From Rhizobium sp. NXC24 (GTDB lineage Bacteria > Pseudomonadota > Alphaproteobacteria > Rhizobiales > Rhizobiaceae), in the NCBI RefSeq assembly GCF_002944315.1, contig NZ_CP024311.1, forward strand, positions 844,501 to 908,500: a stretch of DNA of 64,000 nucleotides. The letters run 5' to 3'. The notes beneath the pieces are model-generated. The model was given only the letters and a program-made list of their open reading frames with translations. It made no database searches and had not been told where the DNA came from. Position 1 is the first letter of the stretch. Every line of letters starts with the position of its first letter. Both the position numbers and the translations under genes were made by a program. Shown here piece by piece: positions 1 to 64,000 of the stretch.

Positions 1-371
1 TTGAGGTTGATCGCCTGGTTGTTGTCCCAATATTCCTCGGTCGTGGTGTCGATCTCGTGCCGGTCGTCCCAGGCAGCATTGTTGACGAGGACGCGAATGG
101 CGCCGAGATCGGATTCGACGGCGGCGACCGTACTCTTGATGGCGCCGACGTCGCGCAGATCGGCATGATAGAAGGAGACGGGATGGGCCGATTGCACCGA
201 AAGCCGGTCGGCAAGCGCCTTGCTCGGCTCCTCGGCTATGTCGATGAAGGCGACCTTGGCGCCCTGTTGCGCAAAACCTTCGACGAGTGCAGCGCCGATG
301 CCGGAACCGCCGCCGGTGATGAGAACGGTGCGATCCCTAAGATCGGGAAATTGTGCCTGTGCCTCGGTCAA
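1..371 (-). CDS. SDR-family oxidoreductase, N-terminal part (cut by window edge)
   Basis: The complement reads as the first 123 residues of a short-chain dehydrogenase/reductase; the rest lies outside the window. The cofactor-binding motif TGGGSGIG is at residues 19-26, an aspartate (D44) follows the second beta strand and suggests NAD rather than NADP, and NNA is at 97-99. The catalytic Ser-Tyr-Lys part is not visible. The best start is TTG at 371, with GGGAGGG a few bases upstream. The gene is divergent from an IclR regulator, an arrangement common for sugar or sugar-acid catabolic dehydrogenases in rhizobia, so a sugar dehydrogenase is the likely role; the substrate cannot be read from this fragment. 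Confidence 0.85.
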   Translation of the reverse strand, partial: MTEAQAQFPDLRDRTVLITGGGSGIGAALVEGFAQQGAKVAFIDIAEEPSKALADRLSVQSAHPVSFYHADLRDVGAIKSTVAAVESDLGAIRVLVNNAAWDDRHEIDTTTEEYWDNNQAINL

Positions 372-405
372 GTTCTTTCCCTCCCGGAATTGAAAAATGC
401 CGTTT

Positions 406-422
406 GTTCCATTATTTGGAAC
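406..422. promoter_or_regulatory. Palindromic operator in the IclR/SDR divergent promoter
   Basis: GTTCCATTATTTGGAAC is an inverted repeat of 6 bp arms (GTTCCA/TGGAAC) around 5 bases, in the 116-base space between the divergent starts. IclR-family regulators often bind TGGAA/TTCCA-type palindromes. A further half-site-like TGGAA lies at about 437. Binding by the adjacent regulator is inference. Confidence 0.5.
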
Positions 423-487
423 TTAATTTGACTATGTGGAATTATCCGATTACCCTGCGGTCGTGTCAAGGACGTGAGGGTACATCA

Positions 488-1312
488 ATGGTGGGCGAGG
501 CAGTCATGAATTCGAGACAGGGCGAGATGGGGGAAATCCGTCGCGGCCGGGAGACCGGCACGCTCGGCAAACTGATGGCGCTCATCGATCTCGTGGCGCT
601 GGCCGATCGTCCAATGCGTTTCACCGACATCCTGTCTCTCTCCGATCAGCCGCGCGGTACGCTGCATAGGCAATTGTCTCACCTCGTCGAAGAAGGGCTG
701 CTGGAGACCGATCGCGACGGATGCTATCTGCCCGGCATCAGGCTCCTGAGCCTGGCCTCGCGCAGTTGGGCGCGCAATGAATTTCGGACTGTCGCCGAAC
801 CGCATCTACGTCTGCTGCAGGCGCAGACCGGGGAAACGGTGCATCTCGGCGTCTTGCGCGGCACCGAAGTCATCTATCTCGACAAGGTCGAAGGCCGGCA
901 GTCCGTGCGGATGTATTCGCAGATCGGCAATGCCTCGCCGGCTTATTGCACCGGCGTCGGCAAGGCGGCTTTGTCCGCGCTCGACGATGTCAGCTTCGAA
1001 GAACGGGTCGCCGGGCTCGAGTTTCACGCTTACACCGAGCATACCCATCGCAGCGTGGCAGATCTCCGGGCCGATATCGATGCCATCAGGAGGTGCGGTT
1101 GTGCTTTTGATCGAGAAGAGCACGAGAGCGGCATATGCTGCGTCGCCGCCCCGATTCACTCGGACGATTATGAAATGCTGGCTGGCGTCTCGGTGACCGG
1201 TCCGGCCTACCGCGTTACGCCGGAAAAATTGCAGGAATGGGCGCCCTTGGTAAAAGCAGCGGCGGCCGCGATCATGCAGGACATGCACAGTCGGCTCGGT
1301 CCAAGACGCTAA
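488..1312 (+). CDS. IclR-family transcriptional regulator
   Basis: 274 residues. The N-terminal part (about 25-85) is a winged helix-turn-helix of the IclR type. The rest (about 95-265) matches the IclR effector-binding domain, with the typical stretches ETVHLGVLRGTEVIYLDKVEG and ASPAYCTGVGKAALSAL separated by a short spacer, and a late cysteine-containing segment before ISVTGP-like VSVTGPAYRV. The start at 488 has GAGG 8 bases upstream; an in-frame reading frame begins earlier but has no such site, and ATG 506 is a weaker alternative. Its divergent neighbour is an SDR dehydrogenase, so it probably controls that sugar-type catabolic operon and itself. The inducer is unknown. Confidence 0.9.
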   Translation: MVGEAVMNSRQGEMGEIRRGRETGTLGKLMALIDLVALADRPMRFTDILSLSDQPRGTLHRQLSHLVEEGLLETDRDGCYLPGIRLLSLASRSWARNEFRTVAEPHLRLLQAQTGETVHLGVLRGTEVIYLDKVEGRQSVRMYSQIGNASPAYCTGVGKAALSALDDVSFEERVAGLEFHAYTEHTHRSVADLRADIDAIRRCGCAFDREEHESGICCVAAPIHSDDYEMLAGVSVTGPAYRVTPEKLQEWAPLVKAAAAAIMQDMHSRLGPRR

Positions 1313-1630
1313 AAGCGCCTGTTTTTCTCGGCTGTCATGTGAAATTCACCAATTTGGCCTTTCGTGCGCTGGACCTTGGCCAACTTACACGTTTATTCTG
1401 AGAAGCTTGTGAGAATCGCGGACCAACTGCCGTTCTCCCTGGTACCTGCTGCTATGCCCGGAGGAGAATGGCGGCCCGATCACCCGGCGCCGTAGTAGAT
1501 GGTGTCGCAGCAGGCGAGATTTTAAAAAATTATATTGATCAAACGCCGGTTTGTCGGCGTTCATGTGGTGACCCGGAGGCCTGGAGGCGGCGTTTTCGCG
1601 TTGTGCCCCTCCCTTATGTAAAGAAGACTA
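1313..1630. other. Intergenic region between iclR-type and luxR-type genes
   Basis: 318 bases without a convincing gene. A 72-codon reading frame opens at 1468 behind GGAGGAG but runs into the luxR-type gene in another frame and has no recognisable product. A small hairpin (ACGCCG/CGGCGT) is at 1551-1568, just after an AT-rich stretch (1519-1549) that could carry the promoter of the next gene. Confidence 0.4.
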
Positions 1631-2371
1631 ATGATGGCAGCATTGGTGCAGGCGGGAAAGCCCCCTCGGGGGGAAGATTACATTAATGAAATTAGCGGTC
1701 TGAAAACACAGTTTGATGTTTTTCGTTTCATGAAGCGGCTGACTGAAGCCTATCGCTGCCGGGCTTTCATGGTTTTGAACCTGCCGCCGGTGACATCCTT
1801 CGAACTGCAGAGCAATTCGGTCATCAACAACTGGCCTGCCGAACTCCTGGCGACCTACGACCAGGAAGGATTGATGGCGAACAGCCCTGTGCTGCGACGC
1901 CTGCGCAGCTCCACGCTGCCTTTCGTTCACGAGACAACGGTGGGCACCAATCGCGACGATAGCAGGGCGCAACTCATCGCGGCCCTGTTCGAACGCTTTC
2001 GTATGACGCGCTGCGTCTATCTGCCCACCCATGACGCATCCGGTCTTCGTGGCGCGATATCGCTCGCTGGCGACCGCGAGACATTTACCCAGGAAGAGAT
2101 CAAGGATCTCAGCTATGTCGCAATCTACGTCTTCGATAGGCTCGCCGAAATCCGCAATATGGACGTGCGCGTCATCGACGCGCTGACCGACCGGGAGATC
2201 GATTGCCTGAACTGGACGGCGGCCGGCAAGACCAGCGCCGAAATCGCGGAAATCCTGAGCCTCTCCGAACATACGGTGAATCACTACCTGAACCGAGCCA
2301 CCAAGAAGCTGGATACCGTCAACCGTACCCAGGCAGTCGCCAAGGCGCTGCGTGTCGGGCTGATAAAATAG
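1631..2371 (+). CDS. LuxR-family transcriptional regulator with a non-canonical ligand pocket
   Basis: 246 residues: an N-terminal autoinducer-binding-like domain (about 20-165) and a C-terminal LuxR helix-turn-helix (about 180-242, LTDREIDCLNWTAAGKTSAE onward), whose invariant Glu, Leu and Gly are present. In the pocket, aligned by eye to TraR, only Tyr61 and Pro71 are kept; Trp57 is Leu, Asp70 is Ser, Trp85 is His and Gly113 is Cys. No luxI-type synthase is nearby. It is therefore probably a LuxR solo that either binds something other than an acyl-homoserine lactone or acts without ligand. The first two codons are both ATG (1631, 1634). The 650-base region downstream has a sigma-54 promoter. 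Confidence 0.85.
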   Translation: MMAALVQAGKPPRGEDYINEISGLKTQFDVFRFMKRLTEAYRCRAFMVLNLPPVTSFELQSNSVINNWPAELLATYDQEGLMANSPVLRRLRSSTLPFVHETTVGTNRDDSRAQLIAALFERFRMTRCVYLPTHDASGLRGAISLAGDRETFTQEEIKDLSYVAIYVFDRLAEIRNMDVRVIDALTDREIDCLNWTAAGKTSAEIAEILSLSEHTVNHYLNRATKKLDTVNRTQAVAKALRVGLIK

Positions 2372-2457
2372 ACACCATCCCGGTCCGCAGCGGTCTTAGG
2401 CTGAGGTTCAGTCCAGGCAGCTGGTGCGAGCGAAATCCAGGCAATTTTCTGCGTGAA

Positions 2458-2477
2458 TTTTGTGCGCTGCACATAAA
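2458..2477. promoter_or_regulatory. Dyad upstream of the sigma-54 promoter (possible enhancer site)
   Basis: TGTGC-N3-GCACA with flanking T and A runs forms an inverted repeat about 100 bases before the sigma-54 promoter at 2569, the usual distance for an activator site. It does not match the NifA or NtrC consensus well. Function is inferred from position. Confidence 0.35.
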
Positions 2478-2568
2478 ATTTGCCGATATATCCCGCACTG
2501 ACTTCAGGCTGTGACTGCGAAAACCTATAACGAACTGAAAAATAACAATTTTTCTAATTTCGCGAAAC

Positions 2569-2584
2569 TGGCACGCTTTCTGCA
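2569..2584 (+). promoter_or_regulatory. Sigma-54 (RpoN) -24/-12 promoter
   Basis: TGGCACGCTTTCTGCA matches the RpoN consensus TGGCACGrnnnTTGCw with the GG and GC at the required spacing and a single mismatch (C for T in TTGC). An AT-rich stretch (2538-2560) between it and the upstream dyad would suit DNA bending. The next annotated gene in this direction, mrp, starts 437 bases later, so the immediate target is unclear. Confidence 0.55.
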
Positions 2585-2758
2585 TTTCCATAGGAAGAGG
2601 TCCAGAGGGGACTTTGATAACAGCGCCGATAAACGCGCGCGGATCGGGCAGCCGCTGCTGATATTTTAGTCGTTGCTTCTCCCAGCGGCAATATCGGTGG
2701 CGGCTGTTGCTTATTTGGCACGTCCGCAAAATCAACGGGTTTTAAGGAGCGATTTTTC

Positions 2759-2851
2759 GTGCGCTCGCCCTACTCCTTTCAAAGCTTTGCGTTATGTGCG
2801 GCCGCTGACATTTTGGTCTCCAAGGGAGCGTTGCGGCTGGTAGGGCTATAA
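2759..2851 (+). CDS. Possible 30-residue small protein downstream of the sigma-54 promoter
   Basis: A GTG codon at 2759 is preceded by AAGGAG with 9 bases spacing and opens a 30-codon frame ending in TAA at 2851. The peptide (starting MRSPYSFQSFALCAAADILV) has no recognisable domain. The only support is the ribosome binding site and its location in an otherwise empty region after an RpoN promoter. It may equally be chance; the transcript could be non-coding. The remaining parts of 2372-3020 show nothing else I can name. Confidence 0.25.
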   Translation: MRSPYSFQSFALCAAADILVSKGALRLVGL

Positions 2852-3020
2852 AGCCCGGCGGACCTGCCGGCCGCAACGGCAGTATCGTGTCGATATTCCC
2901 TTTAATTTCGTTTGGCGAAGTTCTCTCACTCCACTATTTAAGCCTCAAGAGATCCGGAGCGTTTGCTGCGTGGGCGTGCATGCGCCGCCATCCGGATGGA
3001 AATCGTGCAGTGAGGATGGA

Positions 3021-4172
3021 ATGGCAGACATCACCAAGGAACAGGTTCTGGAGACGCTGAGGACCGTTCGCGGCCCCGACCTGGAGCACAATATCGTTGA
3101 GCTCGGCATGGTCTCGGATGTCTTCATTTCCGACAACAAGGTCTATTTCTCGATCACGGTTCCGGCAGAGCGCGCCAAGGAGCTGGAACCGATGCGACTT
3201 GCGGCCGAGCGCGTGATCAAGGAATTGCCCGGCGTCAAAGGCGCCCTAGTCGCGCTGACGGCGGACAAGAAGGCCAATGCCGCTGGTGCGCGTCCGGCAC
3301 GCCCGGCTCCCGCTCAGCCGCATGCCCATTCCCACGCCCATGCGCCGCAGCAGCCGCCTCGCGCCGGCAAGATCGGCGTACCCGGCATCGGCGCCATCAT
3401 TGCGGTTGCCTCTGGCAAGGGCGGTGTCGGCAAGTCGACGACGGCCGTCAATCTCGCGCTGGGTCTGCTCGCCAATGGCCTGCGCGTCGGTATTCTGGAT
3501 GCCGATATCTACGGCCCCTCCATGCCGCGCCTGTTGAAGATTTCCGGCCGGCCGACCCAGATCGACGGCCGCATCATCAACCCCATGGAGAATTACGGCC
3601 TCAAGGTCATGTCCATGGGCTTCCTCGTCGAAGAAGAGACGGCGATGATCTGGCGCGGGCCGATGGTACAGTCGGCGCTGCTGCAGATGCTGCGAGAAGT
3701 CGCCTGGGGCGAGCTAGACGTTCTCGTCGTCGATATGCCGCCGGGTACCGGCGACGCGCAGCTTACCATGGCGCAGCAGGTGCCGCTCGCTGGCGCCATC
3801 ATCGTTTCGACACCGCAGGATCTGGCGCTGATCGACGCGCGCAAAGGCCTCAACATGTTCCGGAAGGTGGAAGTGCCCGTTCTCGGCATTGTCGAGAACA
3901 TGAGCTATTTCATCGCTCCGGACACCGGCACCCGTTATGATATCTTCGGTCATGGTGGGGCGCGCAAGGAGGCGGAGCGCATCAGTGTACCCTTCCTCGG
4001 CGAAGTGCCGCTGACCATGGGCATCCGCGAGACGTCCGATGCCGGCACGCCGCTGGTTGCTTCCGACCCCAATGGCACGATCGCCGGCATCTATCGCGAT
4101 ATCGCCGCCAAAGTCTGGGCGCAGGTCAGTAACACACCTCAGCGCGCCGCACCCTCCATCGTCTTCGAATAA
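3021..4172 (+). CDS. mrp: Mrp/NBP35-type iron-sulfur carrier ATPase
   Basis: 383 residues. An N-terminal MIP18-like domain (about 1-85) is joined by a Pro/His/Ala linker (about 88-116) to a ParA-like P-loop domain with the deviant Walker A SGKGGVGKST at 131-140 and DADIYGPSMP. Members carry Fe-S clusters to apoproteins in the cytoplasm. The usual CxxC cluster ligand pair after ENMSYF is absent: residues 297-303 read FIAPDTG, with no cysteines. The start at 3021 has GAGGA just upstream; an in-frame ATG at 3000 region is less well placed. It stands alone, and the sigma-54 promoter at 2569 is the only upstream signal noticed. Confidence 0.93.
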   Translation: MADITKEQVLETLRTVRGPDLEHNIVELGMVSDVFISDNKVYFSITVPAERAKELEPMRLAAERVIKELPGVKGALVALTADKKANAAGARPARPAPAQPHAHSHAHAPQQPPRAGKIGVPGIGAIIAVASGKGGVGKSTTAVNLALGLLANGLRVGILDADIYGPSMPRLLKISGRPTQIDGRIINPMENYGLKVMSMGFLVEEETAMIWRGPMVQSALLQMLREVAWGELDVLVVDMPPGTGDAQLTMAQQVPLAGAIIVSTPQDLALIDARKGLNMFRKVEVPVLGIVENMSYFIAPDTGTRYDIFGHGGARKEAERISVPFLGEVPLTMGIRETSDAGTPLVASDPNGTIAGIYRDIAAKVWAQVSNTPQRAAPSIVFE

Positions 4173-4581
4173 TTCACAATGGCGTGACCTGAGCGGCGAT
4201 CGGCACGATTGCCTTGGCCGTGCCGTGTGCTATGACTTCGCGGGATTGTGAATCTGCGGTGAAAGCGCGCATTAGAGGGGTTGTGACTTGATTCTTTGCG
4301 AGCTTTGCTGCATATGCGCCGCCGGTGAGAATTTGGTCGGCCATATCCGATGACGGCCATCCGCCAAATGGTGACTTCGTCTCGCCTGAGCAATCGGCTT
4401 TGTCATGACGGACGAAGGATTGGTACAGCAGCGCAATGGAGCATGGACACGCATTCCCGGCCGGACCGGCGGGATACGGCCGGAGTTTTATGAATTTTTT
4501 TCAAGGGCCATCGGCAAAATTGCGGCGAGAGCGCACAAGGCGCCGTGGTTATAGCTTTGCCTGTGTGCCGAGGACGATCCG
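4173..4581. other. 409-base gap with several inverted repeats
   Basis: No gene seen. ATTCACAAT at 4172-4180 is complementary to ATTGTGAAT at 4245-4253, enclosing an inner hairpin GGCACG/CGTGCC, so the mrp message could end in a branched structure. Further on, a GC hairpin is followed by T runs (listed separately). A small RNA between about 4255 and 4490 is possible but unsupported. Confidence 0.35.
4457..4501 (+). terminator. Hairpin followed by T-rich tail
   Basis: CCGGCCG (4457-4463) pairs with CGGCCGG (4477-4483), followed by AGTTTTA and a run of seven Ts by 4501. It resembles a rho-independent terminator but no protein gene ends just before it, so it may close an unannotated transcript. 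Confidence 0.4.
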
Positions 4582-5559
4582 TTGATCACGGCCTATTGCT
4601 CCGATTGCAAGTCCTTCGAATTGGCAGATCTTTCGACCGTTGCCCAATTGCCGGACAACGCCATCTGGATCGATATGGTCGAACCGTCGCGTGAAGAAGA
4701 GACGAACATCGAGCGCCTGCTGGGGCTCGAGGTGCCGACGCGCGAGGATATGAAGGACATAGAGCCCTCAAGCAGGCTCTATGTCGACGACGGCGCAGTT
4801 TTCCTGACGGCTTCGCTGCTGTGGAAGGCCGATACCAACCTGCCGACGCTGACCGATGTCGCTTTCATTTTGACGGGTCATCGCCTCATCACCATCCGCT
4901 ACGCGCGGCCGAAATCCTTTGCACTGTTCATTGCAGCGCTGCAGCGCATTCCGCAGGAGCGGCGCACCGGTGTCGCGCTTCTGGCGAAACTTCTGGAAAC
5001 CATTGTCGACCGCACGGCCGAGGTCCTTGAACAGACGGTTTCCAGCATCGATATATTGTCAGTGCATGTGTTCGGCGACCGTGTGAAAAAAATCCGTCGT
5101 CCGTCGAACTATCTGGAAGAGAAGCTGAAAGACATTGCAGGCTATCACCGCGCGGTCAGCAAGGTGCGCGACAGCCTGAGTTCATTGTCGCGGGTTTTGA
5201 CCTTCCTCCAAACCATCCCCGCCATGCAGCAGGACCGAGAGGCCAAGGAATTGTGCCGCAATGTCTCGCGGGATGTGCAATCTCTATCCGAACATGCGTC
5301 CTTCGTCGCCGGTAACATTACCTTCCTGCTGGATGCATCGCTCGGCCTGATCAATATCGAGCAGAACGCCATCATCAAGATTTTCTCGATTGCCTCCGTA
5401 GTCTTCTTGCCGCCGACGCTTGTTGCCTCGGTCTACGGCATGAACTTCGAGTTCATGCCGGAGTTGCATTTTGCCTACGGGTATCCGGCATCGTTGCTTT
5501 TGATGGTGGTGTCTGCCGTCGTTCCATTTTTCTTTTTTCGCTGGAAAGGCTGGCTCTGA
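4582..5559 (+). CDS. CorA-family divalent cation transporter
   Basis: 325 residues, TTG start with GAGGA 8 bases upstream. It has the CorA layout: a large cytoplasmic N-terminal domain rich in charged helices, then two membrane segments at the C-terminus with the signature YGMN at 285-288 in the loop after the first (IIKIFSIASVVFLPPTLVAS region). The family moves Mg2+ (sometimes Co2+ or Ni2+) across the inner membrane as a pentamer. The C-terminus after the last segment is short and basic (RWKGWL), as usual. It ends 17 bases before kup, so the two ion transporters are probably co-transcribed. A second CorA-family gene is at the right end of the window. Confidence 0.9.
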   Translation: MITAYCSDCKSFELADLSTVAQLPDNAIWIDMVEPSREEETNIERLLGLEVPTREDMKDIEPSSRLYVDDGAVFLTASLLWKADTNLPTLTDVAFILTGHRLITIRYARPKSFALFIAALQRIPQERRTGVALLAKLLETIVDRTAEVLEQTVSSIDILSVHVFGDRVKKIRRPSNYLEEKLKDIAGYHRAVSKVRDSLSSLSRVLTFLQTIPAMQQDREAKELCRNVSRDVQSLSEHASFVAGNITFLLDASLGLINIEQNAIIKIFSIASVVFLPPTLVASVYGMNFEFMPELHFAYGYPASLLLMVVSAVVPFFFFRWKGWL

Positions 5560-5576
5560 GAGTCTAGTGATCCTGA

Positions 5577-7478
5577 ATGTCTGACGAAACCCATCATTCT
5601 CCCGACGGGAAAATGAATCCACGCAAACTCTTCTACCTCGCCTTGGGGTCGGTTGGCGTAGTCTATGGTGATATCGGTACGAGCCCGCTTTACGCCTTTC
5701 GCGAGGCGCTGAAACCGGTAGCCGCCGATGGCCTGACGCGCGGCGAAGTCATCAGCCTCGTTTCGCTGATGTTCTGGGCGCTCACCATCATCGTCACCAT
5801 CAAATATGTCCTTTTTCTGCTGCGAGCGGACAATGATGGCGAAGGCGGCACGCTGTCGCTCTTGGCGCTGCTGATGAAGACGGCGAACGGGCACACCGCC
5901 GTTCTGATGCTGCTCGGCCTGTTGGGCGCGGCGCTCTTCCTTGGCGACGCAATGATCACGCCGGCGCTGTCGGTTCTTTCGGCTGTCGAAGGTCTGAAAT
6001 TGGTGACGCCGAGGCTGGCGGACTACATCGTGCCGATCTCGGTCGCGATCCTGGCGCTGCTCTTCGCGATCCAGTCGCATGGCACCGGCGCGGTCGCGCG
6101 CTTCTTCGGCCCGATCACGGCGCTCTGGTTCATCGTCATGGGCGCTGTCGGCATCATGCATATCTCGGATGATTTCGGCATTCTGGCCGCTTTGAATCCC
6201 TGGTATGCGATCAACTTCCTGATCAACGAGGGTTTTCTCGGTGTCGTCGTGCTTGGCGCGGTCTTCCTGACCGTCACCGGCGCGGAGGCACTTTACGCCG
6301 ATCTAGGGCATTTCGGCCGCCGTCCGATCCAATGGGCCTGGTTTGCCCTGGTGTTTCCGTCATTGACGCTGAATTATCTGGGGCAGGGTGCCTTGGTGCT
6401 GCGCCAGCCGCTCGCCATGTCCGACCCGTTCTTCTTGATGTATCCGCATTGGGCGATCCTGCCAGTGGTCATTCTCGCCACCCTGGCGACGATCATCGCC
6501 AGTCAGGCTGTCATCACCGGCGCCTTCTCGCTCACGCGGCAGGCCATTCACCTCGGCTTCCTGCCGCGCATGGAAATCCTCATCACCTCCGAGACCAATA
6601 CCGGCCAGATTTTCCTGCCTTCGGTTAACACGGTGCTGTTTTTCGGCGTCATCTTCCTGGTGTTGAGCTTCAAGACCTCGGATGCGCTGGCGACGGCCTA
6701 TGGCATCTCGGTGACCGGTGCGATGGTCGTCACCTCGATCATGGCCTTCGAATTCGTGCGTGTTCGCTGGAACTGGACGCTGCCGATGGCAGTGGGTGTG
6801 CTGGCGCCGCTGCTGTTGCTGGAATTCGTCTTCCTGGGCGCCAACCTTTTGAAGATTCACGACGGCGGCTATGTTCCGGTGCTGATCGCGACCGCCTTCA
6901 CAGTGATCATGTGGACTTGGCGTCGCGGTACGGCGATCCTGATGGAGAAGACGCGGCATACGGATATTCCGTTGTCGTCCTTCGTCAGTTCGATCGAGCG
7001 CAAGAGCGACCACTCGCCGGCGCATGTCCCGGGAACGGCGATCTTCCTCACCAGCGATCCGGAATCGGCACCGGCGGCGCTGCTGCACAATCTGAAGCAC
7101 AATCACGTTCTGCACGACAAGAACGTCATCCTGACGATCCGGACGATCAACAAGCCGCGTGTCGTACAGGAGGACCGCTACTCGGTCGAGAAAGTCTCCG
7201 ACCGCTTCTCGCGCGTCGAACTGCGCTTCGGCTTCATGGAATCGCAAAATGTTTCGCAGGCGCTGGCGACCCTGCGCAAGACCGGACTGAAGTTCGATAT
7301 CATGTCGACCTCCTTCTATCTCGGCCGCCGCAAGCTGGTTCCGGACGCCAAGTCGGGCATGCCGCATTGGCAGGACCGGCTCTACATCGCCCTCGCCAAT
7401 GCCGCGACCGACCCCTCGGACTATTTCCGCCTGCCGGCCAACCGCGTCGTCGAATTGGGCTCGCACGTCATCATCTGA
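5577..7478 (+). CDS. kup: Kup-family low-affinity potassium/proton symporter
   Basis: 633 residues, the usual size for Kup. The N-terminal motif [19 protein letters not shown] is diagnostic. About twelve hydrophobic segments fill residues 15-450, and a cytoplasmic C-terminal domain of about 170 residues follows. It takes up K+ with H+ at the inner membrane, and rhizobia often carry more than one copy. It starts at ATG 5577, 17 bases after the CorA gene; the ribosome binding site is weak, which fits coupling with the upstream gene. A clear terminator follows at 7506. Confidence 0.95.
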
Positions 7479-7505
7479 CGCGGATCAGTCAGCTTGCTTG
7501 CATCG

Positions 7506-7535
7506 AAGGCCCCGTGGATATCCGCGGGGCCTTTT
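7506..7535 (+). terminator. Rho-independent terminator after kup
   Basis: AAGGCCCCG and CGGGGCCTT form a 9 bp stem followed by TTTTGCTT, 28 bases after the kup stop. Confidence 0.85.
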
Positions 7536-7649
7536 GCTTGTAGGTTCATGAATAGATGCCGTACCGAGCGGCGGCCAGAATTAACCATCCATCAAGGTTA
7601 ATGCGAGATTATTTCGGCTCCTATCCCGAGTGCCGTTTGGAGTCCGGTA

Positions 7650-8828
7650 TTGTCTCGTCCGAGTCGTGTCCCCCGCAAGTATGGCCTCGTGCCGAAAAAC
7701 TGGACTTCGCCAGCCGTCTTCGGGCTTTGCGCATGGCTGATCTTTCCGTCGACGGCGGCCTATGCCGATCTTGCCGGTCTGCTGGCGGGCATCGACAGGG
7801 GGAGCAGCAACTGGCGGATGGTCATTACCAATTCACCGGCAGGTTCGACTCATCAGGCCGAGCTTGCCTTCGGCGACGCCTCGACCGCTGCTGCCATTGG
7901 CGACGCCGGTCTCGTCCTGCCCGATGGCCGCCGCGTTGCGTTCCGGTCGGAAGAAAAGGGCAGCGATCCCAGGCCGGACGAAGACCGCATCAATCGCCAG
8001 GACAAGAAGCGCAGGATAGTCGCCGTCGCGCCGATGCAGCCGCCCAAGGATTTTTCCGCTGGTTCCGTGCTGCAGCGTGAAAGCATGCTGTTGCGGCCCG
8101 AACTGGATACCAAGGACAAGACCGCTTTCCTGAAGCCGAAGATCGGCGGCAAGGAAATTCAGATCGCGACGGCCTTCTATCGAAAGGAGCCGCAGAAGCC
8201 GGACCATAGCGTGCCGTCCTATCTTGCGAGCCTGGTAACAAGCCAGGATGCCGATGTGCTCGCTGCCGCCTATGCGTCGCCGCCACCGGACTACGCCCGT
8301 GTCTCGCCCTTTGATTCGATTCTTGCCAAGGATCAGGACAACGCAGGCCGTTTCGTACCGCAGATCGGTCCTCAGGATCACGCCTGGGCCGCGAATGTTC
8401 TGCCGCCCTCGGTCTTTTCCTCGGACGAACAGCAATGCCTTGCCACCGGCATCTATTTTGAAGCGCGTGGGGAATCGGTGAAGGGGCAGGCGGCCGTCGC
8501 GCAGGTCATCCTCAACCGCGTCCGCAACCCAGCCTATCCGAAAACCATTTGCGGCGTCGTCTATCAGAACGACGATTGGCGTAATGCATGCCAGTTCTCC
8601 TTTGCCTGCGACAACGTCAAGGATCGGGTCAATTCGCCCGAACATTGGAAAGTCGCCCGCCAGGTCGCCATGGCGGTGACCGCTGGCAAAATCTGGCTGC
8701 CGGAAGTCGGTTCCGCCACGCACTATCACGCCGTCTACGTCCGGCCGAAATGGGCGGCCGAGATGGTGAAAGTCGGCCGCATCGGCATGCACATCTTCTA
8801 TCGGACCTATGGCGGCGGCTGGAGCTGA
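7650..8828 (+). CDS. SleB-family cell wall hydrolase
   Basis: 392 residues. Begins with a basic N-terminus and a hydrophobic segment (about 15-40, ending FPSTAAYA) that looks like a signal peptide or anchor. A long low-complexity middle follows, and the SleB/Hydrolase_2 domain is at about 275-392. The motif IYFEARGESVKGQAAVAQVI holds the conserved glutamate, and the C-terminal THYHAVYVRPKW matches family members that cleave peptidoglycan. The start is TTG 7650 with TGGAG upstream. No spore genes are expected in this lineage; the role is probably wall remodelling in the periplasm. It stands alone between two promoter-bearing gaps. Confidence 0.88.
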   Translation: MSRPSRVPRKYGLVPKNWTSPAVFGLCAWLIFPSTAAYADLAGLLAGIDRGSSNWRMVITNSPAGSTHQAELAFGDASTAAAIGDAGLVLPDGRRVAFRSEEKGSDPRPDEDRINRQDKKRRIVAVAPMQPPKDFSAGSVLQRESMLLRPELDTKDKTAFLKPKIGGKEIQIATAFYRKEPQKPDHSVPSYLASLVTSQDADVLAAAYASPPPDYARVSPFDSILAKDQDNAGRFVPQIGPQDHAWAANVLPPSVFSSDEQQCLATGIYFEARGESVKGQAAVAQVILNRVRNPAYPKTICGVVYQNDDWRNACQFSFACDNVKDRVNSPEHWKVARQVAMAVTAGKIWLPEVGSATHYHAVYVRPKWAAEMVKVGRIGMHIFYRTYGGGWS

Positions 8829-8998
8829 CGGTCGATTGCGCGGCGGGACTGATCTGGCCCAGTGAGCGATAAAAAGGCCACAGAAAAACCCGGCCTGAAG
8901 AGGATTCTTCGGCTCAGTTTTACGCCGGCATCGCATATTCGCCCTAAGATTATGATTTAATTCGGCTAATTTATGGCTGGACAGATGACGTCTACGCC

Positions 8999-9027
8999 TT
9001 GACTATGCTTTTTCCTAAAACTATGTT
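8999..9027 (+). promoter_or_regulatory. Housekeeping promoter of the F0 ATP synthase operon
   Basis: TTGACT (8999-9004), a 17-base spacer and TATGTT (9022-9027) fit the sigma-70-type consensus, about 105 bases before atpI. The rest of the 303-base gap 8829-9131 shows nothing else. Confidence 0.6.
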
Positions 9028-9131
9028 GCGCGCGACTTCAAACGGGCCGAAAAGGTGGCGAAACCTGCCGTTCGTTTATGCGTTGACCGGGGTAATGGGA
9101 TAGCGCGCAACGAAAATGGGAGGACATCACC

Positions 9132-9476
9132 ATGGCGGATGACCGCGACGAAGGTCTGGAAAAGCGACGAGAGCAATTGGAAGCCGAGCTGGCGAACAAG
9201 CGTTCTGCGTTGGGAGAGGATGAACGAGGGGAGGTTCGCGCCGAGGAGAGCCGCAAAGGCTATGCCCAGGCGATGAAGCTTTCTAGTGAATTCATCGCTG
9301 CCATCATCGTTGGCGCTGTTCTGGGCTATTTCTTCGACCGTTTTGTCGGCACGACGCCGTGGGGCATGATTATTCTTCTGCTTCTCGGATTTTGTGCCGG
9401 CGTTCTGAATGTTTTGCGCTCTGCAGGCAAGGTGGCGACACCAATGCTTGAAAAGCACGGGCTAGATAAGAAATGA
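9132..9476 (+). CDS. atpI: F0F1 ATP synthase assembly protein AtpI
   Basis: 114 residues: a charged, helical N-terminus (1-48) and two membrane segments (about 52-72 and 76-96) in the typical AtpI form ([21 protein letters not shown] and a GLY-rich second helix). AtpI helps assemble the c-ring in the inner membrane. First gene of the F0 operon, with GGGAGGACATCACC before the ATG. The F1 genes are not here, which is normal for Rhizobiales, where F0 and F1 are in separate operons. Confidence 0.93.
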
Positions 9477-9555
9477 GGCGGAAGCGGCGCTACGGTGCAG
9501 TTTCCTGGTGAGAGGCATCCGCTTTGACGAGCGGGAAAATGAAAGAGAACAAGCG

Positions 9556-10308
9556 GTGGCAAACGGACCTACCCATCAGTTCCTGATCTTCAAGATTATC
9601 CCGATCGATATCGGCGGAATTGATTTTTCGTTCACCAATGCTTCGCTGTTCATGGTTGCCTCGGCAGTTATCTCTGCCGGCTTCCTCTATTTCGCCACCT
9701 CGCATCGCAGCGTCATTCCGAGCCGCGCCCAGTCGGTGGCGGAGATGTCTTATGAGTTCATCGCCTCGATGCTGAAAGAAGGGGCGGGAACCAAGGGGAT
9801 GAAGTTCTTCCCGCTGGTCTTCTCACTCTTCATGTTCGTGCTGACGGCGAACCTGCTTGGCATGGTTCCCTATTTCTTCACCGTCACCAGCCAAATCATC
9901 GTCACGTTTGCACTGGCGCTTCTGGTCATCCTGACGGTCATTCTCTACGGCGTCATCAAGCATGGCTTCGGCTTTTTCAAGCTCTTCGTGCCGCAGGGCG
10001 TTCCCGGCATTCTTCTGCCGCTGGTGGTGATCATCGAAATCATCTCCTTCCTGTCGCGGCCCATTTCACTCTCCGTTCGTCTTTTCGCCAACATGCTGGC
10101 AGGCCATATCACGCTTAAGGTGTTCGCAGGCTTCGTTGCCTCGCTCGGAGCCCTTGGTGCGCTTGGCATCGGCGGCGCCATTCTTCCCCTGATCATGACC
10201 GTCGCCCTGACCGGTCTCGAGTTCCTCGTCGCCTTCCTCCAGGCTTACGTCTTTGCGGTGCTGACTTGCATGTACCTCAATGACGCAATCCATCCGGGTG
10301 GCCACTAA
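9556..10308 (+). CDS. atpB: ATP synthase F0 subunit a
   Basis: 250 residues from the GTG at 9556, matching the usual rhizobial length. An upstream GTG at 9508 is in frame but adds a charged extension not expected in the family. It spans the membrane five or six times. The conserved proton-channel helix contains [14 protein letters not shown], with the essential arginine. Subunit a works with the c-ring to carry protons. It follows atpI by 79 bases and precedes atpE by 69. Confidence 0.95.
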
Positions 10309-10377
10309 GGATTACCGACATTGACGTCTGCAGGGCGTCAGTCATTCGCCGCAACAACCATTTCAAAGGAGTTCAAC

Positions 10378-10605
10378 ATGGAAGCGGAAGCAGCAAAGTT
10401 CATCGGCGCAGGTCTGGCTTGCTTTGGTATGGCCGGTACGGCTCTCGGCCTCGGCAACATCTTCGGCAGCTACCTGTCCGGCGCACTTCGCAATCCGTCT
10501 GCCGCTGACAGCCAGTTCGGCCGTCTGGTATTCGGCTTCGCCGTTACGGAAGCTCTGGGCATCTTCTCGCTGCTCATCGCTCTCCTCCTGCTCTTCGCCG
10601 TCTGA
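10378..10605 (+). CDS. atpE: ATP synthase F0 subunit c
   Basis: 75 residues forming two membrane helices with a polar loop RNPSA at 38-42 that contacts F1. The ion-binding carboxylate is Glu58 (FAVTEALG). Glycine-rich first helix [18 protein letters not shown] lies 6 bases before the ATG, a strong ribosome binding site in keeping with the high copy number of the c subunit. Confidence 0.96.
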
Positions 10606-10684
10606 TATCAACGGCATGATAGATCACGGTTCGCGGGACAGCGGGCCGTGATTCTTTGTATTTGCAGACCACCTGGAGGTGAGC

Positions 10685-11278
10685 ATGTTTGTGACCCCGG
10701 CATATGCTGAAGAAGCACCGCCGGCAGCCGGCGCGGTGCATACGGAGACGGGTGCGCCCGATCAGGGCCATCACGCAGGCGTATTCCCGCCGTTTGACCA
10801 TACGACGTATCCGTCACAGCTCCTTTGGCTGGTGATCACCTTCGTCATCTTCTACGTGGCCATGCAGAAGATCGTTATTCCGCGCGTCGGCGGCATTCTG
10901 GAAAGCCGGCACGATCGCATCGCCCAGGATATCGACGAAGCCTCGCGTCTGAAGGCCGAAGCCGATGCTGCCGTTGCGACCTACGAAAGCGAATTGGCCG
11001 CAGCGCGCGCCAAGGCAAATTCGATCGGCGCCACCGCCCGCGACGCCGCCAAGGCAAAGGCTGAGGAAGATCGCAAGGCGATCGAAGCAAGCCTTTCGGA
11101 AAAGCTGAAGGCCGCTGAGGTCCGTATCAGCGAGATCAAGGCGAAAGCCTTCGGCGATGTCGGCGCCATTGCTGAAGAAACGGCCGCTGCCGTTGTCGAG
11201 CAGCTCGTCGGCAACGTCGCCGGCCAGGCAGACGTCGCTTCGGCTGTCGCCGAAGCATCCGCCAAGCGGGAGGGTTGA
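10685..11278 (+). CDS. atpG: ATP synthase F0 subunit b'
   Basis: 197 residues from the ATG at 10685, which has GGAGG 5 bases upstream; a GTG at 10679 lies inside that site and is less likely. After a short alanine-rich leader, one membrane segment ([20 protein letters not shown], about 40-60) is followed by a long alanine/glutamate/lysine coiled coil. It forms the peripheral stator stalk as a heterodimer with b. Symbol atpG here is the rhizobial name for b' (atpF2 elsewhere), not F1 gamma. Confidence 0.93.
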
Positions 11279-11281
11279 TCC

Positions 11282-11773
11282 ATGGAATTCGGTCTCGACG
11301 AAACTTTCTTTGCATTCGTCGCTCTCATCATCTTCCTCGGCCTCATCGTCTATCTGAAGGTGCCGGGCATGATGGCCAAGTCGCTGGACGACCGCGCCGA
11401 TCAGATCCGTAACGATCTGGCTGAAGCCAAGCGCCTGCGTGAAGAAGCCCAGCATCTTCTGGCTGAATACCAGCGCAAGCGGAAGGAAGCCGAAGCCGAA
11501 GCAGCCCATATCGTTGCGGCCGCCGAACGCGAAGCTGAAATGCTGACGACGGAAGCTCGCAAGAAGACGGAGGAATTCGTCGCCAACCGTACGGCGCTTT
11601 CCGAGCAGAAGATCAAGCAGGCGGAAGCCGATGCGATGAAGGCGGTCCGTTCCGCCGCCGTCGATCTGGCCATCGCTGCCGCTGAATCCGTGCTCGCCAA
11701 GAAGGCCGACGGCCACGTTCAATCGGAACTCTTCAGCAACGCCGTTGGCGAAGTGAAGTCACGGTTGAACTGA
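11282..11773 (+). CDS. atpF: ATP synthase F0 subunit b
   Basis: 163 residues. One N-terminal membrane helix (about 7-27) precedes a long alpha-helical coiled coil rich in Glu, Ala and Lys. It starts 3 bases after the b' stop, so the two stator subunits are made in a coupled way. It ends the F0 operon; a terminator follows at 11798. Confidence 0.95.
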   Translation: MEFGLDETFFAFVALIIFLGLIVYLKVPGMMAKSLDDRADQIRNDLAEAKRLREEAQHLLAEYQRKRKEAEAEAAHIVAAAEREAEMLTTEARKKTEEFVANRTALSEQKIKQAEADAMKAVRSAAVDLAIAAAESVLAKKADGHVQSELFSNAVGEVKSRLN

Positions 11774-11797
11774 GCGCGCAAGCAATCGATCTTTGGA

Positions 11798-11828
11798 AAA
11801 GCCCGGCTTCGGCTGGGCTTTTTGTTTT
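11798..11828 (+). terminator. Rho-independent terminator of the F0 operon
   Basis: AAGCCCGGC, loop TTCG, GCTGGGCTT followed by TTTGTTTTT, 25 bases after the atpF stop. Confidence 0.88.
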
Positions 11829-11908
11829 TAAAGGCATCGCTCGGCGACGGTGACATTTGACGGCGGCTCCGGATCTAAATTAGATTTCGACCTCGTTTTA
11901 GGGGAGAA

Positions 11909-12682
11909 ATGGTGATACCGAACGGGGAGAGCGGCGAGGGACCATTTCGCCAGGGTGATCTCATCTATCGGCCCACCCGCCCGTGGACAGCGAGTGTTCA
12001 CGCCCTGCTCACTGCACTTCAAATCCATGGCTTTACCAATGCGCCATTATCAGCCGGACATGACGCGGCGTGGGAGAGGGTGAGCTTTCTTCCGGGAGAG
12101 ACGGGTGATCTGGACGACAATGAGAATATGAGGTCGATGGAAGCTCTGCTGTCGGCGGCGCGCCTGCTGCGGCGCTATCACGATTGCACCGCTCTGTTGA
12201 TGCGGCCGATGCTGGAGGACCAGAAATGGCAATTGTCGCCGCGGCCGCCGTTCGAGGTGATCTGCCATGGCGATTTCGCGCCCTATAATGTTGTTCTCAC
12301 CGGCAGCGAGGCGACGGGTATCATCGACTTCGAGACGGCCCATCCCGGCCCGCGTTGCTGGGATCTCGCTTACGCCATCTATCGCTGGGCGCCTCTGTCC
12401 GCCGGTGTCGCGGTCAAAGATCTCAGCGGGCTCGATACGCAAATCCTCCGCGCTTGCAGTTTTCTTGATGCCTACGGCTTGCCATCGGAGCAACGATCGG
12501 TCTTGCCGGGCATGATCATTGACCGTCTGAATGCCTTGGTCGGCTTCATGGAAAGCGAGGCGGCCAATGGTGTGGAAAGATATCGCCGCAACATTGAAGA
12601 GGGCCATGCTGATATCTACCGGCGCGATGTTGCCTATATCAGCGAGCACCGAAGCGAGATCATGGCCTGCCTCGCAGGATAA
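11909..12682 (+). CDS. APH-family phosphotransferase-fold protein
   Basis: 257 residues of the aminoglycoside phosphotransferase/choline kinase fold. The catalytic loop HGDFAPYN is at 120-127 (His120, Asp122, Asn127) and the metal-binding IIDFE has Asp140. The N-terminal lobe is short and an ATP-binding lysine is not obvious. Members of this loose family phosphorylate small hydroxylated molecules or sugars; a resistance role is not implied. ATG 11909 has GGGGAG just before it; GTG 11912 is an alternative. It stands alone, ending 16 bases before the convergent rnhB. Confidence 0.82.
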   Translation: MVIPNGESGEGPFRQGDLIYRPTRPWTASVHALLTALQIHGFTNAPLSAGHDAAWERVSFLPGETGDLDDNENMRSMEALLSAARLLRRYHDCTALLMRPMLEDQKWQLSPRPPFEVICHGDFAPYNVVLTGSEATGIIDFETAHPGPRCWDLAYAIYRWAPLSAGVAVKDLSGLDTQILRACSFLDAYGLPSEQRSVLPGMIIDRLNALVGFMESEAANGVERYRRNIEEGHADIYRRDVAYISEHRSEIMACLAG

Positions 12683-12698
12683 CGAGAACTCGCGGCTG

Positions 12699-13373
12699 TC
12701 AGGCTTCATCCCGTCGGAGCGGCCGGAAACTCATGCGATGTAGCGAGCAGGGGCCGTGCTTCTCGATGCCGGCGCGGTGCTCAGGCGTCCCGTAGCCGAC
12801 ATGGGCGGCAAAGCCGTATGCGGGGAAGACATCTCCGGCGCGGGCCATCATCCGGTCGCGCGTCACCTTGGCCACGATCGAGGCTGCGGCAATGGAAAAG
12901 GAGCGGGCATCGCCCTTGACCACGGCTTTTCCCGGGCAAGCGAGGCCGCCGGGCACATCCAACCCATCCGTCAGCACGTAGCTTGCCGGCACGGCCAGGC
13001 TGCAGATGGCACGGCGCATGGCGTCGAGGCTCGCCTTGCGAATATCGGTGATATCGATACGCGCCGCGCTCGAAGAAGCAATGGAGACGGTCGCGGTCGA
13101 GAGGATTTCGACAAACAGCGCCTCGCGCCTGATGGCCGAAAGCTGCTTGGAATCGTTCAATCCCTCGGGAATGCGTTCCGGATCGAGAATGACTGCGGCC
13201 GCGACGACTGGACCTGCAAGAGGCCCGCGCCCGGCTTCATCGGCACCTGCGACAGGCCAGTGTCCAGCGCGGCGGGCAATCAGCTCCAACTCGAAGGTTG
13301 GAACGATCGGGCCCTCGTCGAAAAGCATGGGAGAATCGGATGGTGTGCTGCGTGGCATGCGGCAAGCTCGCAC
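12699..13373 (-). CDS. rnhB: Ribonuclease HII
   Basis: 224 residues from GTG 13373 (AGGAG 8 bases upstream); ATG 13358 gives a form closer in length to relatives. It has the RNase HII signature [19 protein letters not shown] with the first catalytic Asp-Glu, then LNDSKQL, and the late aspartates LTDGLDV and KGDA. The enzyme cuts RNA in RNA-DNA hybrids and removes single ribonucleotides from DNA. Followed downstream by the convergent APH gene; upstream the spacer carries rhizobial repeat elements. Confidence 0.95.
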
Positions 13374-13462
13374 ACCATCCGATCTCCTGCAAGCCCCCGG
13401 TGGATCAAGGCGGCGAACCAGGGGGCTCTTCCGGCGGGCAGGGAAACCCGCGGGAAAGGGTC

Positions 13463-13511
13463 AGAGCAATTCCGGGAAAAGTGCGTGAGCCGCTTTCCGT
13501 CCGGAATTGCG
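13463..13511. repeat. Rhizobial intergenic palindromic repeat
   Basis: A 49-base imperfect palindrome: AGAGCAATTCCGG at the left pairs with CCGGAATTGC at the right, with GGAAAAGTGCG and CGCTTTCC in between. From memory, this motif recurs between genes in many Rhizobium and Sinorhizobium chromosomes (RIME-like). Its copy number here cannot be counted outside the window. Confidence 0.6.
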
Positions 13512-13527
13512 AAAAAACAAAAAGATA

Positions 13528-13563
13528 GAGCGGTTCTAAGATTCCGCGAAAGCTGAACCGCTC
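13528..13563 (-). terminator. Hairpin at the end of the radical SAM gene, second repeat unit
   Basis: GAGCGGTTC (13528-13536) pairs with GAACCGCTC (13555-13563), overlapping the stop codon of the radical SAM gene. Read on the minus strand it is followed by ATCTTTTTGTTTTTTCG, so it can serve as a terminator while also belonging to the repeat cluster. Confidence 0.55.
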
Positions 13564-14719
13564 AGAGCAGCGAAAGCTGCACGCCGCTGCCATCCGGCGG
13601 CACAAACAGGTCGTCGCGCAATGCGATACTGCGGCGGGTGAGCTCCAGCCGCTTGGTTGCCATTTCGAAACGGCGGCTGATCTGCCAGGCATAGGGGCCT
13701 GCGCCCTTCATGCGTTTGCCGAACTCGGCATCGTAATCCTTGCCGCCGCGCATGGAGCGGATCAGCGACATGACATGGCGGTAGCGATCCGGATAGTTCT
13801 GCAGCAGCCAGTCGCGGAAGAGCGGGCTGACCTCCAGCGGCAGGCGCAGGATGACATAGGTTGCTTCCAGGGCGCCGGCGGCCTTGCTGGCGTCGAGGAT
13901 GCGCTCGATTTCGTGGTCGTTGAGCGCCGGAATGATCGGCGCCACCATGACTGCCGTCTGGATACCGGCCTCGCTGAGCACCCGGATCGCCTCCAGCCGC
14001 CGCTGCGGCGTCGCCGCGCGCGGTTCCATGGTGCGCGCCAGCTTGCGGTCGAGCGTGGTCACGGAAATACCGACCCGAACCAGGTTCTTGGCGGCCATCT
14101 CTTGGAGAATATCGATATCGCGCATGATCAGCGCTGACTTGGTGACGATCGCAACCGGATGGTTTGCCTTGTTCAGCACTTCGAGAATCTGCCGCATGAT
14201 GCGCCATTCCTTCTCGATCGGCTGATAGGGGTCGGTATTGGTGCCGATGGCGATGACGCGCGGCTTGTAGCCGGGCTTGGCCAGCTCCCGTTCCAGAAGC
14301 CGCGCCGCGTCCGGCTTGGCGAAGAGCTTTGATTCGAAATCGAGTCCCGCCGACAGGCCCATATAGGCATGCGTCGGCCGTGCGAAACAATAGATGCAGC
14401 CATGCTCGCAGCCACGATAGGGATTGATGGAACGATCGAAGGATATATCGGGCGATTCGTTGCGTGTGATTGCCGTACGCGGCTTCTCCACCTGGACTTC
14501 GGTTTTGAAAGGCGGCAGTTCTTCGAGTGTTTGCCAGCCGTCATCGAATGTCTCACGTCGCAGCGGTTCGAATCGGCCGCTCGGGTTCAGCCCGGCGCCG
14601 CGACCGCGCCGGCGGTCGATCTCGACTCTGAGACCGGTGTCGGCGATCAAAGCATTGGCAACATCTGCCGTATTGGCAGGCGCAAATGCGACCTGCCCTG
14701 CAAGGGACTGCTCGTTCAT
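13562..14719 (-). CDS. PA0069-family radical SAM protein
   Basis: 385 residues. The radical SAM cluster motif CEHGCIYC has Cys104, Cys108 and Cys111 (CxxxCxxC). The flanking SINPYRGCEHGCIYCFARPT and the later GTNTDPYQPIEK place it in the PA0069/SPL-related family, whose substrate is not established. The enzyme should bind a 4Fe-4S cluster and S-adenosylmethionine in the cytoplasm. The start has CGGAG 6 bases upstream. It lies upstream of and in the same direction as rnhB, but 190 bases and a repeat separate them. Confidence 0.88.
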   Translation of the reverse strand: MNEQSLAGQVAFAPANTADVANALIADTGLRVEIDRRRGRGAGLNPSGRFEPLRRETFDDGWQTLEELPPFKTEVQVEKPRTAITRNESPDISFDRSINPYRGCEHGCIYCFARPTHAYMGLSAGLDFESKLFAKPDAARLLERELAKPGYKPRVIAIGTNTDPYQPIEKEWRIMRQILEVLNKANHPVAIVTKSALIMRDIDILQEMAAKNLVRVGISVTTLDRKLARTMEPRAATPQRRLEAIRVLSEAGIQTAVMVAPIIPALNDHEIERILDASKAAGALEATYVILRLPLEVSPLFRDWLLQNYPDRYRHVMSLIRSMRGGKDYDAEFGKRMKGAGPYAWQISRRFEMATKRLELTRRSIALRDDLFVPPDGSGVQLSLL

Positions 14720-14880
14720 CGGTAACTCCGGGGCGGTTCATGGCATCGCATGCCGCGTCTAAGATGATTAAATTCCTATCCGACAAACGAGAACATTGCA
14801 AGAACAAAATGCGCGATTACGCTCCGCCGCGCAGCGTGTACATGCCGACGAGCAGAGGTCCCGGTGGCATTGTGAACCTG

Positions 14881-14923
14881 CACATAAGCCTTGTCTAAAC
14901 CTTCGGGTTTAAAGGGTTATGTG
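14881..14923 (+). promoter_or_regulatory. Long hairpin with a UUCG tetraloop in the glycosyltransferase leader
   Basis: CACATAA, CCTT and TAAACC pair in turn with GGTTTA, AAGG and TTATGTG around the loop TTCG, giving 17 base pairs interrupted by one G-G mismatch and a 3-base bulge (GTC). It ends 36 bases before the ATG at 14960. It looks like a deliberate RNA structure, either a 5' leader element or a terminator without T tract. Confidence 0.55.
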
Positions 14924-14959
14924 CTGGCAATAAATTGTGCGGCGCTTTATAAATGGGCA

Positions 14960-15478
14960 ATGTTGACAGTAATCATCGAATGCCAGGATCAGGAACCTGA
15001 GCTGGCGCAGACATTGGCGGCCCTGGTAGCGGGCGCGATCGAAGGTTTGGTGTGCGACGTCGTCGTGCTCGATCATGGCTCGCGTGATGGCACCTCGCAT
15101 GTGGCCGACGCTGCCGGCTGCCGTTTCTATTCCCAGTGGGATATCAAAGACATACTGCATTCGGCGCGCGGCGAATGGCTGCTTTTCGTCGAGCCCGGCG
15201 CCCGCCCGCAAGCCGGCTGGATCGATGAGATTGCCGAATATGTCTCGCTGAATAAGGTGCCGGCGCGCTTCACCGCGTCGCGGGGTTATCGACGGCCTTT
15301 GTTCCAGCGCATCGGCCGCAGCCTGCCGCCTCTGGAACTGGGTTTGCTCCTCTCCAAGCGACAGGCCATCGCCGCCGCCAAAACGGGCATGCGGCTTGCC
15401 GAATTCGCCAGGGGGCAAAAGAGCCGCCAACTGTCGAGCGAGCTAATTCCCTCTTGGGTCGCACGCGCGGCAAGGTAG
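14960..15478 (+). CDS. Small family 2-like glycosyltransferase
   Basis: 172 residues from ATG 14960, a start that gives the usual N-terminal strand MLTVIIECQD; upstream in-frame codons run through a stable hairpin and are unlikely to be translated. The Rossmann-like GT-A part is visible: VVVLDHGSRDGTSHVADAAG is the typical UDP-sugar-binding stretch, and WLLFVEPGARP replaces the DxD-containing strand, without a clear DxD. The protein ends where a normal GT2 continues, so it is a short form. Role may be surface polysaccharide or may be non-catalytic. It is flanked by a divergent radical SAM gene and a small secreted protein. Confidence 0.7.
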   Translation: MLTVIIECQDQEPELAQTLAALVAGAIEGLVCDVVVLDHGSRDGTSHVADAAGCRFYSQWDIKDILHSARGEWLLFVEPGARPQAGWIDEIAEYVSLNKVPARFTASRGYRRPLFQRIGRSLPPLELGLLLSKRQAIAAAKTGMRLAEFARGQKSRQLSSELIPSWVARAAR

Positions 15479-15656
15479 CGCATTGTAATCAATCCAGATT
15501 CCATTTGAAAATAAGAGAATTTCTGTCATAATTTTCATATGGCGGCACGTCTCGCGTGTCGCGTCAGGCGGCCGACCATGAAGATGCCGGTATGCGGCAG
15601 AGCAGGTCAGCGGAACTCTCCTCTTCCGCCGGATTTCCGGCGAAAGGAGGTGCGTC

Positions 15657-15971
15657 ATGGGACGCACGATGCTCTGCCGCCTCATCGGAACGGCCCTTGT
15701 GGCAACGGCAATCCTTCATCCGAGTACTGCAGCTTCGCAAGCGATGTTCGCATGCGCTGAACGCGCCGATATGGTCGCTTTTCTGGAAGCGCACTATTCC
15801 GAAAAGCTCTCGGCCATTGGTCAGCTCGATCCGAGGAATATTATCGAGGTCTTTGCTGCTGAAAGCGGCAGTTGGACAATGATGATCACCGGTGTCTCCG
15901 GCCGAAGCTGCGTGATCCTCACGGGTCAGAATTGGGAATCAATTCCTGCCTTGCCTGGATCGAAGGCATAA
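15657..15971 (+). CDS. Small secreted protein of unknown function
   Basis: 104 residues with a good signal peptide (basic start, hydrophobic 8-22, ending STAASQA), so the mature form is about 77 residues and periplasmic. It contains two cysteines (in FACAERAD and GRSCVIL) that could form a disulfide. The ATG is preceded by AAAGGAGGT, an almost perfect ribosome binding site. I recognise no function. It converges on moaB, with 9 bases between the stops. Confidence 0.75.
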   Translation: MGRTMLCRLIGTALVATAILHPSTAASQAMFACAERADMVAFLEAHYSEKLSAIGQLDPRNIIEVFAAESGSWTMMITGVSGRSCVILTGQNWESIPALPGSKA

Positions 15972-15980
15972 AGCGCCAGC

Positions 15981-16535
15981 TTATTTTGAGCCGGCACCGC
16001 GCTTTAGATGTTCATCGAGCCGCGGCATGATCTCCACGAAATTGCAGGGCATATGGCGGTAGTCGAGTTGCGCCTTTAAAATGCCGTCCCAGGCATCCTT
16101 GCAGGCGCCAGGGGAGCCCGGCAGCACGAAGATGAAGGTGGCGTTGGCAACGCCGCCGGTTGCACGCGACTGGATCGTCGCCGTGCCGATCTTGTCGTAG
16201 GAGATGCGATGGAACACCTCGGAAAACCCGTCCATCCGCTTTTCGAACAAGGGCTCCAGCGCTTCGGGCGTGACATCGCGGCCGGTAAAGCCGGTGCCGC
16301 CGGTGGTGATGACGACGTCGATGGTTTCGTCCTGCGTCCAGGCCTCCACCTGGCTTCGAATACGCTTTTTGTCGTCGGGAACGATGGCGCGCGCAGCCAA
16401 CCTATGACCGGCTTCCGCGATACGGGCAACCAGCGTATCGCCGGACTTGTCGTCGGCGAGCGTGCGCGTATCGGAAACGGTCAGCACCGCGATGCCGACG
16501 GGGATGAAGGACCTTGCTTCGCTTGAACCGGTCAT
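15981..16535 (-). CDS. moaB: Molybdenum cofactor biosynthesis protein B
   Basis: 184 residues of the MoaB/Mog fold: VLTVSDTR at the start, then DVVITTGGTGFTGRDVTPEA, the signature that binds molybdopterin, and the late PGSPGAC. MoaB is involved in adenylylating molybdopterin before metal insertion. The start ATG overlaps the stop of ispE (TGATG), with GGGAG upstream, which implies translational coupling. Confidence 0.92.
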   Translation of the reverse strand: MTGSSEARSFIPVGIAVLTVSDTRTLADDKSGDTLVARIAEAGHRLAARAIVPDDKKRIRSQVEAWTQDETIDVVITTGGTGFTGRDVTPEALEPLFEKRMDGFSEVFHRISYDKIGTATIQSRATGGVANATFIFVLPGSPGACKDAWDGILKAQLDYRHMPCNFVEIMPRLDEHLKRGAGSK

Positions 16536-17446
16536 CACGCGTCTCCCTTGATCGTTTCCGTCGCCTGGAAATACCAGTCCGGCCTTAAGCTGTGAAGCGA
16601 TGCCGCCGCCGCTGTCGCCTGCTCAAGATTATCGAACAGACCGAAGCAGGTGGCGCCTGAGCCGGACATGCGTGTGGCGAGCGCCCCTTGGCTCTCGATC
16701 AATTGCGAGAGCGTGGCGATTTCGTTGCAGAGCATTCGTGCCGGCGGCTCCAGATCGTTGCGCAACCCCTCAATGGTCTCGATCCATTGCATGCGGCCAT
16801 TTGTTGCCTGCAAGGGGAGTACGAATGGCGGATTGTCCTTTCGGGCCAGCATGCGAAACACCTCCGGCGTCGAAACGCCGACGAGGGGATTGCCGAGCAC
16901 CATAGCAAAAGATGGAAAGTCCGGCAGAAGTTCGATCACTTCGCCGATGCCGCGTGCGATCAGCGGGCGGCTGGCCAGGCACATTGGCACATCGGCGCCG
17001 AGCTTCAGTGCAATCGCGTTCACCACATCGGAAGGCAAGGCGAGGTCCCAGAGCCGTGCCAGCCCACGCAGGGTCGCCGCCGCATCCGCCGAGCCGCCGC
17101 CGATGCCGGAGGCGACGGGAAGGTTCTTTTCGAGATGGATGTGGACGGGCGGCGCTTCGAAACCCTCGGCATGAGCCGCCCGTCGCAGCAGATCGCGTGC
17201 CTTCAGCACCAGATTGCCGCCTGTATCCTCCTCGGCAAGAAGAGGGGAGAAGCGTCCGGACAGGCTGAATTCGTCATGCTCGCTTGCGCGAAAACCTAAA
17301 CGATCGCCATGCCGCGCAAAAGTAACGAGCATGTCGAGCAGATGATACCCATCGGCCCGCCGGCCCGTTACGTGCAGGGCCAGGTTGATCTTGGCGGGCG
17401 CCTCCTCCGTGACGTCGAAATCGTCAGCCGCAAAGATCGTCGTCAT
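16535..17446 (-). CDS. ispE: 4-diphosphocytidyl-2-C-methyl-D-erythritol kinase
   Basis: 303 residues. GHMP kinase: PAKINLALHVTGRRADGYH at 17-35 and the ATP-binding PVASGIGGGSADAA at 110-123; Lys19 and Asp121 match the catalytic pair. It performs the ATP-dependent step of the methylerythritol phosphate pathway to isopentenyl diphosphate. It starts 8 bases after the TPR gene and overlaps moaB by one base, so TPR-ispE-moaB look like one operon. Confidence 0.95.
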   Translation of the reverse strand: MTTIFAADDFDVTEEAPAKINLALHVTGRRADGYHLLDMLVTFARHGDRLGFRASEHDEFSLSGRFSPLLAEEDTGGNLVLKARDLLRRAAHAEGFEAPPVHIHLEKNLPVASGIGGGSADAAATLRGLARLWDLALPSDVVNAIALKLGADVPMCLASRPLIARGIGEVIELLPDFPSFAMVLGNPLVGVSTPEVFRMLARKDNPPFVLPLQATNGRMQWIETIEGLRNDLEPPARMLCNEIATLSQLIESQGALATRMSGSGATCFGLFDNLEQATAAAASLHSLRPDWYFQATETIKGDA

Positions 17447-17454
17447 CGAGCGTC

Positions 17455-19314
17455 TTAGGACTTCTTATCGGCCGGTGGTGGCGTTGTCGTGTTGGGCGAT
17501 GGGGTGACCGCCGGAGCCGGATCAGGCTGCTTGGTCTTGTCGACCGTCCTTGGATCATTGTCGAGCGCCGGCAGACCGTTGGCGATCTTTTCCTTGATCC
17601 TCGGAATATCTGCGTCTTCGGGCTTGGAAGCCAGTGCGCGGTTCCACTGGTAAACCGCCTCCAGCTTGCGGTTGACGCGCCAATAGGCATCGCCCAGGTG
17701 GTCGTTGATCGTGGGATCGCCGGCCTTCAACTGTGCGGCGCGCTCCAGCTCGTTCACCGCATCGTCGAAGCGGTTGAGGCGGAAATAGGCCCAGCCGAGC
17801 GAATCGACGATGTAGCCGTCATCCGGCTTCAGATCGACAGCCTTCTTGATCATATTCAGACCCTGGTCGAGGTTCATGTTCATATCGACCCAGGAGTAGC
17901 CGAGATAGTTCAGAACCTGCGGCTGGTCGGGGTTCAGCTCCAGCGCCTTCTTGAAATTCGGCTCGGCCTTGTCCCACTTCTTCAGCCGCTCATAGGCGAT
18001 GCCGCGCTGGAAGAACACGGCCCAGTCGCCGCGATTCGGCACGGCGCCAATGACTTCCGCGGCCTTATCGTAATTATCCGCCATGCCCTGGAAGTCCTTG
18101 GCGTCCGAGAGAACGCTGCCATAGGCGAGATAGCTGCGGATATCGTTGGGGTCGGAATCGATCAGCGCCTTCAGATGCTTGCGCGCATCGTCGACCTTGC
18201 CGGACTGGGCGAGCGCAAGGCCGAGCTGCAGTTCGGAGATGCGGGCCATCGGCGAGGTATTGGGCACCTTCTTGTAGAAGGAGATGGCGCGGTCCATCTG
18301 CTCCTGCTTTTCCGCAAGTCCGCCAAGCAGAACCAGCGTGTCGGCACTCTTGGGATCGAGCGTATTGGCGATCTGCAGATAAAGCGAAACGACATCTTCA
18401 GCGCCGTCGCGGTTGAGCGCCGCGCCGACGGTAAAGAGAACCGAGGCTGCACCCTGCGTGCTGTCGGTCACTTGCTGGTCCGGCGTTTGGCCCTTGTTGA
18501 TGCTGTCGCGCAGCGCGTTCAGTGGCGCGTAATTGTTGATGAGATTGTCGCCGACCGAAACGGCATCCAACGCCTTCTGCTTGTCGCCGGCTTTGGCTTC
18601 AAGCGCGGCAAGCGCCATCACGGCGCGCATGAATGTGTCGGGGGCCGTTGCGCCGCCCGCCTTGTCGAGAATGGCGTCGTTCAGGTGCGAGCGGGCGGAC
18701 TTCGTATCGCCAATGGTGATGGCAATGGCACCGGCATGGTAGTTCTTGAAGATGTTGAACCAGTCCGGCCCCTTCATCTTGTCGACCATGGCAATCGCTT
18801 CCTTGCCATGGTTGGAACCGGCGCGGGCCCAGGCCAGCAGAAGACCGGCCATCATGCGGTCGAGATCGTTCGGGCCGTCATATTTGAGAATGTCCTGCGC
18901 AGCCTTGTAGTCATGCCGGCGGATGGCATCCATGCCGCGTACGATCGTGGTGACACGTTCGACTGAGGGATCGTTTTTCAGCTCGTTGGCGTACTTCACA
19001 CCCTCTTCGAGATTGCCGTTGAGCAGCAGCGAGATCATCAGCCGCTGGCGAATCTCCGGGTTGCCCGGTTCGATCATCAGCGCCTTTTTATAAAGCGAAA
19101 TCGCGGTCTCATAGTCATGGTCTACATCGGCGGTACGGGCAGCCAGGAAGGCGCCTGCGAAGGTATCGACATTTTCCGCATCGAAGGTCACCGGGGCGCT
19201 GGCCTCCGGCGTTGCCGGGGCATCCACCGCGCGCGCGCTATTCAGCGCGGCCATCGAGAGGATCGCCGCCAGGGCTGCGCCCGAGAGGAAACGAATGGCA
19301 AGTCTCTGCCGCAT
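17455..19314 (-). CDS. Periplasmic/exported tetratricopeptide repeat protein
   Basis: 619 residues from ATG 19314, with AAAGG 8 bases upstream. A signal peptide (about 1-30, ending SARAVDA) is followed by roughly ten or more TPR units through to about residue 560, including clear ones such as PQVLNYLGYSWVDMNMNLDQ and YIVDSLGWAYFRLNRFDDA. The tail is rich in Pro and Thr. TPR arrays bind other proteins; exported ones often assist envelope assembly. Its place between polyprenyl synthase and ispE is common in rhizobia, but a functional link is not shown. Confidence 0.85.
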   Translation of the reverse strand: MRQRLAIRFLSGAALAAILSMAALNSARAVDAPATPEASAPVTFDAENVDTFAGAFLAARTADVDHDYETAISLYKKALMIEPGNPEIRQRLMISLLLNGNLEEGVKYANELKNDPSVERVTTIVRGMDAIRRHDYKAAQDILKYDGPNDLDRMMAGLLLAWARAGSNHGKEAIAMVDKMKGPDWFNIFKNYHAGAIAITIGDTKSARSHLNDAILDKAGGATAPDTFMRAVMALAALEAKAGDKQKALDAVSVGDNLINNYAPLNALRDSINKGQTPDQQVTDSTQGAASVLFTVGAALNRDGAEDVVSLYLQIANTLDPKSADTLVLLGGLAEKQEQMDRAISFYKKVPNTSPMARISELQLGLALAQSGKVDDARKHLKALIDSDPNDIRSYLAYGSVLSDAKDFQGMADNYDKAAEVIGAVPNRGDWAVFFQRGIAYERLKKWDKAEPNFKKALELNPDQPQVLNYLGYSWVDMNMNLDQGLNMIKKAVDLKPDDGYIVDSLGWAYFRLNRFDDAVNELERAAQLKAGDPTINDHLGDAYWRVNRKLEAVYQWNRALASKPEDADIPRIKEKIANGLPALDNDPRTVDKTKQPDPAPAVTPSPNTTTPPPADKKS

Positions 19315-19435
19315 TAGTAAGCCTTTCATCAAGGGATTTGCCGGTGAGAGCGCCGGCGGCACGCGTTCGTGTCAATTGATTCACAACAGGATGGCTTTTT
19401 TGAAGCGCTCCTGCAAGAAATTCGGCCGGCGGCGA

Positions 19436-20452
19436 TTAGTTCACGCGTTCGATGCAGAAATCGATCACTTCCATGAGCGCGGATTTCCACGGCGTTTCCG
19501 GTAGCGGCGCCAGTGCGTCGCGGGCGATGGTGCCGTAATGAACGGCACGGGCGATGGTGTCGGTGAGCGCACCATATTTGGTGATCAGACCCAACGCCTT
19601 TTCCAGGTTCTCGTCGCTGTTGTTGCCGGTCTCGATCGCGTCGCGCCAGAAAGCGCGCTCTTTTTCGGTGCCGCGGCGATAGGCGAGAATGACCGGAAGC
19701 GTGATCTTGCCCTCGCGGAAATCGTCGCCGACATTCTTGCCGAGATCGGCGGCCTTGCCGCCGTAGTCCAGCGCATCGTCGACCAGTTGGAAGGCGAGGC
19801 CGAGATTGGTGCCGTAGGACTTCAGCGCATTGCGCTCGGCCTTGCCGGCATTGGCGACGATCGGTCCGACTTCGGCGGCGGCGGCAAACAGCGCCGCCGT
19901 CTTGGCGCGGATGACGGAGAGATAATCATCTTCCGTCGTTTCCATGTTCTTGGAGACGGAGAGCTGCAGCACTTCGCCTTCGGCGATGACGCAGGCAGCC
20001 GAGGACAAGACGTCGAGAGCATCGAGCGAGCCGACCTCGACCATCATGCGGAAAGCCTGGCCGAGCAGGAAGTCGCCGACAAGGACGCTCGCCTGGTTGC
20101 CCCAGATCATGCGGGCCGTGGACTTGCCGCGGCGCAGATCGCTTTCGTCCACCACGTCATCGTGCAACAATGTCGCCGTGTGCAGGAATTCGACTGAGGT
20201 GGCGAGCTTGATGTGATTGTCGCCCTGATAGCCATAGAGCGCGGCCGAGGCGATGGTCAGCATCGGGCGCAGGCGCTTGCCGCCGGAAGAGATCAGGTGC
20301 TCGGCAACTTCGGGGATCATCTGCACATCGGAGCCGGCTTTCGACAGGATGAGCTGGTTGACGCGTTCCATATCCGCCTTGGTCAGGTCCACCAATGGCT
20401 TGATGGAGGCCAGTTTATTCTTGCTTTCTTCAAGCGGTATCACGACGCCCAA
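19436..20452 (-). CDS. ispB: Trans-polyprenyl diphosphate synthase (quinone side chain)
   Basis: 338 residues from TTG 20452, where AGGAG sits 9 bases upstream; the open frame extends further but its sequence is unlike the family. Both aspartate-rich motifs are present: DDVVD at 98-102 and DDALD at 225-229, with GGKRLRP near 58-63 binding isopentenyl diphosphate. The enzyme makes the long prenyl tail of ubiquinone, probably C50 in this group, which UbiA (45397) then attaches. Chain length cannot be read reliably by eye. Confidence 0.92.
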   Translation of the reverse strand: MGVVIPLEESKNKLASIKPLVDLTKADMERVNQLILSKAGSDVQMIPEVAEHLISSGGKRLRPMLTIASAALYGYQGDNHIKLATSVEFLHTATLLHDDVVDESDLRRGKSTARMIWGNQASVLVGDFLLGQAFRMMVEVGSLDALDVLSSAACVIAEGEVLQLSVSKNMETTEDDYLSVIRAKTAALFAAAAEVGPIVANAGKAERNALKSYGTNLGLAFQLVDDALDYGGKAADLGKNVGDDFREGKITLPVILAYRRGTEKERAFWRDAIETGNNSDENLEKALGLITKYGALTDTIARAVHYGTIARDALAPLPETPWKSALMEVIDFCIERVN

Positions 20453-20560
20453 CGATCCGGACTCCTGTTCATTTTCTGCAAAGCACAATAAGAAGGGGCG
20501 AAAGAGGCGGCAAGAGGCGATTTGTCTCGTCTCGCAAATTTGACAGGAAACCCAAGGCTT

Positions 20561-20791
20561 ATGCACGAGCTGATACGCACCAATGATCCCGTTTTACTCT
20601 CCTTCGCCGAGAGCCTGATGAAGGACGCCGGGATTCATTGCTTCGTCGCAGATCAGGCCATGAGTGTTCTCGAGGGCTCGCTCGGCATGCTGCCGCGTCG
20701 TTTCATGGTCGAGGATGAGCGCGCCGATCAGGCCCGGCGCATTCTCATCGATGCCGGCCTCGGCGACGAGCTGCGCCCAGCGCGCGGCTGA
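20561..20791 (+). CDS. DUF2007-family small protein
   Basis: 76 residues beginning MHELIRTNDPVLLSFAESLM; the family signal is the DUF2007 fold with a signal-transduction-like alpha-beta unit (AESLMKDAGIHCFVADQ, then RRFMVEDERADQARRILIDAG). Some members fuse to metal- or nucleotide-binding parts, but the function is not known. It is divergent from ispB and ends 8 bases before trmN6, so the two are co-transcribed. Confidence 0.8.
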   Translation: MHELIRTNDPVLLSFAESLMKDAGIHCFVADQAMSVLEGSLGMLPRRFMVEDERADQARRILIDAGLGDELRPARG

Positions 20792-20799
20792 GGTTCGTC

Positions 20800-21576
20800 A
20801 TGGCCGATGACCTTTCCGAAACCATCGACGCCTTCCATCGCGGCGGGTTCCATATCGTCCAGCCGAAGGGCAGGGGCCATCGCTCCGGCATGGACGCCAT
20901 GTTGCTCGCTGCTCTCGTGGCCGATGACCGCAGCATAAGGGTGGCCGATCTCGGTGCGGGGGCGGGCGCAGCCGGCATGGCCGTGGCCTCCCGGCTTGAA
21001 CGGGCGGAGGTGGTGCTGTTCGAGCGCTCGCCGGAAATGGCCGAGTTCGCCCGCAAGAGCCTGGCGCTTTCGGAAAATGCCCGCTTCGCCGGCCGTGTCG
21101 CTGTTGTCGAGGCCGATGTGACCCTGACCGCGAAGGCCCGCAACGACGCCGGCCTGATCGATGACAGCTTCCATCATGTCATTATGAACCCGCCCTTCAA
21201 CGATGCCAGCGACAGGCTGACACCGGATGCGTTGAAAGCGCAGGCGCATGCCATGACCGATGGCCTGTTCGAAAGATGGGTGCGAACGGCAGGCGCGATC
21301 ATGATTCCCGGCGGTCAACTGTCGTTGATCGCCCGGCCACAATCGATCGGCGAGATCATCGCCGCTTGCGGCCGTCGGTTCGGCGGTATCGAGATCACGC
21401 CCATCCATCCGCGGGACGGTGAAAATGCCGTCCGCATCCTAGTGACGGCAATCAAGGGCTCACGGGCGCGGCTGGCGCTGCGGGCGCCGCTGATCATGCA
21501 TGGCGAGGGGACGCACAAATTCTCCGACTTCGTCGACGACCTCAACAATGGCCGCGCCGCCTATTCCCGAAAGTAG
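20800..21576 (+). CDS. trmN6: tRNA1(Val) (adenine37-N6)-methyltransferase-like protein
   Basis: 258 residues. Class I methyltransferase with the S-adenosylmethionine motif DLGAGAG at 50-56 and the adenine-N6 motif NPPF at 130-133. The N-terminal GHRSGMDAMLLAA segment is typical of the TrmN6/YfiC group, which methylates A37 of valine tRNA; closely related enzymes methylate other N6 or glutamine targets, so the substrate is inferred. ATG 20800, 8 bases after DUF2007. Confidence 0.85.
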   Translation: MADDLSETIDAFHRGGFHIVQPKGRGHRSGMDAMLLAALVADDRSIRVADLGAGAGAAGMAVASRLERAEVVLFERSPEMAEFARKSLALSENARFAGRVAVVEADVTLTAKARNDAGLIDDSFHHVIMNPPFNDASDRLTPDALKAQAHAMTDGLFERWVRTAGAIMIPGGQLSLIARPQSIGEIIAACGRRFGGIEITPIHPRDGENAVRILVTAIKGSRARLALRAPLIMHGEGTHKFSDFVDDLNNGRAAYSRK

Positions 21577-21624
21577 TGTGCCGTCCCGCAAGCATGACGC
21601 GGTTTTCGGCAAGATTATCCGAAA

Positions 21625-22971
21625 TCAGGGCATGCCCCGGAACGCATCGAAGATCAGCTTGACGTTCAGCATGGCGATGGCGAAGGCGATGATATAGGCG
21701 ACGGTGCTCAGCCAGCGCGGCGCGACGAGATCGCCCATTTTGGTCTTGTCGGCGGTGAACATGACCAACGGGAAGACGGCAAAGGAAAGTTGCAGGCTGA
21801 GCACGACCTGGGTCAAGATCAGCAGATCCGCCGTACCGGAATCGCCGTACCATATGGTGACGACCCCGGCCGGAGCGATCGCCAGTCCGCGTGTCACGAT
21901 GCGGCGCAGCCACGGTTTCACCTTGAGCCGCAGAAAACCTTCCATGACGATCTGCCCGGCAAGCGTTGCCGTCACCGTGGAGTTGAGGCCGCAACAGAGA
22001 AGCGCGATCCCGAACAGTGTAGGCGCGATCGCCAGGCCGAGAAGCGGAGCCAGCAGCGATTCCGCCTGAGCGAGTTCCACGACATCGGTGTGGCCATGCG
22101 CGTGAAACGCCGCGCCGGCGAGAATGAGGATAGAAGCGTTGATGAGCAGGGCGAAGGTTAGTGCAACGGTCGAATCGATCGTGGCATAGGTCAGCGCCTC
22201 TTTCTTTTCCGGCAGCGTATGGCCGAAGGCACGCGTCTGCACGATGCCGGAATGCAGATAGAGATTGTGCGGCATGACCGTCGCGCCGAGGATGCCGAGC
22301 GCGAGATAGAGCATGTTCGGATCCCTGACGATCTCAGTCGTCGGGAAGAAGCCCTTGATGACCTCGCCCCAATTGGGATCGGCAAGGAAGAGCTGGATGC
22401 CGAAACAGAAGGCGATGACGCCGAGCAGGGTGATGATCAGCGCCTCTACCCAGCGAAAGCCCAGCCGCTGAAGGAAAAGAATGAGAAACACGTCGAAGGC
22501 GGTGACCAGCACGCCGAGTTCGAGCGGCAGGCCGAAAACGAGATTGAGGCCGATGGCGGTGCCGACGACTTCTGCGATATCCGTCGCGATGATGGCAATC
22601 TCCGCCATTGCCCACAGCGGCACTGAGACGTAGCGCGGATAGGCGTCCCGGCAGGCTTGAGCCAGATCGCGGCCGGTGGCGATTGCGAGACGCGCACAGA
22701 GCGCCTGCAGCACAACGGCCATGATGTTGGACAGCAATGCGACGGTCAGCAGGGCATAGCCGAATTTCGATCCGCCGGCGAGCGAGGTCGCCCAGTTGCC
22801 GGGGTCCATATAGCCGACCGCGACAAGATAGCCCGGACCTGCGAAAGCGGCGACGCGACGCAGCACCGAGCCGCCCTTGGCGGTTTCGACCGAGCGATAA
22901 ACATCGGAAAGAGTGGCCTCTTGTCGGTCATGGCGCCAGCCGGCATCGGGCTTGGGTTTCATAAGATCCAT
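21625..22971 (-). CDS. mntH: Nramp-family manganese transporter
   Basis: 448 residues from ATG 22971 with GGAAG upstream. Eleven or so membrane segments; the metal-binding motifs DPGN (56-59, first helix) and MPHN (233-236, sixth helix) are intact, so it should import Mn2+ (and Fe2+) with protons. An open frame continues upstream into a His-rich stretch, but that is only the complement of the methionine-rich gene and is not part of this protein. A Mur-like box lies 45-68 bases upstream of the start, matching the known control of mntH by Mur in Rhizobium. Confidence 0.94.
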
Positions 22972-23015
22972 GGGGCTTCCGCAGGCTTCGATACTGCGAG
23001 AGGTATGCGGTTTAG

Positions 23016-23039
23016 AATGATAATGCAATTCATTCGCAA
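23016..23039. promoter_or_regulatory. Mur/Fur-type box upstream of mntH
   Basis: AATGATAATGCAATTCATTC followed by GCAA is an AT-rich dyad-like site (GAATGATAATGC against GCAATTCATTC) of Fur-superfamily type. In rhizobia the Fur relative Mur represses mntH and sit genes with manganese. It may also affect the divergent methionine-rich gene. No Mn riboswitch sequence was seen in this leader. Confidence 0.45.
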
Positions 23040-23262
23040 CAGGAAAAACCATTCCCGCTCGCATTCGCCTCGGCTGTGGCATTCCTGCAATCCGTAATAG
23101 CGGAGAAAAATCCGCGATAGTGACGATTGTTTCATATTGCGGCGGATGCATCTCCATTCTGTTGGAGGAAAGATAATAGGAACAATTTTTTATATTGAAC
23201 GCTATTTTTGGTTCTTCTATCCAAACTCTCATCGAGAGCCGAAACGCGGCTGAGCACCGGAG

Positions 23263-23613
23263 ATGACCGATATGAACCCCGCCATGAACATGATGCCGAT
23301 GATGAATCCGATGATGGGTGGCATGATGAACCCGATGATGAACGGCATGATGATGCCGATGATGAACCCCATGATGGGCGGCATGCCGATGATGAATGGC
23401 ATGATGATGCCCATGATGCAGATGATGATGAGCAAGATGACGTGCAAAATGACGCCGAAGGGCATGGTTTGCGAGATGATGCCGATGGAAGGCATGGACA
23501 AGGACATGTTCATGGAATGCTGCAAGCGCATGATGTCCATGATGTCGTCGGGCATGCCGATGATGATGATGTGCGGCAACATGATGATGTGCTGCACGAT
23601 GGAAGCGGCCTGA
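23263..23613 (+). CDS. Methionine-rich (46 percent Met) cysteine-containing small protein
   Basis: 116 residues containing 53 methionines and 7 cysteines. Residues 1-56 are built of short repeats such as MMNPMMGG and MMNGMMMP. Residues 57-116 mix Met with Lys, Glu and Cys ([21 protein letters not shown]). No signal peptide or long hydrophobic helix of normal type is evident. Met and Cys runs bind soft metals such as Cu(I), so a copper-binding, storage or sensing protein is a reasonable guess, but the divergent neighbour is a manganese transporter. ATG 23272, with GGAG 9 bases before it, is an equally good start. A terminator follows, which supports a real gene. Confidence 0.7.
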
Positions 23614-23661
23614 TTCATCCGGTCGCAACCAGGAATAACAAGCAGACCTCCATCTGCCTCC

Positions 23662-23689
23662 GGCCGTCCGCAAGGGCGGCCTCTTTTTA
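23662..23689. terminator. Terminator between the Met-rich and XRE genes
   Basis: GGCCGTCC, loop GCAA, GGGCGGCC then CTCTTTTTATT, 48 bases past the Met-rich stop and just before the convergent XRE stop. Confidence 0.85.
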
Positions 23690-23700
23690 TTCGCGGCATC

Positions 23701-24327
23701 TTAGCCCCGGACTTCCTCGACATAGGTGGTGACAAGATAGAGCACGGCTTCGCTGCTGGTCATATTGCGGTAGCTATGGGCGACATCGGCGTCGAAGATT
23801 GCGGCGTCGCCTTCGCCAAGGAGTTGCGGCGGGTGTTTGCCCGCGACGATTTCCACCGTGCCGCGCGAGACGACAAGGTTCTCGATCGTGCCATGATGAT
23901 GCGCCTCGGCGGTCTCCGTATGATAGGGCGCGATACGCAGCTCGTAAAATTCGACCTTGCGTTCGCTTTCATAGGGAAAGAGCGCCCGCGTCTGGAATTT
24001 GCCTTCGGAGGCGGACAGGACCTTCGTCTTGGCGTGGGTCAGCACCTGCAGCGAGGTGGTGTCGTGCGGCTCAGCGATCAGGAAGCCGCAGGGGACATCC
24101 AGCGCTGCGGCAATCTTCCAGAGGATGCTGATCGTCGGGCTGCTTTTGCCGGTTTCGATCTGACCAAGCATGGCGCGGCTGACGCCGGAGATTTTTGCCA
24201 GCCGATCCAGCGAATAGCCGCGGCGCGTGCGCAACCGGCGAAGATTCTGGCCGGTCAATGCCGAGATTTCGTCGACTGTCTCGGCTCTTGAGACCACATG
24301 CAGGGGTTCGACCGATTCAAGCGCCAT
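23701..24327 (-). CDS. XRE-family regulator with C-terminal cupin
   Basis: 208 residues. The helix-turn-helix (about 25-80, LRRLRTRRGYSLDRLAKISG) recognises DNA; the C-terminal cupin (about 120-200, AEAHHHGTIENLVVSRGTVE) has the metal- or ligand-binding histidines. Members control amino acid, polyamine or exporter genes in response to small molecules. Start ATG 24327 overlaps the last codons of a 59-residue gene, so its translation probably depends on that gene; a TTG at 24342 is an in-frame alternative without support. Confidence 0.88.
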   Translation of the reverse strand: MALESVEPLHVVSRAETVDEISALTGQNLRRLRTRRGYSLDRLAKISGVSRAMLGQIETGKSSPTISILWKIAAALDVPCGFLIAEPHDTTSLQVLTHAKTKVLSASEGKFQTRALFPYESERKVEFYELRIAPYHTETAEAHHHGTIENLVVSRGTVEIVAGKHPPQLLGEGDAAIFDADVAHSYRNMTSSEAVLYLVTTYVEEVRG

Positions 24328-24496
24328 AGCTTGGATTACCAAGCGGCATCACCGGGACGAAACCCATGAAAGGAATCCACATCAGGAAAGGCTGCGCGGG
24401 CCATGCGGAAACGGGAACCTGCTGTATCGGCGCACTTTTGGCGCGGGCATCGCGATAAGCTTGGAAATCGATGACGTTGGCAGCCTGGCCGGACAT
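24317..24496 (-). CDS. 59-residue protein overlapping the XRE regulator
   Basis: Reading on the minus strand from ATG 24496, 59 codons end in TGA at 24317, 11 bases inside the regulator gene. AGGAG lies 6 bases before the ATG, while the regulator itself has no good site. The peptide begins MSGQAANVIDFQAYRDARAK, a soluble charged part, and continues with a hydrophobic, Met/Pro/Trp-rich part (PFLMWIPFMGFVPVMPLG). I do not recognise it. The IDFQAYRDARA pattern looks like a short interaction helix. The overlap suggests it was missed because of its length and is a leader or partner of the regulator. Confidence 0.7.
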   Translation of the reverse strand: MSGQAANVIDFQAYRDARAKSAPIQQVPVSAWPAQPFLMWIPFMGFVPVMPLGNPSYGA

Positions 24497-24770
24497 ACGG
24501 AACTCCTGATCACAGTCCCATAAATCTATTTTTTTGATCGACTAATGTAGAGGGAGCGGCGCCCAATCTTGACGGACACGGAGAAATGTTTTTCCCGGCT
24601 GCCGTTCTTGCAGCGAAAGCCCGTCCTCTCTTCCTTCGTCCCTCTGCTGATCGGCAAAAAAACATGGCGGCCAGGCAGGGAACCGGGCGCGAAATGCAAT
24701 GATGGATGTTGCGTTTGCCGTTTCCATGCATACATCACCTGCAGCAAACATCATGAATCAGGGATGACGA

Positions 24771-25628
24771 ATGGCTGGATTTTTTAGGCGCATGCTTCCG
24801 AAGCGGTTTCGCAAGGAAAAGGTGGTCATTCCTGTCGTCCGGCTGAGTGGTGTCATCGCCTCCGGCGGCCCCCTCCGGCAATCGCTCAATCTTGCGGGCG
24901 TGTCTCAGGCGCTGGAAAAGGCCTTCGGCATGAAGGCAGCCCCGGCCGTCGCGCTCGTCATCAATTCTCCCGGCGGTTCGCCGGTGCAATCGCGGATGAT
25001 CTATAACCGCATCCGCGATCTTGCCCGCGAGAAAGAGAAGAAGGTGCTGGTTTTCGTCGAGGATGTGGCGGCATCCGGCGGCTATATGATCGCGCTCGCC
25101 GGCGATGAGATCATTGCCGATGCCACCTCCATCGTTGGTTCCATCGGCGTCGTCTCCGGCGGCTTCGGTTTTCCGGAGCTTTTGAAGAAGCTCGGTGTCG
25201 AGCGCCGCGTCTATACAGCCGGCGAAAACAAGGTGATCCTCGATCCGTTCCAGCCGGAGAAGGAAAAGGACATCGAGTATCTGAAGAGCCTGCAATTGGA
25301 GATTCACAAGGTCTTCATCGACATGGTGCGCGAACGCCGGGCAAGTAAGCTGGCGGCGGATGAGGTCGTATTCTCCGGCCTCTTCTGGACCGGCGGTCGC
25401 GGTCTGGAACTCGGCCTCATCGACGGGCTCGGTGATATGCGCCAGGAGCTGAAGAAGCGTTTCGGCGACAAGATCAAGCTCGAGCTGGTCACCACGCCTC
25501 GCAGCCTCTTCGGCCGTCGCGCACCGGGCATTTCCCTTTCAGGCATGGACGGCATCGGCGCCGGCCTTGCCTCCGGACTTGCAGAGGTGGCAGAGGAAAA
25601 GGCATTGTGGGGGCGGTACGGATTGTAA
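24771..25628 (+). CDS. S49 family peptidase (SppA/SohB type)
   Basis: 285 residues, a short SppA form with one catalytic domain. Nucleophile Ser102 sits in VAASGGYM and the general base Lys154 in GENKVILDPF, giving the Ser-Lys dyad. There is no clear membrane anchor: the N-terminus is basic (RRMLPKRFRKEK), so it may be a peripheral or cytoplasmic form. The family digests signal peptides and other membrane peptides. AGGG lies 7 bases before the ATG. Next come a small membrane protein 16 bases on and glyQ. Confidence 0.9.
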   Translation: MAGFFRRMLPKRFRKEKVVIPVVRLSGVIASGGPLRQSLNLAGVSQALEKAFGMKAAPAVALVINSPGGSPVQSRMIYNRIRDLAREKEKKVLVFVEDVAASGGYMIALAGDEIIADATSIVGSIGVVSGGFGFPELLKKLGVERRVYTAGENKVILDPFQPEKEKDIEYLKSLQLEIHKVFIDMVRERRASKLAADEVVFSGLFWTGGRGLELGLIDGLGDMRQELKKRFGDKIKLELVTTPRSLFGRRAPGISLSGMDGIGAGLASGLAEVAEEKALWGRYGL

Positions 25629-25644
25629 TCGGGAGCGCTGCGTG

Positions 25645-25836
25645 ATGCCGCAGATCATCTTCTTCATCGTTGCTGTCGGCGGTATTTGGCTTCTTTATCG
25701 ACGCTTCCTGCGCGACGCCCGAAAACTCACCGAGAAATCACGCCGCGCCGAAAGCGAACGGCGCACGGGCGCCATCGGAACGCTGGTGAAGGACCCGAAG
25801 ACGGGCGAGTATCGGGTGAAGCGGGAAGATGAATGA
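25645..25836 (+). CDS. Small single-pass membrane protein
   Basis: 63 residues from ATG 25645 with GGGAG upstream. An N-terminal membrane helix (MPQIIFFIVAVGGIWLLYRR) is followed by a basic charged tail ending TLVKDPKTGEYRVKRED, a pattern conserved in small rhizobial proteins next to the S49 peptidase. Function unknown; co-transcription with the peptidase suggests it is in the same membrane process. Confidence 0.7.
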   Translation: MPQIIFFIVAVGGIWLLYRRFLRDARKLTEKSRRAESERRTGAIGTLVKDPKTGEYRVKREDE

Positions 25837-25955
25837 TAGCGAAACCGAAATCATTCGGACGCAAACTTCCTATCGATACGTCATCTCTTGACCCTTGTCT
25901 TCCATCGTGGCACCTGTCGCGCCAACGTACACCAAGCAGATAGTAGCTGATCTCC

Positions 25956-26915
25956 ATGACCGCGACCCCGCCCGATAACATGAATCCGAAGCGCTCGTTC
26001 CAGGCGTTGATCCTGACGCTGCACAATTATTGGGCCGACAAGGGTTGTGCGGTTCTGCAGCCCTACGACATGGAAGTCGGTGCCGGCACGTTTCATCCGG
26101 CGACTACCCTGCGCGCGCTCGGCCCGAAGCCGTGGAAAGCTGCCTATGTGCAGCCGTCGCGCCGTCCGTCCGATGGACGCTACGGCGAAAATCCCAACCG
26201 GATGCAGCACTATTACCAATATCAGGTCATCCTGAAGCCCAATCCGCCGAACCTGCAGGAGCTCTATCTCGGCTCGCTGGCGGCGATTGGTCTCGATCCG
26301 CTTCTGCATGACATCCGTTTCGTGGAAGACGATTGGGAAAGTCCGACGCTCGGTGCCTGGGGCCTCGGCTGGGAATGCTGGTGCGATGGCATGGAAGTGT
26401 CGCAGTTCACCTATTTCCAGCAGATTTGCGGGATCGAATGCGCGCCGGTTGCCGGCGAGCTGACCTATGGGCTTGAGCGTCTTGCCACTTATGTCCAGGG
26501 CGTCGACAGCGTCTACGACCTGAATTTCAACGGTCTCGAAGGTGACGAGAAGATCACCTATGGCGATGTCTTCCTGCAGGCCGAGCAGGAATACTCCCGG
26601 CATAACTTCGAATATGCCAACACGGAAATGCTGCACCGCCATTTCATCGACGCCGAGAAGGAATGCCAGGCGCTGCTCGCTGCCGGTGCGCCGGGCGACA
26701 ATGCCAATCAGCTCCTGCACAAATGTGTCTTCCCGGCTTACGACCAGTGCATCAAGGCCAGCCACGTCTTCAATCTGCTCGATGCGCGCGGCGTGATCTC
26801 TGTCACCGAACGCCAGAGCTATATCCTGCGCGTCCGCACCTTGGCGAAAGCCTGTGGGGAAGCCTTCCTGCTCACGGATGCCGGCGGTGCGAACTGGGGC
26901 AAGCAGGCAGCGTAA
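25956..26915 (+). CDS. glyQ: Glycyl-tRNA synthetase alpha chain
   Basis: 319 residues, typical length. The class II core reads [16 protein letters not shown] and [19 protein letters not shown], and [18 protein letters not shown]. With GlyS it forms the alpha2-beta2 enzyme that charges tRNA(Gly). The start region [12 protein letters not shown] offers ATG 25956 or 25980; neither has a strong site. The partner glyS is 6 kb downstream at 33054, the intervening genes being lemA, an EPSP synthase and two DUF2207 copies. Confidence 0.96.
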
Positions 26916-27001
26916 GACATTGGCGGAATAGCGAAAGCGGATGACAACATCCGCGAAGCCGCATAGTGTACCCTCGATTGTAGTCCCAGCGGGGGTTCGC
27001 C

Positions 27002-27553
27002 ATGTATATTATTTTGGCGGTCATCATACTGGCCGCACTTTACGCTATTTTCGTTTATAACGGCCTCGTTCGTGCCCGACAGGTGGCCGAGGAGGCGTGG
27101 TCTGGTATCGACGTGCAGTTGAAGCGCCGCGCCGATCTGATCCCCAATCTGATCGAAACCGTGAAGGGCTATGCCGCCCATGAGCGTCAGACGTTGGATG
27201 AGGTCGTGGAGCTGCGCAACAAGGCGCAGGCGGTGCCGTCGGGCGATATTGCAGCCCGCGGCCAGGTGGAAGGCCTGCTTTCACAGGCCCTTGGCCGTGT
27301 GATCGCGCTTGCCGAAGCCTATCCCGATCTGAAGGCCAACACGAATTTCCTCGAATTACAGCGCTCTCTCGAAGGTATCGAAGGCGAAATCCAGATGTCG
27401 CGGCGCTACTACAACGGTGCGGCCCGCGATCTCAACGTCAAGGTCGAGAGCTTTCCCAACAATCTGCTCGCCGGCCCCTTCGGTTTCAGCAAGCGCGCCT
27501 TCTTCGAAATCACCAACGAGGCGGATCGCGCCGTTCCGTCCGTCAAGTTCTAA
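27002..27553 (+). CDS. LemA family protein
   Basis: 183 residues. One N-terminal membrane helix (about 2-20) followed by a helical domain with the LemA signatures NGLVRARQVAEEAWSGID and RRADLIPNLIETVKGYA. In many bacteria LemA genes are beside DUF2207 or TPM genes, as here (one EPSP synthase gene lies between). The job of LemA/DUF2207 pairs is not settled; they are linked to the envelope. ATG 27002 follows GCGGGGG. Confidence 0.92.
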   Translation: MYIILAVIILAALYAIFVYNGLVRARQVAEEAWSGIDVQLKRRADLIPNLIETVKGYAAHERQTLDEVVELRNKAQAVPSGDIAARGQVEGLLSQALGRVIALAEAYPDLKANTNFLELQRSLEGIEGEIQMSRRYYNGAARDLNVKVESFPNNLLAGPFGFSKRAFFEITNEADRAVPSVKF

Positions 27554-27640
27554 AATTCCTCCTATCGGTTTTGCATTCCAGGCGGTAAAGGAAGCCGACC
27601 GCAGGCCGTTGGCCGCTTTCTGGACTGACCAAAGAGATTG

Positions 27641-28897
27641 ATGATGGGTAGAGCCAAACTCACGATTATCCCGCCGGGCAAGCCTTTGACCGGACGTGCC
27701 ATGCCTCCGGGATCGAAGTCGATCACCAACCGGGCGCTGCTGCTCGCCGGCCTCGCCAAGGGAACCAGCCGGCTGACCGGTGCGCTCAAGAGCGACGACA
27801 CGCGCTATATGGCCGAAGCGCTTCGTGCCATGGGCGTGACGATCGATGAGCCCGACGACACGACTTTCATCGTCACCGGCAGCGGCAAGCTCCAGCCGCC
27901 GGCTGCACCGCTTTTCCTCGGCAATGCCGGCACGGCGACACGCTTCCTGACGGCTGCTGCTGCGTTGGTCGACGGCAAGGTTGTCGTCGATGGTGACGCC
28001 CACATGCGCAAACGACCGATCGGCCCGCTGGTCGATGCGCTCCGCTCTCTCGGTATCGATGCTTCGGCGGAAACCGGCTGCCCACCCGTGACCATCAACG
28101 GCACCGGCCGCTTCGAGGCGAGCCGTGTTGAGATCGATGGCGGCCTGTCCAGCCAATATGTCTCGGCGCTGCTGATGATGGCCGCCGGCGGCGACCGTCC
28201 GGTCGATGTCGAGCTGCTTGGCGAACATATCGGCGCTCTCGGCTATATCGATCTGACGGTTGCAGCCATGCGCGCCTTCGGCGCCAAGGTGGAGCGTGTC
28301 AGCCCGGTCGCCTGGCGCGTCGAGCCCACCGGCTATCATGCGGCCGATTTCCTGATCGAGCCGGATGCCTCCGCCGCAACCTATCTCTGGGCAGCCGAAG
28401 TGCTGAGCGGCGGCAAGATCGATCTCGGCACGCCGGCGACGGAGTTCTCGCAGCCGGATGCGCGTGCCTATGATCTGATTTCGAAGTTCCCGCATCTTCC
28501 TGCCGTCATCGACGGCTCGCAGATGCAGGACGCTATCCCGACGCTCGCCGTTCTCGCCGCCTTCAACGAGACGCCGGTGCGGTTCGTCGGCATCGAGAAC
28601 CTGCGCGTCAAGGAATGCGACCGTATCCGGGCGCTGTCGAGCGGCCTGTCGCGTATCGTTCCGAATCTCGGCACGGAAGAGGGGGACGATCTTATCGTCG
28701 CTTCCGATCCAAGCCTGGTCGGTAAAGTCCTGCCGGCCGAGATCGACAGCTTCGCGGATCACCGCATCGCCATGAGCTTCGCCCTGGCCGGTCTGAAAAT
28801 CGGCGGCATCACCATTCTCGACCCCGATTGCGTCGCCAAGACCTTCCCGTCCTATTGGAACGTGCTGGCTTCGCTGGGTGTTGCCTACGAAGACTGA
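27641..28897 (+). CDS. aroA: 3-phosphoshikimate 1-carboxyvinyltransferase (EPSP synthase)
   Basis: 418 residues (ATG 27641; 27644 has a better-spaced AAAGAG). It joins shikimate 3-phosphate and phosphoenolpyruvate to EPSP. Active-site residues of the E. coli enzyme are all found: PGSKS, NRAL, LGNAGTA, SSQ in DGGLSSQY, the aspartate of MQDAIPT, LRVKECDR, DHRIAMS and AKTFPSYW. The loop that contains Pro101 in E. coli (GTAMRPL) reads GTATRFL here. The sequence resembles class I enzymes rather than the class II (CP4-type) enzyme known in Agrobacterium and relatives; whether a second aroA exists elsewhere cannot be seen. Its location between lemA and DUF2207 is unusual for this gene. Confidence 0.9.
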   Translation: MMGRAKLTIIPPGKPLTGRAMPPGSKSITNRALLLAGLAKGTSRLTGALKSDDTRYMAEALRAMGVTIDEPDDTTFIVTGSGKLQPPAAPLFLGNAGTATRFLTAAAALVDGKVVVDGDAHMRKRPIGPLVDALRSLGIDASAETGCPPVTINGTGRFEASRVEIDGGLSSQYVSALLMMAAGGDRPVDVELLGEHIGALGYIDLTVAAMRAFGAKVERVSPVAWRVEPTGYHAADFLIEPDASAATYLWAAEVLSGGKIDLGTPATEFSQPDARAYDLISKFPHLPAVIDGSQMQDAIPTLAVLAAFNETPVRFVGIENLRVKECDRIRALSSGLSRIVPNLGTEEGDDLIVASDPSLVGKVLPAEIDSFADHRIAMSFALAGLKIGGITILDPDCVAKTFPSYWNVLASLGVAYED

Positions 28898-28990
28898 CGC
28901 TCTGCCATCTCAAGAGAGGCCTGGGCGCGGAAACATTCTTGACGCGAAGCGGCGCCGGTAACGGCGCTGCAGGTATCTCTTGGGGGAGTG

Positions 28991-30913
28991 ATGACACGGC
29001 TTTGCGGGTTTTTCCTGGCTTTGTGCCTGCTGCTTTGCGCAACGACAGTAACGGCGGCCGAACTCATCACCAATTTCGATCAGGCAATCGCCCTGCACCG
29101 CGACGGCTCCATGCGGGTCGTCGAGACGATTTCGGTGAATGCGGAAGGCCGTGCCATCCGCCGTGGCATCTTCCGGGATTTTCCGCTGACATTCACCGAT
29201 GCCAACGGTCGCGAGAACGAGGTGGATTTCAAGGTCGTTTCCGTCGAGCGCGACGGGCAGCCGGAGGATTGGCACAGCGAGCGCATCAAGGGCGGCGAGC
29301 GCATCTATATCGGCAAGGCCGACCAAAGCCTTAACCCAGGTCCGCACACGTTCCGCATCACGTATGATACCAATCGTCAGATGCGCTATTTTGACGATCA
29401 TGACGAGCTTTATTGGAACGTCACCGGCAATGGCTGGCAGTTCCAGATCCTCAATGCCAAGGCGATCGTCACATTGCCCGATGGCGTGGAGCCTCAGCAG
29501 CTAGCCGTCTTCACCGGGCCGCTCGGCGCCAACGGCAAGAACGCCAGCACCAGCGCGCAGGCCAACATCGTCACCTTCGTCACGACCCGGCCGCTTGCCA
29601 TAGCCGAAGGCCTGACGATCGCCATCAAGCTCGCGAAGGGGGCGATCGAGCCGCCGAGTGCCAGCCAGCAATGGGGCTGGTTCTTTCGGGATCATCTCGA
29701 TACGACCATCGCCATTGGCGGGTTGATCCTGCTGTTTGCCTATTACATGCGGAGCTGGATTGCAGTCGGCCGCGACCCTCCACCCGGCGTCATGGTCCCG
29801 CGCTGGGATCCGCCCGAAGGTATTTCGCCGGCGCTGGTCAATTATATCGACAACCGGGGTTTCGTCCGCTCCGGATGGACGGCGCTGTCGGCGACGGCGA
29901 TCGATCTTGCGGTGCGCGGCTATGTCATTCTCGACAACCTGAAGGAAAAAGTGGTCATCCGCCCAACCGGTAAGGCAGGCAGTGATCTCAGCGGCGGCGA
30001 CAAAGTGCTCATGCAGGCCGTCGGGCCATTCTCCCCGCTTGTCATCGACAAGGAAAACGGCGAGGCGGTGCAGACACTCGGCTCGAAATTCCGTAGCGCG
30101 ATCGAGCGCGACCATCGCGGTGAATATTACAAAGCGAATTCACTCTACGTCATTGCCGGCATCGCCTTGTCGATCCTGATCCTGGCTGCCATCGTCATCT
30201 TCGGGCGCCTGCATGAGAATGCCCTGCCGCTCATCATCGTGCCGGGATTGCTGTCGATTTTCGTGACGCTCTTCGCCAGTTCGATAGGTCGCAGGTTCCG
30301 CAGACGCGATGCCGGCCTCGCTCGGCGCATTCTTTCGGTCTTGATCTTCGCCTTTTTCGGCTTCGTCTTCGTATCCGTTGGCGTCAGCGGCTTTGCCGCC
30401 GCGGTCGTGCCACTATGGGAGGCGGGCTTGCTGCCGCTGGTGGCCGGCATCGTCGGCATCTTCGCCCTGAATGTTGTCTTCTTCTTCCTGATGGGCGCGC
30501 CGACGCCGCTCGGACGCAAGATGACGGATGGTATCGATGGCCTGCGGCAATATCTGACATTGGCCGAACGCGACCGGATGAACATGCAGGGCGCACCGCA
30601 GATGTCGCCGCAGCATTTCGAAAAGCTGCTGCCCTATGCAGTCGCGCTCGGCGTCGAAAAGCCCTGGTCGAGTGCCTTCGAGGCATGGCTTGCCACCGCT
30701 GCGGGCGCGGCAGCGGCAGCCTATGCGCCGGTCTGGTACTCCGGCGATTTCCACCCCGGCAATATCGGCGGAACGATCGGCGATTTCTCCTCCTCCATGG
30801 CATCCACCATCGCGTCCACGATTCCAGCACCCGTATCGAGTTCGTCCTCCGCCTTCGACGGCGGGGGAGGTGGGGGCGGCGGGTCCTCCGGCGGCGGCGG
30901 AGGCGGATGGTAG
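28991..30913 (+). CDS. DUF2207 membrane protein
   Basis: 640 residues. Signal peptide (about 1-22), an extracytoplasmic DUF2207 domain (about 25-220, with RRGIFRDFPLTF and ELYWNVTGNGWQF), a membrane helix at about 240, a cytoplasmic stretch, then several helices near 390-500, and a Ser/Gly-rich tail ending in runs of glycine and a final Trp. The family is associated with LemA and probably acts at the envelope; no catalytic role is known. GGGGAG is directly upstream of ATG 28991 (a GTG at 28988 is possible). A broken second copy follows 50 bases later. Confidence 0.9.
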   Translation: MTRLCGFFLALCLLLCATTVTAAELITNFDQAIALHRDGSMRVVETISVNAEGRAIRRGIFRDFPLTFTDANGRENEVDFKVVSVERDGQPEDWHSERIKGGERIYIGKADQSLNPGPHTFRITYDTNRQMRYFDDHDELYWNVTGNGWQFQILNAKAIVTLPDGVEPQQLAVFTGPLGANGKNASTSAQANIVTFVTTRPLAIAEGLTIAIKLAKGAIEPPSASQQWGWFFRDHLDTTIAIGGLILLFAYYMRSWIAVGRDPPPGVMVPRWDPPEGISPALVNYIDNRGFVRSGWTALSATAIDLAVRGYVILDNLKEKVVIRPTGKAGSDLSGGDKVLMQAVGPFSPLVIDKENGEAVQTLGSKFRSAIERDHRGEYYKANSLYVIAGIALSILILAAIVIFGRLHENALPLIIVPGLLSIFVTLFASSIGRRFRRRDAGLARRILSVLIFAFFGFVFVSVGVSGFAAAVVPLWEAGLLPLVAGIVGIFALNVVFFFLMGAPTPLGRKMTDGIDGLRQYLTLAERDRMNMQGAPQMSPQHFEKLLPYAVALGVEKPWSSAFEAWLATAAGAAAAAYAPVWYSGDFHPGNIGGTIGDFSSSMASTIASTIPAPVSSSSSAFDGGGGGGGGSSGGGGGGW

Positions 30914-30963
30914 TTATCTAAAAATCGGCTTCACGGGGGTGAGCCGTCATTGTGGGGTGGGGC

Positions 30964-32969
30964 ATGAGAATATCGTTTTCGGTCAGAAGCCTGCTCGTTG
31001 CATTTCTGTCGGTCTGTTGGTGGCACGCCGCTATAGCGGCCGAAACAATTGTCAGTTTTGATCAGACGATGACTGTCGCGTGAAACGGCGCGTTGCAGGT
31101 TGTCGAGACGATCACCGCCAACGCTGAGGGAAAAGCCATTCGGCGCGGCATTTTCGTGACTTTCCACTGGAGTTCGTTGATGCCGCCGGACGCAAAAGGC
31201 GAGTCGATTTCAGCGTGATATCCGTCGAGCGCGACGGTCAGCCGGAGGAGTGGCGTCAGGAAACGATCGACGGCGGCACGCGTATCTACATCGGACGTCC
31301 CGACAAGGATGGTAAGACTTTCTTGCTCGACCGTGGCAAGCACACATTCCGTGTCACCTATAAGACGGACCGGCAGTTCCGCTTCTTCGATGATTATGAT
31401 GAGCTTTATTGGAACGTTACCGGCAATGGCTGGCAGTTTCCTATACTGCAGGCATCAGCAACGATCATCCTACCTGATGGCGTGAAGCCACAGAGGCTTG
31501 CCTATTTCACCGGCGTTGCCAATGCGACCGGCAAGAACGCAACGGCAGTTCAGCAGCCGGATAAGATTGTCTTCTCCACGACCCGTCCTCTGGCAAAAGG
31601 CGAGGGGTTGACGGTCTCGGTTATGCTGCCGAAAGGCTCTATTGTGGTGCCGGACGATGCACCGGCGCTGATTGCGGCTGCCGCGCTCGGCCTGCTTGTC
31701 CTCGTCGTATATCACCTCGTGGCCTGGCGCCGCGCCGGGCGAAAATCTTCTCCTAGAGTTCTCGTGCCGGGTTGGGACCCGCCCGAGAATGTTTCGCCTG
31801 CCGTCGCAAACTATATCGACAACAAGGGCTTCCCCAATGGCGTGGGAGCGGCGATGTCGGCCGCTCTTCTCGGCCTTGCCGTCAAGGGTTACGTAAAGCT
31901 CGATGATCTCGGCGAGAGGCTTTTGGTGCACTCCACCGGAAAGCCGTTGCCGGAAGCGCTTGATAACTCCGAATTCGTACTAATGAACGCTGTCGGACCG
32001 CGTGATCCGCTGGTGTTCGATCGCAAAAACGACGCCGAATTAAAGCGCGTCGCCTGGGCGTTTCGAAAGGTGATCGAGCGGGATCATGAGGGGCGATACT
32101 TCAAGTCCAACGCTTCGTATAGGGGAGGGAGCCTTCTATTGACGCTAGCGGCGCTTGGTGTCGTCTCGATGAGCGGCCGGGATAGCGGCGGTTTTGTAAT
32201 GGCGCTAGTATTTGGCCTGTTTGCATTAACGATCGGAGGACTCACCACGTTTCTCCGCCGGCGCGGCGTCAGTCGGCAGACGCGCCTTTCCGCGATCTGG
32301 TGCCTTGTGGTCCTGTTCGGCTTTATCGCGTTGGTGTTTGTAGGCGCCATCGCGTCCGACCGGCCCGGGACGGTGCGCCCGGAAGGAATTCTGCTGGCCG
32401 GGTTGATCATGGCCATAGTCGGTGTCAATTTCGTCTTTGCTCCCTTCATCGAAACATGGACGAAGCTCGGTGCCAGGGCGATCGGGAAGATCGAGCGTTT
32501 GCGGCAGTATCTTTCTCTGGTCGATGAAGGGCGCATGGTGGTGCAGGACGATATCCGCACGTCGCCGGAGCATTTTGAGGAGCTATTGCCTTATGCGGTT
32601 GCCCTCGGCGTGGAAAAGAAGTGGTCGCAGGTGTTCGAGACGTGGATCACGAAGGCTGCCGGCGGTTCGGCGGGGCTGGAGCGGGCATCTTCCTACCAAC
32701 CATCATGGTGCAGACGACACGAACACTATCACCATCACCATCATCATGGGTTGGGCTGGGTGAGCGATGTCGCCGCACTGCCGTCGGCCGTCGCGGCATT
32801 CATCCCATCCACCAGTTCCCCAACCCCGGTTTCGGCCACCGCTTCTGCCTTCTCTGGAAACGAATCGTCGGAGTCGACCAGCCGGAACGATTCTTCCGAT
32901 GATCCACCGAACCAGCGCGGTGGTGCTGTCGGCGGTGGCGGAGGCGGCGGTGGCGGCGGCGGATGGTAA
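30964..32969 (+). pseudogene. Second DUF2207 copy, inactivated by a stop codon and a frameshift
   Basis: The region is colinear with the DUF2207 gene just upstream: signal peptide from ATG 30964, then ETIVSFDQTM, then an in-frame TGA at 31081-31083 where the intact copy has HRDG (a CGA to TGA change would explain it). Reading continues in frame to RRGIF, then one base is missing near 31155, so the rest is in another frame, open from GTG 31215 to 32969 (584 codons). The tail includes a run HEHYHHHHHHG and ends in a Gly run and Trp like the first copy. The residual frame lacks a signal peptide and the first third of the DUF2207 domain, so it is very unlikely to be functional as a membrane protein. 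Confidence 0.88.
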
Positions 32970-33053
32970 TTTCGCCGTTTGGCGGGATGACTTTTGCCGC
33001 CGGGCTTGCTAAGTCCGCCCGGATCATTTTGCCTCAACGTAAAGACAGCTCCC

Positions 33054-35168
33054 ATGCCCGATCTCCTTCTCGAACTCCGCTCCGAGGAAATTCCCGCCCG
33101 TATGCAGCGCAAGGCTGCCGGTGATCTGAAGAAGCTCGTCACCGACGCGCTGGTCGAAGCGGGTCTTTCCTATGAGGGTGCGCGCGAATATTGGACACCG
33201 CGGCGCCTGACGCTCGACATTCGCGGCTTGACGGCACGCTCCGCCGATGTGCGCGAGGAGCGCAAGGGTCCGCGCACCGACGCCAATGAAAAAGCGATCG
33301 AAGGCTTTTTGCGCGGCGCCGGCTTGTCTTCCGTGTCGGAAGCGCAAGTGCAGAGCGATCCGAAGAAGGGCGATTTCTACGTCGCGGTCATTTCCAAGCC
33401 CGGCCGCGCCGCCGAGGAAATCATTGCCGACGTCATGCCTGGGATCATCAAGGATTTTCCCTGGCCGAAATCCATGCGCTGGGGCAAGGCGTCGGCCAAG
33501 CCCGGCTCGCTGCGCTGGGTGCGCCCGCTGCAGTCGATCGTCTGCTTGTTCGGCACTGAGCACGAGGAGACCGCCGTCATTCCCTTCGAGATCGACGGCA
33601 TCGTCGCTTCGAACGTGACTTATGGTCACCGTTTCCATGCGCCGCAGGCAATCATCGTCAAGCGCTTCGATGACTATGTGGCGAGCCTGGAGAGGGCGAA
33701 GGTCATTCTCGACGCCGAGCGCCGCAAGGACATCATCCTGCACGATGCCCGCGACGTCGCCTTTGCCAACGGCCTGGAACTGGTCGAGGACGAGGGCTTG
33801 CTCGAAGAGGTCTCTGGCCTGGTGGAGTGGCCGCAGGTGCTGATGGGCTCCTTCGAAGAGGATTACCTGTCGATCCCCTCGGAAATCATCCGGTTGACGA
33901 TCAAGACCAATCAGAAATGCTTCGTCACTCGTCCGCAGGCCGGTGAGACGCTCTCCAACCGCTTCATTCTCGTGTCCAATATCCAGGCGACGGATGGCGG
34001 CAAGGAGATCATTCACGGCAACGGCAAGGTCGTGCGCGCCCGTCTTTCCGATGCGCTGCATTTCTGGAAGCGCGACCAGGGCGATTTGCCGGACCTTGAA
34101 ACGCTGGAAGCCTCTGCCCAAAAATTCGGCCTCGACCTGAAGAAGCCGCTCGATCAGCGCATGGCGAAGCTCGATGCGCTGAACGTCACTTTCCATGCCA
34201 AGCTCGGCAGCCAGGGCGAGCGTGTCGCCCGCATCCGCGTGCTTGCGGCTGAACTCGCCAAGATCACCGGCGCCGATCCGGCCAAGGTCGACCGCGCCGC
34301 AGTTCTCGCCAAGGCTGACCTGCGCAGCGAAGCCGTCGGCGAATTCCCGGAGCTTCAGGGCCTCATGGGCCGCAAATATGCGGTGCTGCAGGGCGAAGAC
34401 GCTTCCGTCGCCGCTGCGATCGAGGATCACTACAAGCCGCAAGGCCCATCCGACCGCGTGCCGGAAGACAAGGTGGCGATCACGGTCGCGCTGGCCGACA
34501 AGCTGGACACGCTGATCGGCTTCTGGGCGATCGATGAGAAGCCTACAGGCTCTAAGGACCCTTTCGCGCTGCGCCGCGCGGCTTTGGGCGTGGTGAGAAT
34601 TCTTCTGGAGCGCAAGGTTCGGCTGCCGCTGCTGGCGACGACAAAAGACATCGATCTTCTCGCCTTCTTCCACGATCGCCTGAAGGTCTATCTCCGCGAT
34701 CAGGGCGCCCGCTACGACCTTATCGACTCGGTGCTGACGCCGGAAGCCGACGACCTCCTGATGGTCGCCCGTCGTGTCGAGGCGCTGACCGCCTTCATCA
34801 CCTCGGAAGACGGTAAGAACCTCCTCGCCGGCACCAAGCGCGCCACGCAGCTCCTCGCAGCCGAGGAGAAAAAGGGCACCGTCGTTGCCGACGGCGTTTC
34901 GGAAGCGTTGCTGAAGCTCGATGCCGAAAAGGACCTTTTCGCCGCCATCAAGGCAGCCTCCGCCGAAGCCTCCGACGCGATCGCCAAGGAAGATTTCCGC
35001 TCGGCCATGTCAGCCCTCTCCAAGCTGCGCGCGCCCGTCGACCGCTTCTTCGAAGATGTTCTCGTCAACGATGAAGATGCCGCCATCCGCGCCAATCGCC
35101 TGGCGCTGCTGCGCCTGATCCGCGAGGCGACGGGAACGGTGGCCGACTTCTCGAAGATCGCGGGATAA
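33054..35168 (+). CDS. glyS: Glycyl-tRNA synthetase beta chain
   Basis: 704 residues from ATG 33054, where family members begin [18 protein letters not shown]. It contains the conserved [12 protein letters not shown] and HD-like stretches and the C-terminal anticodon-binding part. It partners GlyQ (25956). The upstream spacing from the broken DUF2207 copy is 84 bases with no terminator seen. DUF523 follows 14 bases later. Confidence 0.95.
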
Positions 35169-35182
35169 AGCATGGAGGCGCG

Positions 35183-35677
35183 ATGACCGGAAAGATCCTC
35201 GTTAGCGCCTGCCTCATGGGCCATGCCGTCCGTTACGACGGCCGTTCCAAGCCGCTCGTGCATCCGGCCATCGAGCGTTGGCGCGAGGAGGGGCGGCTGG
35301 TGACGATCTGTCCGGAAATGTCCGCCGGCATGGTCGTGCCGCGACCGCCGGCCGAAATTGCCGATGGTGCGACCGGCGAGGATGTGCTTGCCGGCGCTGC
35401 ACGCGTGATGGAGATCACCGGCGGCGATGTCACGGCGGAATTTCGTCAGGCGGCCGAAAATGCTCTGGCGCTCGCACAAGAAACCGGCTGCCGCTACGCT
35501 CTCCTGATCGACGGAAGCCCGTCCTGCGGCTCAGGCTTCATCTATGATGGCACCTTCTCCGGCGGCCGGCATGCGGGCAATGGCGTTACGGCTGCGCTAC
35601 TGAAGCAAGCCGGTATCGAGGTTTATTCCGGCGGTGAGATTGACCGTCTGATCGAGCGGCTTGCTGCGGCCGACTGA
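35183..35677 (+). CDS. DUF523 family protein
   Basis: 164 residues covering the complete DUF523 domain: ILVSACLMGHAVRYDG at the start, ICPEMSAGM with the conserved Cys, then LLIDGSPSCGSGFIYDGTF. The paired cysteine motifs suggest metal or Fe-S binding; the fold is related to thiouracil desulfurases, but the substrate is unknown here. It is co-transcribed with glyS. GGAGG sits 9 bases before the ATG. Confidence 0.9.
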   Translation: MTGKILVSACLMGHAVRYDGRSKPLVHPAIERWREEGRLVTICPEMSAGMVVPRPPAEIADGATGEDVLAGAARVMEITGGDVTAEFRQAAENALALAQETGCRYALLIDGSPSCGSGFIYDGTFSGGRHAGNGVTAALLKQAGIEVYSGGEIDRLIERLAAAD

Positions 35678-35695
35678 AGCCTTCGACATCCCCAT

Positions 35696-35729
35696 AAGAA
35701 AAACCGCCGGGTTTGTGCCCGGCGGTTCA
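35696..35729 (-). terminator. Terminator downstream of the chemoreceptor gene
   Basis: ACCGCCGGG and CCCGGCGGT form a 9 bp stem; on the minus strand it is followed by TTTTTCTT, so it ends the chemoreceptor message, and it may also stop the converging DUF523 transcript. Confidence 0.8.
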
Positions 35730-35749
35730 TGATGCTGTTACGTTATAGT

Positions 35750-37567
35750 TTAAGCGGCGCGGCGGTTTTGTTGTGCCAGCGGCCGGCCGTCGTTGACGCG
35801 GAAGCCGCGGATGAGGCCGAGCAGATCCTCGGTGTCGGCGGCGAGCGTTTCGGCCGATGCCGTCGTTTCTTCCGCCATGGCGGCGTTCTGCTGAGTGGCG
35901 GCATCGAGCTGGTTCATAGAAGACGAGATCGAGCGTAGCGTCGTATCCTGCTCGGAGGCGCTGTGGGCGATCTTCGAGACGATCTCGTTGGCGGCCTTGA
36001 TCTGGTCGGAGATGCGTTTCAGCGCTTCGCCGGCCTCGCCGACAAGGCGGACACCCTGGTCGACCTGGCCGGAAGAGCGGGCGATCTGGTCCTTGATCTC
36101 CTTGGCGGCAGCGGCGGAGCGCTGCGCCAGTTCGCGCACTTCCTGGGCGACGACGGCAAAGCCCTTGCCGGATTCACCAGCGCGGGCCGCCTCGACGCCG
36201 GCATTCAGCGCCAGAAGGTTGGTCTGGAAGGCGATCTCGTCGATGACGCCGATGATCTTGCTGATCTCTTCGGATGATTTTTCGATACCGCTCATGGCAT
36301 CGATCGCCTGGGCGACGACGGCGTCGCTGCGCGATGCCTCGGTCGAGACGGCATGCACGCGTTTGCTGGCCTCATGCGCGCCCTCGGCAGTCTGGCGCAC
36401 GGCAACGGTAAGCTCGTCAAGGGCAGCCGAGGTTTCTTCCAGGCTGGCGGCCTGGCGTTCGGTGCGCTGCGAAAGCTCGTTGGAGGCGCGGCGGATCTCT
36501 TCCTTGCTGACGCCGATGTCGTTGCCCTTGGCATTGACGCGGCCCATGGCGGCTTCCAAATGCGACAGCGCCTCGTTGAAGTTGTTGCGCAGGCCGGCAT
36601 AGCCGATGCCGATATCACCGCAGCGCACGGTCAGATCGCCCTGGGCAAGCTCTTCGAGCGCCCTGCCGATGGTGGCGACGACGCGGGCCTGTTCCTGGGC
36701 CTCGTCCTGCTGCTGGCGAAGGTTCTGTTCGCGCTCACTGCTGATTTCCAGCTCCTGCGCGGCCTGACGATCCGCCAGGGCGTGACGTTCGCGGACCTTC
36801 TCCTGCAGCGACCGGGTCGCCTGCGCCATCAGGCCGATTTCGTTGCGCATCTCGGCGTGAGGAATGATGATTTTCACGTCATCATCAGCCACGGCCTTGA
36901 GAGCGGTATGGACATCGGCCAATGGCTTGGTGATGCCGCGAATGAAGTAGAACGCAGCACCAATGCCGACGAGAAAGACGATGCCGCAGATCAGCAGCGC
37001 GCGCCACATTGCCGCGTGGATCTGGCCTTCGAGGTCGTCCATATAGACGCCGCAGCCGAGAACGATCTGCCATGGTGCAAAGGCGGCGGAATAGCTGCCC
37101 TTCAGGAAAAGCTCGCTGTCAGGATGACCGGGCTTGACCCAGTAATAAACGGTGCGGCCGCCGCCCTTGATGCCCTTTTCGACCATTTCCTTGCTGAAAT
37201 GCGTGCCGTTCTTGTCGACCTGGCCGGACATATCCTTGCCGACATTGGCTGGGTTGGGATGAAAGCGCATAGTGGCGCTGTAGTCGAAGCCGAAGAGATA
37301 GCCCGCCGGTTGGAAGCTGACATGCGAGAGGAGCTTGAAGGCTTCGGCCTGGGCGGCCTCATGTGTCATCTCACCGGATTTTTCGCGCTGATAATATTGA
37401 TTCAGAACCGAAATGCCGGACTCGACCTGCGTGCGGAGCATATCGAAACGGTCGTCATAGATCGAGTCCGCCTGCGACCGGATCTCGAAATAGGTCGCCA
37501 CGGCAAAAGCTGCCATAAGCACGCCCAGAAGGGCGAAGAGTTGATGGGCGATCTTGAGATTCTTCAT
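35750..37567 (-). CDS. Methyl-accepting chemotaxis protein with periplasmic Cache domain
   Basis: 605 residues from ATG 37567 (GAGG upstream). Layout: membrane helix 1 (about 8-27), periplasmic single Cache-type ligand domain (about 35-185, HVSFQPAGYLFGFDYSATMR and GWKPGHPDSELF-like region), membrane helix 2 (about 190-212), HAMP region, and a cytoplasmic signalling domain with the hairpin tip EIAFQTNLLALNAGVEAARAG. Cache domains of this type often bind small carboxylates or amino acids; the ligand cannot be told. The C-terminus lacks a CheR-docking pentapeptide of the NWETF type. The gene stands alone. Confidence 0.93.
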   Translation of the reverse strand: MKNLKIAHQLFALLGVLMAAFAVATYFEIRSQADSIYDDRFDMLRTQVESGISVLNQYYQREKSGEMTHEAAQAEAFKLLSHVSFQPAGYLFGFDYSATMRFHPNPANVGKDMSGQVDKNGTHFSKEMVEKGIKGGGRTVYYWVKPGHPDSELFLKGSYSAAFAPWQIVLGCGVYMDDLEGQIHAAMWRALLICGIVFLVGIGAAFYFIRGITKPLADVHTALKAVADDDVKIIIPHAEMRNEIGLMAQATRSLQEKVRERHALADRQAAQELEISSEREQNLRQQQDEAQEQARVVATIGRALEELAQGDLTVRCGDIGIGYAGLRNNFNEALSHLEAAMGRVNAKGNDIGVSKEEIRRASNELSQRTERQAASLEETSAALDELTVAVRQTAEGAHEASKRVHAVSTEASRSDAVVAQAIDAMSGIEKSSEEISKIIGVIDEIAFQTNLLALNAGVEAARAGESGKGFAVVAQEVRELAQRSAAAAKEIKDQIARSSGQVDQGVRLVGEAGEALKRISDQIKAANEIVSKIAHSASEQDTTLRSISSSMNQLDAATQQNAAMAEETTASAETLAADTEDLLGLIRGFRVNDGRPLAQQNRRAA

Positions 37568-37847
37568 AATGCCTCGCAACAGGGTAGGATGAATACCGGC
37601 GCGGTATCCTACCGCCTGTGCGATCGCCTGGGAGAAACCCCAATACGCTTGCCGCTGCTCGAAATGACATGCTGCTGTCCGGTGCAAGCAAAGTGGCGCT
37701 TTATATCTAATAAAGATTTAATCAAAACAGCGTGATCGGAAATTAAAAAACTCTCGAGGTAAACTTTGTTGCCTCGCAATAAATAATACTAGGCTCGCTT
37801 TCAAGACTATCCGGAGCGGACGGGAAAAATTCTGTAGTTTGCTATGC

Positions 37848-37885
37848 AAAACAAATGCGCCCCTGCTTCTCTTCAGGGGCGCATT
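37848..37885 (-). terminator. Terminator of the small secreted protein gene
   Basis: AATGCGCCCCTG and CAGGGGCGCATT pair perfectly over 12 bp; on the minus strand they are followed by TGTTTTGC. The rest of the 394-base gap 37568-37961 is AT-rich (37710-37790) and shows no gene. Confidence 0.8.
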
Positions 37886-37961
37886 GGTCCGCCTTGCGGC
37901 AGACCCCGTCGACCGAAACTTTGGCCGGGGCGGGGCAGGGAACGGGGTCGAACAGCTATTG

Positions 37962-38390
37962 TTACTGGCGAAGTTCAAAGCCGGAGAGATCGAGTGGCGG
38001 GGGTGTCTTCGCTTTGGCGGATTGGGGCAAAGCAGCGGTTTTTGCGGTGAGGTCGATGCCGTCGATCGGAACATTGGCGGCCGCCAGCGCCTCGGGCGTC
38101 GGTTTCGAAATGAAGACGACCGGTGAGCCGCCCATCCAGGCCTCGGTGCGCACCACCTTCCTCTGGCCATCGATGTCGCGCACGACGACGGACTGCGTGC
38201 CCGGCGCCAGGTCCGGCACCACATAGTCCTTCTTGACCATTGGCGGCTTGATCGCCGGGCAATCTGCGCAGACCCTGTCGATGATGCTATCGCCGCCGGT
38301 TTCCGTCTTGCTGTCGATGGGCTGGATCGACGAAGCCATGGCCGAGCCGGCGGCCAGCACACATGCCAAAGTCAGGAAAAAGGGACGCAT
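37962..38390 (-). CDS. Small secreted protein, HPE1-like
   Basis: 142 residues with a signal peptide (about 1-19, ending SAMA). The mature part contains a CADC pair in DRVCADCPAIK, then VVPDLAPGTQSVVVRDIDGQ and WMGGSPVVFISK, and a proline-rich tail. From memory, proteins like this are annotated in rhizobia and agrobacteria as containing a plant virulence effector HPE1-like domain; I cannot check this, and no secretion signal other than the Sec type is visible. It is not in a type III or IV secretion locus, so a periplasmic role is at least as likely. Confidence 0.7.
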   Translation of the reverse strand: MRPFFLTLACVLAAGSAMASSIQPIDSKTETGGDSIIDRVCADCPAIKPPMVKKDYVVPDLAPGTQSVVVRDIDGQRKVVRTEAWMGGSPVVFISKPTPEALAAANVPIDGIDLTAKTAALPQSAKAKTPPPLDLSGFELRQ

Positions 38391-38511
38391 AACAAAACCA
38401 CTCCGTCTTACATGTTGGAGAGATTAGCGTCCCTTTGTTTCCATCCTGTCAGGAGATTCGATAAAAGTTTAGCGGAACCGCAGAAATCGGCACAGGCTGG
38501 CGGTTTTCGCC

Positions 38512-39783
38512 TCAAATATTTTCGCGTTCGATCGCGCGCCAGCCAATGTCGCTGCGGTTAAAACCATTCTCCCATTGCACCTCGCCAGCAAGGGCATAGG
38601 CGCGCTTTTGCGCGTCGCTGACGGAGTTGCCGGTCGCTGTGATGTTCAGCACCCGACCGCCGGTCGCGACCAGCGCGCCATCCTTCAGCGCTGTGCCGGC
38701 ATGGAACACCTTGGCGCCTTCGCTGTCGGCGGGCAGGGCAGCTATCGGCGTATTCTTCGCGTAGGAGCCGGGATAGCCTTTCGAGGCCATGACAACGGTC
38801 AGCGCCACATCGTCGCTCCACTCGGCGCTGACCTGATCCAGCGTGCCGTTGGCGCAGGCGAGAAGCAGCGGCAGCAGATCGCTCTTCAGCCGCATCATCA
38901 GCACCTGACACTCCGGATCGCCGAAGCGAACGTTGTATTCGATCAATTCCGGCCCCTTGGCGGTAATCATCAGCCCGGCGAAGAAGACGCCGGAGAAGGG
39001 ATGGCCGCTTTCCGCCATGCCGCGGATCGTCGGTTCGATGATTTCCTTCATCGTGCGCTCGACCATTTCCGATGTCATGACCGGAGCGGGGGAATAGGCG
39101 CCCATGCCGCCGGTATTCGGGCCGGTATCGCCGTCGCCGACGCGCTTGTGGTCCTGGGCGGTAGCAAGAGCCAGCGCATGCTTGCCGTCGCAAAGGCAGA
39201 AGAAGCTCGCCTCCTCGCCGTCGAGATAGGCTTCGATCACGACCTCGGCTCCGGCCGCGCCGAATGCGCCTTCGAAGCAGTCGTCAATCGCGGCGAGCGC
39301 TTCCTCGACCGTCATGGCAACGGTGACACCCTTGCCGGCGGCGAGCCCATCTGCCTTGACGACGATCGGCGCGCCCTGCGCACGAATATAGGCTTTCGCC
39401 TTTGGCGCATTGTTGAAACGCTGATAGGCGCCGGTCGGGATATCGTAGCGGGCGCAGATATCCTTGGTGAACCCCTTGGAGCCTTCCAACTGCGCGGCTG
39501 CGGCGGATGGACCGAACACGGCGATGCCTTCTGCGTGCAAGCGGTCGGCAAGCCCGGCAACCAGCGGCGCTTCCGGGCCGACGACGACGAAGTCGATGGC
39601 TTTTTCCTTACAGAAGGCGACGATCGCACCATGGGCTTCGATATCGATGGCGGCAAGTGTGGCATGGTCGGCAATGCCGGGATTGCCCGGCGCGGCGTAG
39701 AATTCCGTCATCAGCGGCGATTGCGCCAGTTTCCAGGCGAGCGCATGCTCGCGTCCGCCCGATCCGATCAACAGAACTTTCAT
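38512..39783 (-). CDS. purD: Phosphoribosylamine-glycine ligase
   Basis: 423 residues, usual length, from ATG 39783 ([20 protein letters not shown]). ATP-grasp enzyme of purine synthesis: [23 protein letters not shown], the late [12 protein letters not shown] and SGVFFAGLM stretches are all present. It condenses phosphoribosylamine and glycine. AAGGG precedes the start. It is divergent from tex, with a 249-base spacer that has a repeat. Confidence 0.96.
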
Positions 39784-39958
39784 GGCTTGCCCTTTTCTTG
39801 CGTCCATTTGCGCGGTTAAGGGCCGCTGGACCAAAGGTCAAGCGGCAAATCCTGTGGAGGCGCAGGCTACAACATTGCAACGCCTTTTTATGTCGCTAAT
39901 GCGAGACGTCGGTTTTCGAATCGTCGGTCCGCTTTCGTTGCTTGGATCGGCACTATCT

Positions 39959-39996
39959 GATCCGAAAACCGCTTCGTACTTTTCGGGATCATGCTT
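39959..39996. repeat. Rhizobial intergenic palindromic repeat
   Basis: GATCCGAAAACCG and TTTTCGGGATC form an imperfect hairpin with one bulge. The CACTTTTCGGGATCATGC-like core, seen here as GTACTTTTCGGGATCATGC, is, from memory, a very common intergenic sequence in Rhizobiales. Located between the divergent purD and tex starts. Confidence 0.55.
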
Positions 39997-40032
39997 ATGG
40001 TCTCCTCACCCTTGTTCAGTTCAGAGAATCCT

Positions 40033-42342
40033 ATGGCCGCCGACATCCGCTCCCTTGCCGCAACCATCGCCACTGAAATCAATTCGCGTGCGGATCAGGC
40101 CAAGGCCGCGATCGAGCTTCTCGACGAAGGCGCCACGGTGCCCTTTATTGCTCGCTATCGCAAGGAGGTGACTGGCGGTCTTGATGACGGTCAGTTGCGC
40201 ACGCTGGCGGAGCGCCTCGTCTATCTGCGCGAGCTGGAAGCCCGCCGGGCGGCTATCGTCGAGTCGATTACCGGTCAGGGCAAGATGACCGACGAGCTGA
40301 TGCGCAAGATCGCCGTGGTCGCCACCAAGGCTGAGTTGGAAGATCTTTATCTGCCCTATAAGCCTAAGCGCCGCACCCGTGCCGAAATCGCCAGGGAGCG
40401 CGGCCTTGGCCCACTTGCCGATACCATTGTTGCCGATCGCTCCAGGGAGCCGGCTTCCCTTGCCGAGGGTTTCATCACCGCTGACGTACCCGACGTGAAG
40501 ACGGCGCTCGAAGGGGCGCGCGACATCATCGCCGAAGGCATTGCCGAAAATGCCGATCTGCTCGGCAAGCTGCGCACCTATATGAAAACGAATGCATTGC
40601 TGAAAGCGAGGGTCGTTGACGGCAAGCAGGAGGCGGGTGCGAAATTCGCCGATTATTTCGATCATCAGGAACGTTGGGCAACCGCTCCCGGCCATCGCGC
40701 GCTTGCCATGCTGCGCGGCTGGAATGAGGAGATGCTGACGCTGACCATCGAGGTCGACGTCGATGCGGTCTCGCCGAACAAGCCGGTAGAGCGGATGATC
40801 GCGACGGCTTATGAGATCGGCACGAGCAAGCCCGGCGACCGCTGGCTGATGGAGGTGGCAAGCTGGACCTGGCGGGTCAAGCTCTCCATGTCGCTGTCGC
40901 TCGACCTGATGCGAGAGCTGCGTGAACGCGCCGAAGAGGAGGCCATCCACGTCTTCGCCCGCAATCTGAAGGATCTTTTGCTCGCGGCTCCGGCCGGATC
41001 GCGTGCGACCATGGGCCTCGATCCCGGCATCCGCACCGGCGTCAAGGTTGCCGTGGTCGACGGCACGGGCAAGCTGCTGGAAACGACGACGGTCTATCCC
41101 TTCCCGCCAAAAAACGATGTGCGCGGCACGCAGGCGACGTTGGCTGCGCTCGTGCGCAAGCACCAGGTCGAGCTGATCGCAATCGGCAACGGCACTGGCA
41201 GCCGCGAGACGGAGAAACTGGTGGCTGACATGCTGGCGGATCTGCCGGCACCGAAACCGACCAAGGTGATTGTTTCGGAGGCAGGCGCTTCCGTCTATTC
41301 GGCTTCCGAAACGGCGGCGCTGGAGTTTCCCGGTCTCGACGTATCGCTGCGCGGCGCCGTCTCCATCGCCCGCCGTCTTCAGGATCCGCTGGCCGAACTC
41401 GTCAAGATCGAGCCGAAATCGATCGGCGTCGGCCAGTATCAGCACGATGTCGACCAGCAGAAGCTGTCGCGCTCGCTCGATGCCGTCGTCGAAGATGCGG
41501 TGAACGCGGTCGGTGTCGATCTCAACACGGCCTCCGCGCCACTGCTCTCCCGCGTCTCGGGTCTAGGCCCGTCCATTGCCGACGCGATCGTCAAGCATCG
41601 CGACGGGGAGGGACGTTTCGAGACCCGCCGCGACCTCCTGAAGGTCGCACGTCTCGGCCAGCGCACCTTCGAGCAATGCGCTGGCTTCCTGCGCATTCCC
41701 GATGGCAAGGAGCCGCTCGACGCCTCATCGGTGCATCCGGAAGCCTATGGCGTGGCGAAGCGGATCGTGGCGGCATGCGGCCGTGATCTGCGCAATCTGA
41801 TGGGTGATGCTGCTGCGCTGAAGGCGGTCGATCCGCGCCAGTTCATCGACGAAAAATTCGGTTTGCCGACAGTGCGCGACATTATCGCGGAACTGGAAAA
41901 GCCCGGCCGCGATCCGCGCCCGAGCTTCAAAACGGCGACCTTCGCCGAGGGGGTCAACGAGATAGGCGATCTCAAGCCCGGCATGCTGCTGGAGGGCACA
42001 GTAACCAACGTCGCCGCCTTCGGCGCCTTTGTCGATATCGGTGTCCACCAGGATGGCCTTGTCCACGTCTCGCAGCTCGCCGACCGTTTCGTCAAGGACC
42101 CACATGAAGTGGTCAAGGCCGGCGACGTCGTAAAAGTGAAAGTTGTGGAGGTAGACGTCAAGCGCAAACGAATCGGCCTCTCCATGCGCAAGGATGGCAG
42201 CACTGCGGCTGCGGCGCCTCAGCATCAATTGCGCGAAAAAAGTGGGGGGCACAACGCTGGCGGTAGGCGTGATAGCGGCCCGAAGCCGGAGCAGCACGGC
42301 AGCTTCGGTGCCGCTCTGGCGGATGCACTCAAGCGAAAATAA
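40033..42342 (+). CDS. tex: Tex-family RNA-binding transcription accessory protein
   Basis: 769 residues from ATG 40033. Domain order: N-terminal helical ([19 protein letters not shown]), YqgF-like nuclease fold (about 320-450, [20 protein letters not shown]), helix-hairpin-helix (about 490-560, [20 protein letters not shown]), and S1 domain (about 650-720, [20 protein letters not shown]). The C-terminus is a short basic, Gly/His/Ser tail. Tex binds nucleic acids and influences transcription and RNA turnover; the exact reaction is not settled. Confidence 0.95.
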
Positions 42343-42372
42343 GGGCTTAGCGAGACTCAGTGCAAGAATGTC

Positions 42373-42389
42373 ACACTCTGGCAGAGTGT
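42373..42389. promoter_or_regulatory. Perfect 7-bp-arm palindrome upstream of cfa
   Basis: ACACTCT-GGC-AGAGTGT is an exact inverted repeat 98 bases before the cfa start and 31 bases after the tex stop. No T run follows, so an operator is more likely than a terminator; the regulator is unknown. Confidence 0.4.
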
Positions 42390-42486
42390 TGCCGGAGTGC
42401 CAACGAGTGCGAAAAGGTGCGCTTGCCACATTGATGTGACGCGTTAAAGTCCGTGCTAATGTCATGTCATCATAGGCGAGGCGTCC

Positions 42487-43746
42487 ATGGCGTCGGCACT
42501 CTTCTCGATTGTTAAAAAAATCGTCCGTAAAGGCTCCCTGAGACTTACGCTCGCATCCGGCGAGACGCATATGATCGGGGATGGGTCCGGCGAGACGGTT
42601 GCCGTCCGCGTCGCCGACCAACAGGCTGAGGACGCGATTGCCCGCGATCCGACCTTGAAGCTCGGCGAAATGTACATGGAAGGCCGCTTCATTCTGGAGC
42701 AAGGGGATATCTATGAATTCCTCTCGCTGGTGAAGCAGAATACGACCAACGAAATCTTTGATCTGCGCATGGCGGCGCTCTTGATCGGTCGCATTGCCTG
42801 GCAGCAGATCAAAAGCCGCTCGCCGATCAATCGCAACAGATACAATGTTGCGCATCACTATGATCTGTCGGCCAAGCTGTTTGATCTTTTCCTCGATGAG
42901 GACTGGCAATATTCCTGCGCCTATTTCGTGCCGCCTGGCATCAGCCTGGACGAAGCCCAAGTGGCCAAGAAGCGCCATATCGCCGCCAAGCTGCTGGTCG
43001 AACCAGGGCAGCGCGTTCTGGAGATTGGCTCCGGCTGGGGCGGCATGGGTATGTATCTAGCCGAAGCCAATCCGGGCCTCGATTTCACCGGGATCACGCT
43101 CAGCGAAGAGCAGCTCAAAGTTTCGCGCGATCGTGCCGCCAAGCGCGGCCTGTCCGACCGCATGCGGTTCGAGCTTCAGGACTACCGTTATATGACCGGC
43201 AGGAAATTCGACCGCATCGTCTCGGTCGGCATGTTCGAGCATGTCGGCATCGGCGACTATGGCAAGTTCTTCCGCAAGGTCCACGAATTGCTCGACGACA
43301 ACGGCGTCATGGTGCTGCACTCCATCGCCCGTCCAAAGCCGAGTTTTGGAACGAACGCCTTCATCGAGAAGTATATTTTCCCTGGCGGCTATATTCCATC
43401 CGTCGGAGAGACCGTGGCACCGCTGGAAAAGGCCGGGTTGCTGGTCAAGGATGTCGAAATCCTGCCGATGCATTATGCCCATACGCTGCGGCATTGGCGC
43501 AATCGCTTCGTGGCGCGCAAGGCCGAGGCTGTCGCGCTCTATGACGAGAAGTTCTTCCGCATGTGGGAATTCTATCTGGCCGGCTCGGAAATGGGCTTCC
43601 GCTGGGATGAACTCTTCATCATGCAGATCCAGATTGCAAAGAACCAGTTCGCTGTTCCTGATAACCGCAACTACATTGCCGAGCGGGAAGCGAAGCTCAG
43701 GCTATTTGAGGCAACCCGTGCGCCGCTGGAAAAGGTGACGTTCTAA
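42487..43746 (+). CDS. cfa: Cyclopropane-fatty-acyl-phospholipid synthase
   Basis: 419 residues. The S-adenosylmethionine fold begins at about 175 with VLEIGSGWGGMGMYLAEANP; earlier NVAHHYDLSAKLFDLFLDED and the cysteine in WQYSCAYFVPPG are typical of the Cfa family. It methylenates unsaturated acyl chains of membrane phospholipids, a change used on entry to stationary phase or acid. ATG 42487 follows GGCGAGGCGTCC. Confidence 0.93.
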   Translation: MASALFSIVKKIVRKGSLRLTLASGETHMIGDGSGETVAVRVADQQAEDAIARDPTLKLGEMYMEGRFILEQGDIYEFLSLVKQNTTNEIFDLRMAALLIGRIAWQQIKSRSPINRNRYNVAHHYDLSAKLFDLFLDEDWQYSCAYFVPPGISLDEAQVAKKRHIAAKLLVEPGQRVLEIGSGWGGMGMYLAEANPGLDFTGITLSEEQLKVSRDRAAKRGLSDRMRFELQDYRYMTGRKFDRIVSVGMFEHVGIGDYGKFFRKVHELLDDNGVMVLHSIARPKPSFGTNAFIEKYIFPGGYIPSVGETVAPLEKAGLLVKDVEILPMHYAHTLRHWRNRFVARKAEAVALYDEKFFRMWEFYLAGSEMGFRWDELFIMQIQIAKNQFAVPDNRNYIAEREAKLRLFEATRAPLEKVTF

Positions 43747-43832
43747 ATATCGCCGTTGAGGTTGCGCCGAGCCGTGGATTGCCATGGCTCGGCGTTTTGA
43801 TTTTGGCCCATCCGGACAGGGCGGCGTGTCCC

Positions 43833-44264
43833 TTATTTGACCACTTGAATAGTCAGATTCTCGTCGCTGACTTTATTTGCATACAACACGGTCATGCGCA
43901 GGGCGAACTGATCCGTGCCGGTGAAGCCAGGATCGGACGTGTAATATACCGTCGTACCTTCGACCGGCTTGCCGCTGCAGACATAGGCGTCACTGTCCTT
44001 ATCGTATTTAACCCGAACCGGGCCGTGTTCGAAAGTGACCTTGCCGTGGCTAGGTTGCTTGATGATCCCCGTATAGGGGTAGGCGTCGAACGTACAATCC
44101 CGCTTCACGGACGCGACCATGCCAAGCGCGGTCTTTTTGCCGGAGATCGCTCTGTGGGAATATTGGTTCTGCTTGGTGCCATCGATTGGCGTGCCGACAC
44201 AGCCTGAAAGCGTCAAGCCGATACCGAGAAATGCACTGAGAGAAATCAAAGATATAGTATTCAT
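43833..44264 (-). CDS. Predicted lipoprotein
   Basis: 143 residues. Signal peptide with a lipobox: hydrophobic 5-19, then LSGC with the lipidated Cys at 22. The mature part has a beta-rich pattern; VYYTSDPGFTGTDQFALR recalls Ig-like/Big_9-type repeats in surface proteins. The cysteine pair CTFDAY and YVCSG may be bonded. Function unknown. GAGAG sits a few bases before the start. Confidence 0.75.
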   Translation of the reverse strand: MNTISLISLSAFLGIGLTLSGCVGTPIDGTKQNQYSHRAISGKKTALGMVASVKRDCTFDAYPYTGIIKQPSHGKVTFEHGPVRVKYDKDSDAYVCSGKPVEGTTVYYTSDPGFTGTDQFALRMTVLYANKVSDENLTIQVVK

Positions 44265-44524
44265 TCCGCTCTCTTTTTGAATTGCCGATATCGGAATCCC
44301 AATAGCGGCGTAGGCAATACCAATGATTGAGTAACCTGTGCCGGAATTAAATCACCGCGACACATCGGCGCAGGCTCGGAGCCGGTGAAATTGCCTTTTT
44401 AAGTTTCGCCTTATCCCCCGAATTCAGTCGCGTTTGGTTAAGAGAGCGGTAACGCGATCGGGATAATTTGCGGCAACTCTAAGGGCGTGTATGGCCCTTT
44501 GTATTGCGTATTATGGAGTTGATT

Positions 44525-45334
44525 GTGTTTGTGAAATCGCGTTTGTTTTTCACCTTCGGCCTGTTCGCTGTTTCTGTGGGCGCCGCTTCGGCCGGGGACG
44601 GTCAGCACTTTTGGTCGGGCGATTGGTATCTAAGCGTCGGTGCAGCCGGTTTCACCGCGCCGAAATTCGAAGGCAGCAAACACAACAAGCTGCAATGGGC
44701 GCCGTTGATCTCCGTCGGCAAGCAAGGCCCAGGCCCGCGTTTCTCCTCGCGCAACGATAATCCCTCTTTCGCGTTCATCGACAATGACGGCATCCGCGCC
44801 GGTATCGTAGGCAAATTCGTGCCGAGCCGGGATTCCAGCGACGGTCACGAGCTGAAGGGCCTGAAGAAGGTCAAGTGGGGCGCCGAAGTGGGCGGCTTCG
44901 TCGAAGCCTATCCGACCGACTGGCTGCGCGCCCGTGTCGAAGTCCGCCAGGGCATTCGCGCGCATAGCGGCGTCGTCGCCGACGCTGCCATTGACGCCTT
45001 CACCGACATCACGCCGGAACTGCGCCTTTCCGGCGGCCCGCGCATGACGCTCGCTTCCCCAGATTATTTCGACACCTACTATGGCGTTAACGCCAAGCAG
45101 TCCGCAGCCTCCGGCCTCAGCCGCTATAATCCGGGTGGCGGCGTGAAGTCCGTCGGCGCTGGCGGTGCGCTGACCTGGAAGGCCAGCCAAAACTGGACCA
45201 CGAGCGCCTTCGTCGAATATTCCCGCCTGACCGGTCCGGCTGCCGACAGCAGCCTCGTGCGCGAGCGCGGCGATCGTAACCAATTGCTGGTCGGCGTCTC
45301 CGCCAGCTACAAGTTCAATTTCACGCTGAATTGA
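44525..45334 (+). CDS. MipA/OmpV-family outer membrane protein
   Basis: 269 residues from GTG 44525, chosen because GGAG lies 6 bases upstream and it gives a clean signal peptide (about 1-25, ending GAASAGD); ATG 44513 and TTG 44504 are in frame. The mature part shows the amphipathic beta strands of a MipA/OmpV barrel: YLSVGAAGFTAPKFEGS at the start, TPELRLSGGPRMTLASPDYF, and a C-terminal strand ending in YKFNFTLN. Family members are outer membrane proteins, some linked to peptidoglycan enzymes. It is divergent from the lipoprotein gene. Confidence 0.88.
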   Translation: MFVKSRLFFTFGLFAVSVGAASAGDGQHFWSGDWYLSVGAAGFTAPKFEGSKHNKLQWAPLISVGKQGPGPRFSSRNDNPSFAFIDNDGIRAGIVGKFVPSRDSSDGHELKGLKKVKWGAEVGGFVEAYPTDWLRARVEVRQGIRAHSGVVADAAIDAFTDITPELRLSGGPRMTLASPDYFDTYYGVNAKQSAASGLSRYNPGGGVKSVGAGGALTWKASQNWTTSAFVEYSRLTGPAADSSLVRERGDRNQLLVGVSASYKFNFTLN

Positions 45335-45396
45335 AAAGAGCGGGGCGTCAGCCCTGCCGCTTGACCGCGCCCGCCAGATGTCACTACTAGTCGTCT

Positions 45397-46359
45397 ATGC
45401 AAAAGACAGGCGACATTAACGGGCGCGTCGCAGACGCATCATCCGGCAACTGGGTTTATCGCATCCTGCCTGCGGCGCTTTGGCCCTATGCGCAGCTCGC
45501 GCGCTGGGACAGGCCGATCGGCTGGCAGCTCCTGATGTGGCCCTGCTTTTGGTCGGCCGCGTTGGCGGCCAATGCCGCCGTGGCGGCGGGCCAGCCTTCG
45601 CCCGGCTTTCTGCTGATCTACCACCTCATCCTCTATTTCATCGGCGCCGTCGCCATGCGCGGCGCCGGTTGCACCTATAATGATCTGGTCGATCATGAGA
45701 TCGACATGGAAGTGGCCCGCACGCGCTCACGTCCGCTGCCGTCCGGCCGGGTGACGCGCTGGCAGGCCAAGATGTTCATTGCGCTGCAGGCTCTGGTCGG
45801 CCTGCTGGTGCTGCTGCAATTCAATTGGTTCGCCGTCGTTCTCGGCATCCTGTCGCTAGCCGTCGTCGCGCTTTATCCCTTTGCAAAGCGTTTTACCGAT
45901 TGGCCGCAATTCTTCCTCGGCCTCGCCTTCTCCTGGGGCGCTCTCATGGGGTGGGCCGGCCTCTTCGGCAGCCTGTCCTTTGCCCCGATCATGCTCTATG
46001 CCGCCTCCATCCTCTGGACGATCGGTTATGACACGATCTACGCGCATCAGGACAAGGAGGATGACGAGCTGATCGGCGTGCGCTCCACCGCGCGGCTTTT
46101 CGGTGATCAGACCCGCCTCTGGCTGATCGGCCTTTATGGCGCGACATTGTTTCTGATGCTGGTGTCCTTCGCCTTGGCGGGAGCAGGCTGGCTTGCCTAT
46201 CTCGGCCTGATCGTCGCCGGCTGCATGTTCGCCTATCAAATCGCCGTGCTTGATATCAACGATGGCGCGCAGTGCCTTGCCCTGTTCAAGTCCAACAATC
46301 GGGTCGGCCTGATCGTCTTTGCTGGTCTTTTCCTGTCGTTCTTGTTCCTCGTCCCGTGA
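45397..46359 (+). CDS. ubiA: 4-hydroxybenzoate polyprenyltransferase
   Basis: 320 residues with about eight membrane segments. The prenyl diphosphate-binding motif is NDLVDHEIDMEVARTRSRPL (first Asp-rich motif NDxxDxxxD) and the second is YDTIYAHQDKEDD. It attaches the polyprenyl tail, made by the enzyme at 19436, to 4-hydroxybenzoate in ubiquinone synthesis at the inner membrane. Confidence 0.93.
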   Translation: MQKTGDINGRVADASSGNWVYRILPAALWPYAQLARWDRPIGWQLLMWPCFWSAALAANAAVAAGQPSPGFLLIYHLILYFIGAVAMRGAGCTYNDLVDHEIDMEVARTRSRPLPSGRVTRWQAKMFIALQALVGLLVLLQFNWFAVVLGILSLAVVALYPFAKRFTDWPQFFLGLAFSWGALMGWAGLFGSLSFAPIMLYAASILWTIGYDTIYAHQDKEDDELIGVRSTARLFGDQTRLWLIGLYGATLFLMLVSFALAGAGWLAYLGLIVAGCMFAYQIAVLDINDGAQCLALFKSNNRVGLIVFAGLFLSFLFLVP

Positions 46360-46366
46360 AAACGAC

Positions 46367-46393
46367 AAAGCCCGGCGCTGAGAGGCCGGGCTT
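46367..46393. terminator. Bidirectional-type hairpin between ubiA and DUF6101 gene
   Basis: AAGCCCGGC and GCCGGGCTT form a 9 bp stem between the convergent genes. T runs are short on both sides (TTC; TTTGTCGTTTT on the minus strand). Confidence 0.6.
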
Positions 46394-46420
46394 CGATGCG
46401 AGAGGTTATCGATAGAAGAT

Positions 46421-46987
46421 TTACTTTCGCGCGATAATCTCGCGGCCTTCGATCTTCATCTTGACGCCGAGCTTGCCGGTCGAGCGGCGCACGAGGAAGC
46501 GCGGGCGGCGATTGGCGAAATAGGAGTGGCGGCGACGGGGCTGGATGTCGCGGGTGGCGACGCCGCCCAGATGCTCTTCCAGCGGACGGGCGACGCCGTC
46601 GGCTTCGATCATCATCATCGGAATGCGGAAGGCTTCCGACCAGGAGCGCCAGTCGGCGGCGATGTCGCTCAAATCATGGGCGACGAGGAGGGGGATGCAG
46701 AGATCGGGATCCTCATGATGCAATTCCAGCGTCACCGTGACTTCGCCGTCGCCATGGTCGATGGCGCGGGCGGCAACGCCCTTGAAGGCACGCTTCGGCA
46801 ATGCGACCGACAGCGGCAGGCCACTGGACGGCAAGATCTTGCGCAGCACCGCGCCGCGTTCGTCGATCGTGATGGTGACATCACCCGCGGCACCCCGCAT
46901 GGCATAGCTGACCTGTTGCGGAAAGCGCGTCGGATCCAGCCGCAGTGTGGTTCCAGCCCAATCGGGCTTCAGGACGGTATTTGTCAT
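46421..46987 (-). CDS. DUF6101 family protein
   Basis: 188 residues, no signal peptide or membrane helix. It shows a beta-rich start (TTLRLDPTRFPQQVSYAMRG) and a basic C-terminal tail (RRRHSYFANRRPRFLVRRST). Proteins of this kind are found in Rhizobiales and are listed as DUF6101; function unknown. The basic tail could bind nucleic acid or membrane surface. It is convergent with ubiA. Confidence 0.75.
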   Translation of the reverse strand: MTNTVLKPDWAGTTLRLDPTRFPQQVSYAMRGAAGDVTITIDERGAVLRKILPSSGLPLSVALPKRAFKGVAARAIDHGDGEVTVTLELHHEDPDLCIPLLVAHDLSDIAADWRSWSEAFRIPMMMIEADGVARPLEEHLGGVATRDIQPRRRHSYFANRRPRFLVRRSTGKLGVKMKIEGREIIARK

Positions 46988-47306
46988 CTAATCTCTACCC
47001 TTGCTTTACCTGAGAGCCGGTTTTCCGGTCTTCTTACGGAGAACGTCATGTCCTCTCGTTGGGTGCAGATTAGGCGGCCCCCCTTCCAGACAGCTTAAAA
47101 ATCGCGGTTAAGAAAACTTTGCGTCCTCAAATGGTTAGCAAAGTCGAATGCATCAGGGTTTCCATAACGTGAATGGGAGCGCGCAACCGGTCGTGCCGAT
47201 TTGGTGCACGCGGCGGCCGAAGTATTGTAAGTCTCAGGTAAGGTTTATCTGCGAGAATGCCGATAGATTCGCCGCTATATATTAGAGATTTATTGGACGC
47301 CCGCTG
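46988..47306. other. 319-base gap before the DUF1217 repeat gene
   Basis: Divergent promoter region. A small hairpin AGCCGGTTTTCCGGTCT is near 47010, then T/A-rich blocks at 47090-47125 and 47260-47295 (TATATATTAGAG) that may hold the downstream gene's promoter. No gene seen. Confidence 0.35.
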
Positions 47307-49811
47307 ATGATATCCACCTATCTTGGCTATTCGATCGCGACCCGAAGCATGGCGACGACCCTCAATCAGGTGGCATCGCAGACGCAGAACAAGCGTGCGA
47401 TCGACTATTACAATGCCAATATTGGCAAAGTCACCAGCGTCGACGATTTCATGAACGACTATCAGCTCTATAGCTACGCTATGGAAGCTTACGGCCTTTC
47501 GGACATGACCTATGCCAAGGCCTTTATGAAACAGGTGCTGACCAGCGACCTCAGCGACTCCACTAGTTTCGCGAACAAGCTGACGGATTCGCGCTACAAG
47601 GAATTCGCCGCCGCGTTCAATTTCGGCACGAGCAGCGATACGACGGCGCAAACCAGTGAACAGGAAGGCGATCTGGTCGGTCTTTATCAGCAGTCCTTTA
47701 CGACTGAGGAAACCAACGCCGAGACTGAAACCAATTATTACAGCCAGAACATTAGCAGCGTTAAAACCGTCGACGATCTCCTTAGCAATACGCGCTTGCG
47801 CAATTACGTGCTGCAGGCCTACGGGATCGATCCGACCTACGTGTCGAATTCAACTCTGAAAAAGATGCTGACGAGTGATGTCAGCGATTCGACCAGCTTT
47901 GTGAATCAGAACGGCAGCGCTGCCGACAAGGCGCTCGTCGCGGAATTCAATTTCAATTCCGACGGAAGCGTGAAGACGTCGACGGCGGACGCCGATACGA
48001 CCTACTATCAGAACCAGATCAGCTCGATCACCTCCGTCGACCAGCTTACCTCCAATCCCAAGCTGTTCGACTATGTCAAAATCGCTTTCGACATCCCAAC
48101 CTACATCACCGCTGACCAATTCAATGCCTCGGCCGAGGATGCGGGTGTTGCCAAGACGAACGGGCTCACCGATGTGATGGCGCAGTTCAATTTCCAGGCC
48201 GACGGCACGGTTGCCAGCGGTTCGCAAGCGCAGTCCTCCACTCAGCTCAGCACGACGACGGCCGCCTACGCAACCAACTATCCGGGCGGTCCGCAGACGC
48301 TCGGCCAGACGGCCGAGGTCATGAGCGCCTACAATTCCACCGTTCCCTCATACACGACCGAGGTCGGCGCTACCGATAACGATCTTTATTACAAGGATCA
48401 CATCGGTTCCATCACTTCGGTCGATGAACTGACCTCGGACACCCGGCTTTTCGATTACGTCAAGACAGCCTACGGGATCGATGCGAGCACCCCCGCTATC
48501 GTATTCAAAAACGCGTTCGCCGACTCCAAGACGGCCTCCATTTTTGGCCTCACCGACGTTGTTGCGGCGTTCAACTTTCAGTCGGATGGTACGCTGGCGT
48601 CCGTCGACGTGGCGCAGTCTCAGGCCGAGATCAATGCGGCATCGACCGGCTATATGAGTAATTACGCGACGTCGCAGACGTCGCTCACCACGGATGCGGT
48701 CAACAATTACAAGACCCGCATCGCCAGCGTGAAGGATATTGACGACTTCTTCGCCACCAATGCGACCGCCGACAGCGACGATTCCAATGACGATCTTCCC
48801 GAGCTCTACCAAATGGCGCTGCGCGCTTACGGCATCAGCTCGGACGAGATGTCGAAGACGCAGATGAAGAAGGTTCTTGAAAGCGATCCCTATGATTCGA
48901 AGAGCTATGTCAACTCGCTCAAGGACACGCGTTTCACCGATCTCGCCAAGGCCTTCAACTTCGGCAGCGATGGCAAGCTGAAGCAGCCGGTCCAGGCTCT
49001 GTCGGAGACGCAGATTAATAATTACATTTCCGAATATTCCAGCGACAAGCGGGCCGGACTGACGGGCGCTCAGCTCACGAAGGCCACCAGCGACGCCAAG
49101 GATGCCGCTACCTATTTCGCGACCAATATCGTTAAGATCACCAGTGTCAGTGACCTTCTCGCTGACAGCAAGCTTACCGATTTCATCCTGACTGCCAATG
49201 GCATCGACCCGAAGAAGGTCACCACCGCCACGCTGAAGAAGGCCTTCGCCTCCGATACGACTGACTCCACGAGCTTCGTCAACACGGATGATGGCGCTCA
49301 GTTCAAGAGCATTGTCGAGGCGTTCAACTTCGACACGGATGGAAACCTGACGGACGCGAAACAGGGTACGGCGCAAAACCAAGGCGCGATCTCTCAGACG
49401 AACGACCTCTTCCTGCATCAGACCCTCGAGGATCAACAGGGAGAGACCAATCCTGGTGTTCGCCTGGCGCTTTATTTCCAGCGTAAGGCGCCCGACATCC
49501 ATTCCATCTACGACATCATGGGCGATAGCGCGCTCTATTCGGTCATGACGACGACCTTTAACCTGCCGAGCTCGATCTCCTCGATGGATGTCGATCAGCA
49601 GGCCAAGGTGTTGGGCAGCTATCTTGATGTCACCGACCTGCAGGACCCGGACAAGGTCAACAAGCTTCTGCAGCGGTTCTCCGCCATGTACGATATCGAG
49701 AACAACACCACTTCGTCGACATCGCCCGCCCTATCGATTCTGTCGGGTTCCTCGAGCGTCGGCATCAGTGCCGATACGCTGCTTTCGATCGCCCAGCTTT
49801 CCAATAAATAA
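47307..49811 (+). CDS. Large protein of seven DUF1217-like repeats
   Basis: 834 residues. The start (MISTYLGYSIATRSMATTLN) resembles flagellar secreted proteins. Seven related units of about 75-110 residues follow, each with a form of YYxxxIxxVxSVDDLLxxxxL, a YGI turn and a closing FNF. They begin near residues 35, 147, 226, 352, 469, 610 and 715, the last being divergent (HSIYDIMGDSALYSVMTTTF). The family is DUF1217, normally one or two copies in a flagellar locus of rhizobia. Here it is isolated from any flagellar gene and enlarged. A surface or flagellar-export function is inferred; it could be a filament-associated protein. Codon use and acidic, Ser/Thr/Asp-rich composition fit an exported protein. 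Confidence 0.85.
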   Translation: MISTYLGYSIATRSMATTLNQVASQTQNKRAIDYYNANIGKVTSVDDFMNDYQLYSYAMEAYGLSDMTYAKAFMKQVLTSDLSDSTSFANKLTDSRYKEFAAAFNFGTSSDTTAQTSEQEGDLVGLYQQSFTTEETNAETETNYYSQNISSVKTVDDLLSNTRLRNYVLQAYGIDPTYVSNSTLKKMLTSDVSDSTSFVNQNGSAADKALVAEFNFNSDGSVKTSTADADTTYYQNQISSITSVDQLTSNPKLFDYVKIAFDIPTYITADQFNASAEDAGVAKTNGLTDVMAQFNFQADGTVASGSQAQSSTQLSTTTAAYATNYPGGPQTLGQTAEVMSAYNSTVPSYTTEVGATDNDLYYKDHIGSITSVDELTSDTRLFDYVKTAYGIDASTPAIVFKNAFADSKTASIFGLTDVVAAFNFQSDGTLASVDVAQSQAEINAASTGYMSNYATSQTSLTTDAVNNYKTRIASVKDIDDFFATNATADSDDSNDDLPELYQMALRAYGISSDEMSKTQMKKVLESDPYDSKSYVNSLKDTRFTDLAKAFNFGSDGKLKQPVQALSETQINNYISEYSSDKRAGLTGAQLTKATSDAKDAATYFATNIVKITSVSDLLADSKLTDFILTANGIDPKKVTTATLKKAFASDTTDSTSFVNTDDGAQFKSIVEAFNFDTDGNLTDAKQGTAQNQGAISQTNDLFLHQTLEDQQGETNPGVRLALYFQRKAPDIHSIYDIMGDSALYSVMTTTFNLPSSISSMDVDQQAKVLGSYLDVTDLQDPDKVNKLLQRFSAMYDIENNTTSSTSPALSILSGSSSVGISADTLLSIAQLSNK

Positions 49812-50026
49812 CGAACAGCGCCAAAATTGATGCCTCGCGCCGCTTCGATGTGCGGCGCGAAAGCCGTCGGCATACCTGTTGCAGCCGTGCCGGTATGGGT
49901 CGCCCTCGGGTTCTGGAGACGCGGAATAAGTGCGTTCGAGGCCGATAAGAAGGAACTTATTAACCGTCCTTGCCCTATTCGATTTGAGAAGCCATCGGCA
50001 ATATCAATGACTGGGTTGCAGGTCTC

Positions 50027-53011
50027 ATGCGTCTTTCTCGAACGAACATTTCGAATGCGGCAACCGGCTTCCAGCAGGAGGGTGAGCCGGACCCGGAGCA
50101 GGTCGCAGAAGAGGCCCGCCGGGCCGAGCAGATCGCTGCCCGCCGCGCATTCCTGGAAGAAAAGATCCGCAATGCGCGCGAAGCAAAGCGGCGCGCGGAA
50201 GAACAGCGCCGTGCCGAGGAATTGCGGCATGCCGAAGAAGCTCGCCTGCGAATCGCCGCCGCGCCAAAACCTGTCGTGGAGGCCTTGCAAGCCAGCACGG
50301 CGGCAAGCGGCCCCATCATGCCTGTCACGCCGCACGGGATCTCCGCAGAGGAGCTTGCCTCGCCCGGCTGGCAAAACGCCTTCCTGATGGGACCGAACGT
50401 CCGTTTCACCCGCACGCGCGAGACCGAGATCATCAGCCGGCGTCCGCCCGTGGAACCTGCGCCCACCTCGGCGCCCGCGGCCGTCAACCACGCCGCAATG
50501 CGCGTCATTGAGCCGCCGGTGCCCGAATCACATGGCTCTATCGATCGTCCGCAGATGGACCAGTCGGCAGAATTCCAACTGCCGCCATGGGAAGACATGC
50601 CGTTCGTGGGTGAGACCTTCAAGCCTACCGTAATTCAGAAATCTCCGGCGATGCAGCCGGACGCATTGGAGATGACCGTCATCGCTACCGCATTCCATAG
50701 AGCTCCCGCGATCGCGCTGGATGCCTCCTCGTCGCTGCCGAAAGTTGAAGAATCAGTCGCCGCGCCTGTGGTCGAATCGCGGCTTGCCCATCTCTCGGAT
50801 TTCGCCTTCTGGGACGCCATGCCCTTCGATGGTGAATTCCTCTCCGCCATCAAGGGCAAGCCGGTCCAGCCGATGCTCGTTCCTGAGATCCAATCTGAGG
50901 TCGAATCGATCGTCGCGAAATTCCGCGTCGTCGAATGCCGCCGCCCGTCGCCTGCCGTAGACTCACCGCTACAGACCGAAATTTTAACGGCCGTTGCCTC
51001 CGCCGCACCTGCTCCGGCTATGGAGCCGGCCCCGGTCGGCGCATTCGTGATGGACGAGCTTGCCGCGCTCGAAGCTGCGGTACTGGCGCCCTTTGTGCCG
51101 GCCTCGATCGAGGCCGCAGCGCCGGTCGAAGCGGACGCAAAGGTGACGGAACCTGTCGCGTTCATCCCGCCCGCCTTCGTCACCGCAGTATTTGCCGGTG
51201 AGGCAGAGGCCATTGTCGAGGTTCAGCCGGCTGCGGCTCCGAGCCTGCCTTCTCCGGCTCCGGTCATGGTCGTCGCGCCGATACCGGTTCGCACGCCGGC
51301 GCCGGCTGCGGCCGCTCCCATGGTTGAAGCAAAGCCGGTCATTCCCGCCGTCGAAGCTGCCAAACAGCGTCTGATCGATCCGCCGCCGCCGCAGATTACA
51401 CCGCGCAGGGCTAATGCCTTGGCTCTTCCGGAATGGCGGCCGATCGCCCGCAGCGGTGAGGGTGAATATGAGCTCCCGCCCCGCGAACTGCTGCAGGAGC
51501 CTGCCGCCCGGACCGGCGTGATCATGACGCAGGAAACGCTGGAGCAGAATGCCGGCCTTCTAGAAAGCGTGCTCGAAGACTTCGGCGTCAAGGGCGAGAT
51601 CATCCATGTCCGTCCAGGTCCTGTGGTAACGCTCTATGAATTCGAGCCGGCCCCCGGCGTCAAATCCTCGCGCGTCATCAATCTCGCCGACGATATCGCT
51701 CGCTCGATGTCGGCTCTGTCAGCCCGCGTCGCCGTCGTTCCCGGTCGCAATGTCATCGGCATCGAACTGCCGAACGTCACCCGGGAGACCGTCTATTTCC
51801 GCGAAATGATTGAGTCCGCGGATTTCGAGAGGAGTGGCTACAAGCTGGCGCTTGGCCTCGGCAAGACGATCGGCGGCGAGCCTGTCATTGCCGAACTCGC
51901 CAAGATGCCGCATCTGCTCGTCGCCGGCACCACCGGTTCGGGCAAGTCGGTCGCCATCAACACGATGATCCTGTCGCTGCTCTATCGTATGACGCCGGAG
52001 CAATGCCGCCTGATCATGGTCGATCCGAAGATGCTCGAACTCTCCGTCTATGACGGCATCCCGCATCTGCTGACCCCGGTCGTTACCGATCCCAAGAAGG
52101 CCGTCATGGCGCTGAAATGGGCTGTGCGCGAGATGGAGGATCGCTATCGCAAGATGTCGCGCCTCGGCGTGCGCAATATCGACGGCTATAACAGCCGCGT
52201 CGCTTCCGCCCGTGAAAAGGGCGAGACGATCCATGTCATGGTCCAGACCGGCTTCGACAAGGGCACGGGTGCCCCGATCGAAGAACAGCAGGAAATGGAC
52301 CTGACGCCGATGCCCTATATCGTCGTCATCGTCGACGAAATGGCCGACCTGATGATGGTTGCCGGCAAGGAAATCGAAGGCGCGATCCAGCGTCTGGCGC
52401 AGATGGCGCGCGCCGCAGGCATCCACCTAATCATGGCGACGCAACGTCCCTCGGTCGATGTCATCACCGGTACGATCAAGGCAAACTTCCCGACCCGCAT
52501 CTCCTTCCAGGTGACCTCGAAGATCGACAGCCGCACCATCCTCGGCGAGCAGGGCGCTGAGCAGCTCCTCGGCCAGGGCGACATGCTGCATATGGCCGGC
52601 GGCGGGCGCATCTCGCGCGTCCATGGTCCCTTCGTTTCGGATGAAGAGGTCGAAAAGGTCGTCGCACATCTGAAGACTCAAGGGCGGCCGGAATATCTCG
52701 ATACGGTCACCGCCGACGAGGAAGAAGACGACGAGGAAGAAGACACGGCTGTCTTCGACAAGGGCGCCATCGCCTCGGAAGACGGCGACGATCTCTACGA
52801 ACAGGCGATCAAGGTGGTCATGCGCGACAAGAAGTGCTCGACCTCCTACATCCAGCGCCGCCTCGGCATCGGCTATAACCGCGCTGCCTCGCTCGTCGAG
52901 CGCATGGAAAAGGACGGTCTGGTCGGCCCCGCCAACCATGTCGGCAAGCGTGAGATCATCTCGGGCAACCGCAATGGCGGCGGCAATTCGGGCCAAGACG
53001 ATTTCGATTGA
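50027..53011 (+). CDS. ftsK: FtsK/SpoIIIE-type DNA translocase without membrane anchors
   Basis: 994 residues. The N-terminal part has an Arg/Glu/Ala coiled coil (about 22-75), then a Pro/Ala-rich linker to about 480. The conserved motor follows: alpha domain, beta domain with Walker A GTTGSGKS at about 634-641, Walker [13 protein letters not shown], and [15 protein letters not shown]. The C-terminal gamma domain (about 925-975, [20 protein letters not shown]) reads KOPS-type sequences and activates XerCD. The usual four N-terminal membrane helices of FtsK are absent. It may be a soluble paralogue that moves chromosome DNA at division. The start ATG 50027 has only a weak AGG upstream. Confidence 0.92.
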
Positions 53012-53057
53012 TCAAGCAGGCTGCAAGGCTAGCGCGACATGAGAGCGGCATAACGAG

Positions 53058-53090
53058 GCGGCTTTCCAACGGAAGGCCGCTTCTTTTTTA
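53058..53090 (+). terminator. Terminator after ftsK
   Basis: GCGGCTTTCC, loop AAC, GGAAGGCCGC, then TTCTTTTTTAT: a stem with one small asymmetry and a strong T run, 46 bases after the ftsK stop. Confidence 0.88.
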
Positions 53091-53642
53091 TCAGACGCGC
53101 TCGAGCTTGATATGCGGCAGCGGCGGCAGCTCGACGCGGATGGCGTCATCGGGTTGCACGCGGCCACCCTGCGAGACGATACCCATGATGCCAGCCTTGC
53201 GGATCAGACCTCCATCGGCATCTTTATCGAGCACCGCATGCAGCAGGCCCTTCTGGAAATCGTCGATTTGCTTGCACGGGTTGCGAAGCCCAGTCACTTC
53301 CACGATCGCTTCCTCGCCGATATGCAGGCGCGCCCCTTGAGGCAGGGAAAGTAGGTCGATCCCTCGGGTCGCTATATTCTCGCCCATGTCGCCCGGAGCA
53401 ACAGAGAATCCCTTTTCTGTGAGTTCGTCGAACAGCTCCTCGTGGATAATATGCACTTGACGCAGATTGGGTTGCGTCGGATCGACCGCGACGCGCGAGC
53501 GATGCTTTACCGTCACCCCCATATGCGCGTCGCCTTCCACGCCGAGCCCCGTCAGCAGTTGAATGTGATCCTTGTTCTGCTTGCTGAAACTATGCACGCC
53601 GCTGCTGCTGACTGACGTCACATATACGCGTTTGTCGCCCAT
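53091..53642 (-). CDS. MOSC domain protein
   Basis: 183 residues from ATG 53642, with AAGGG 6 bases upstream; ATG 53657 has none. MOSC-type beta barrel, with VEGDAHMG, GDMGENIATRGIDLLSLP, LRNPCKQIDDF carrying the conserved Cys, and KAGIMGIV. MOSC domains bind molybdenum cofactor or sulfur-carrying groups. This stand-alone form probably transfers sulfur or helps a molybdoenzyme; its target is unknown. moaB (15981) is the only other such gene here. Confidence 0.88.
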   Translation of the reverse strand: MGDKRVYVTSVSSSGVHSFSKQNKDHIQLLTGLGVEGDAHMGVTVKHRSRVAVDPTQPNLRQVHIIHEELFDELTEKGFSVAPGDMGENIATRGIDLLSLPQGARLHIGEEAIVEVTGLRNPCKQIDDFQKGLLHAVLDKDADGGLIRKAGIMGIVSQGGRVQPDDAIRVELPPLPHIKLERV

Positions 53643-53694
53643 GCCGAACCCTTCCATAGCGTGTTGCTACCCGTTTAAGGCAGCCAACCGGCTC

Positions 53695-55125
53695 TCAGAT
53701 CTTGAGGACTTTTCCCGGATTCATGATCCCTGCCGGGTCGAACGCCGTCTTAATCCGGCGCATCAGATCCATCTCGATTTCAGGGCGGATCGAAGCCAGT
53801 TCGTCGCGCTTCAATTGCCCGATGCCGTGTTCGGCGGAGATCGAGCCGCCATGTTGCAGCACCAGCCCGTGCACGATCTTGTTCATTTCGCGCCAGCGGC
53901 CGATGAACTCCGCCTTGTCCGCTCCCACGGGCTGCGAGATGTTGTAGTGGATATTGCCGTCGCCCATATGGCCGAAAGCGCAGATGCGGGCGCCGGGCAT
54001 GGCGGCCATCACTGCCTTCTCCGCCTCGTGCATGAATTTCGGGATCTGCGCGACCGGCACGGAGACGTCGTGTTTGATCGAGCCGCCCTCCGGCTTCTGC
54101 GCGTCCGACATGCTCTCGCGCATGTGCCACAGCGCCTTTCGCTGCGCCTCGGAATTGGCGATGGTCGCATCCTGAATCAGGCCGGCCTCGTAACCTTGCT
54201 CCAGCAGCGTCGTCATCATCCTCTCGGCGGTCTCGGCCGAATCCGATGTGGAGATATCGATCAGCACATACCAGGGATGCACTGTTTCCAGCGGATCGCG
54301 CACGCCCGGAATATGGCGAGCGGTGAACTCGACGCCGATGCGCGGCATCAGCTCGAAGCCGGTCAGCGCCGGGCCGCAGAGGCTGGCCGCATTCTTGAAC
54401 AGTGTCAGTGCGTCTTCGGTCGATTGGATACCGGCAAAAGCCACCTGATGGCCAAGCGGTTGCGGGAAAAGCTTCAGCACCGCGCCGGTGATAACGCCGA
54501 GCGTTCCCTCGGCGCCGATGAAGAGGTCGCGCAGGTCGTAACCGGTATTGTCCTTCTTCAGCCGCCGAAGACCGTTCCAGATTTCGCCGGTCGGCAGCAC
54601 CACTTCAAGGCCGAGGCAGAGCTGGCGCATATTGCCGTAGGCAAGAACGGCCGTGCCGCCGGCATTGGTGGAGAGATTGCCGGCGATGCGGCAGGAGCCC
54701 TCGGAGCCGAGCGACAGCGGAAACATGCGGCCATGCTCTTCCGCCGCTTTCTGCACATCAGCCAGGATGCAACCACCATCGACGATCATGGTATTGCCGA
54801 CCGGATCGATGTCGCGGATGCGGTTCATGCGCTCCAATGAGAGGATGATGTCAGAGCCGCCCTCGCGTGGTGTCTGGCCACCGACAAGGCCGGTATTACC
54901 GGTCTGCGGCACGATGGCCGTGCCGGTCTCGCTGGCGAGCTTCAGGATTGCCGAAACCTCTTCTACCGAGCCCGGCTTCAGGAGCAGGGGCGATGCGCCG
55001 CGATAGAGCCCGCGATTTTCGATAAGATGCGGTGCGATCTCCGCAGGGTCCTGCACGGCATGCTTTTCGCCGACGATCGCGGCAAAGCGATCCAGAAGGG
55101 CGGAGGAGGGGGCGGAGCTGCTCAT
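53695..55125 (-). CDS. FAD-binding oxidase, GlcD / D-2-hydroxyglutarate dehydrogenase type
   Basis: 476 residues. FAD_binding_4 domain (about 40-180, VPQTGNTGLVGGQTP and SLGSEGSCRIAGNLSTNAGG) and a FAD-oxidase C domain with HMGDGNIHYNI and GGSISAEHGIG. These enzymes oxidise D-2-hydroxy acids (D-lactate, D-2-hydroxyglutarate, glycolate) to 2-oxo acids. Which substrate is used cannot be read here. AAGGA lies 7 bases before the start. TsaC/Sua5-type gene is upstream with 34 bases between, so the two may be co-transcribed. Confidence 0.9.
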   Translation of the reverse strand: MSSSAPSSALLDRFAAIVGEKHAVQDPAEIAPHLIENRGLYRGASPLLLKPGSVEEVSAILKLASETGTAIVPQTGNTGLVGGQTPREGGSDIILSLERMNRIRDIDPVGNTMIVDGGCILADVQKAAEEHGRMFPLSLGSEGSCRIAGNLSTNAGGTAVLAYGNMRQLCLGLEVVLPTGEIWNGLRRLKKDNTGYDLRDLFIGAEGTLGVITGAVLKLFPQPLGHQVAFAGIQSTEDALTLFKNAASLCGPALTGFELMPRIGVEFTARHIPGVRDPLETVHPWYVLIDISTSDSAETAERMMTTLLEQGYEAGLIQDATIANSEAQRKALWHMRESMSDAQKPEGGSIKHDVSVPVAQIPKFMHEAEKAVMAAMPGARICAFGHMGDGNIHYNISQPVGADKAEFIGRWREMNKIVHGLVLQHGGSISAEHGIGQLKRDELASIRPEIEMDLMRRIKTAFDPAGIMNPGKVLKI

Positions 55126-55159
55126 GGCGTGTCCTTTGCCGATGTGTCTTTGACCGGAT

Positions 55160-56134
55160 TTACTCTCTGGGCGCGGCCGCGCGGCGCAGGCGGTCGTTGA
55201 TGGCTTCGCCGAGGCCTTCGTCGGGAATGCTGGAAAAGGCGATCATTGCCGCGCCGCTGCCATCGGCGCGTTTCATGAAATCGAACAGATTGGCGGCGGC
55301 TTCCGCAAGATCGCCGGATGGGCTGAGATCGAGCACCATGGCCGCGTTCTCCGCACCGGCAATGTCCGGTCGCCCAAAACGGATCAACGCCTCGCCCGGT
55401 AAAACAGCAGTCGCATCGAGCCGCACCGCAGCACCTGGCGCATAGTGCGAGGCAAGCATGCCTGGCGCTTCAATGGCCGGCGAGGCGCCGTTCTTGCGCT
55501 TGAGCGGCTGACCTGCGATCCGCTCGATCTCCTCAGCCGCGAGGCCCCCCGGCCTCAGCAGGCGCATCTCCCCGTCCTCAACCTTGACGATCGTCGATTC
55601 AACGCCGACAACCGAAGCGCCGGCATCGAGGATGAGTGTAATCCGTTCGCCGAGATCGTCATGAACATGATCGGCGCTGGTGGCGCTGATCTTGCCGGAC
55701 GTATTGGCGCTGGGGGCGGCGAGCGGCCGGCCGAAGGCGCGGATCAGCTCGCCAGCAAAACCCTGCGGCACACGGATGCCGATCGTATCAAGCCCCGCGG
55801 TCGCCAGCGGATGGATATCGCTTTCCGGCCGCAGCGGCAGCACAAGGGTCAACGGACCGGGCCAGAAGGCTTCGGCCAGCTTCCGCGAGATCGGGTCGAA
55901 GATCGCATGGCGTTCCGCCATGGCGAGATCGCTCATGTGGCAGATCAGCGGATTGAAGCGGGGCCGCCCCTTGGTCTCATAGATGCGGGTGATAGCAGCG
56001 GGATTGGTGGCATCGGCGGCAAGCCCATAGACCGTCTCGGTCGGCAACCCGATCGGCAGCCCCTCGGCAAGCGTTTCCGACGCCGCAGCTATAGCCGTTT
56101 CGGGATCCTGGAGAATGTCTATGTGTCGCGCCAT
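55160..56134 (-). CDS. L-threonylcarbamoyladenylate synthase (Sua5 type)
   Basis: 324 residues from ATG 56134 (MARHIDI). YrdC fold at about 12-195 with GLPTETVYGLAADATN and KGRPRFNPLI, then a Sua5-type C-terminal domain (about 200-324, APGMLASHYAPGAAVRL), so it is the long (Sua5/TsaC2) form. It makes threonylcarbamoyl-AMP, needed for the t6A modification at position 37 of ANN-reading tRNAs. An open frame extends upstream but lacks a supporting site. Confidence 0.93.
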   Translation of the reverse strand: MARHIDILQDPETAIAAASETLAEGLPIGLPTETVYGLAADATNPAAITRIYETKGRPRFNPLICHMSDLAMAERHAIFDPISRKLAEAFWPGPLTLVLPLRPESDIHPLATAGLDTIGIRVPQGFAGELIRAFGRPLAAPSANTSGKISATSADHVHDDLGERITLILDAGASVVGVESTIVKVEDGEMRLLRPGGLAAEEIERIAGQPLKRKNGASPAIEAPGMLASHYAPGAAVRLDATAVLPGEALIRFGRPDIAGAENAAMVLDLSPSGDLAEAAANLFDFMKRADGSGAAMIAFSSIPDEGLGEAINDRLRRAAAPRE

Positions 56135-56191
56135 GGCCTGACCGTTGTAGTTCAGGCCGTTCTTATGCTTTTCAAGTTTGGGGATCAATGA

Positions 56192-56803
56192 TCAAAGCTG
56201 GCGAATGATGTCGCGGAGCTGTTCGTTGCGCGCGCCAAGCAGCAACACGTTGCGGATGGCGATCTGCGGATCGTGTGTGTGGAAGAGTACGCCGTTGCCT
56301 CGGACCTCGCGGTTGATCGTCAGTTTCTTTTCCGGCGATTCCTGATCCGGCAAGACGGCGACGGCAAAATACATCCGCGAATATTTCAGGCTGATATTTT
56401 CGAAGAAATTGTCGTTCTGCCCGATGCGGGCAAAGAAGTTGGCGATGTAGAAGGCCCAGCTCACCTCTTCATACTGCGCAAATTGCGTTCGCGCCGCAGT
56501 GACATGGCAATAACCGAGATGCGGCGTGTCCTTCAGCGTGTGATGGAAGATCAGCTTCGGAAAACGAATCGATTGGTGAAAGCTGTTCAGCCGATCGTGG
56601 GTCTTTTCGCCAGCATTCCGCAGCTTATTCGCCGTGCGCTCGGCCACTTCCTCATAGCTGAGATAGCGCCGCTCTTCGGCCAGCCAATGCGCCCTGTCGC
56701 GGGTGATGCGGCCGGTGCGCAGGAATTCGCTATGGGAGGCCGCCGGCAATTCCGGTTCCGGTTCGGCGGGCTTCTTGGCGTCGAAATATCTGAGCTTGGC
56801 CAT
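56192..56803 (-). CDS. Conserved hypothetical protein
   Basis: 203 residues, no signal or membrane helix. Rich in charged and aromatic residues (HTLKDTPHLGYCHVTAARTQ, FFARIGQNDNFFENISLKYS). I do not recognise a family. It follows the Sua5 gene upstream on the same strand with 57 bases between, so it may be the first gene of that run. The CHVTAARTQ segment and the repeated histidines might bind a metal, but nothing proves it. Confidence 0.65.
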   Translation of the reverse strand: MAKLRYFDAKKPAEPEPELPAASHSEFLRTGRITRDRAHWLAEERRYLSYEEVAERTANKLRNAGEKTHDRLNSFHQSIRFPKLIFHHTLKDTPHLGYCHVTAARTQFAQYEEVSWAFYIANFFARIGQNDNFFENISLKYSRMYFAVAVLPDQESPEKKLTINREVRGNGVLFHTHDPQIAIRNVLLLGARNEQLRDIIRQL

Positions 56804-56903
56804 GGCGGCACTCTCGGTATGGGTATGGATAGCAGTTAATAGATCGCCTAGCTTGAGCCGGGCTTAAGCGCGCCACGCTGGGATGTTTGGAAGGATCAGA
56901 GCC

Positions 56904-57317
56904 ATGCCGGGTATCACCGAACTCAAACTGCTGATTGCGAGCATGAAGCCAAATCTCATTGAAGGCGAATTCGTCTTTTGCTGCGTGCCGCCTTCAATGC
57001 TGACAGACTATATCCATTTGAAGCCGATCGGAATGTTCCACGAAAAAGAGGGAATGACGCTGATCCTTCCGATCGAGGCCGCCCGGCAGGCGGGGCTTCC
57101 GGCTGAACCCGCCATGCGAATGATTAGCCTAGACGTCCATTCCTCGCTGGAGGCCGTGGGCTTGACGGCGGCCTTTGCTATGGCACTCGGAAGCGAGGGC
57201 ATCAGCGCCAATGTCGTTGCGGCCTATTATCATGACCATATCTTCGTGCCGATCGCCGATGCCGAGCGTGCCATGGCGGCATTGAAGGCGCTCTCCGCCG
57301 GACAAGATCGTCCCTAA
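56904..57317 (+). CDS. ACT-domain-containing small protein
   Basis: 137 residues from ATG 56904, with AAGGAT upstream. It is built of two ACT-like halves: about 5-70 (KPNLIEGEFVFCCVPPSMLT, IEAARQAGLPA) and about 72-130 (MRMISLDVHSSLEAVGLTAA, AMALGSEGISANVVAAYYHD). This is the ACT_7/DUF2241 arrangement. ACT domains bind amino acids and control enzymes; no partner enzyme is nearby. It lies just upstream of the riboswitch region, transcribed in the same direction, with 231 bases between. Confidence 0.85.
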   Translation: MPGITELKLLIASMKPNLIEGEFVFCCVPPSMLTDYIHLKPIGMFHEKEGMTLILPIEAARQAGLPAEPAMRMISLDVHSSLEAVGLTAAFAMALGSEGISANVVAAYYHDHIFVPIADAERAMAALKALSAGQDRP

Positions 57318-57548
57318 AATTCATCGCCCATCGCTCTGTCGCAATCAAGATAAAGCGTCATGGAGCGCAGAATGGTTCACACGGACGATCGTCTTGCCGG
57401 GACCGAGCTAATAGTTTGAATTGGTTCGTATTATCGCGACAAAATTCGCGTCATTTCCAAGCTTCATCTCACCTGTCGCCAATTTCGAAGCCGATGTCGC
57501 ATTGCAGCAGAGCGACGCGTGAGGCGGGAGCTATGATGACCTCAATCT

Positions 57549-57723
57549 CAAGGTGCCGTCTATTAGGGAGGCGGAGAATTGGGAAGCCGGTCAAAATCCG
57601 GCGCTGCCCCCGCAACGGTGGTGGAGTGAGGCATGGCAGATAAAGCCACTGGGTCGAGAACAACCTGGGAAGGCGCCATGGGGTCCTCTTGAGGACCGCT
57701 CCAGAGCCCGGAAACCAGCCTTG
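57549..57723 (+). promoter_or_regulatory. Cobalamin (AdoCbl) riboswitch
   Basis: The canonical elements occur in order: P1 CAAGG (57549-57553) with CCTTG (57719-57723), GGGAAGCCGGT...ATCCGGCGCTGCCCCCGCAAC with the core GCTGCCCCCGCAAC at 57603-57616, GCCACTG at 57645-57651, GGGAAGGCGC near 57666-57675, and AGCCCGGAAACCAGCC ending at 57720. This is a textbook B12 element on the plus strand, so it controls the Rieske oxygenase operon that starts at 57840. Two stretches after it (TGCCTA 57806-57811 and TAGGCA 57833-57838; TCCTC 57801-57805 and GAGGA 57828-57832) could hide the ribosome binding site. Confidence 0.93.
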
Positions 57724-57839
57724 GGGACGACAGATTTCACTGACCGCGGCGGGCAGTCGGGGGGTAATGCGTTGGGCTGTTTAAGGCCGGCCGGTGCATG
57801 TCCTCTGCCTACTGCCTGGTATTGCACGAGGATAGGCAC

Positions 57840-59084
57840 ATGGATATCGGCACCGACGTTTTGCGACAATTGAAGAACCGCCGCCAGGGTTTCAGCCTGG
57901 AGCAGGCCTTCTACACCGACCCCGATTATTTCAAGCTCGACATGGAGATGATCTACTATCGCGACTGGCTGTTCATCGGCCATGATTGCGAAGTGCCGCG
58001 GGCCGGCAATTATTTCACGGTCCAGGTCGGCGATTATCCCGTCGTTATCGTCCGCGGCCGGGATCAGGTCATCCGCGCCTTCCACAATAGTTGTCGCCAC
58101 CGCGGCTCGCGTGTCTGCGCATCCGAGCGCGGTTCTTCGGCCAAGCTTGTCTGCCCTTACCATCAGTGGACCTACGAACTCGACGGTTCGCTGCTCTTCG
58201 CCCGGCAGATGGCGGAGGATTTCGACAAGAGCCAGTTCTCCCTGAAGCCGGTTCACTGCGAGAGCGTCGGCGGCTACATCTTCATCTGTCTGGCGAAAAA
58301 CGCCCCGGATTTCTCCCCGGTCCGCGCCGCGATCGAGCCTTACATGGCGCCGCATCGCATCGGCGAGACGAAGGTCGCCTTCCAGAGCACCATTATCGAA
58401 AAGGGCAATTGGAAGCTGGTATGGGAGAACAATCGCGAGTGCTATCACTGCGCCGCCAATCATCCGGAGCTCTGCCGTACCTACCCGGAAGCGCCGACCA
58501 TCACGGGTGTACAAGGTGCGATGAACGATCCCCTCATCACTGAGCACTGGCAGCGCTGCGAAGCCGCCGGCTTGCCGAGCCAATTCAAGATCGCACCCGA
58601 TGGTCAGTTCCGCGCCGCCCGCATGCCGCTGATCGAAGGGGCTGAAAGCTACACCATGTCCGGCAGGCGCGCCGTCAAGCGGCCGCTATCGCCTGACGTC
58701 ACCATCAACAATATCGGTGCGATGATCCTGTTCCATTACCCGACAACGTGGAACCATCTTCTCGGCGACCACGCCATTTCCTTCCGCGTGCTGCCGATCA
58801 GCGCCGAGGAAACCGCGGTCACCACCAAATGGCTGGTGCATAAGGATGCGGTAGAGGGCGTCGACTATGACCTCGAGGAACTGACCCATGTCTGGACGGA
58901 AACCAACGATCAGGACCGTCGCATCGTCGAGGAAAATGCCTTCGGTATACGCTCGCCGGCCTATGAGCCCGGCCCCTATTCGGAACTCCACGAGGGCGGC
59001 GTCATGCAGTTCGTCGAGTGGTACTCGAATTTCATGATCAACCGGCTGCAGGGCGATCAGGCCAAGCTGTCGGCGGTTGCCTGA
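57840..59084 (+). CDS. Rieske non-heme iron oxygenase, betaine demethylase type
   Basis: 414 residues from ATG 57840, with GAGGA 7 bases upstream. The Rieske 2Fe-2S ligands are C85, H87, C105 and H108 (CRH and CPYH). The mononuclear iron site is NNRECYHCAANHPE with His203 and His208. The general layout matches the alpha subunits that remove methyl groups from glycine betaine (GbcA), stachydrine (Stc2) or carnitine-like compounds, releasing formaldehyde. The substrate cannot be fixed by eye. It is co-transcribed with its reductase 2 bases after its stop, and the leader contains a cobalamin riboswitch, so adenosylcobalamin should lower its expression. Confidence 0.88.
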   Translation: MDIGTDVLRQLKNRRQGFSLEQAFYTDPDYFKLDMEMIYYRDWLFIGHDCEVPRAGNYFTVQVGDYPVVIVRGRDQVIRAFHNSCRHRGSRVCASERGSSAKLVCPYHQWTYELDGSLLFARQMAEDFDKSQFSLKPVHCESVGGYIFICLAKNAPDFSPVRAAIEPYMAPHRIGETKVAFQSTIIEKGNWKLVWENNRECYHCAANHPELCRTYPEAPTITGVQGAMNDPLITEHWQRCEAAGLPSQFKIAPDGQFRAARMPLIEGAESYTMSGRRAVKRPLSPDVTINNIGAMILFHYPTTWNHLLGDHAISFRVLPISAEETAVTTKWLVHKDAVEGVDYDLEELTHVWTETNDQDRRIVEENAFGIRSPAYEPGPYSELHEGGVMQFVEWYSNFMINRLQGDQAKLSAVA

Positions 59085-59086
59085 GT

Positions 59087-60175
59087 ATGAACATGACCAT
59101 CTCTCTCCGTCATCAGCACCTGGATCAGATGCAGCCATGGAGCGACAGGCAGCATCTGCTCGAATGCCTGTCGGCAACGCCGGAAGCGCCCGATGTGATG
59201 ACCTTCACATTCCGCTCCGACAAGGATAATTGGTTCCGCTATCTGCCGGGCCAGTTCGTAACCCTGGAACTGCCGACGGCGCCCGAGCCGGTCATGCGCA
59301 CCTACACGCTTTCCTCGACACCGTCGCGGCCCTTTTCCGTGGCCGTCACGGTGAAGGCGCAGAAGGACAGCATCGGCACGCGCTGGATGTTCGAGAACCT
59401 GAAGCCCGGTATGCGCATCAAGGCTTTCGGCCCGCTCGGCGATTTCAGCCACATCCGTCATCCCGGCGAAAAATATCTCTTCGTTTCGGCCGGCTCCGGC
59501 ATCACGCCGATGATGGCGATGACGCGCTACATGGCCGACACAGGGCCCTTGTCGGACATCACCTTCGTCAATTGCTCGCGCAGCCCCGCCGACATCATCT
59601 TCCGCTCGGAGCTGGAATATCTCGCCCGCTTCATGCCGAACCTCGATCTCGGCTTCATCGTCGAAGGCTGCGGCCGCACCGATCTCTGGTCGGGGCTGAA
59701 GGGCCGCATCGACAAGGCAAAGATCGGACTGCTCGCGCCAGATTTCATGGAACGCACCATCTTCTGCTGCGGCCCTGAAGTCTTCATGGATGCCGTCCGC
59801 TCCATGCTGGAAGCCCACGGCTTCGACATGGCGCGCTACCATCAGGAAAGCTTCCAGCCGGCGCAGGCGGCAACGCCGCTGGCCGAAGTCAGCGATGACG
59901 CGTCGATGGACGCGGCGACCTCGATCCGCTTCACCATGGCCGGCAGGGATGTCGCCTGCGCCCCAGGCCAGACGATCCTGCAGGCCGCGCGCGGCGCCGG
60001 CGTACGCATCGGTGCTGCCTGCGAATCCGGTCTCTGCGGCACCTGCAGGGTGATGAAACTGTCGGGCGAGGTCGAGATGAACCATAATGGCGGCATCCTC
60101 GACGACGAAATCGACGAAGGCTACATTCTGGCCTGCTGTTCGCGGCCTAAAACGGATGTGCAGATAGAAGCCTAA
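59087..60175 (+). CDS. Ferredoxin-NAD(P)H reductase partner of the Rieske oxygenase
   Basis: 362 residues. Order: FAD-binding domain (about 40-120, YLPGQFVTLEL with RTYTLSSTPS), NAD-binding domain (about 130-230, FVSAGSGITPMMAM and CCGPEVFMDA), then a C-terminal plant-type 2Fe-2S ferredoxin (about 280-362, CESGLCGTCRVMK and a late Cys in ACCSRP). This is the GbcB/StcC type that delivers electrons from NAD(P)H to the oxygenase. Chosen start ATG 59087, 2 bases after the upstream stop; ATG 59093 is close. A 16 bp perfect inverted repeat follows the stop. Confidence 0.92.
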   Translation: MNMTISLRHQHLDQMQPWSDRQHLLECLSATPEAPDVMTFTFRSDKDNWFRYLPGQFVTLELPTAPEPVMRTYTLSSTPSRPFSVAVTVKAQKDSIGTRWMFENLKPGMRIKAFGPLGDFSHIRHPGEKYLFVSAGSGITPMMAMTRYMADTGPLSDITFVNCSRSPADIIFRSELEYLARFMPNLDLGFIVEGCGRTDLWSGLKGRIDKAKIGLLAPDFMERTIFCCGPEVFMDAVRSMLEAHGFDMARYHQESFQPAQAATPLAEVSDDASMDAATSIRFTMAGRDVACAPGQTILQAARGAGVRIGAACESGLCGTCRVMKLSGEVEMNHNGGILDDEIDEGYILACCSRPKTDVQIEA

Positions 60176-60197
60176 GCCTTTTGAATCGAGACTACTT

Positions 60198-60232
60198 ATC
60201 CGCTATCGGGCGGCTCCCGCCCGATAGCGGAT
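60198..60232. repeat. Perfect 16-bp inverted repeat with a 3-base loop
   Basis: ATCCGCTATCGGGCGG (60198-60213), loop CTC, then its exact complement (60217-60232), in the 60 bases between the convergent reductase and lysozyme genes. No T run on either side, so it is either an unusual bidirectional terminator or a small palindromic repeat unit. Confidence 0.85.
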
Positions 60233-60235
60233 GCG

Positions 60236-61234
60236 CTAGAAATCCTGATAATTCAACTCGTTGATCTCGACCGTCTTCGGCTGCGTTGCGGCGGTGACGA
60301 TTGGGTCGACCATCAGCGAGACGAGCGTCTGCAACGGCGCGGTACAGCTTGGTCCCTTGGCAATGATCATGGGTGCAGGTTCCGGCTTTGCGGGCAGCAG
60401 ATCGCCCTGCGGCCAGATCTTGGCGAGCTGCACCTTCGTCATCGCCACGACATTGACATCGATATCGGTAAGCGTCCCCGGCACGCGGTAAGGACAGGCC
60501 TTCTCCGAGCAATTGTCGGATGAGGAGAATTGCCAGAGCGCATAATTGTCCCAATTGCCGAGCGGGAAGGTGCCTTTTACATCCGGCTTGTAGCGCGCAT
60601 ACCACAGCGGCAGCCGCGACAGGATCGGATAGTCCTCGCGATGATCGGCAATATACCGGGCGGTGTTGTGATTGGTATAGAGAATGGGATAGCGGCCGGT
60701 TCTCACCTTGATGTGACCGACGAAGATCTGCGCGTCATCGAGCGACATGAACTGGGTCGCGTCCAAGCCGTCGATATCGAGCACCATCAATTCGTCCGGT
60801 TTCGGATCGGCATAATCCAGAAAGTGATTGGCCTGGTCGACCGGGTTGCCGGGCCGTCCAAGGTGGTAGGCGCCCCAGAGCAGGCCATTCATTTTGGCCA
60901 GTATGCGGCGCGTCTGATACAGCTCGCGGCTGACGGCATATTTGCGCCACATCGTCTTGCAGTGCGCAAAGGTGTCGCCGGCATGATCGCCCGTGCAGCT
61001 AAAGCTCTCTGGCAGGCCGTCGGAAGCCTTGGAGATGAAAGCGGCTATGCGCTTGTCTTGCAGAAGCTGATCCCAATCGATGGTATTCAACTCATAGGCA
61101 TCGACGATAAGGGCGTTCTGGGGGTCGTTCCAGGGTGGGTTCTCAGCGGCCGCAAGCCGGGAAGCCGGTCCGAGCAGCGCCAGAACCATCAGGAAACTGC
61201 AAATCAGAGGGTGAGTCTGCCGGTATCCCTTCAT
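60236..61234 (-). CDS. Secreted GH25 family lysozyme
   Basis: 332 residues. Signal peptide (about 1-30, ending RLAAAENPP). GH25 domain: DAYELNTIDWDQLLQ with the first acidic residue pattern, the LVLDIDGLD strand with the acidic pair, then YTNHNTARYIADHR and FPLGNWDNYALWQFSS. The early VDYELN/VDxS region is altered (VDAYELNTID), so activity should be tested. The C-terminal 70 residues are a Thr/Pro-rich extension. Target is peptidoglycan in the periplasm or outside. The adjacent genes are convergent, so it is transcribed alone. Confidence 0.82.
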   Translation of the reverse strand: MKGYRQTHPLICSFLMVLALLGPASRLAAAENPPWNDPQNALIVDAYELNTIDWDQLLQDKRIAAFISKASDGLPESFSCTGDHAGDTFAHCKTMWRKYAVSRELYQTRRILAKMNGLLWGAYHLGRPGNPVDQANHFLDYADPKPDELMVLDIDGLDATQFMSLDDAQIFVGHIKVRTGRYPILYTNHNTARYIADHREDYPILSRLPLWYARYKPDVKGTFPLGNWDNYALWQFSSSDNCSEKACPYRVPGTLTDIDVNVVAMTKVQLAKIWPQGDLLPAKPEPAPMIIAKGPSCTAPLQTLVSLMVDPIVTAATQPKTVEINELNYQDF

Positions 61235-61312
61235 GAAACAATGGTAAGGATCGGTGGTTAATCCCTGGTTAAGGATGGGATCGCTAAAAATTTACCGTTG
61301 GGTCCGCATAAC

Positions 61313-61338
61313 CCCTTAAATTTGTACCGATTTAAGGG
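61313..61338. other. Inverted repeat in the BA14K upstream region
   Basis: CCCTTAAAT (61313-61321) and ATTTAAGGG (61330-61338) are exact complements around 8 bases, about 140 bases before the BA14K start. Another, TTGGGG/CCCCAA, lies near 61411-61428. They may be operators or terminators of the divergent region. Confidence 0.45.
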
Positions 61339-61479
61339 AAACACTATGCGCCGCTACGTCCCGCCGCGTCATATTGGACGCGCGGCGCAGCAGGTATTCG
61401 AACCCTGTTTGGGGAACCTTCCCCAATTAGGAACGTTCATTGCCTTAAGCACAATGTAAGCCAGGGAATGGAGATATAA

Positions 61480-61950
61480 ATGCTTGGTTTCCGTGCAAGA
61501 ATTGCGACTATCGCTGTTTCGGCCGCTGTGGCTCTGACGAGCTTCACCCCGTCCTTCGCAATGCAGATGCCTGCCGCGCCCGTTGCGGCGGCAGACAAGG
61601 CCGCCCCTGCCGACGTTCAGCAGGTTCAGTGGCGCCGCTATGGCGGTTATCACGGCGGGTACTATCCGTATTATCGCCGTGGTTGGTATGGCGGCTACCG
61701 CGGTTATCCGGGCTATCGTTATGGCTATCGCTATTATGATGGCTATTGGTACCCGCTGGCGGCCTTCGGCGCCGGAGCCATCATTGGCGGCGCGATTGCC
61801 AGCCAGCCGCGTTATGTTGCCCCGGCCGGAGGCATCAACCCGCGCCACGTCGAATGGTGCGAGGCGCGCTATCGCTCCTACCGGGCTTATGACAATACGT
61901 TCCAGCCCAATCGCGGTCCCCGGCAGCAGTGCTACTCGCCCTTCTATTGA
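61480..61950 (+). CDS. BA14K-like secreted protein
   Basis: 156 residues. Signal peptide (about 1-27, ending PSFAMQ), then a Gly/Tyr/Arg-rich stretch (about 50-88) made of YGGYx[18 protein letters not shown] units, a short membrane-like helix ([20 protein letters not shown]), and the BA14K signature [19 protein letters not shown] ending in CYSPFY. BA14K proteins were first found as immunoreactive in Brucella; they are periplasmic or surface proteins of Rhizobiales, with a proposed lectin-like role. The start follows a purine-rich GGGAATGGAGATATAA. Confidence 0.92.
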
Positions 61951-61978
61951 GCGAGAGATTTGAACCTATCAGCCCCAG

Positions 61979-62006
61979 CCGCCCGGTCACTCGCCGGGCG
62001 GTTTTT
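61979..62006 (+). terminator. Terminator of the BA14K gene
   Basis: CCGCCCGG (61979-61986) and CCGGGCGG (61994-62001) followed by TTTTTC, 28 bases after the stop. Confidence 0.9.
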
Positions 62007-62026
62007 CATGGTTGAACGCCCTGCCG

Positions 62027-63028
62027 TCAGAGAATGTTGACCCGCTTCAGCAGCCACCAGGCGAGTACCATCGAAGCGATGATGAGGGCCACGGCATATT
62101 CCGTGCCGGCACCGCCGCCTGAAAACGGCAGATTTGACGTGTTCATGCCGAAAAAGCCGGTGACCAGCGTCGGCGGCAGCAGGAAGGCCGTCATGATCGA
62201 CAGAATATAGAGATGGCGGTTGATCTCGGAGGAAAGCTTCGAGTCGATTTCTTCATGCAGCAGCCTGGCGCGCTCCTGCAGCGCGTAGACATCGTGATCG
62301 ACCGCCTCCAGCCGGCCCGTCAATCGGCCGGCGACATCCTCGAACCCGAGCGGCATCTCTTCGTCGTCAGACGCTGCAGCGCGCCGCATCAGTGTCAAAA
62401 CGGTGCGCAGATGCCGGTGCAGGCGCACAATCGTCCGGCGCACGGGCGCCAATCGCCGGCGTTCGTCCCGCGGCGCGTTCTCGTAGACGAAATCCTCGAT
62501 GAGATTGAGCTCCTCGGTCATCTCGATAACAAGCGAGATGAGGGTGCGCTGGAACTCGACGACCAGCAGCTCGAATATATCGAGCGGCCGGGTGAATTTG
62601 GCTGCGTTTTTTTCGATCAGCATGCGCGCCCGCTCAACACTGCGTAGCGGCTGCAGCCGGGTGGTGATGAGCATGCGGTCGGTCAGCACGAAATGCAGCC
62701 AGCCGATGTCGCGCGTATCCTGATCGAATTCGCGCTGGAAATCGACCAGCGTGCCGAACAGCATCTGCTCGTCGACGGTGATGGTCGCATGCGTCTCATG
62801 CGTCGTCAGCGCCACACGGGCAGGTTCGTTCAGACCTGGCGCATCCTCAAGAAAAGCGGGTACGCGGGCATCGACAAGGCTCAGATGCAGCCACAGGAAA
62901 CCATCGTCCGCAAACAGCGTGGCGCGATCGGTATCATCGGACAGCCGCTCCGGCTTATTCGCGCCGGGACGCAGGCGATAGGCCCAGATGAGGCCAGGTA
63001 TCGTGGTGGCTGATGTGATCGTGTTCAT
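62027..63028 (-). CDS. CorA/ZntB-family cation transporter
   Basis: 333 residues from ATG 63028 (MNTITSATTIPGL); ATG 63076 is also in frame and adds 16 residues, and neither has a good ribosome binding site. The N-terminal domain (PGLIWAYRLRPG, WLHLSLVD) is of the ZntB type, and the signature GMN lies between two C-terminal membrane helices (about 275-295 and 310-330, FFGMNTSNLP). ZntB members carry zinc or other divalent cations. It differs clearly from the CorA-type gene at 4582. Convergent with the BA14K gene. Confidence 0.88.
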   Translation of the reverse strand: MNTITSATTIPGLIWAYRLRPGANKPERLSDDTDRATLFADDGFLWLHLSLVDARVPAFLEDAPGLNEPARVALTTHETHATITVDEQMLFGTLVDFQREFDQDTRDIGWLHFVLTDRMLITTRLQPLRSVERARMLIEKNAAKFTRPLDIFELLVVEFQRTLISLVIEMTEELNLIEDFVYENAPRDERRRLAPVRRTIVRLHRHLRTVLTLMRRAAASDDEEMPLGFEDVAGRLTGRLEAVDHDVYALQERARLLHEEIDSKLSSEINRHLYILSIMTAFLLPPTLVTGFFGMNTSNLPFSGGGAGTEYAVALIIASMVLAWWLLKRVNIL

Positions 63029-63188
63029 GGCCGAGTTGTTCGCATCGTCAAGGGAGTTGCCATACTCATTGTTCATGACGATTGTTTATGCAAGTCCCGG
63101 CTATGGCGCGACAATCGCGCAGGAAGGCGGATATGCCGCAGGTGGGGCAAGGCCGATTGGAGGATCGCCAGTTAGTTTTCGACGTAAC

Positions 63189-63488
63189 TTAGGTCTCGGG
63201 AAACAAAATTGCTTCGAAATCCTGGGCGCCATTCAAGATATGCAGAATTTCTACGGCGTCTTCGCTGACATGATAGAAAACGAGATAGGCACCATGCGGG
63301 AAGCGGCGGACGCCTGTGTGTTCATAGCGCGGTACCAGCGGAAAGCGGTACGGCATGTCCGCTAGATGCCTACACCGCTTGACAAGCTCCATGATGAAGC
63401 TTGCCGCGCGTTGGGGATTATCCTGAGCAATGTAGTCGCCAATATGTTCAACATCGGCTTGAGCTCTGGCGGAGAAAACGACGATCAC
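63189..63488 (-). CDS. parE: ParE/RelE-family toxin
   Basis: 99 residues of the ParE/RelE fold: FSARAQADVEHIGDYIAQDN at the start, RRFPHGAYLVFYHV in the core and a late EILHILNGAQDF. ParE members poison DNA gyrase; the target is inferred from family. It overlaps the antitoxin by four bases (ATGA), the standard toxin-antitoxin gene order with antitoxin first. Confidence 0.9.
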   Translation of the reverse strand: MIVVFSARAQADVEHIGDYIAQDNPQRAASFIMELVKRCRHLADMPYRFPLVPRYEHTGVRRFPHGAYLVFYHVSEDAVEILHILNGAQDFEAILFPET

Positions 63489-63748
63489 GAGCGGCGGTCT
63501 TTTGCCATATTTTCGTATTTTGCAGTCAGTCTGGCAGCAACCTCTTCAAGAGGCTCCACTCGCCCTGCTTTAACATCCGCAAGGCCTTGTGCAATCGCGG
63601 TATCGAGCGCAGCGAGGCGTTTTTCTCGCTCTTCGACCAAGCGAACGCCTTCGCGCAGGACTTCGCTGCGGGAGTTGTAACGTCCACTTGTTACGAGTTC
63701 ATCCACATAGCTTTCGAGCCGCTTGCCAAGATTTGCGCTGCTAGCCAT
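63485..63748 (-). CDS. parD: ParD-family antitoxin
   Basis: 87 residues from ATG 63748, with GAGGA 6 bases upstream (ATG 63754 abuts that site). An N-terminal ribbon-helix-helix (about 5-45, YVDELVTSGRYNSRSEVLRE) binds the operon's own promoter, and the helical C-terminus binds ParE. Stop overlaps the toxin start. Confidence 0.92.
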   Translation of the reverse strand: MASSANLGKRLESYVDELVTSGRYNSRSEVLREGVRLVEEREKRLAALDTAIAQGLADVKAGRVEPLEEVAARLTAKYENMAKDRRS

Positions 63749-63853
63749 GTTCATTCCTCTTCCAGCGTATAACCAAGGTGATAATTGTTAGCACAAATCA
63801 TTCAGGGAAGTGAATGCGGATTTGTCTCGATACATTGAGGTGCCTGCCCAAAA

Positions 63854-63869
63854 TTGACGTTTACGTAAA
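63854..63869. promoter_or_regulatory. LiuR-like palindrome upstream of an acyl-CoA dehydrogenase
   Basis: TTGACGTTTACGTAAA has the symmetric form TTnACGTnnACGTnAA, close to the sites described for the MerR-family regulator LiuR, which controls branched-chain amino acid and fatty acid breakdown. It lies 82 bases before the ATG at 63951. A further imperfect repeat (ACAAATC / GATTTGT) is at 63793-63825, between it and parD. Confidence 0.4.
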
Positions 63870-63950
63870 AATCAATTAGCTATAAACATCATGCGGCCGA
63901 TAGCTTGGGTGAGGTAGACTGTCGGCATCGTCATCACGGAGGAAGACACC

Positions 63951-64000
63951 ATGTACAAGGCGCCGGTCGAGGAAATCGCGTTTACGCTGAAGCATGTCGC
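63951..64000 (+). CDS. Acyl-CoA dehydrogenase, N-terminal fragment (cut by window edge)
   Basis: The last 50 bases start with ATG 63951, preceded by ACGGAGGAAGACACC, and encode MYKAPVEEIAFTLKHV. This opening is typical of a long acyl-CoA dehydrogenase family in rhizobia. Only the first 16 residues are visible, so the identification rests on recall of that N-terminus and the LiuR-like site upstream. Confidence 0.6.
   Translation, partial: MYKAPVEEIAFTLKHV

Follow-up and report, generated by a model that had tools for sequence, protein, structure and literature searches.

The Rieske operon and its leader

The window (the whole stretch of DNA analysed, 64 kb) carries on its forward strand a two-gene operon preceded by a cobalamin riboswitch. 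The first gene (57840..59084, +) encodes a Rieske non-heme iron oxygenase of 414 aa, of the GbcA/Stc2 type (group Vb). It starts with an ATG at 57840, stops at 59082-59084 and has the SD sequence GAGGAT at 57828-57833. The second gene (59087..60175, +; ATG at 59087) encodes a GbcB-like oxygenase reductase of 362 aa with FAD, NAD and [2Fe-2S] domains. Only two bases (59085-59086) separate them, as the first-pass annotation had noted. The Pfam domains recognized were Rieske (PF00355) and Ring_hydroxyl_A (PF00848) in the oxygenase, and FAD_binding_6, NAD_binding_1 and Fer2 in the reductase. In the oxygenase, the Rieske motif was found at residue 85, Asn198 at the position separating groups Va and Vb, and a C-x-x-C motif as CYHC at residue 201. 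Asn instead of the aromatic residue of group Va, together with C-x-x-C by the mononuclear iron, is described as the mark of group Vb (PMC7948474, PMC10952381).

The best NCBIfam models were GbcA for the oxygenase (530 bits, cut-off 670) and GbcB for the reductase (381.5 bits, cut-off 500). Because both scores lie under the curated cut-offs, we assign the pair at the family level only: the earlier label of a betaine-type demethylase is right for the family, but an identity as GbcAB is not certified by NCBIfam. The pair resembles GbcAB of Pseudomonas and Chromohalobacter in combining a Rieske oxygenase with a dedicated reductase, in the group Vb signature and in its best models. It differs in scoring below both cut-offs and in having an RNA leader; the known regulators of GbcAB in Pseudomonas are proteins. 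Among PDB entries, the oxygenase gave 537 bits to 4qup and 3vca, which we take to be the stachydrine demethylase Stc2, and 563 bits to the uncharacterised 3n0q. It shares motifs with Stc2 of S. meliloti, but falls in a different clade. Glycine betaine and stachydrine were not separated as substrates by NCBIfam, PDB or the protein tree, and no betaine gene was seen adjoining the operon in the window genome. A locus with a 61% paralogue of the oxygenase (L014) had no riboswitch that we could find.

An Rfam scan of all 64 kb gave a single match at gathering level, the cobalamin riboswitch RF00174 at 57534-57737 (+). The match was full length (1-189 of 189) and scored 108.9 bits against a gathering threshold of 31.5 (E 2.4e-26, cmscan). 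The aptamer, which we aligned with those of 23 relatives, lies 102 nt upstream of the Rieske start. The complete B12 element previously proposed upstream of the Rieske gene and on its strand is thereby confirmed. Of the span given for element and operon, 57549..60175, the right edge was exact, but the left edge fell 15 nt inside the aptamer.

The stretch GCTGCCCCCGCAAC (57603..57616, +), read from the sequence, is strongly conserved in the alignment of 24 aptamer sequences and was assigned to loop L5 by analogy with described cobalamin riboswitches. Just downstream, at 57740..57760 (+), the sequence can form a P13-like hairpin with the stem CTGAC/GTCGG and the loop CGCGGCGGGCA. This loop is complementary to L5 and likely its kissing-loop partner L13. 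Of 91 switch-bearing leaders, 90 have a GCGGnGGGY loop 3' of the aptamer, and in each of those 90 it is closed by a stem of at least 3 pairs. Judged by sequence, the leader therefore has the core, the L5 and the downstream L13 partner of a cobalamin riboswitch.

Between this hairpin and the start codon, the ViennaRNA MFE structure has a predicted RBS hairpin (57807..57837, +). In it, GCCTA (57807-57811) would pair with TAGGC (57833-57837), and CCT (57815-57817) with AGG (57829-57831) inside the SD sequence. For the window leader, SD pairing in ViennaRNA was 0.66 versus 0.54 in its own shuffles, which is weak alone; over the 89 leaders with a switch, the mean was 0.81 versus 0.64. SD sequestration is thus a group-level signal, with p<=0.05 in 24 of the 89 leaders and a median p of 0.17.

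Three further cobalamin riboswitch sites were found in the genome, upstream of btuF/btuC-like, cobU/cobW-like and cbtB/cbtA-like genes (the names are our reading). One locus of the comparison, L181, had a second, divergent RF00174 site before a small ORF.

A corrinoid methyl-transfer cluster in the same genome

Far from the Rieske operon, the window genome has a corrinoid methyl-transfer cluster of MtgB-, MtgC-, MtgD-, MetF-, DUF1638- and RACo-like genes (locus L017, 18 kb). In locus coordinates these are an MttB homologue (MtgB-like, hereafter MttB-A; 8006-9586), a B12-binding protein (9840-10550), DUF1638 and MTHFR-like genes, a pterin-binding methyltransferase (13752-14717) and RACo (15074-17119). 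The MttB homologue matched 4yyc in the PDB (1074.7 bits) and also 9yce, a glycine betaine methyltransferase (412.5 bits). No MtgE-like gene was found within the 18-kb locus. A matching gene set, MtgBCDE, is described in Ruegeria pomeroyi, where it is the B12-dependent system of glycine betaine demethylation and methionine synthesis, and the mtgBCDE genes are reported as colocalised in S. meliloti (PMC12478193). The genome itself encodes a predicted B12-dependent counterpart of the oxygenase.

The proposed arrangement has precedents in metE versus metH and in class I RNR versus nrdJ: of two enzymes with the same function, the one that does without B12 carries a B12-repressible leader. In R. lusitanum JHI1118 (G043, L142), for example, RF00174 sites stood before MetE-like and NrdI/NrdE-like genes, named from their translations. 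Unlike these pairs, the present one is catabolic and one partner, the Rieske demethylase opposite the corrinoid methyltransferase, consumes O2. Bacteria with GbcAB have been contrasted with bacteria with MtgBCDE in PMC12478193, and in the accessible text of that paper the sole mention of a riboswitch is a reference on SAR11 glycine. We found no report that places a cobalamin riboswitch in front of gbcAB or of any Rieske betaine demethylase in the literature searched, including the accessible parts of PMC12478193, PMC7948474, PMC10952381, PMC10653944, PMC3766115, PMC2211319 and PMC4809877. An earlier listing in supplementary tables is possible, e.g., in those of PMC3766115 with its 15 Rhizobiales genomes.

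Distribution and loss of the switch and of MtgB

The switch was found ~100 nt upstream of the oxygenase orthologue in 37 of 80 close named relatives. An MtgB orthologue (at least 86% identity) was present in all 37 of these, versus 4 of 42 assessable relatives without the switch, and the switch was absent in all 38 assessable relatives without the orthologue. MttB in general was rejected as the partner: a 40-44% paralogue occurred in 28 of the 37 switch-bearing named genomes and MttB-A in 37/37. The invariant partner is the orthologue beside the corrinoid cluster.

An aptamer regular expression recovered 34 of 37 known positives and none of 42 negatives. In the family sample it missed eight sites in MttB-A genomes and two degenerate sites, and was therefore replaced by Rfam (20/78 loci) and a custom model (78/78). 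By these, the switch was present in 54 of the 56 family-sample genomes with MtgB, one of the 54 being partly degenerate. Among the 24 genomes without MtgB, 22 had no switch and two (G282 and G350) had a degenerate one. Counted from the switch side, 54 of 56 site-bearing genomes had MtgB, and the other two sites were the degenerate ones.

Seven of the 20 order-sample loci scanned had the switch upstream of the Rieske gene, six of them in other families. Taking the best Rieske match per genome (at least 50% identity), MttB (65-100% identity) was found in 8/8 genomes with the switch and in 0/7 without. In L332, a locus from another family, the unit of switch, Rieske gene and reductase has as neighbours an MttB gene and a DAO+GCV_T oxidoreductase, a domain architecture that dimethylglycine and sarcosine dehydrogenases have. 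The pairing of riboswitch and oxygenase thus recurs in other Rhizobiales, and conservation rules out chance or a local oddity. The first-pass annotation had named absence of the pairing in relatives as grounds for rejecting it; relatives show the pairing. All 15 genomes tested, including seven that lack the MtgB orthologue (G010, G011, G015, G017, G024, G032 and G038), retain other B12 riboswitches and a CobN match.

R. freirei and R. lusitanum SEMIA 4060 (L029, L030) have no MtgB orthologue, and 105 nt of the aptamer core are deleted in both, leaving remnants of 16-20 bits. The two MtgB-less genomes that keep a switch site, G282 and G350, count against a perfect rule. We read their sites from the alignments as having broken boxes; one of the two, L247, still scores 56.3 bits, above gathering, and keeps the L13 motif.

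On a tree of 127 rows, which is a Rieske gene tree and not a species tree, nine independent pairs differed in MtgB. The switch agreed in 5.8-6.8 of them and opposed in 0.0 (median p 0.016-0.031, single pairings up to p 0.0625; a small test). On an earlier tree of 81 rows, switch and MtgB agreed in three pairs and opposed in none, which was too few pairs (median p 0.25). Six of the 66 MtgB-bearing rows had no switch (L063, L070, L079, L082, G289 and G355), so MtgB does not require the switch. In the clade of L051, L063, L070, G294 and G378, none of the five rows has the switch and only three lack MtgB, a pattern suggesting that loss of the switch may come before that of MtgB and free MtgB to be lost in turn.

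A proposed B12-set choice between two betaine demethylases

As the switch occurs, in the relatives examined, mainly where the B12-dependent enzyme is present, the oxygenase looks like a back-up at B12 shortage. We consider it probable that the operon encodes an O2-dependent alternative to the corrinoid betaine demethylase that needs no B12 and is repressed by it, with glycine betaine as the likeliest substrate. The ligand would be of the adenosylcobalamin type, and the sign of regulation negative, the leader lowering translation of both genes when B12 is ample. The group Vb oxygenase and its reductase would use O2 and NAD(P)H to remove a methyl group oxidatively from a carboxylated betaine, glycine betaine being the likeliest, with dimethylglycine and formaldehyde as products. 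The corrinoid pathway of MtgB, MtgC and MtgD would instead transfer the methyl group of betaine to tetrahydrofolate. As long as B12 is present, the Mtg route would operate; as B12 falls, the switch would open and the oxygenase take over. Co-loss might then be explained by the switch becoming harmful once MtgB is lost, since no demethylase would be left at high B12, and being deleted or decaying. Homology and the neighbours in L332 hint at a substrate common to the two enzymes. An O2-dependent, B12-independent route, kept off by B12 and with a B12-dependent methyltransferase as counterpart, had been suggested from the window; the Mtg-like cluster and the co-occurrence of switch and MtgB speak for it, on comparative grounds.

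A variant keeps the switch logic and gives the oxygenase and the MttB-type enzyme another shared betaine, such as stachydrine, a longer betaine or another quaternary amine. The scores to Stc2 and 3n0q and the missed GbcA cut-off would fit it, and substrates vary among MttB-family enzymes (PMC12478193). We nevertheless think it unlikely: the window clade stands apart from Stc2 in the protein tree, the L332 neighbours include the DAO+GCV_T oxidoreductase, and the same source gives the S. meliloti cluster the name mtgBCDE. It is improbable that switch and MtgB were both lost through lineage history or reduced B12 use, with no functional tie between oxygenase and MtgB, given that no independent pair is opposed and that the pattern recurs across families. 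In addition, the seven tested MtgB-less genomes keep a CobN match and other B12 riboswitches, and where the aptamer core has been cut out, in L029 and L030, the MtgB orthologue is missing too. Such a history would draw on the clustering of both traits on the tree, with its few (nine) independent pairs, and on a comparison made with MttB-type enzymes among the B12-dependent ones.

A switch that turns the operon on with B12 has a parallel in one activating corrinoid riboswitch (PMC10653944). In the btuB account of that source, however, a P13/L13 hairpin with an SD-sequestering hairpin behind it is the repressing layout, and loss along with MtgB would not be required of an activating switch, which makes this very unlikely. 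The first-pass annotation had also offered a role of the oxygenase in corrin metabolism. A part in the metabolism of corrin or of the lower ligand, with control of the kind seen at B12 synthesis genes, would suit the many cobalamin riboswitches that govern B12 synthesis and uptake genes (PMC3766115) and the genes behind the other three sites of the genome. This alternative found no support and we give it hardly any weight: the oxygenase has the quaternary-amine signature of group Vb, the switch tracks MtgB, and switch-less genomes retain the oxygenase and, where tested, CobN.

A wider form of this preferred reading, B12-repressed oxidative demethylation, is fairly likely. Across the Hyphomicrobiales, an RNA switch would set the fate of betaine methyl groups by B12, to methyl-tetrahydrofolate via MtgBCD when it is ample and to formaldehyde via the oxygenase when it runs short. 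The switch would be inherited as one unit with the corrinoid enzyme, and the two would be lost together, in one clade with deletion of the aptamer core. An RNA switch lost together with a distant gene would offer a clean means to assign the function of riboswitch-controlled genes. The reading bears on S. meliloti, in which a betaine-demethylating route is reported beside a BHMT-like enzyme (Barra et al. 2006, cited in PMC12478193). If true, a catabolic pair would be added to the few known pairs of B12-dependent and B12-independent isozymes under the control of a cobalamin RNA. One bacterium would make either formaldehyde or methyl-folate from betaine, as set by B12 supply, and betaine turnover in soil and in association with plants would be linked to vitamin B12.

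The riboswitch and its operon

An Rfam scan of the whole 64-kb window found a full-length cobalamin riboswitch (RF00174) at 57534-57737 (+), with 108.9 bits, and no second family at gathering score. This bore out the complete B12 element that the first-pass annotation had placed upstream of the Rieske gene, on the same strand. The Rieske ORF has in-frame ATGs at 57798 and 57840. The latter is preceded by a good Shine-Dalgarno (SD) sequence (GAGGAT, 57828-57833), and an ATG base-equivalent to it was found in every one of the 80 named relatives; it coincides with the start of the match in 79 and lies six bases before it in L091. By ORF reading, the oxygenase stops at 59082-59084 (+) and the reductase spans 59087-60175 (+). 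The riboswitch is immediately preceded by a gene for an ACT-domain protein (56883-57317), and a DUF6656 protein is encoded on the opposite strand (56192-56803); neither had a visible link to the operon.

Both operon proteins had the expected domains. Their best NCBIfam models were GbcA and GbcB, both scoring below the curated cut-offs, and the pair was therefore classed as GbcAB-like, not GbcAB. Among solved structures, the oxygenase came closest to the uncharacterised 3n0q (563 bits), followed by 3vca/4qup (537 bits), which we take to be the stachydrine demethylase Stc2. The position that, according to PMC7948474, distinguishes group Vb (demethylases of glycine betaine and stachydrine) from group Va (carnitine, choline) is occupied here by Asn198.

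A post-aptamer hairpin with the loop GCGGnGGGY (L13), complementary to the aptamer loop L5, was found in 90 of 91 switch-bearing leaders (the window, 37 named relatives and 53 family-sample genomes, two degenerate sites left out); the sole leader lacking it, L206, is partly degenerate. The pairing probability of the SD, computed over the 80 nt that precede the start and compared with dinucleotide shuffles, averaged 0.81 versus 0.64 shuffled in switch leaders (n = 89; p ≤ 0.05 in 24, median p 0.17) and 0.55 versus 0.58 in switch-less leaders (n = 59; p ≤ 0.05 in 5, median p 0.65). Two switch and four switch-less leaders had no recognisable SD and were left out. In translational switches described in an excerpt of PMC10653944, a kissing loop makes P13 more stable, and this in turn promotes the hairpin at the ribosome binding site and stops translation. 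Because the layout here matches, the operon is predicted to be OFF with B12.

Co-occurrence with a corrinoid methyltransferase

The genome (7.3 Mb, four contigs; nearest named relative among the matches listed R. leucaenae, 96% protein identity) has RF00174 in at least four places, from 150 of 417 first-look candidates scored. One site, of 133.8 bits, precedes btuF/btuC-like genes; two more score below gathering (29.7 and 27.6 bits) and stand, in that order, before cobU/cobW-like and cbtB/cbtA-like genes. All these genes were named from reading of translations. Among the four, the window operon alone has genes not for B12 or cobalt supply. Two Rieske paralogues (61% and 44% identity) had no switch in their 16-kb loci by our custom model.

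Of three MttB-family genes, the MtgB orthologue MttB-A (L017:8006-9586) lies in a corrinoid cluster with a B12-binding protein (L017:9840-10550), a methyl-THF:corrinoid methyltransferase-like gene (L017:13752-14717), a RACo-type reactivase (L017:15074-17119), and DUF1638, MTHFR-C and MetF-like genes. A B12-dependent methyltransferase of the kind suggested earlier as the oxygenase's counterpart is thus encoded in the same genome. MttB-A matched 4yyc, presumably an S. meliloti protein, with 1074.7 bits, and the glycine betaine methyltransferase 9yce with 412.5 bits; its paralogues reached 422 (L016) and 338 bits (L018) to 9yce, so similarity alone did not single out the glycine-betaine MttB. According to part of PMC12478193, mtgC and mtgD mutants of Ruegeria pomeroyi show that such a gene set carries glycine betaine demethylation, and in S. 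meliloti the same kind of set adjoins the cob operon.

A contig search confirmed at least 583 relatives, the best 80 of which (≥80% identity) were kept. The pairing recurred there: in 37/80 (13 + 2 + 9 + 13) the Rieske gene has RF00174 a short way upstream. MttB-A (≥86% identity) was present in 37/37 with the switch and in 4/42 assessable loci without it (L063, L070, L079, L082), and absent from 38/42 (Fisher p = 3e-18, relatedness ignored). Absences were judged on contigs as deposited, some being MAGs, and L021, a switch-less locus ending 41 bp upstream of the gene, was excluded. R. freirei, one of the 38, had only divergent MttB-family matches (34–35%). On the 42 loci the custom model gave only two remnants (L029, L030) and, in L094, one match no better than chance (10.6 bits, E 0.26).

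The family sample (198 genomes) shares at least one genome with the named relatives (G314 = L047). It held a Rieske orthologue (E ≤ 1e-185) in 81 genomes including our own; the other 80 were compared, and the MttB counts cover genomes with the orthologue. Switch state was read from 700 bp upstream in 78/80 and by locus scan in G101 and G144. MttB-A (75–93% identity) occurred in 56/80, with a switch in 54 of these, the exceptions being G289 and G355 from one genus; the G255 switch is partly degenerate (68.8 bits). Without any MttB at E ≤ 1e-60 were 24 genomes, 22 lacking a switch and two (G282 and G350, one genus) having a site we read as probably degenerate, its B12 box and 3' box broken in the alignment. 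The L13 motif is lost in G282 and kept in G350, whose site still scores 56.3 bits (gathering 31.5).

In the order sample (120 genomes), 20 Rieske loci were scanned besides the window. Taking the best Rieske match per genome at ≥50% identity, a line drawn after the fact, MttB 65–100% identical to MttB-A accompanied the switch in 8/8 (window, L175-L179, L181, L182; three from one genus, g47), and MttB at E ≤ 1e-60 was found in 0/7 without it (L174, L180, L183-L187). Distant Rieske loci (43–49% identity; L188, L189, L191-L193, L195) had no switch; three of those genomes (G145, G177, G084) nonetheless had MttB. In the protein tree, the Rieske sequences of these loci fall into other clades.

Relatedness was addressed on a Rieske gene tree of 127 rows, made up of the window, all 80 named loci, 40 of 78 family loci and six order loci. 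Leaving out L021, 60 rows had switch and MttB-A, 58 neither, six MttB-A alone and two a degenerate switch alone; the tree needed 12–13 changes for the switch and 14 for MttB-A. In nine pairs sharing no branch and differing in MttB-A, the switch agreed in direction in 5.8 when degenerate sites were scored as present (sign-test median p 0.031, range 0.031–0.0625) or 6.8 when they were scored as absent (0.016, 0.016–0.031), and was opposed in 0.0. For pairs differing in the switch, MttB-A followed in 6.6–7.2 of 9, with 0.0 opposite (median p 0.016). An earlier, 81-row tree yielded too few pairs. The pair test is small and on a gene tree, but it leans one way only.

Loss of the switch

R. lusitanum SEMIA 4060 (L029) and R. 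freirei (L030) kept both switch flanks, including CCGGAAACCAGCC and the SD region, and lack 105 nt of aptamer core at the same place (reference L061; junctions at about L029:2849 and L030:2851 by sequence comparison). The remnants score 16.1 and 19.7 bits with the custom model, and the L13 motif is altered too. As the two are sisters in the Rieske tree, the loss may be a single event. Both genomes lack MttB-A. With the core deleted and the flanks kept, the switch has in effect been knocked out naturally.

All 15 genomes tested for CobN and RF00174 had a match to the former and above-cut-off sites of the latter; seven of them lack MttB-A, so these did not lose their general use of B12. With genes named by our reading, RF00174 sites precede MetE-like and NrdI/NrdE-like genes, types that are classic B12-independent isozymes, in R. 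lusitanum JHI1118 (G043, L142), and a BluB-like gene (lower-ligand synthesis) in Ciceribacter lividus and a relative (L129:785-988, L130).

Neighbourhoods elsewhere in the order and proposed metabolic role

Five neighbourhoods were fetched. At L332 (G121, of another family; about 4792-11574) the switch-Rieske-reductase unit faces a DAO+GCV_T oxidoreductase gene, with an MttB gene alongside; DAO+GCV_T is an architecture of dimethylglycine and sarcosine dehydrogenases, and this appears to be a compact betaine-like locus. The Rieske protein of G121 clusters with 3n0q, close to Stc2 and apart from the window clade; the pairing is therefore present in two clades of Rieske proteins. In G126 a full MetH, the B12-dependent methionine synthase, follows the operon by about 280 bp on the same strand (L334:8472-12272), and in G137 (L333) a stand-alone MetH-type homocysteine-methyltransferase domain and a MetR-like gene lie near it. 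A second RF00174 site in G137 (136 bits; L181:801-1005 (-), L333 about 5414-5618), divergent and back to back with the Rieske one, precedes a small unnamed 113-aa ORF and the MetR-like gene. The G121, G126 and G137 settings would fit betaine methyl metabolism. ORF lists, plus a scan of one L335 gene, gave no betaine clue in L335 (G194) or L336 (G144).

The literature searched, supplementary tables aside, held no description of a riboswitch-controlled betaine demethylase. The six genomes with MttB-A and no switch before the Rieske gene (L063, L070, L079, L082, G289, G355) break the pattern and would be well suited to a test of constitutive expression. The most economical account of these gene patterns is that a riboswitch-controlled, O2-dependent, B12-independent betaine demethylase would substitute for the corrinoid Mtg pathway, just as MetE does for MetH.
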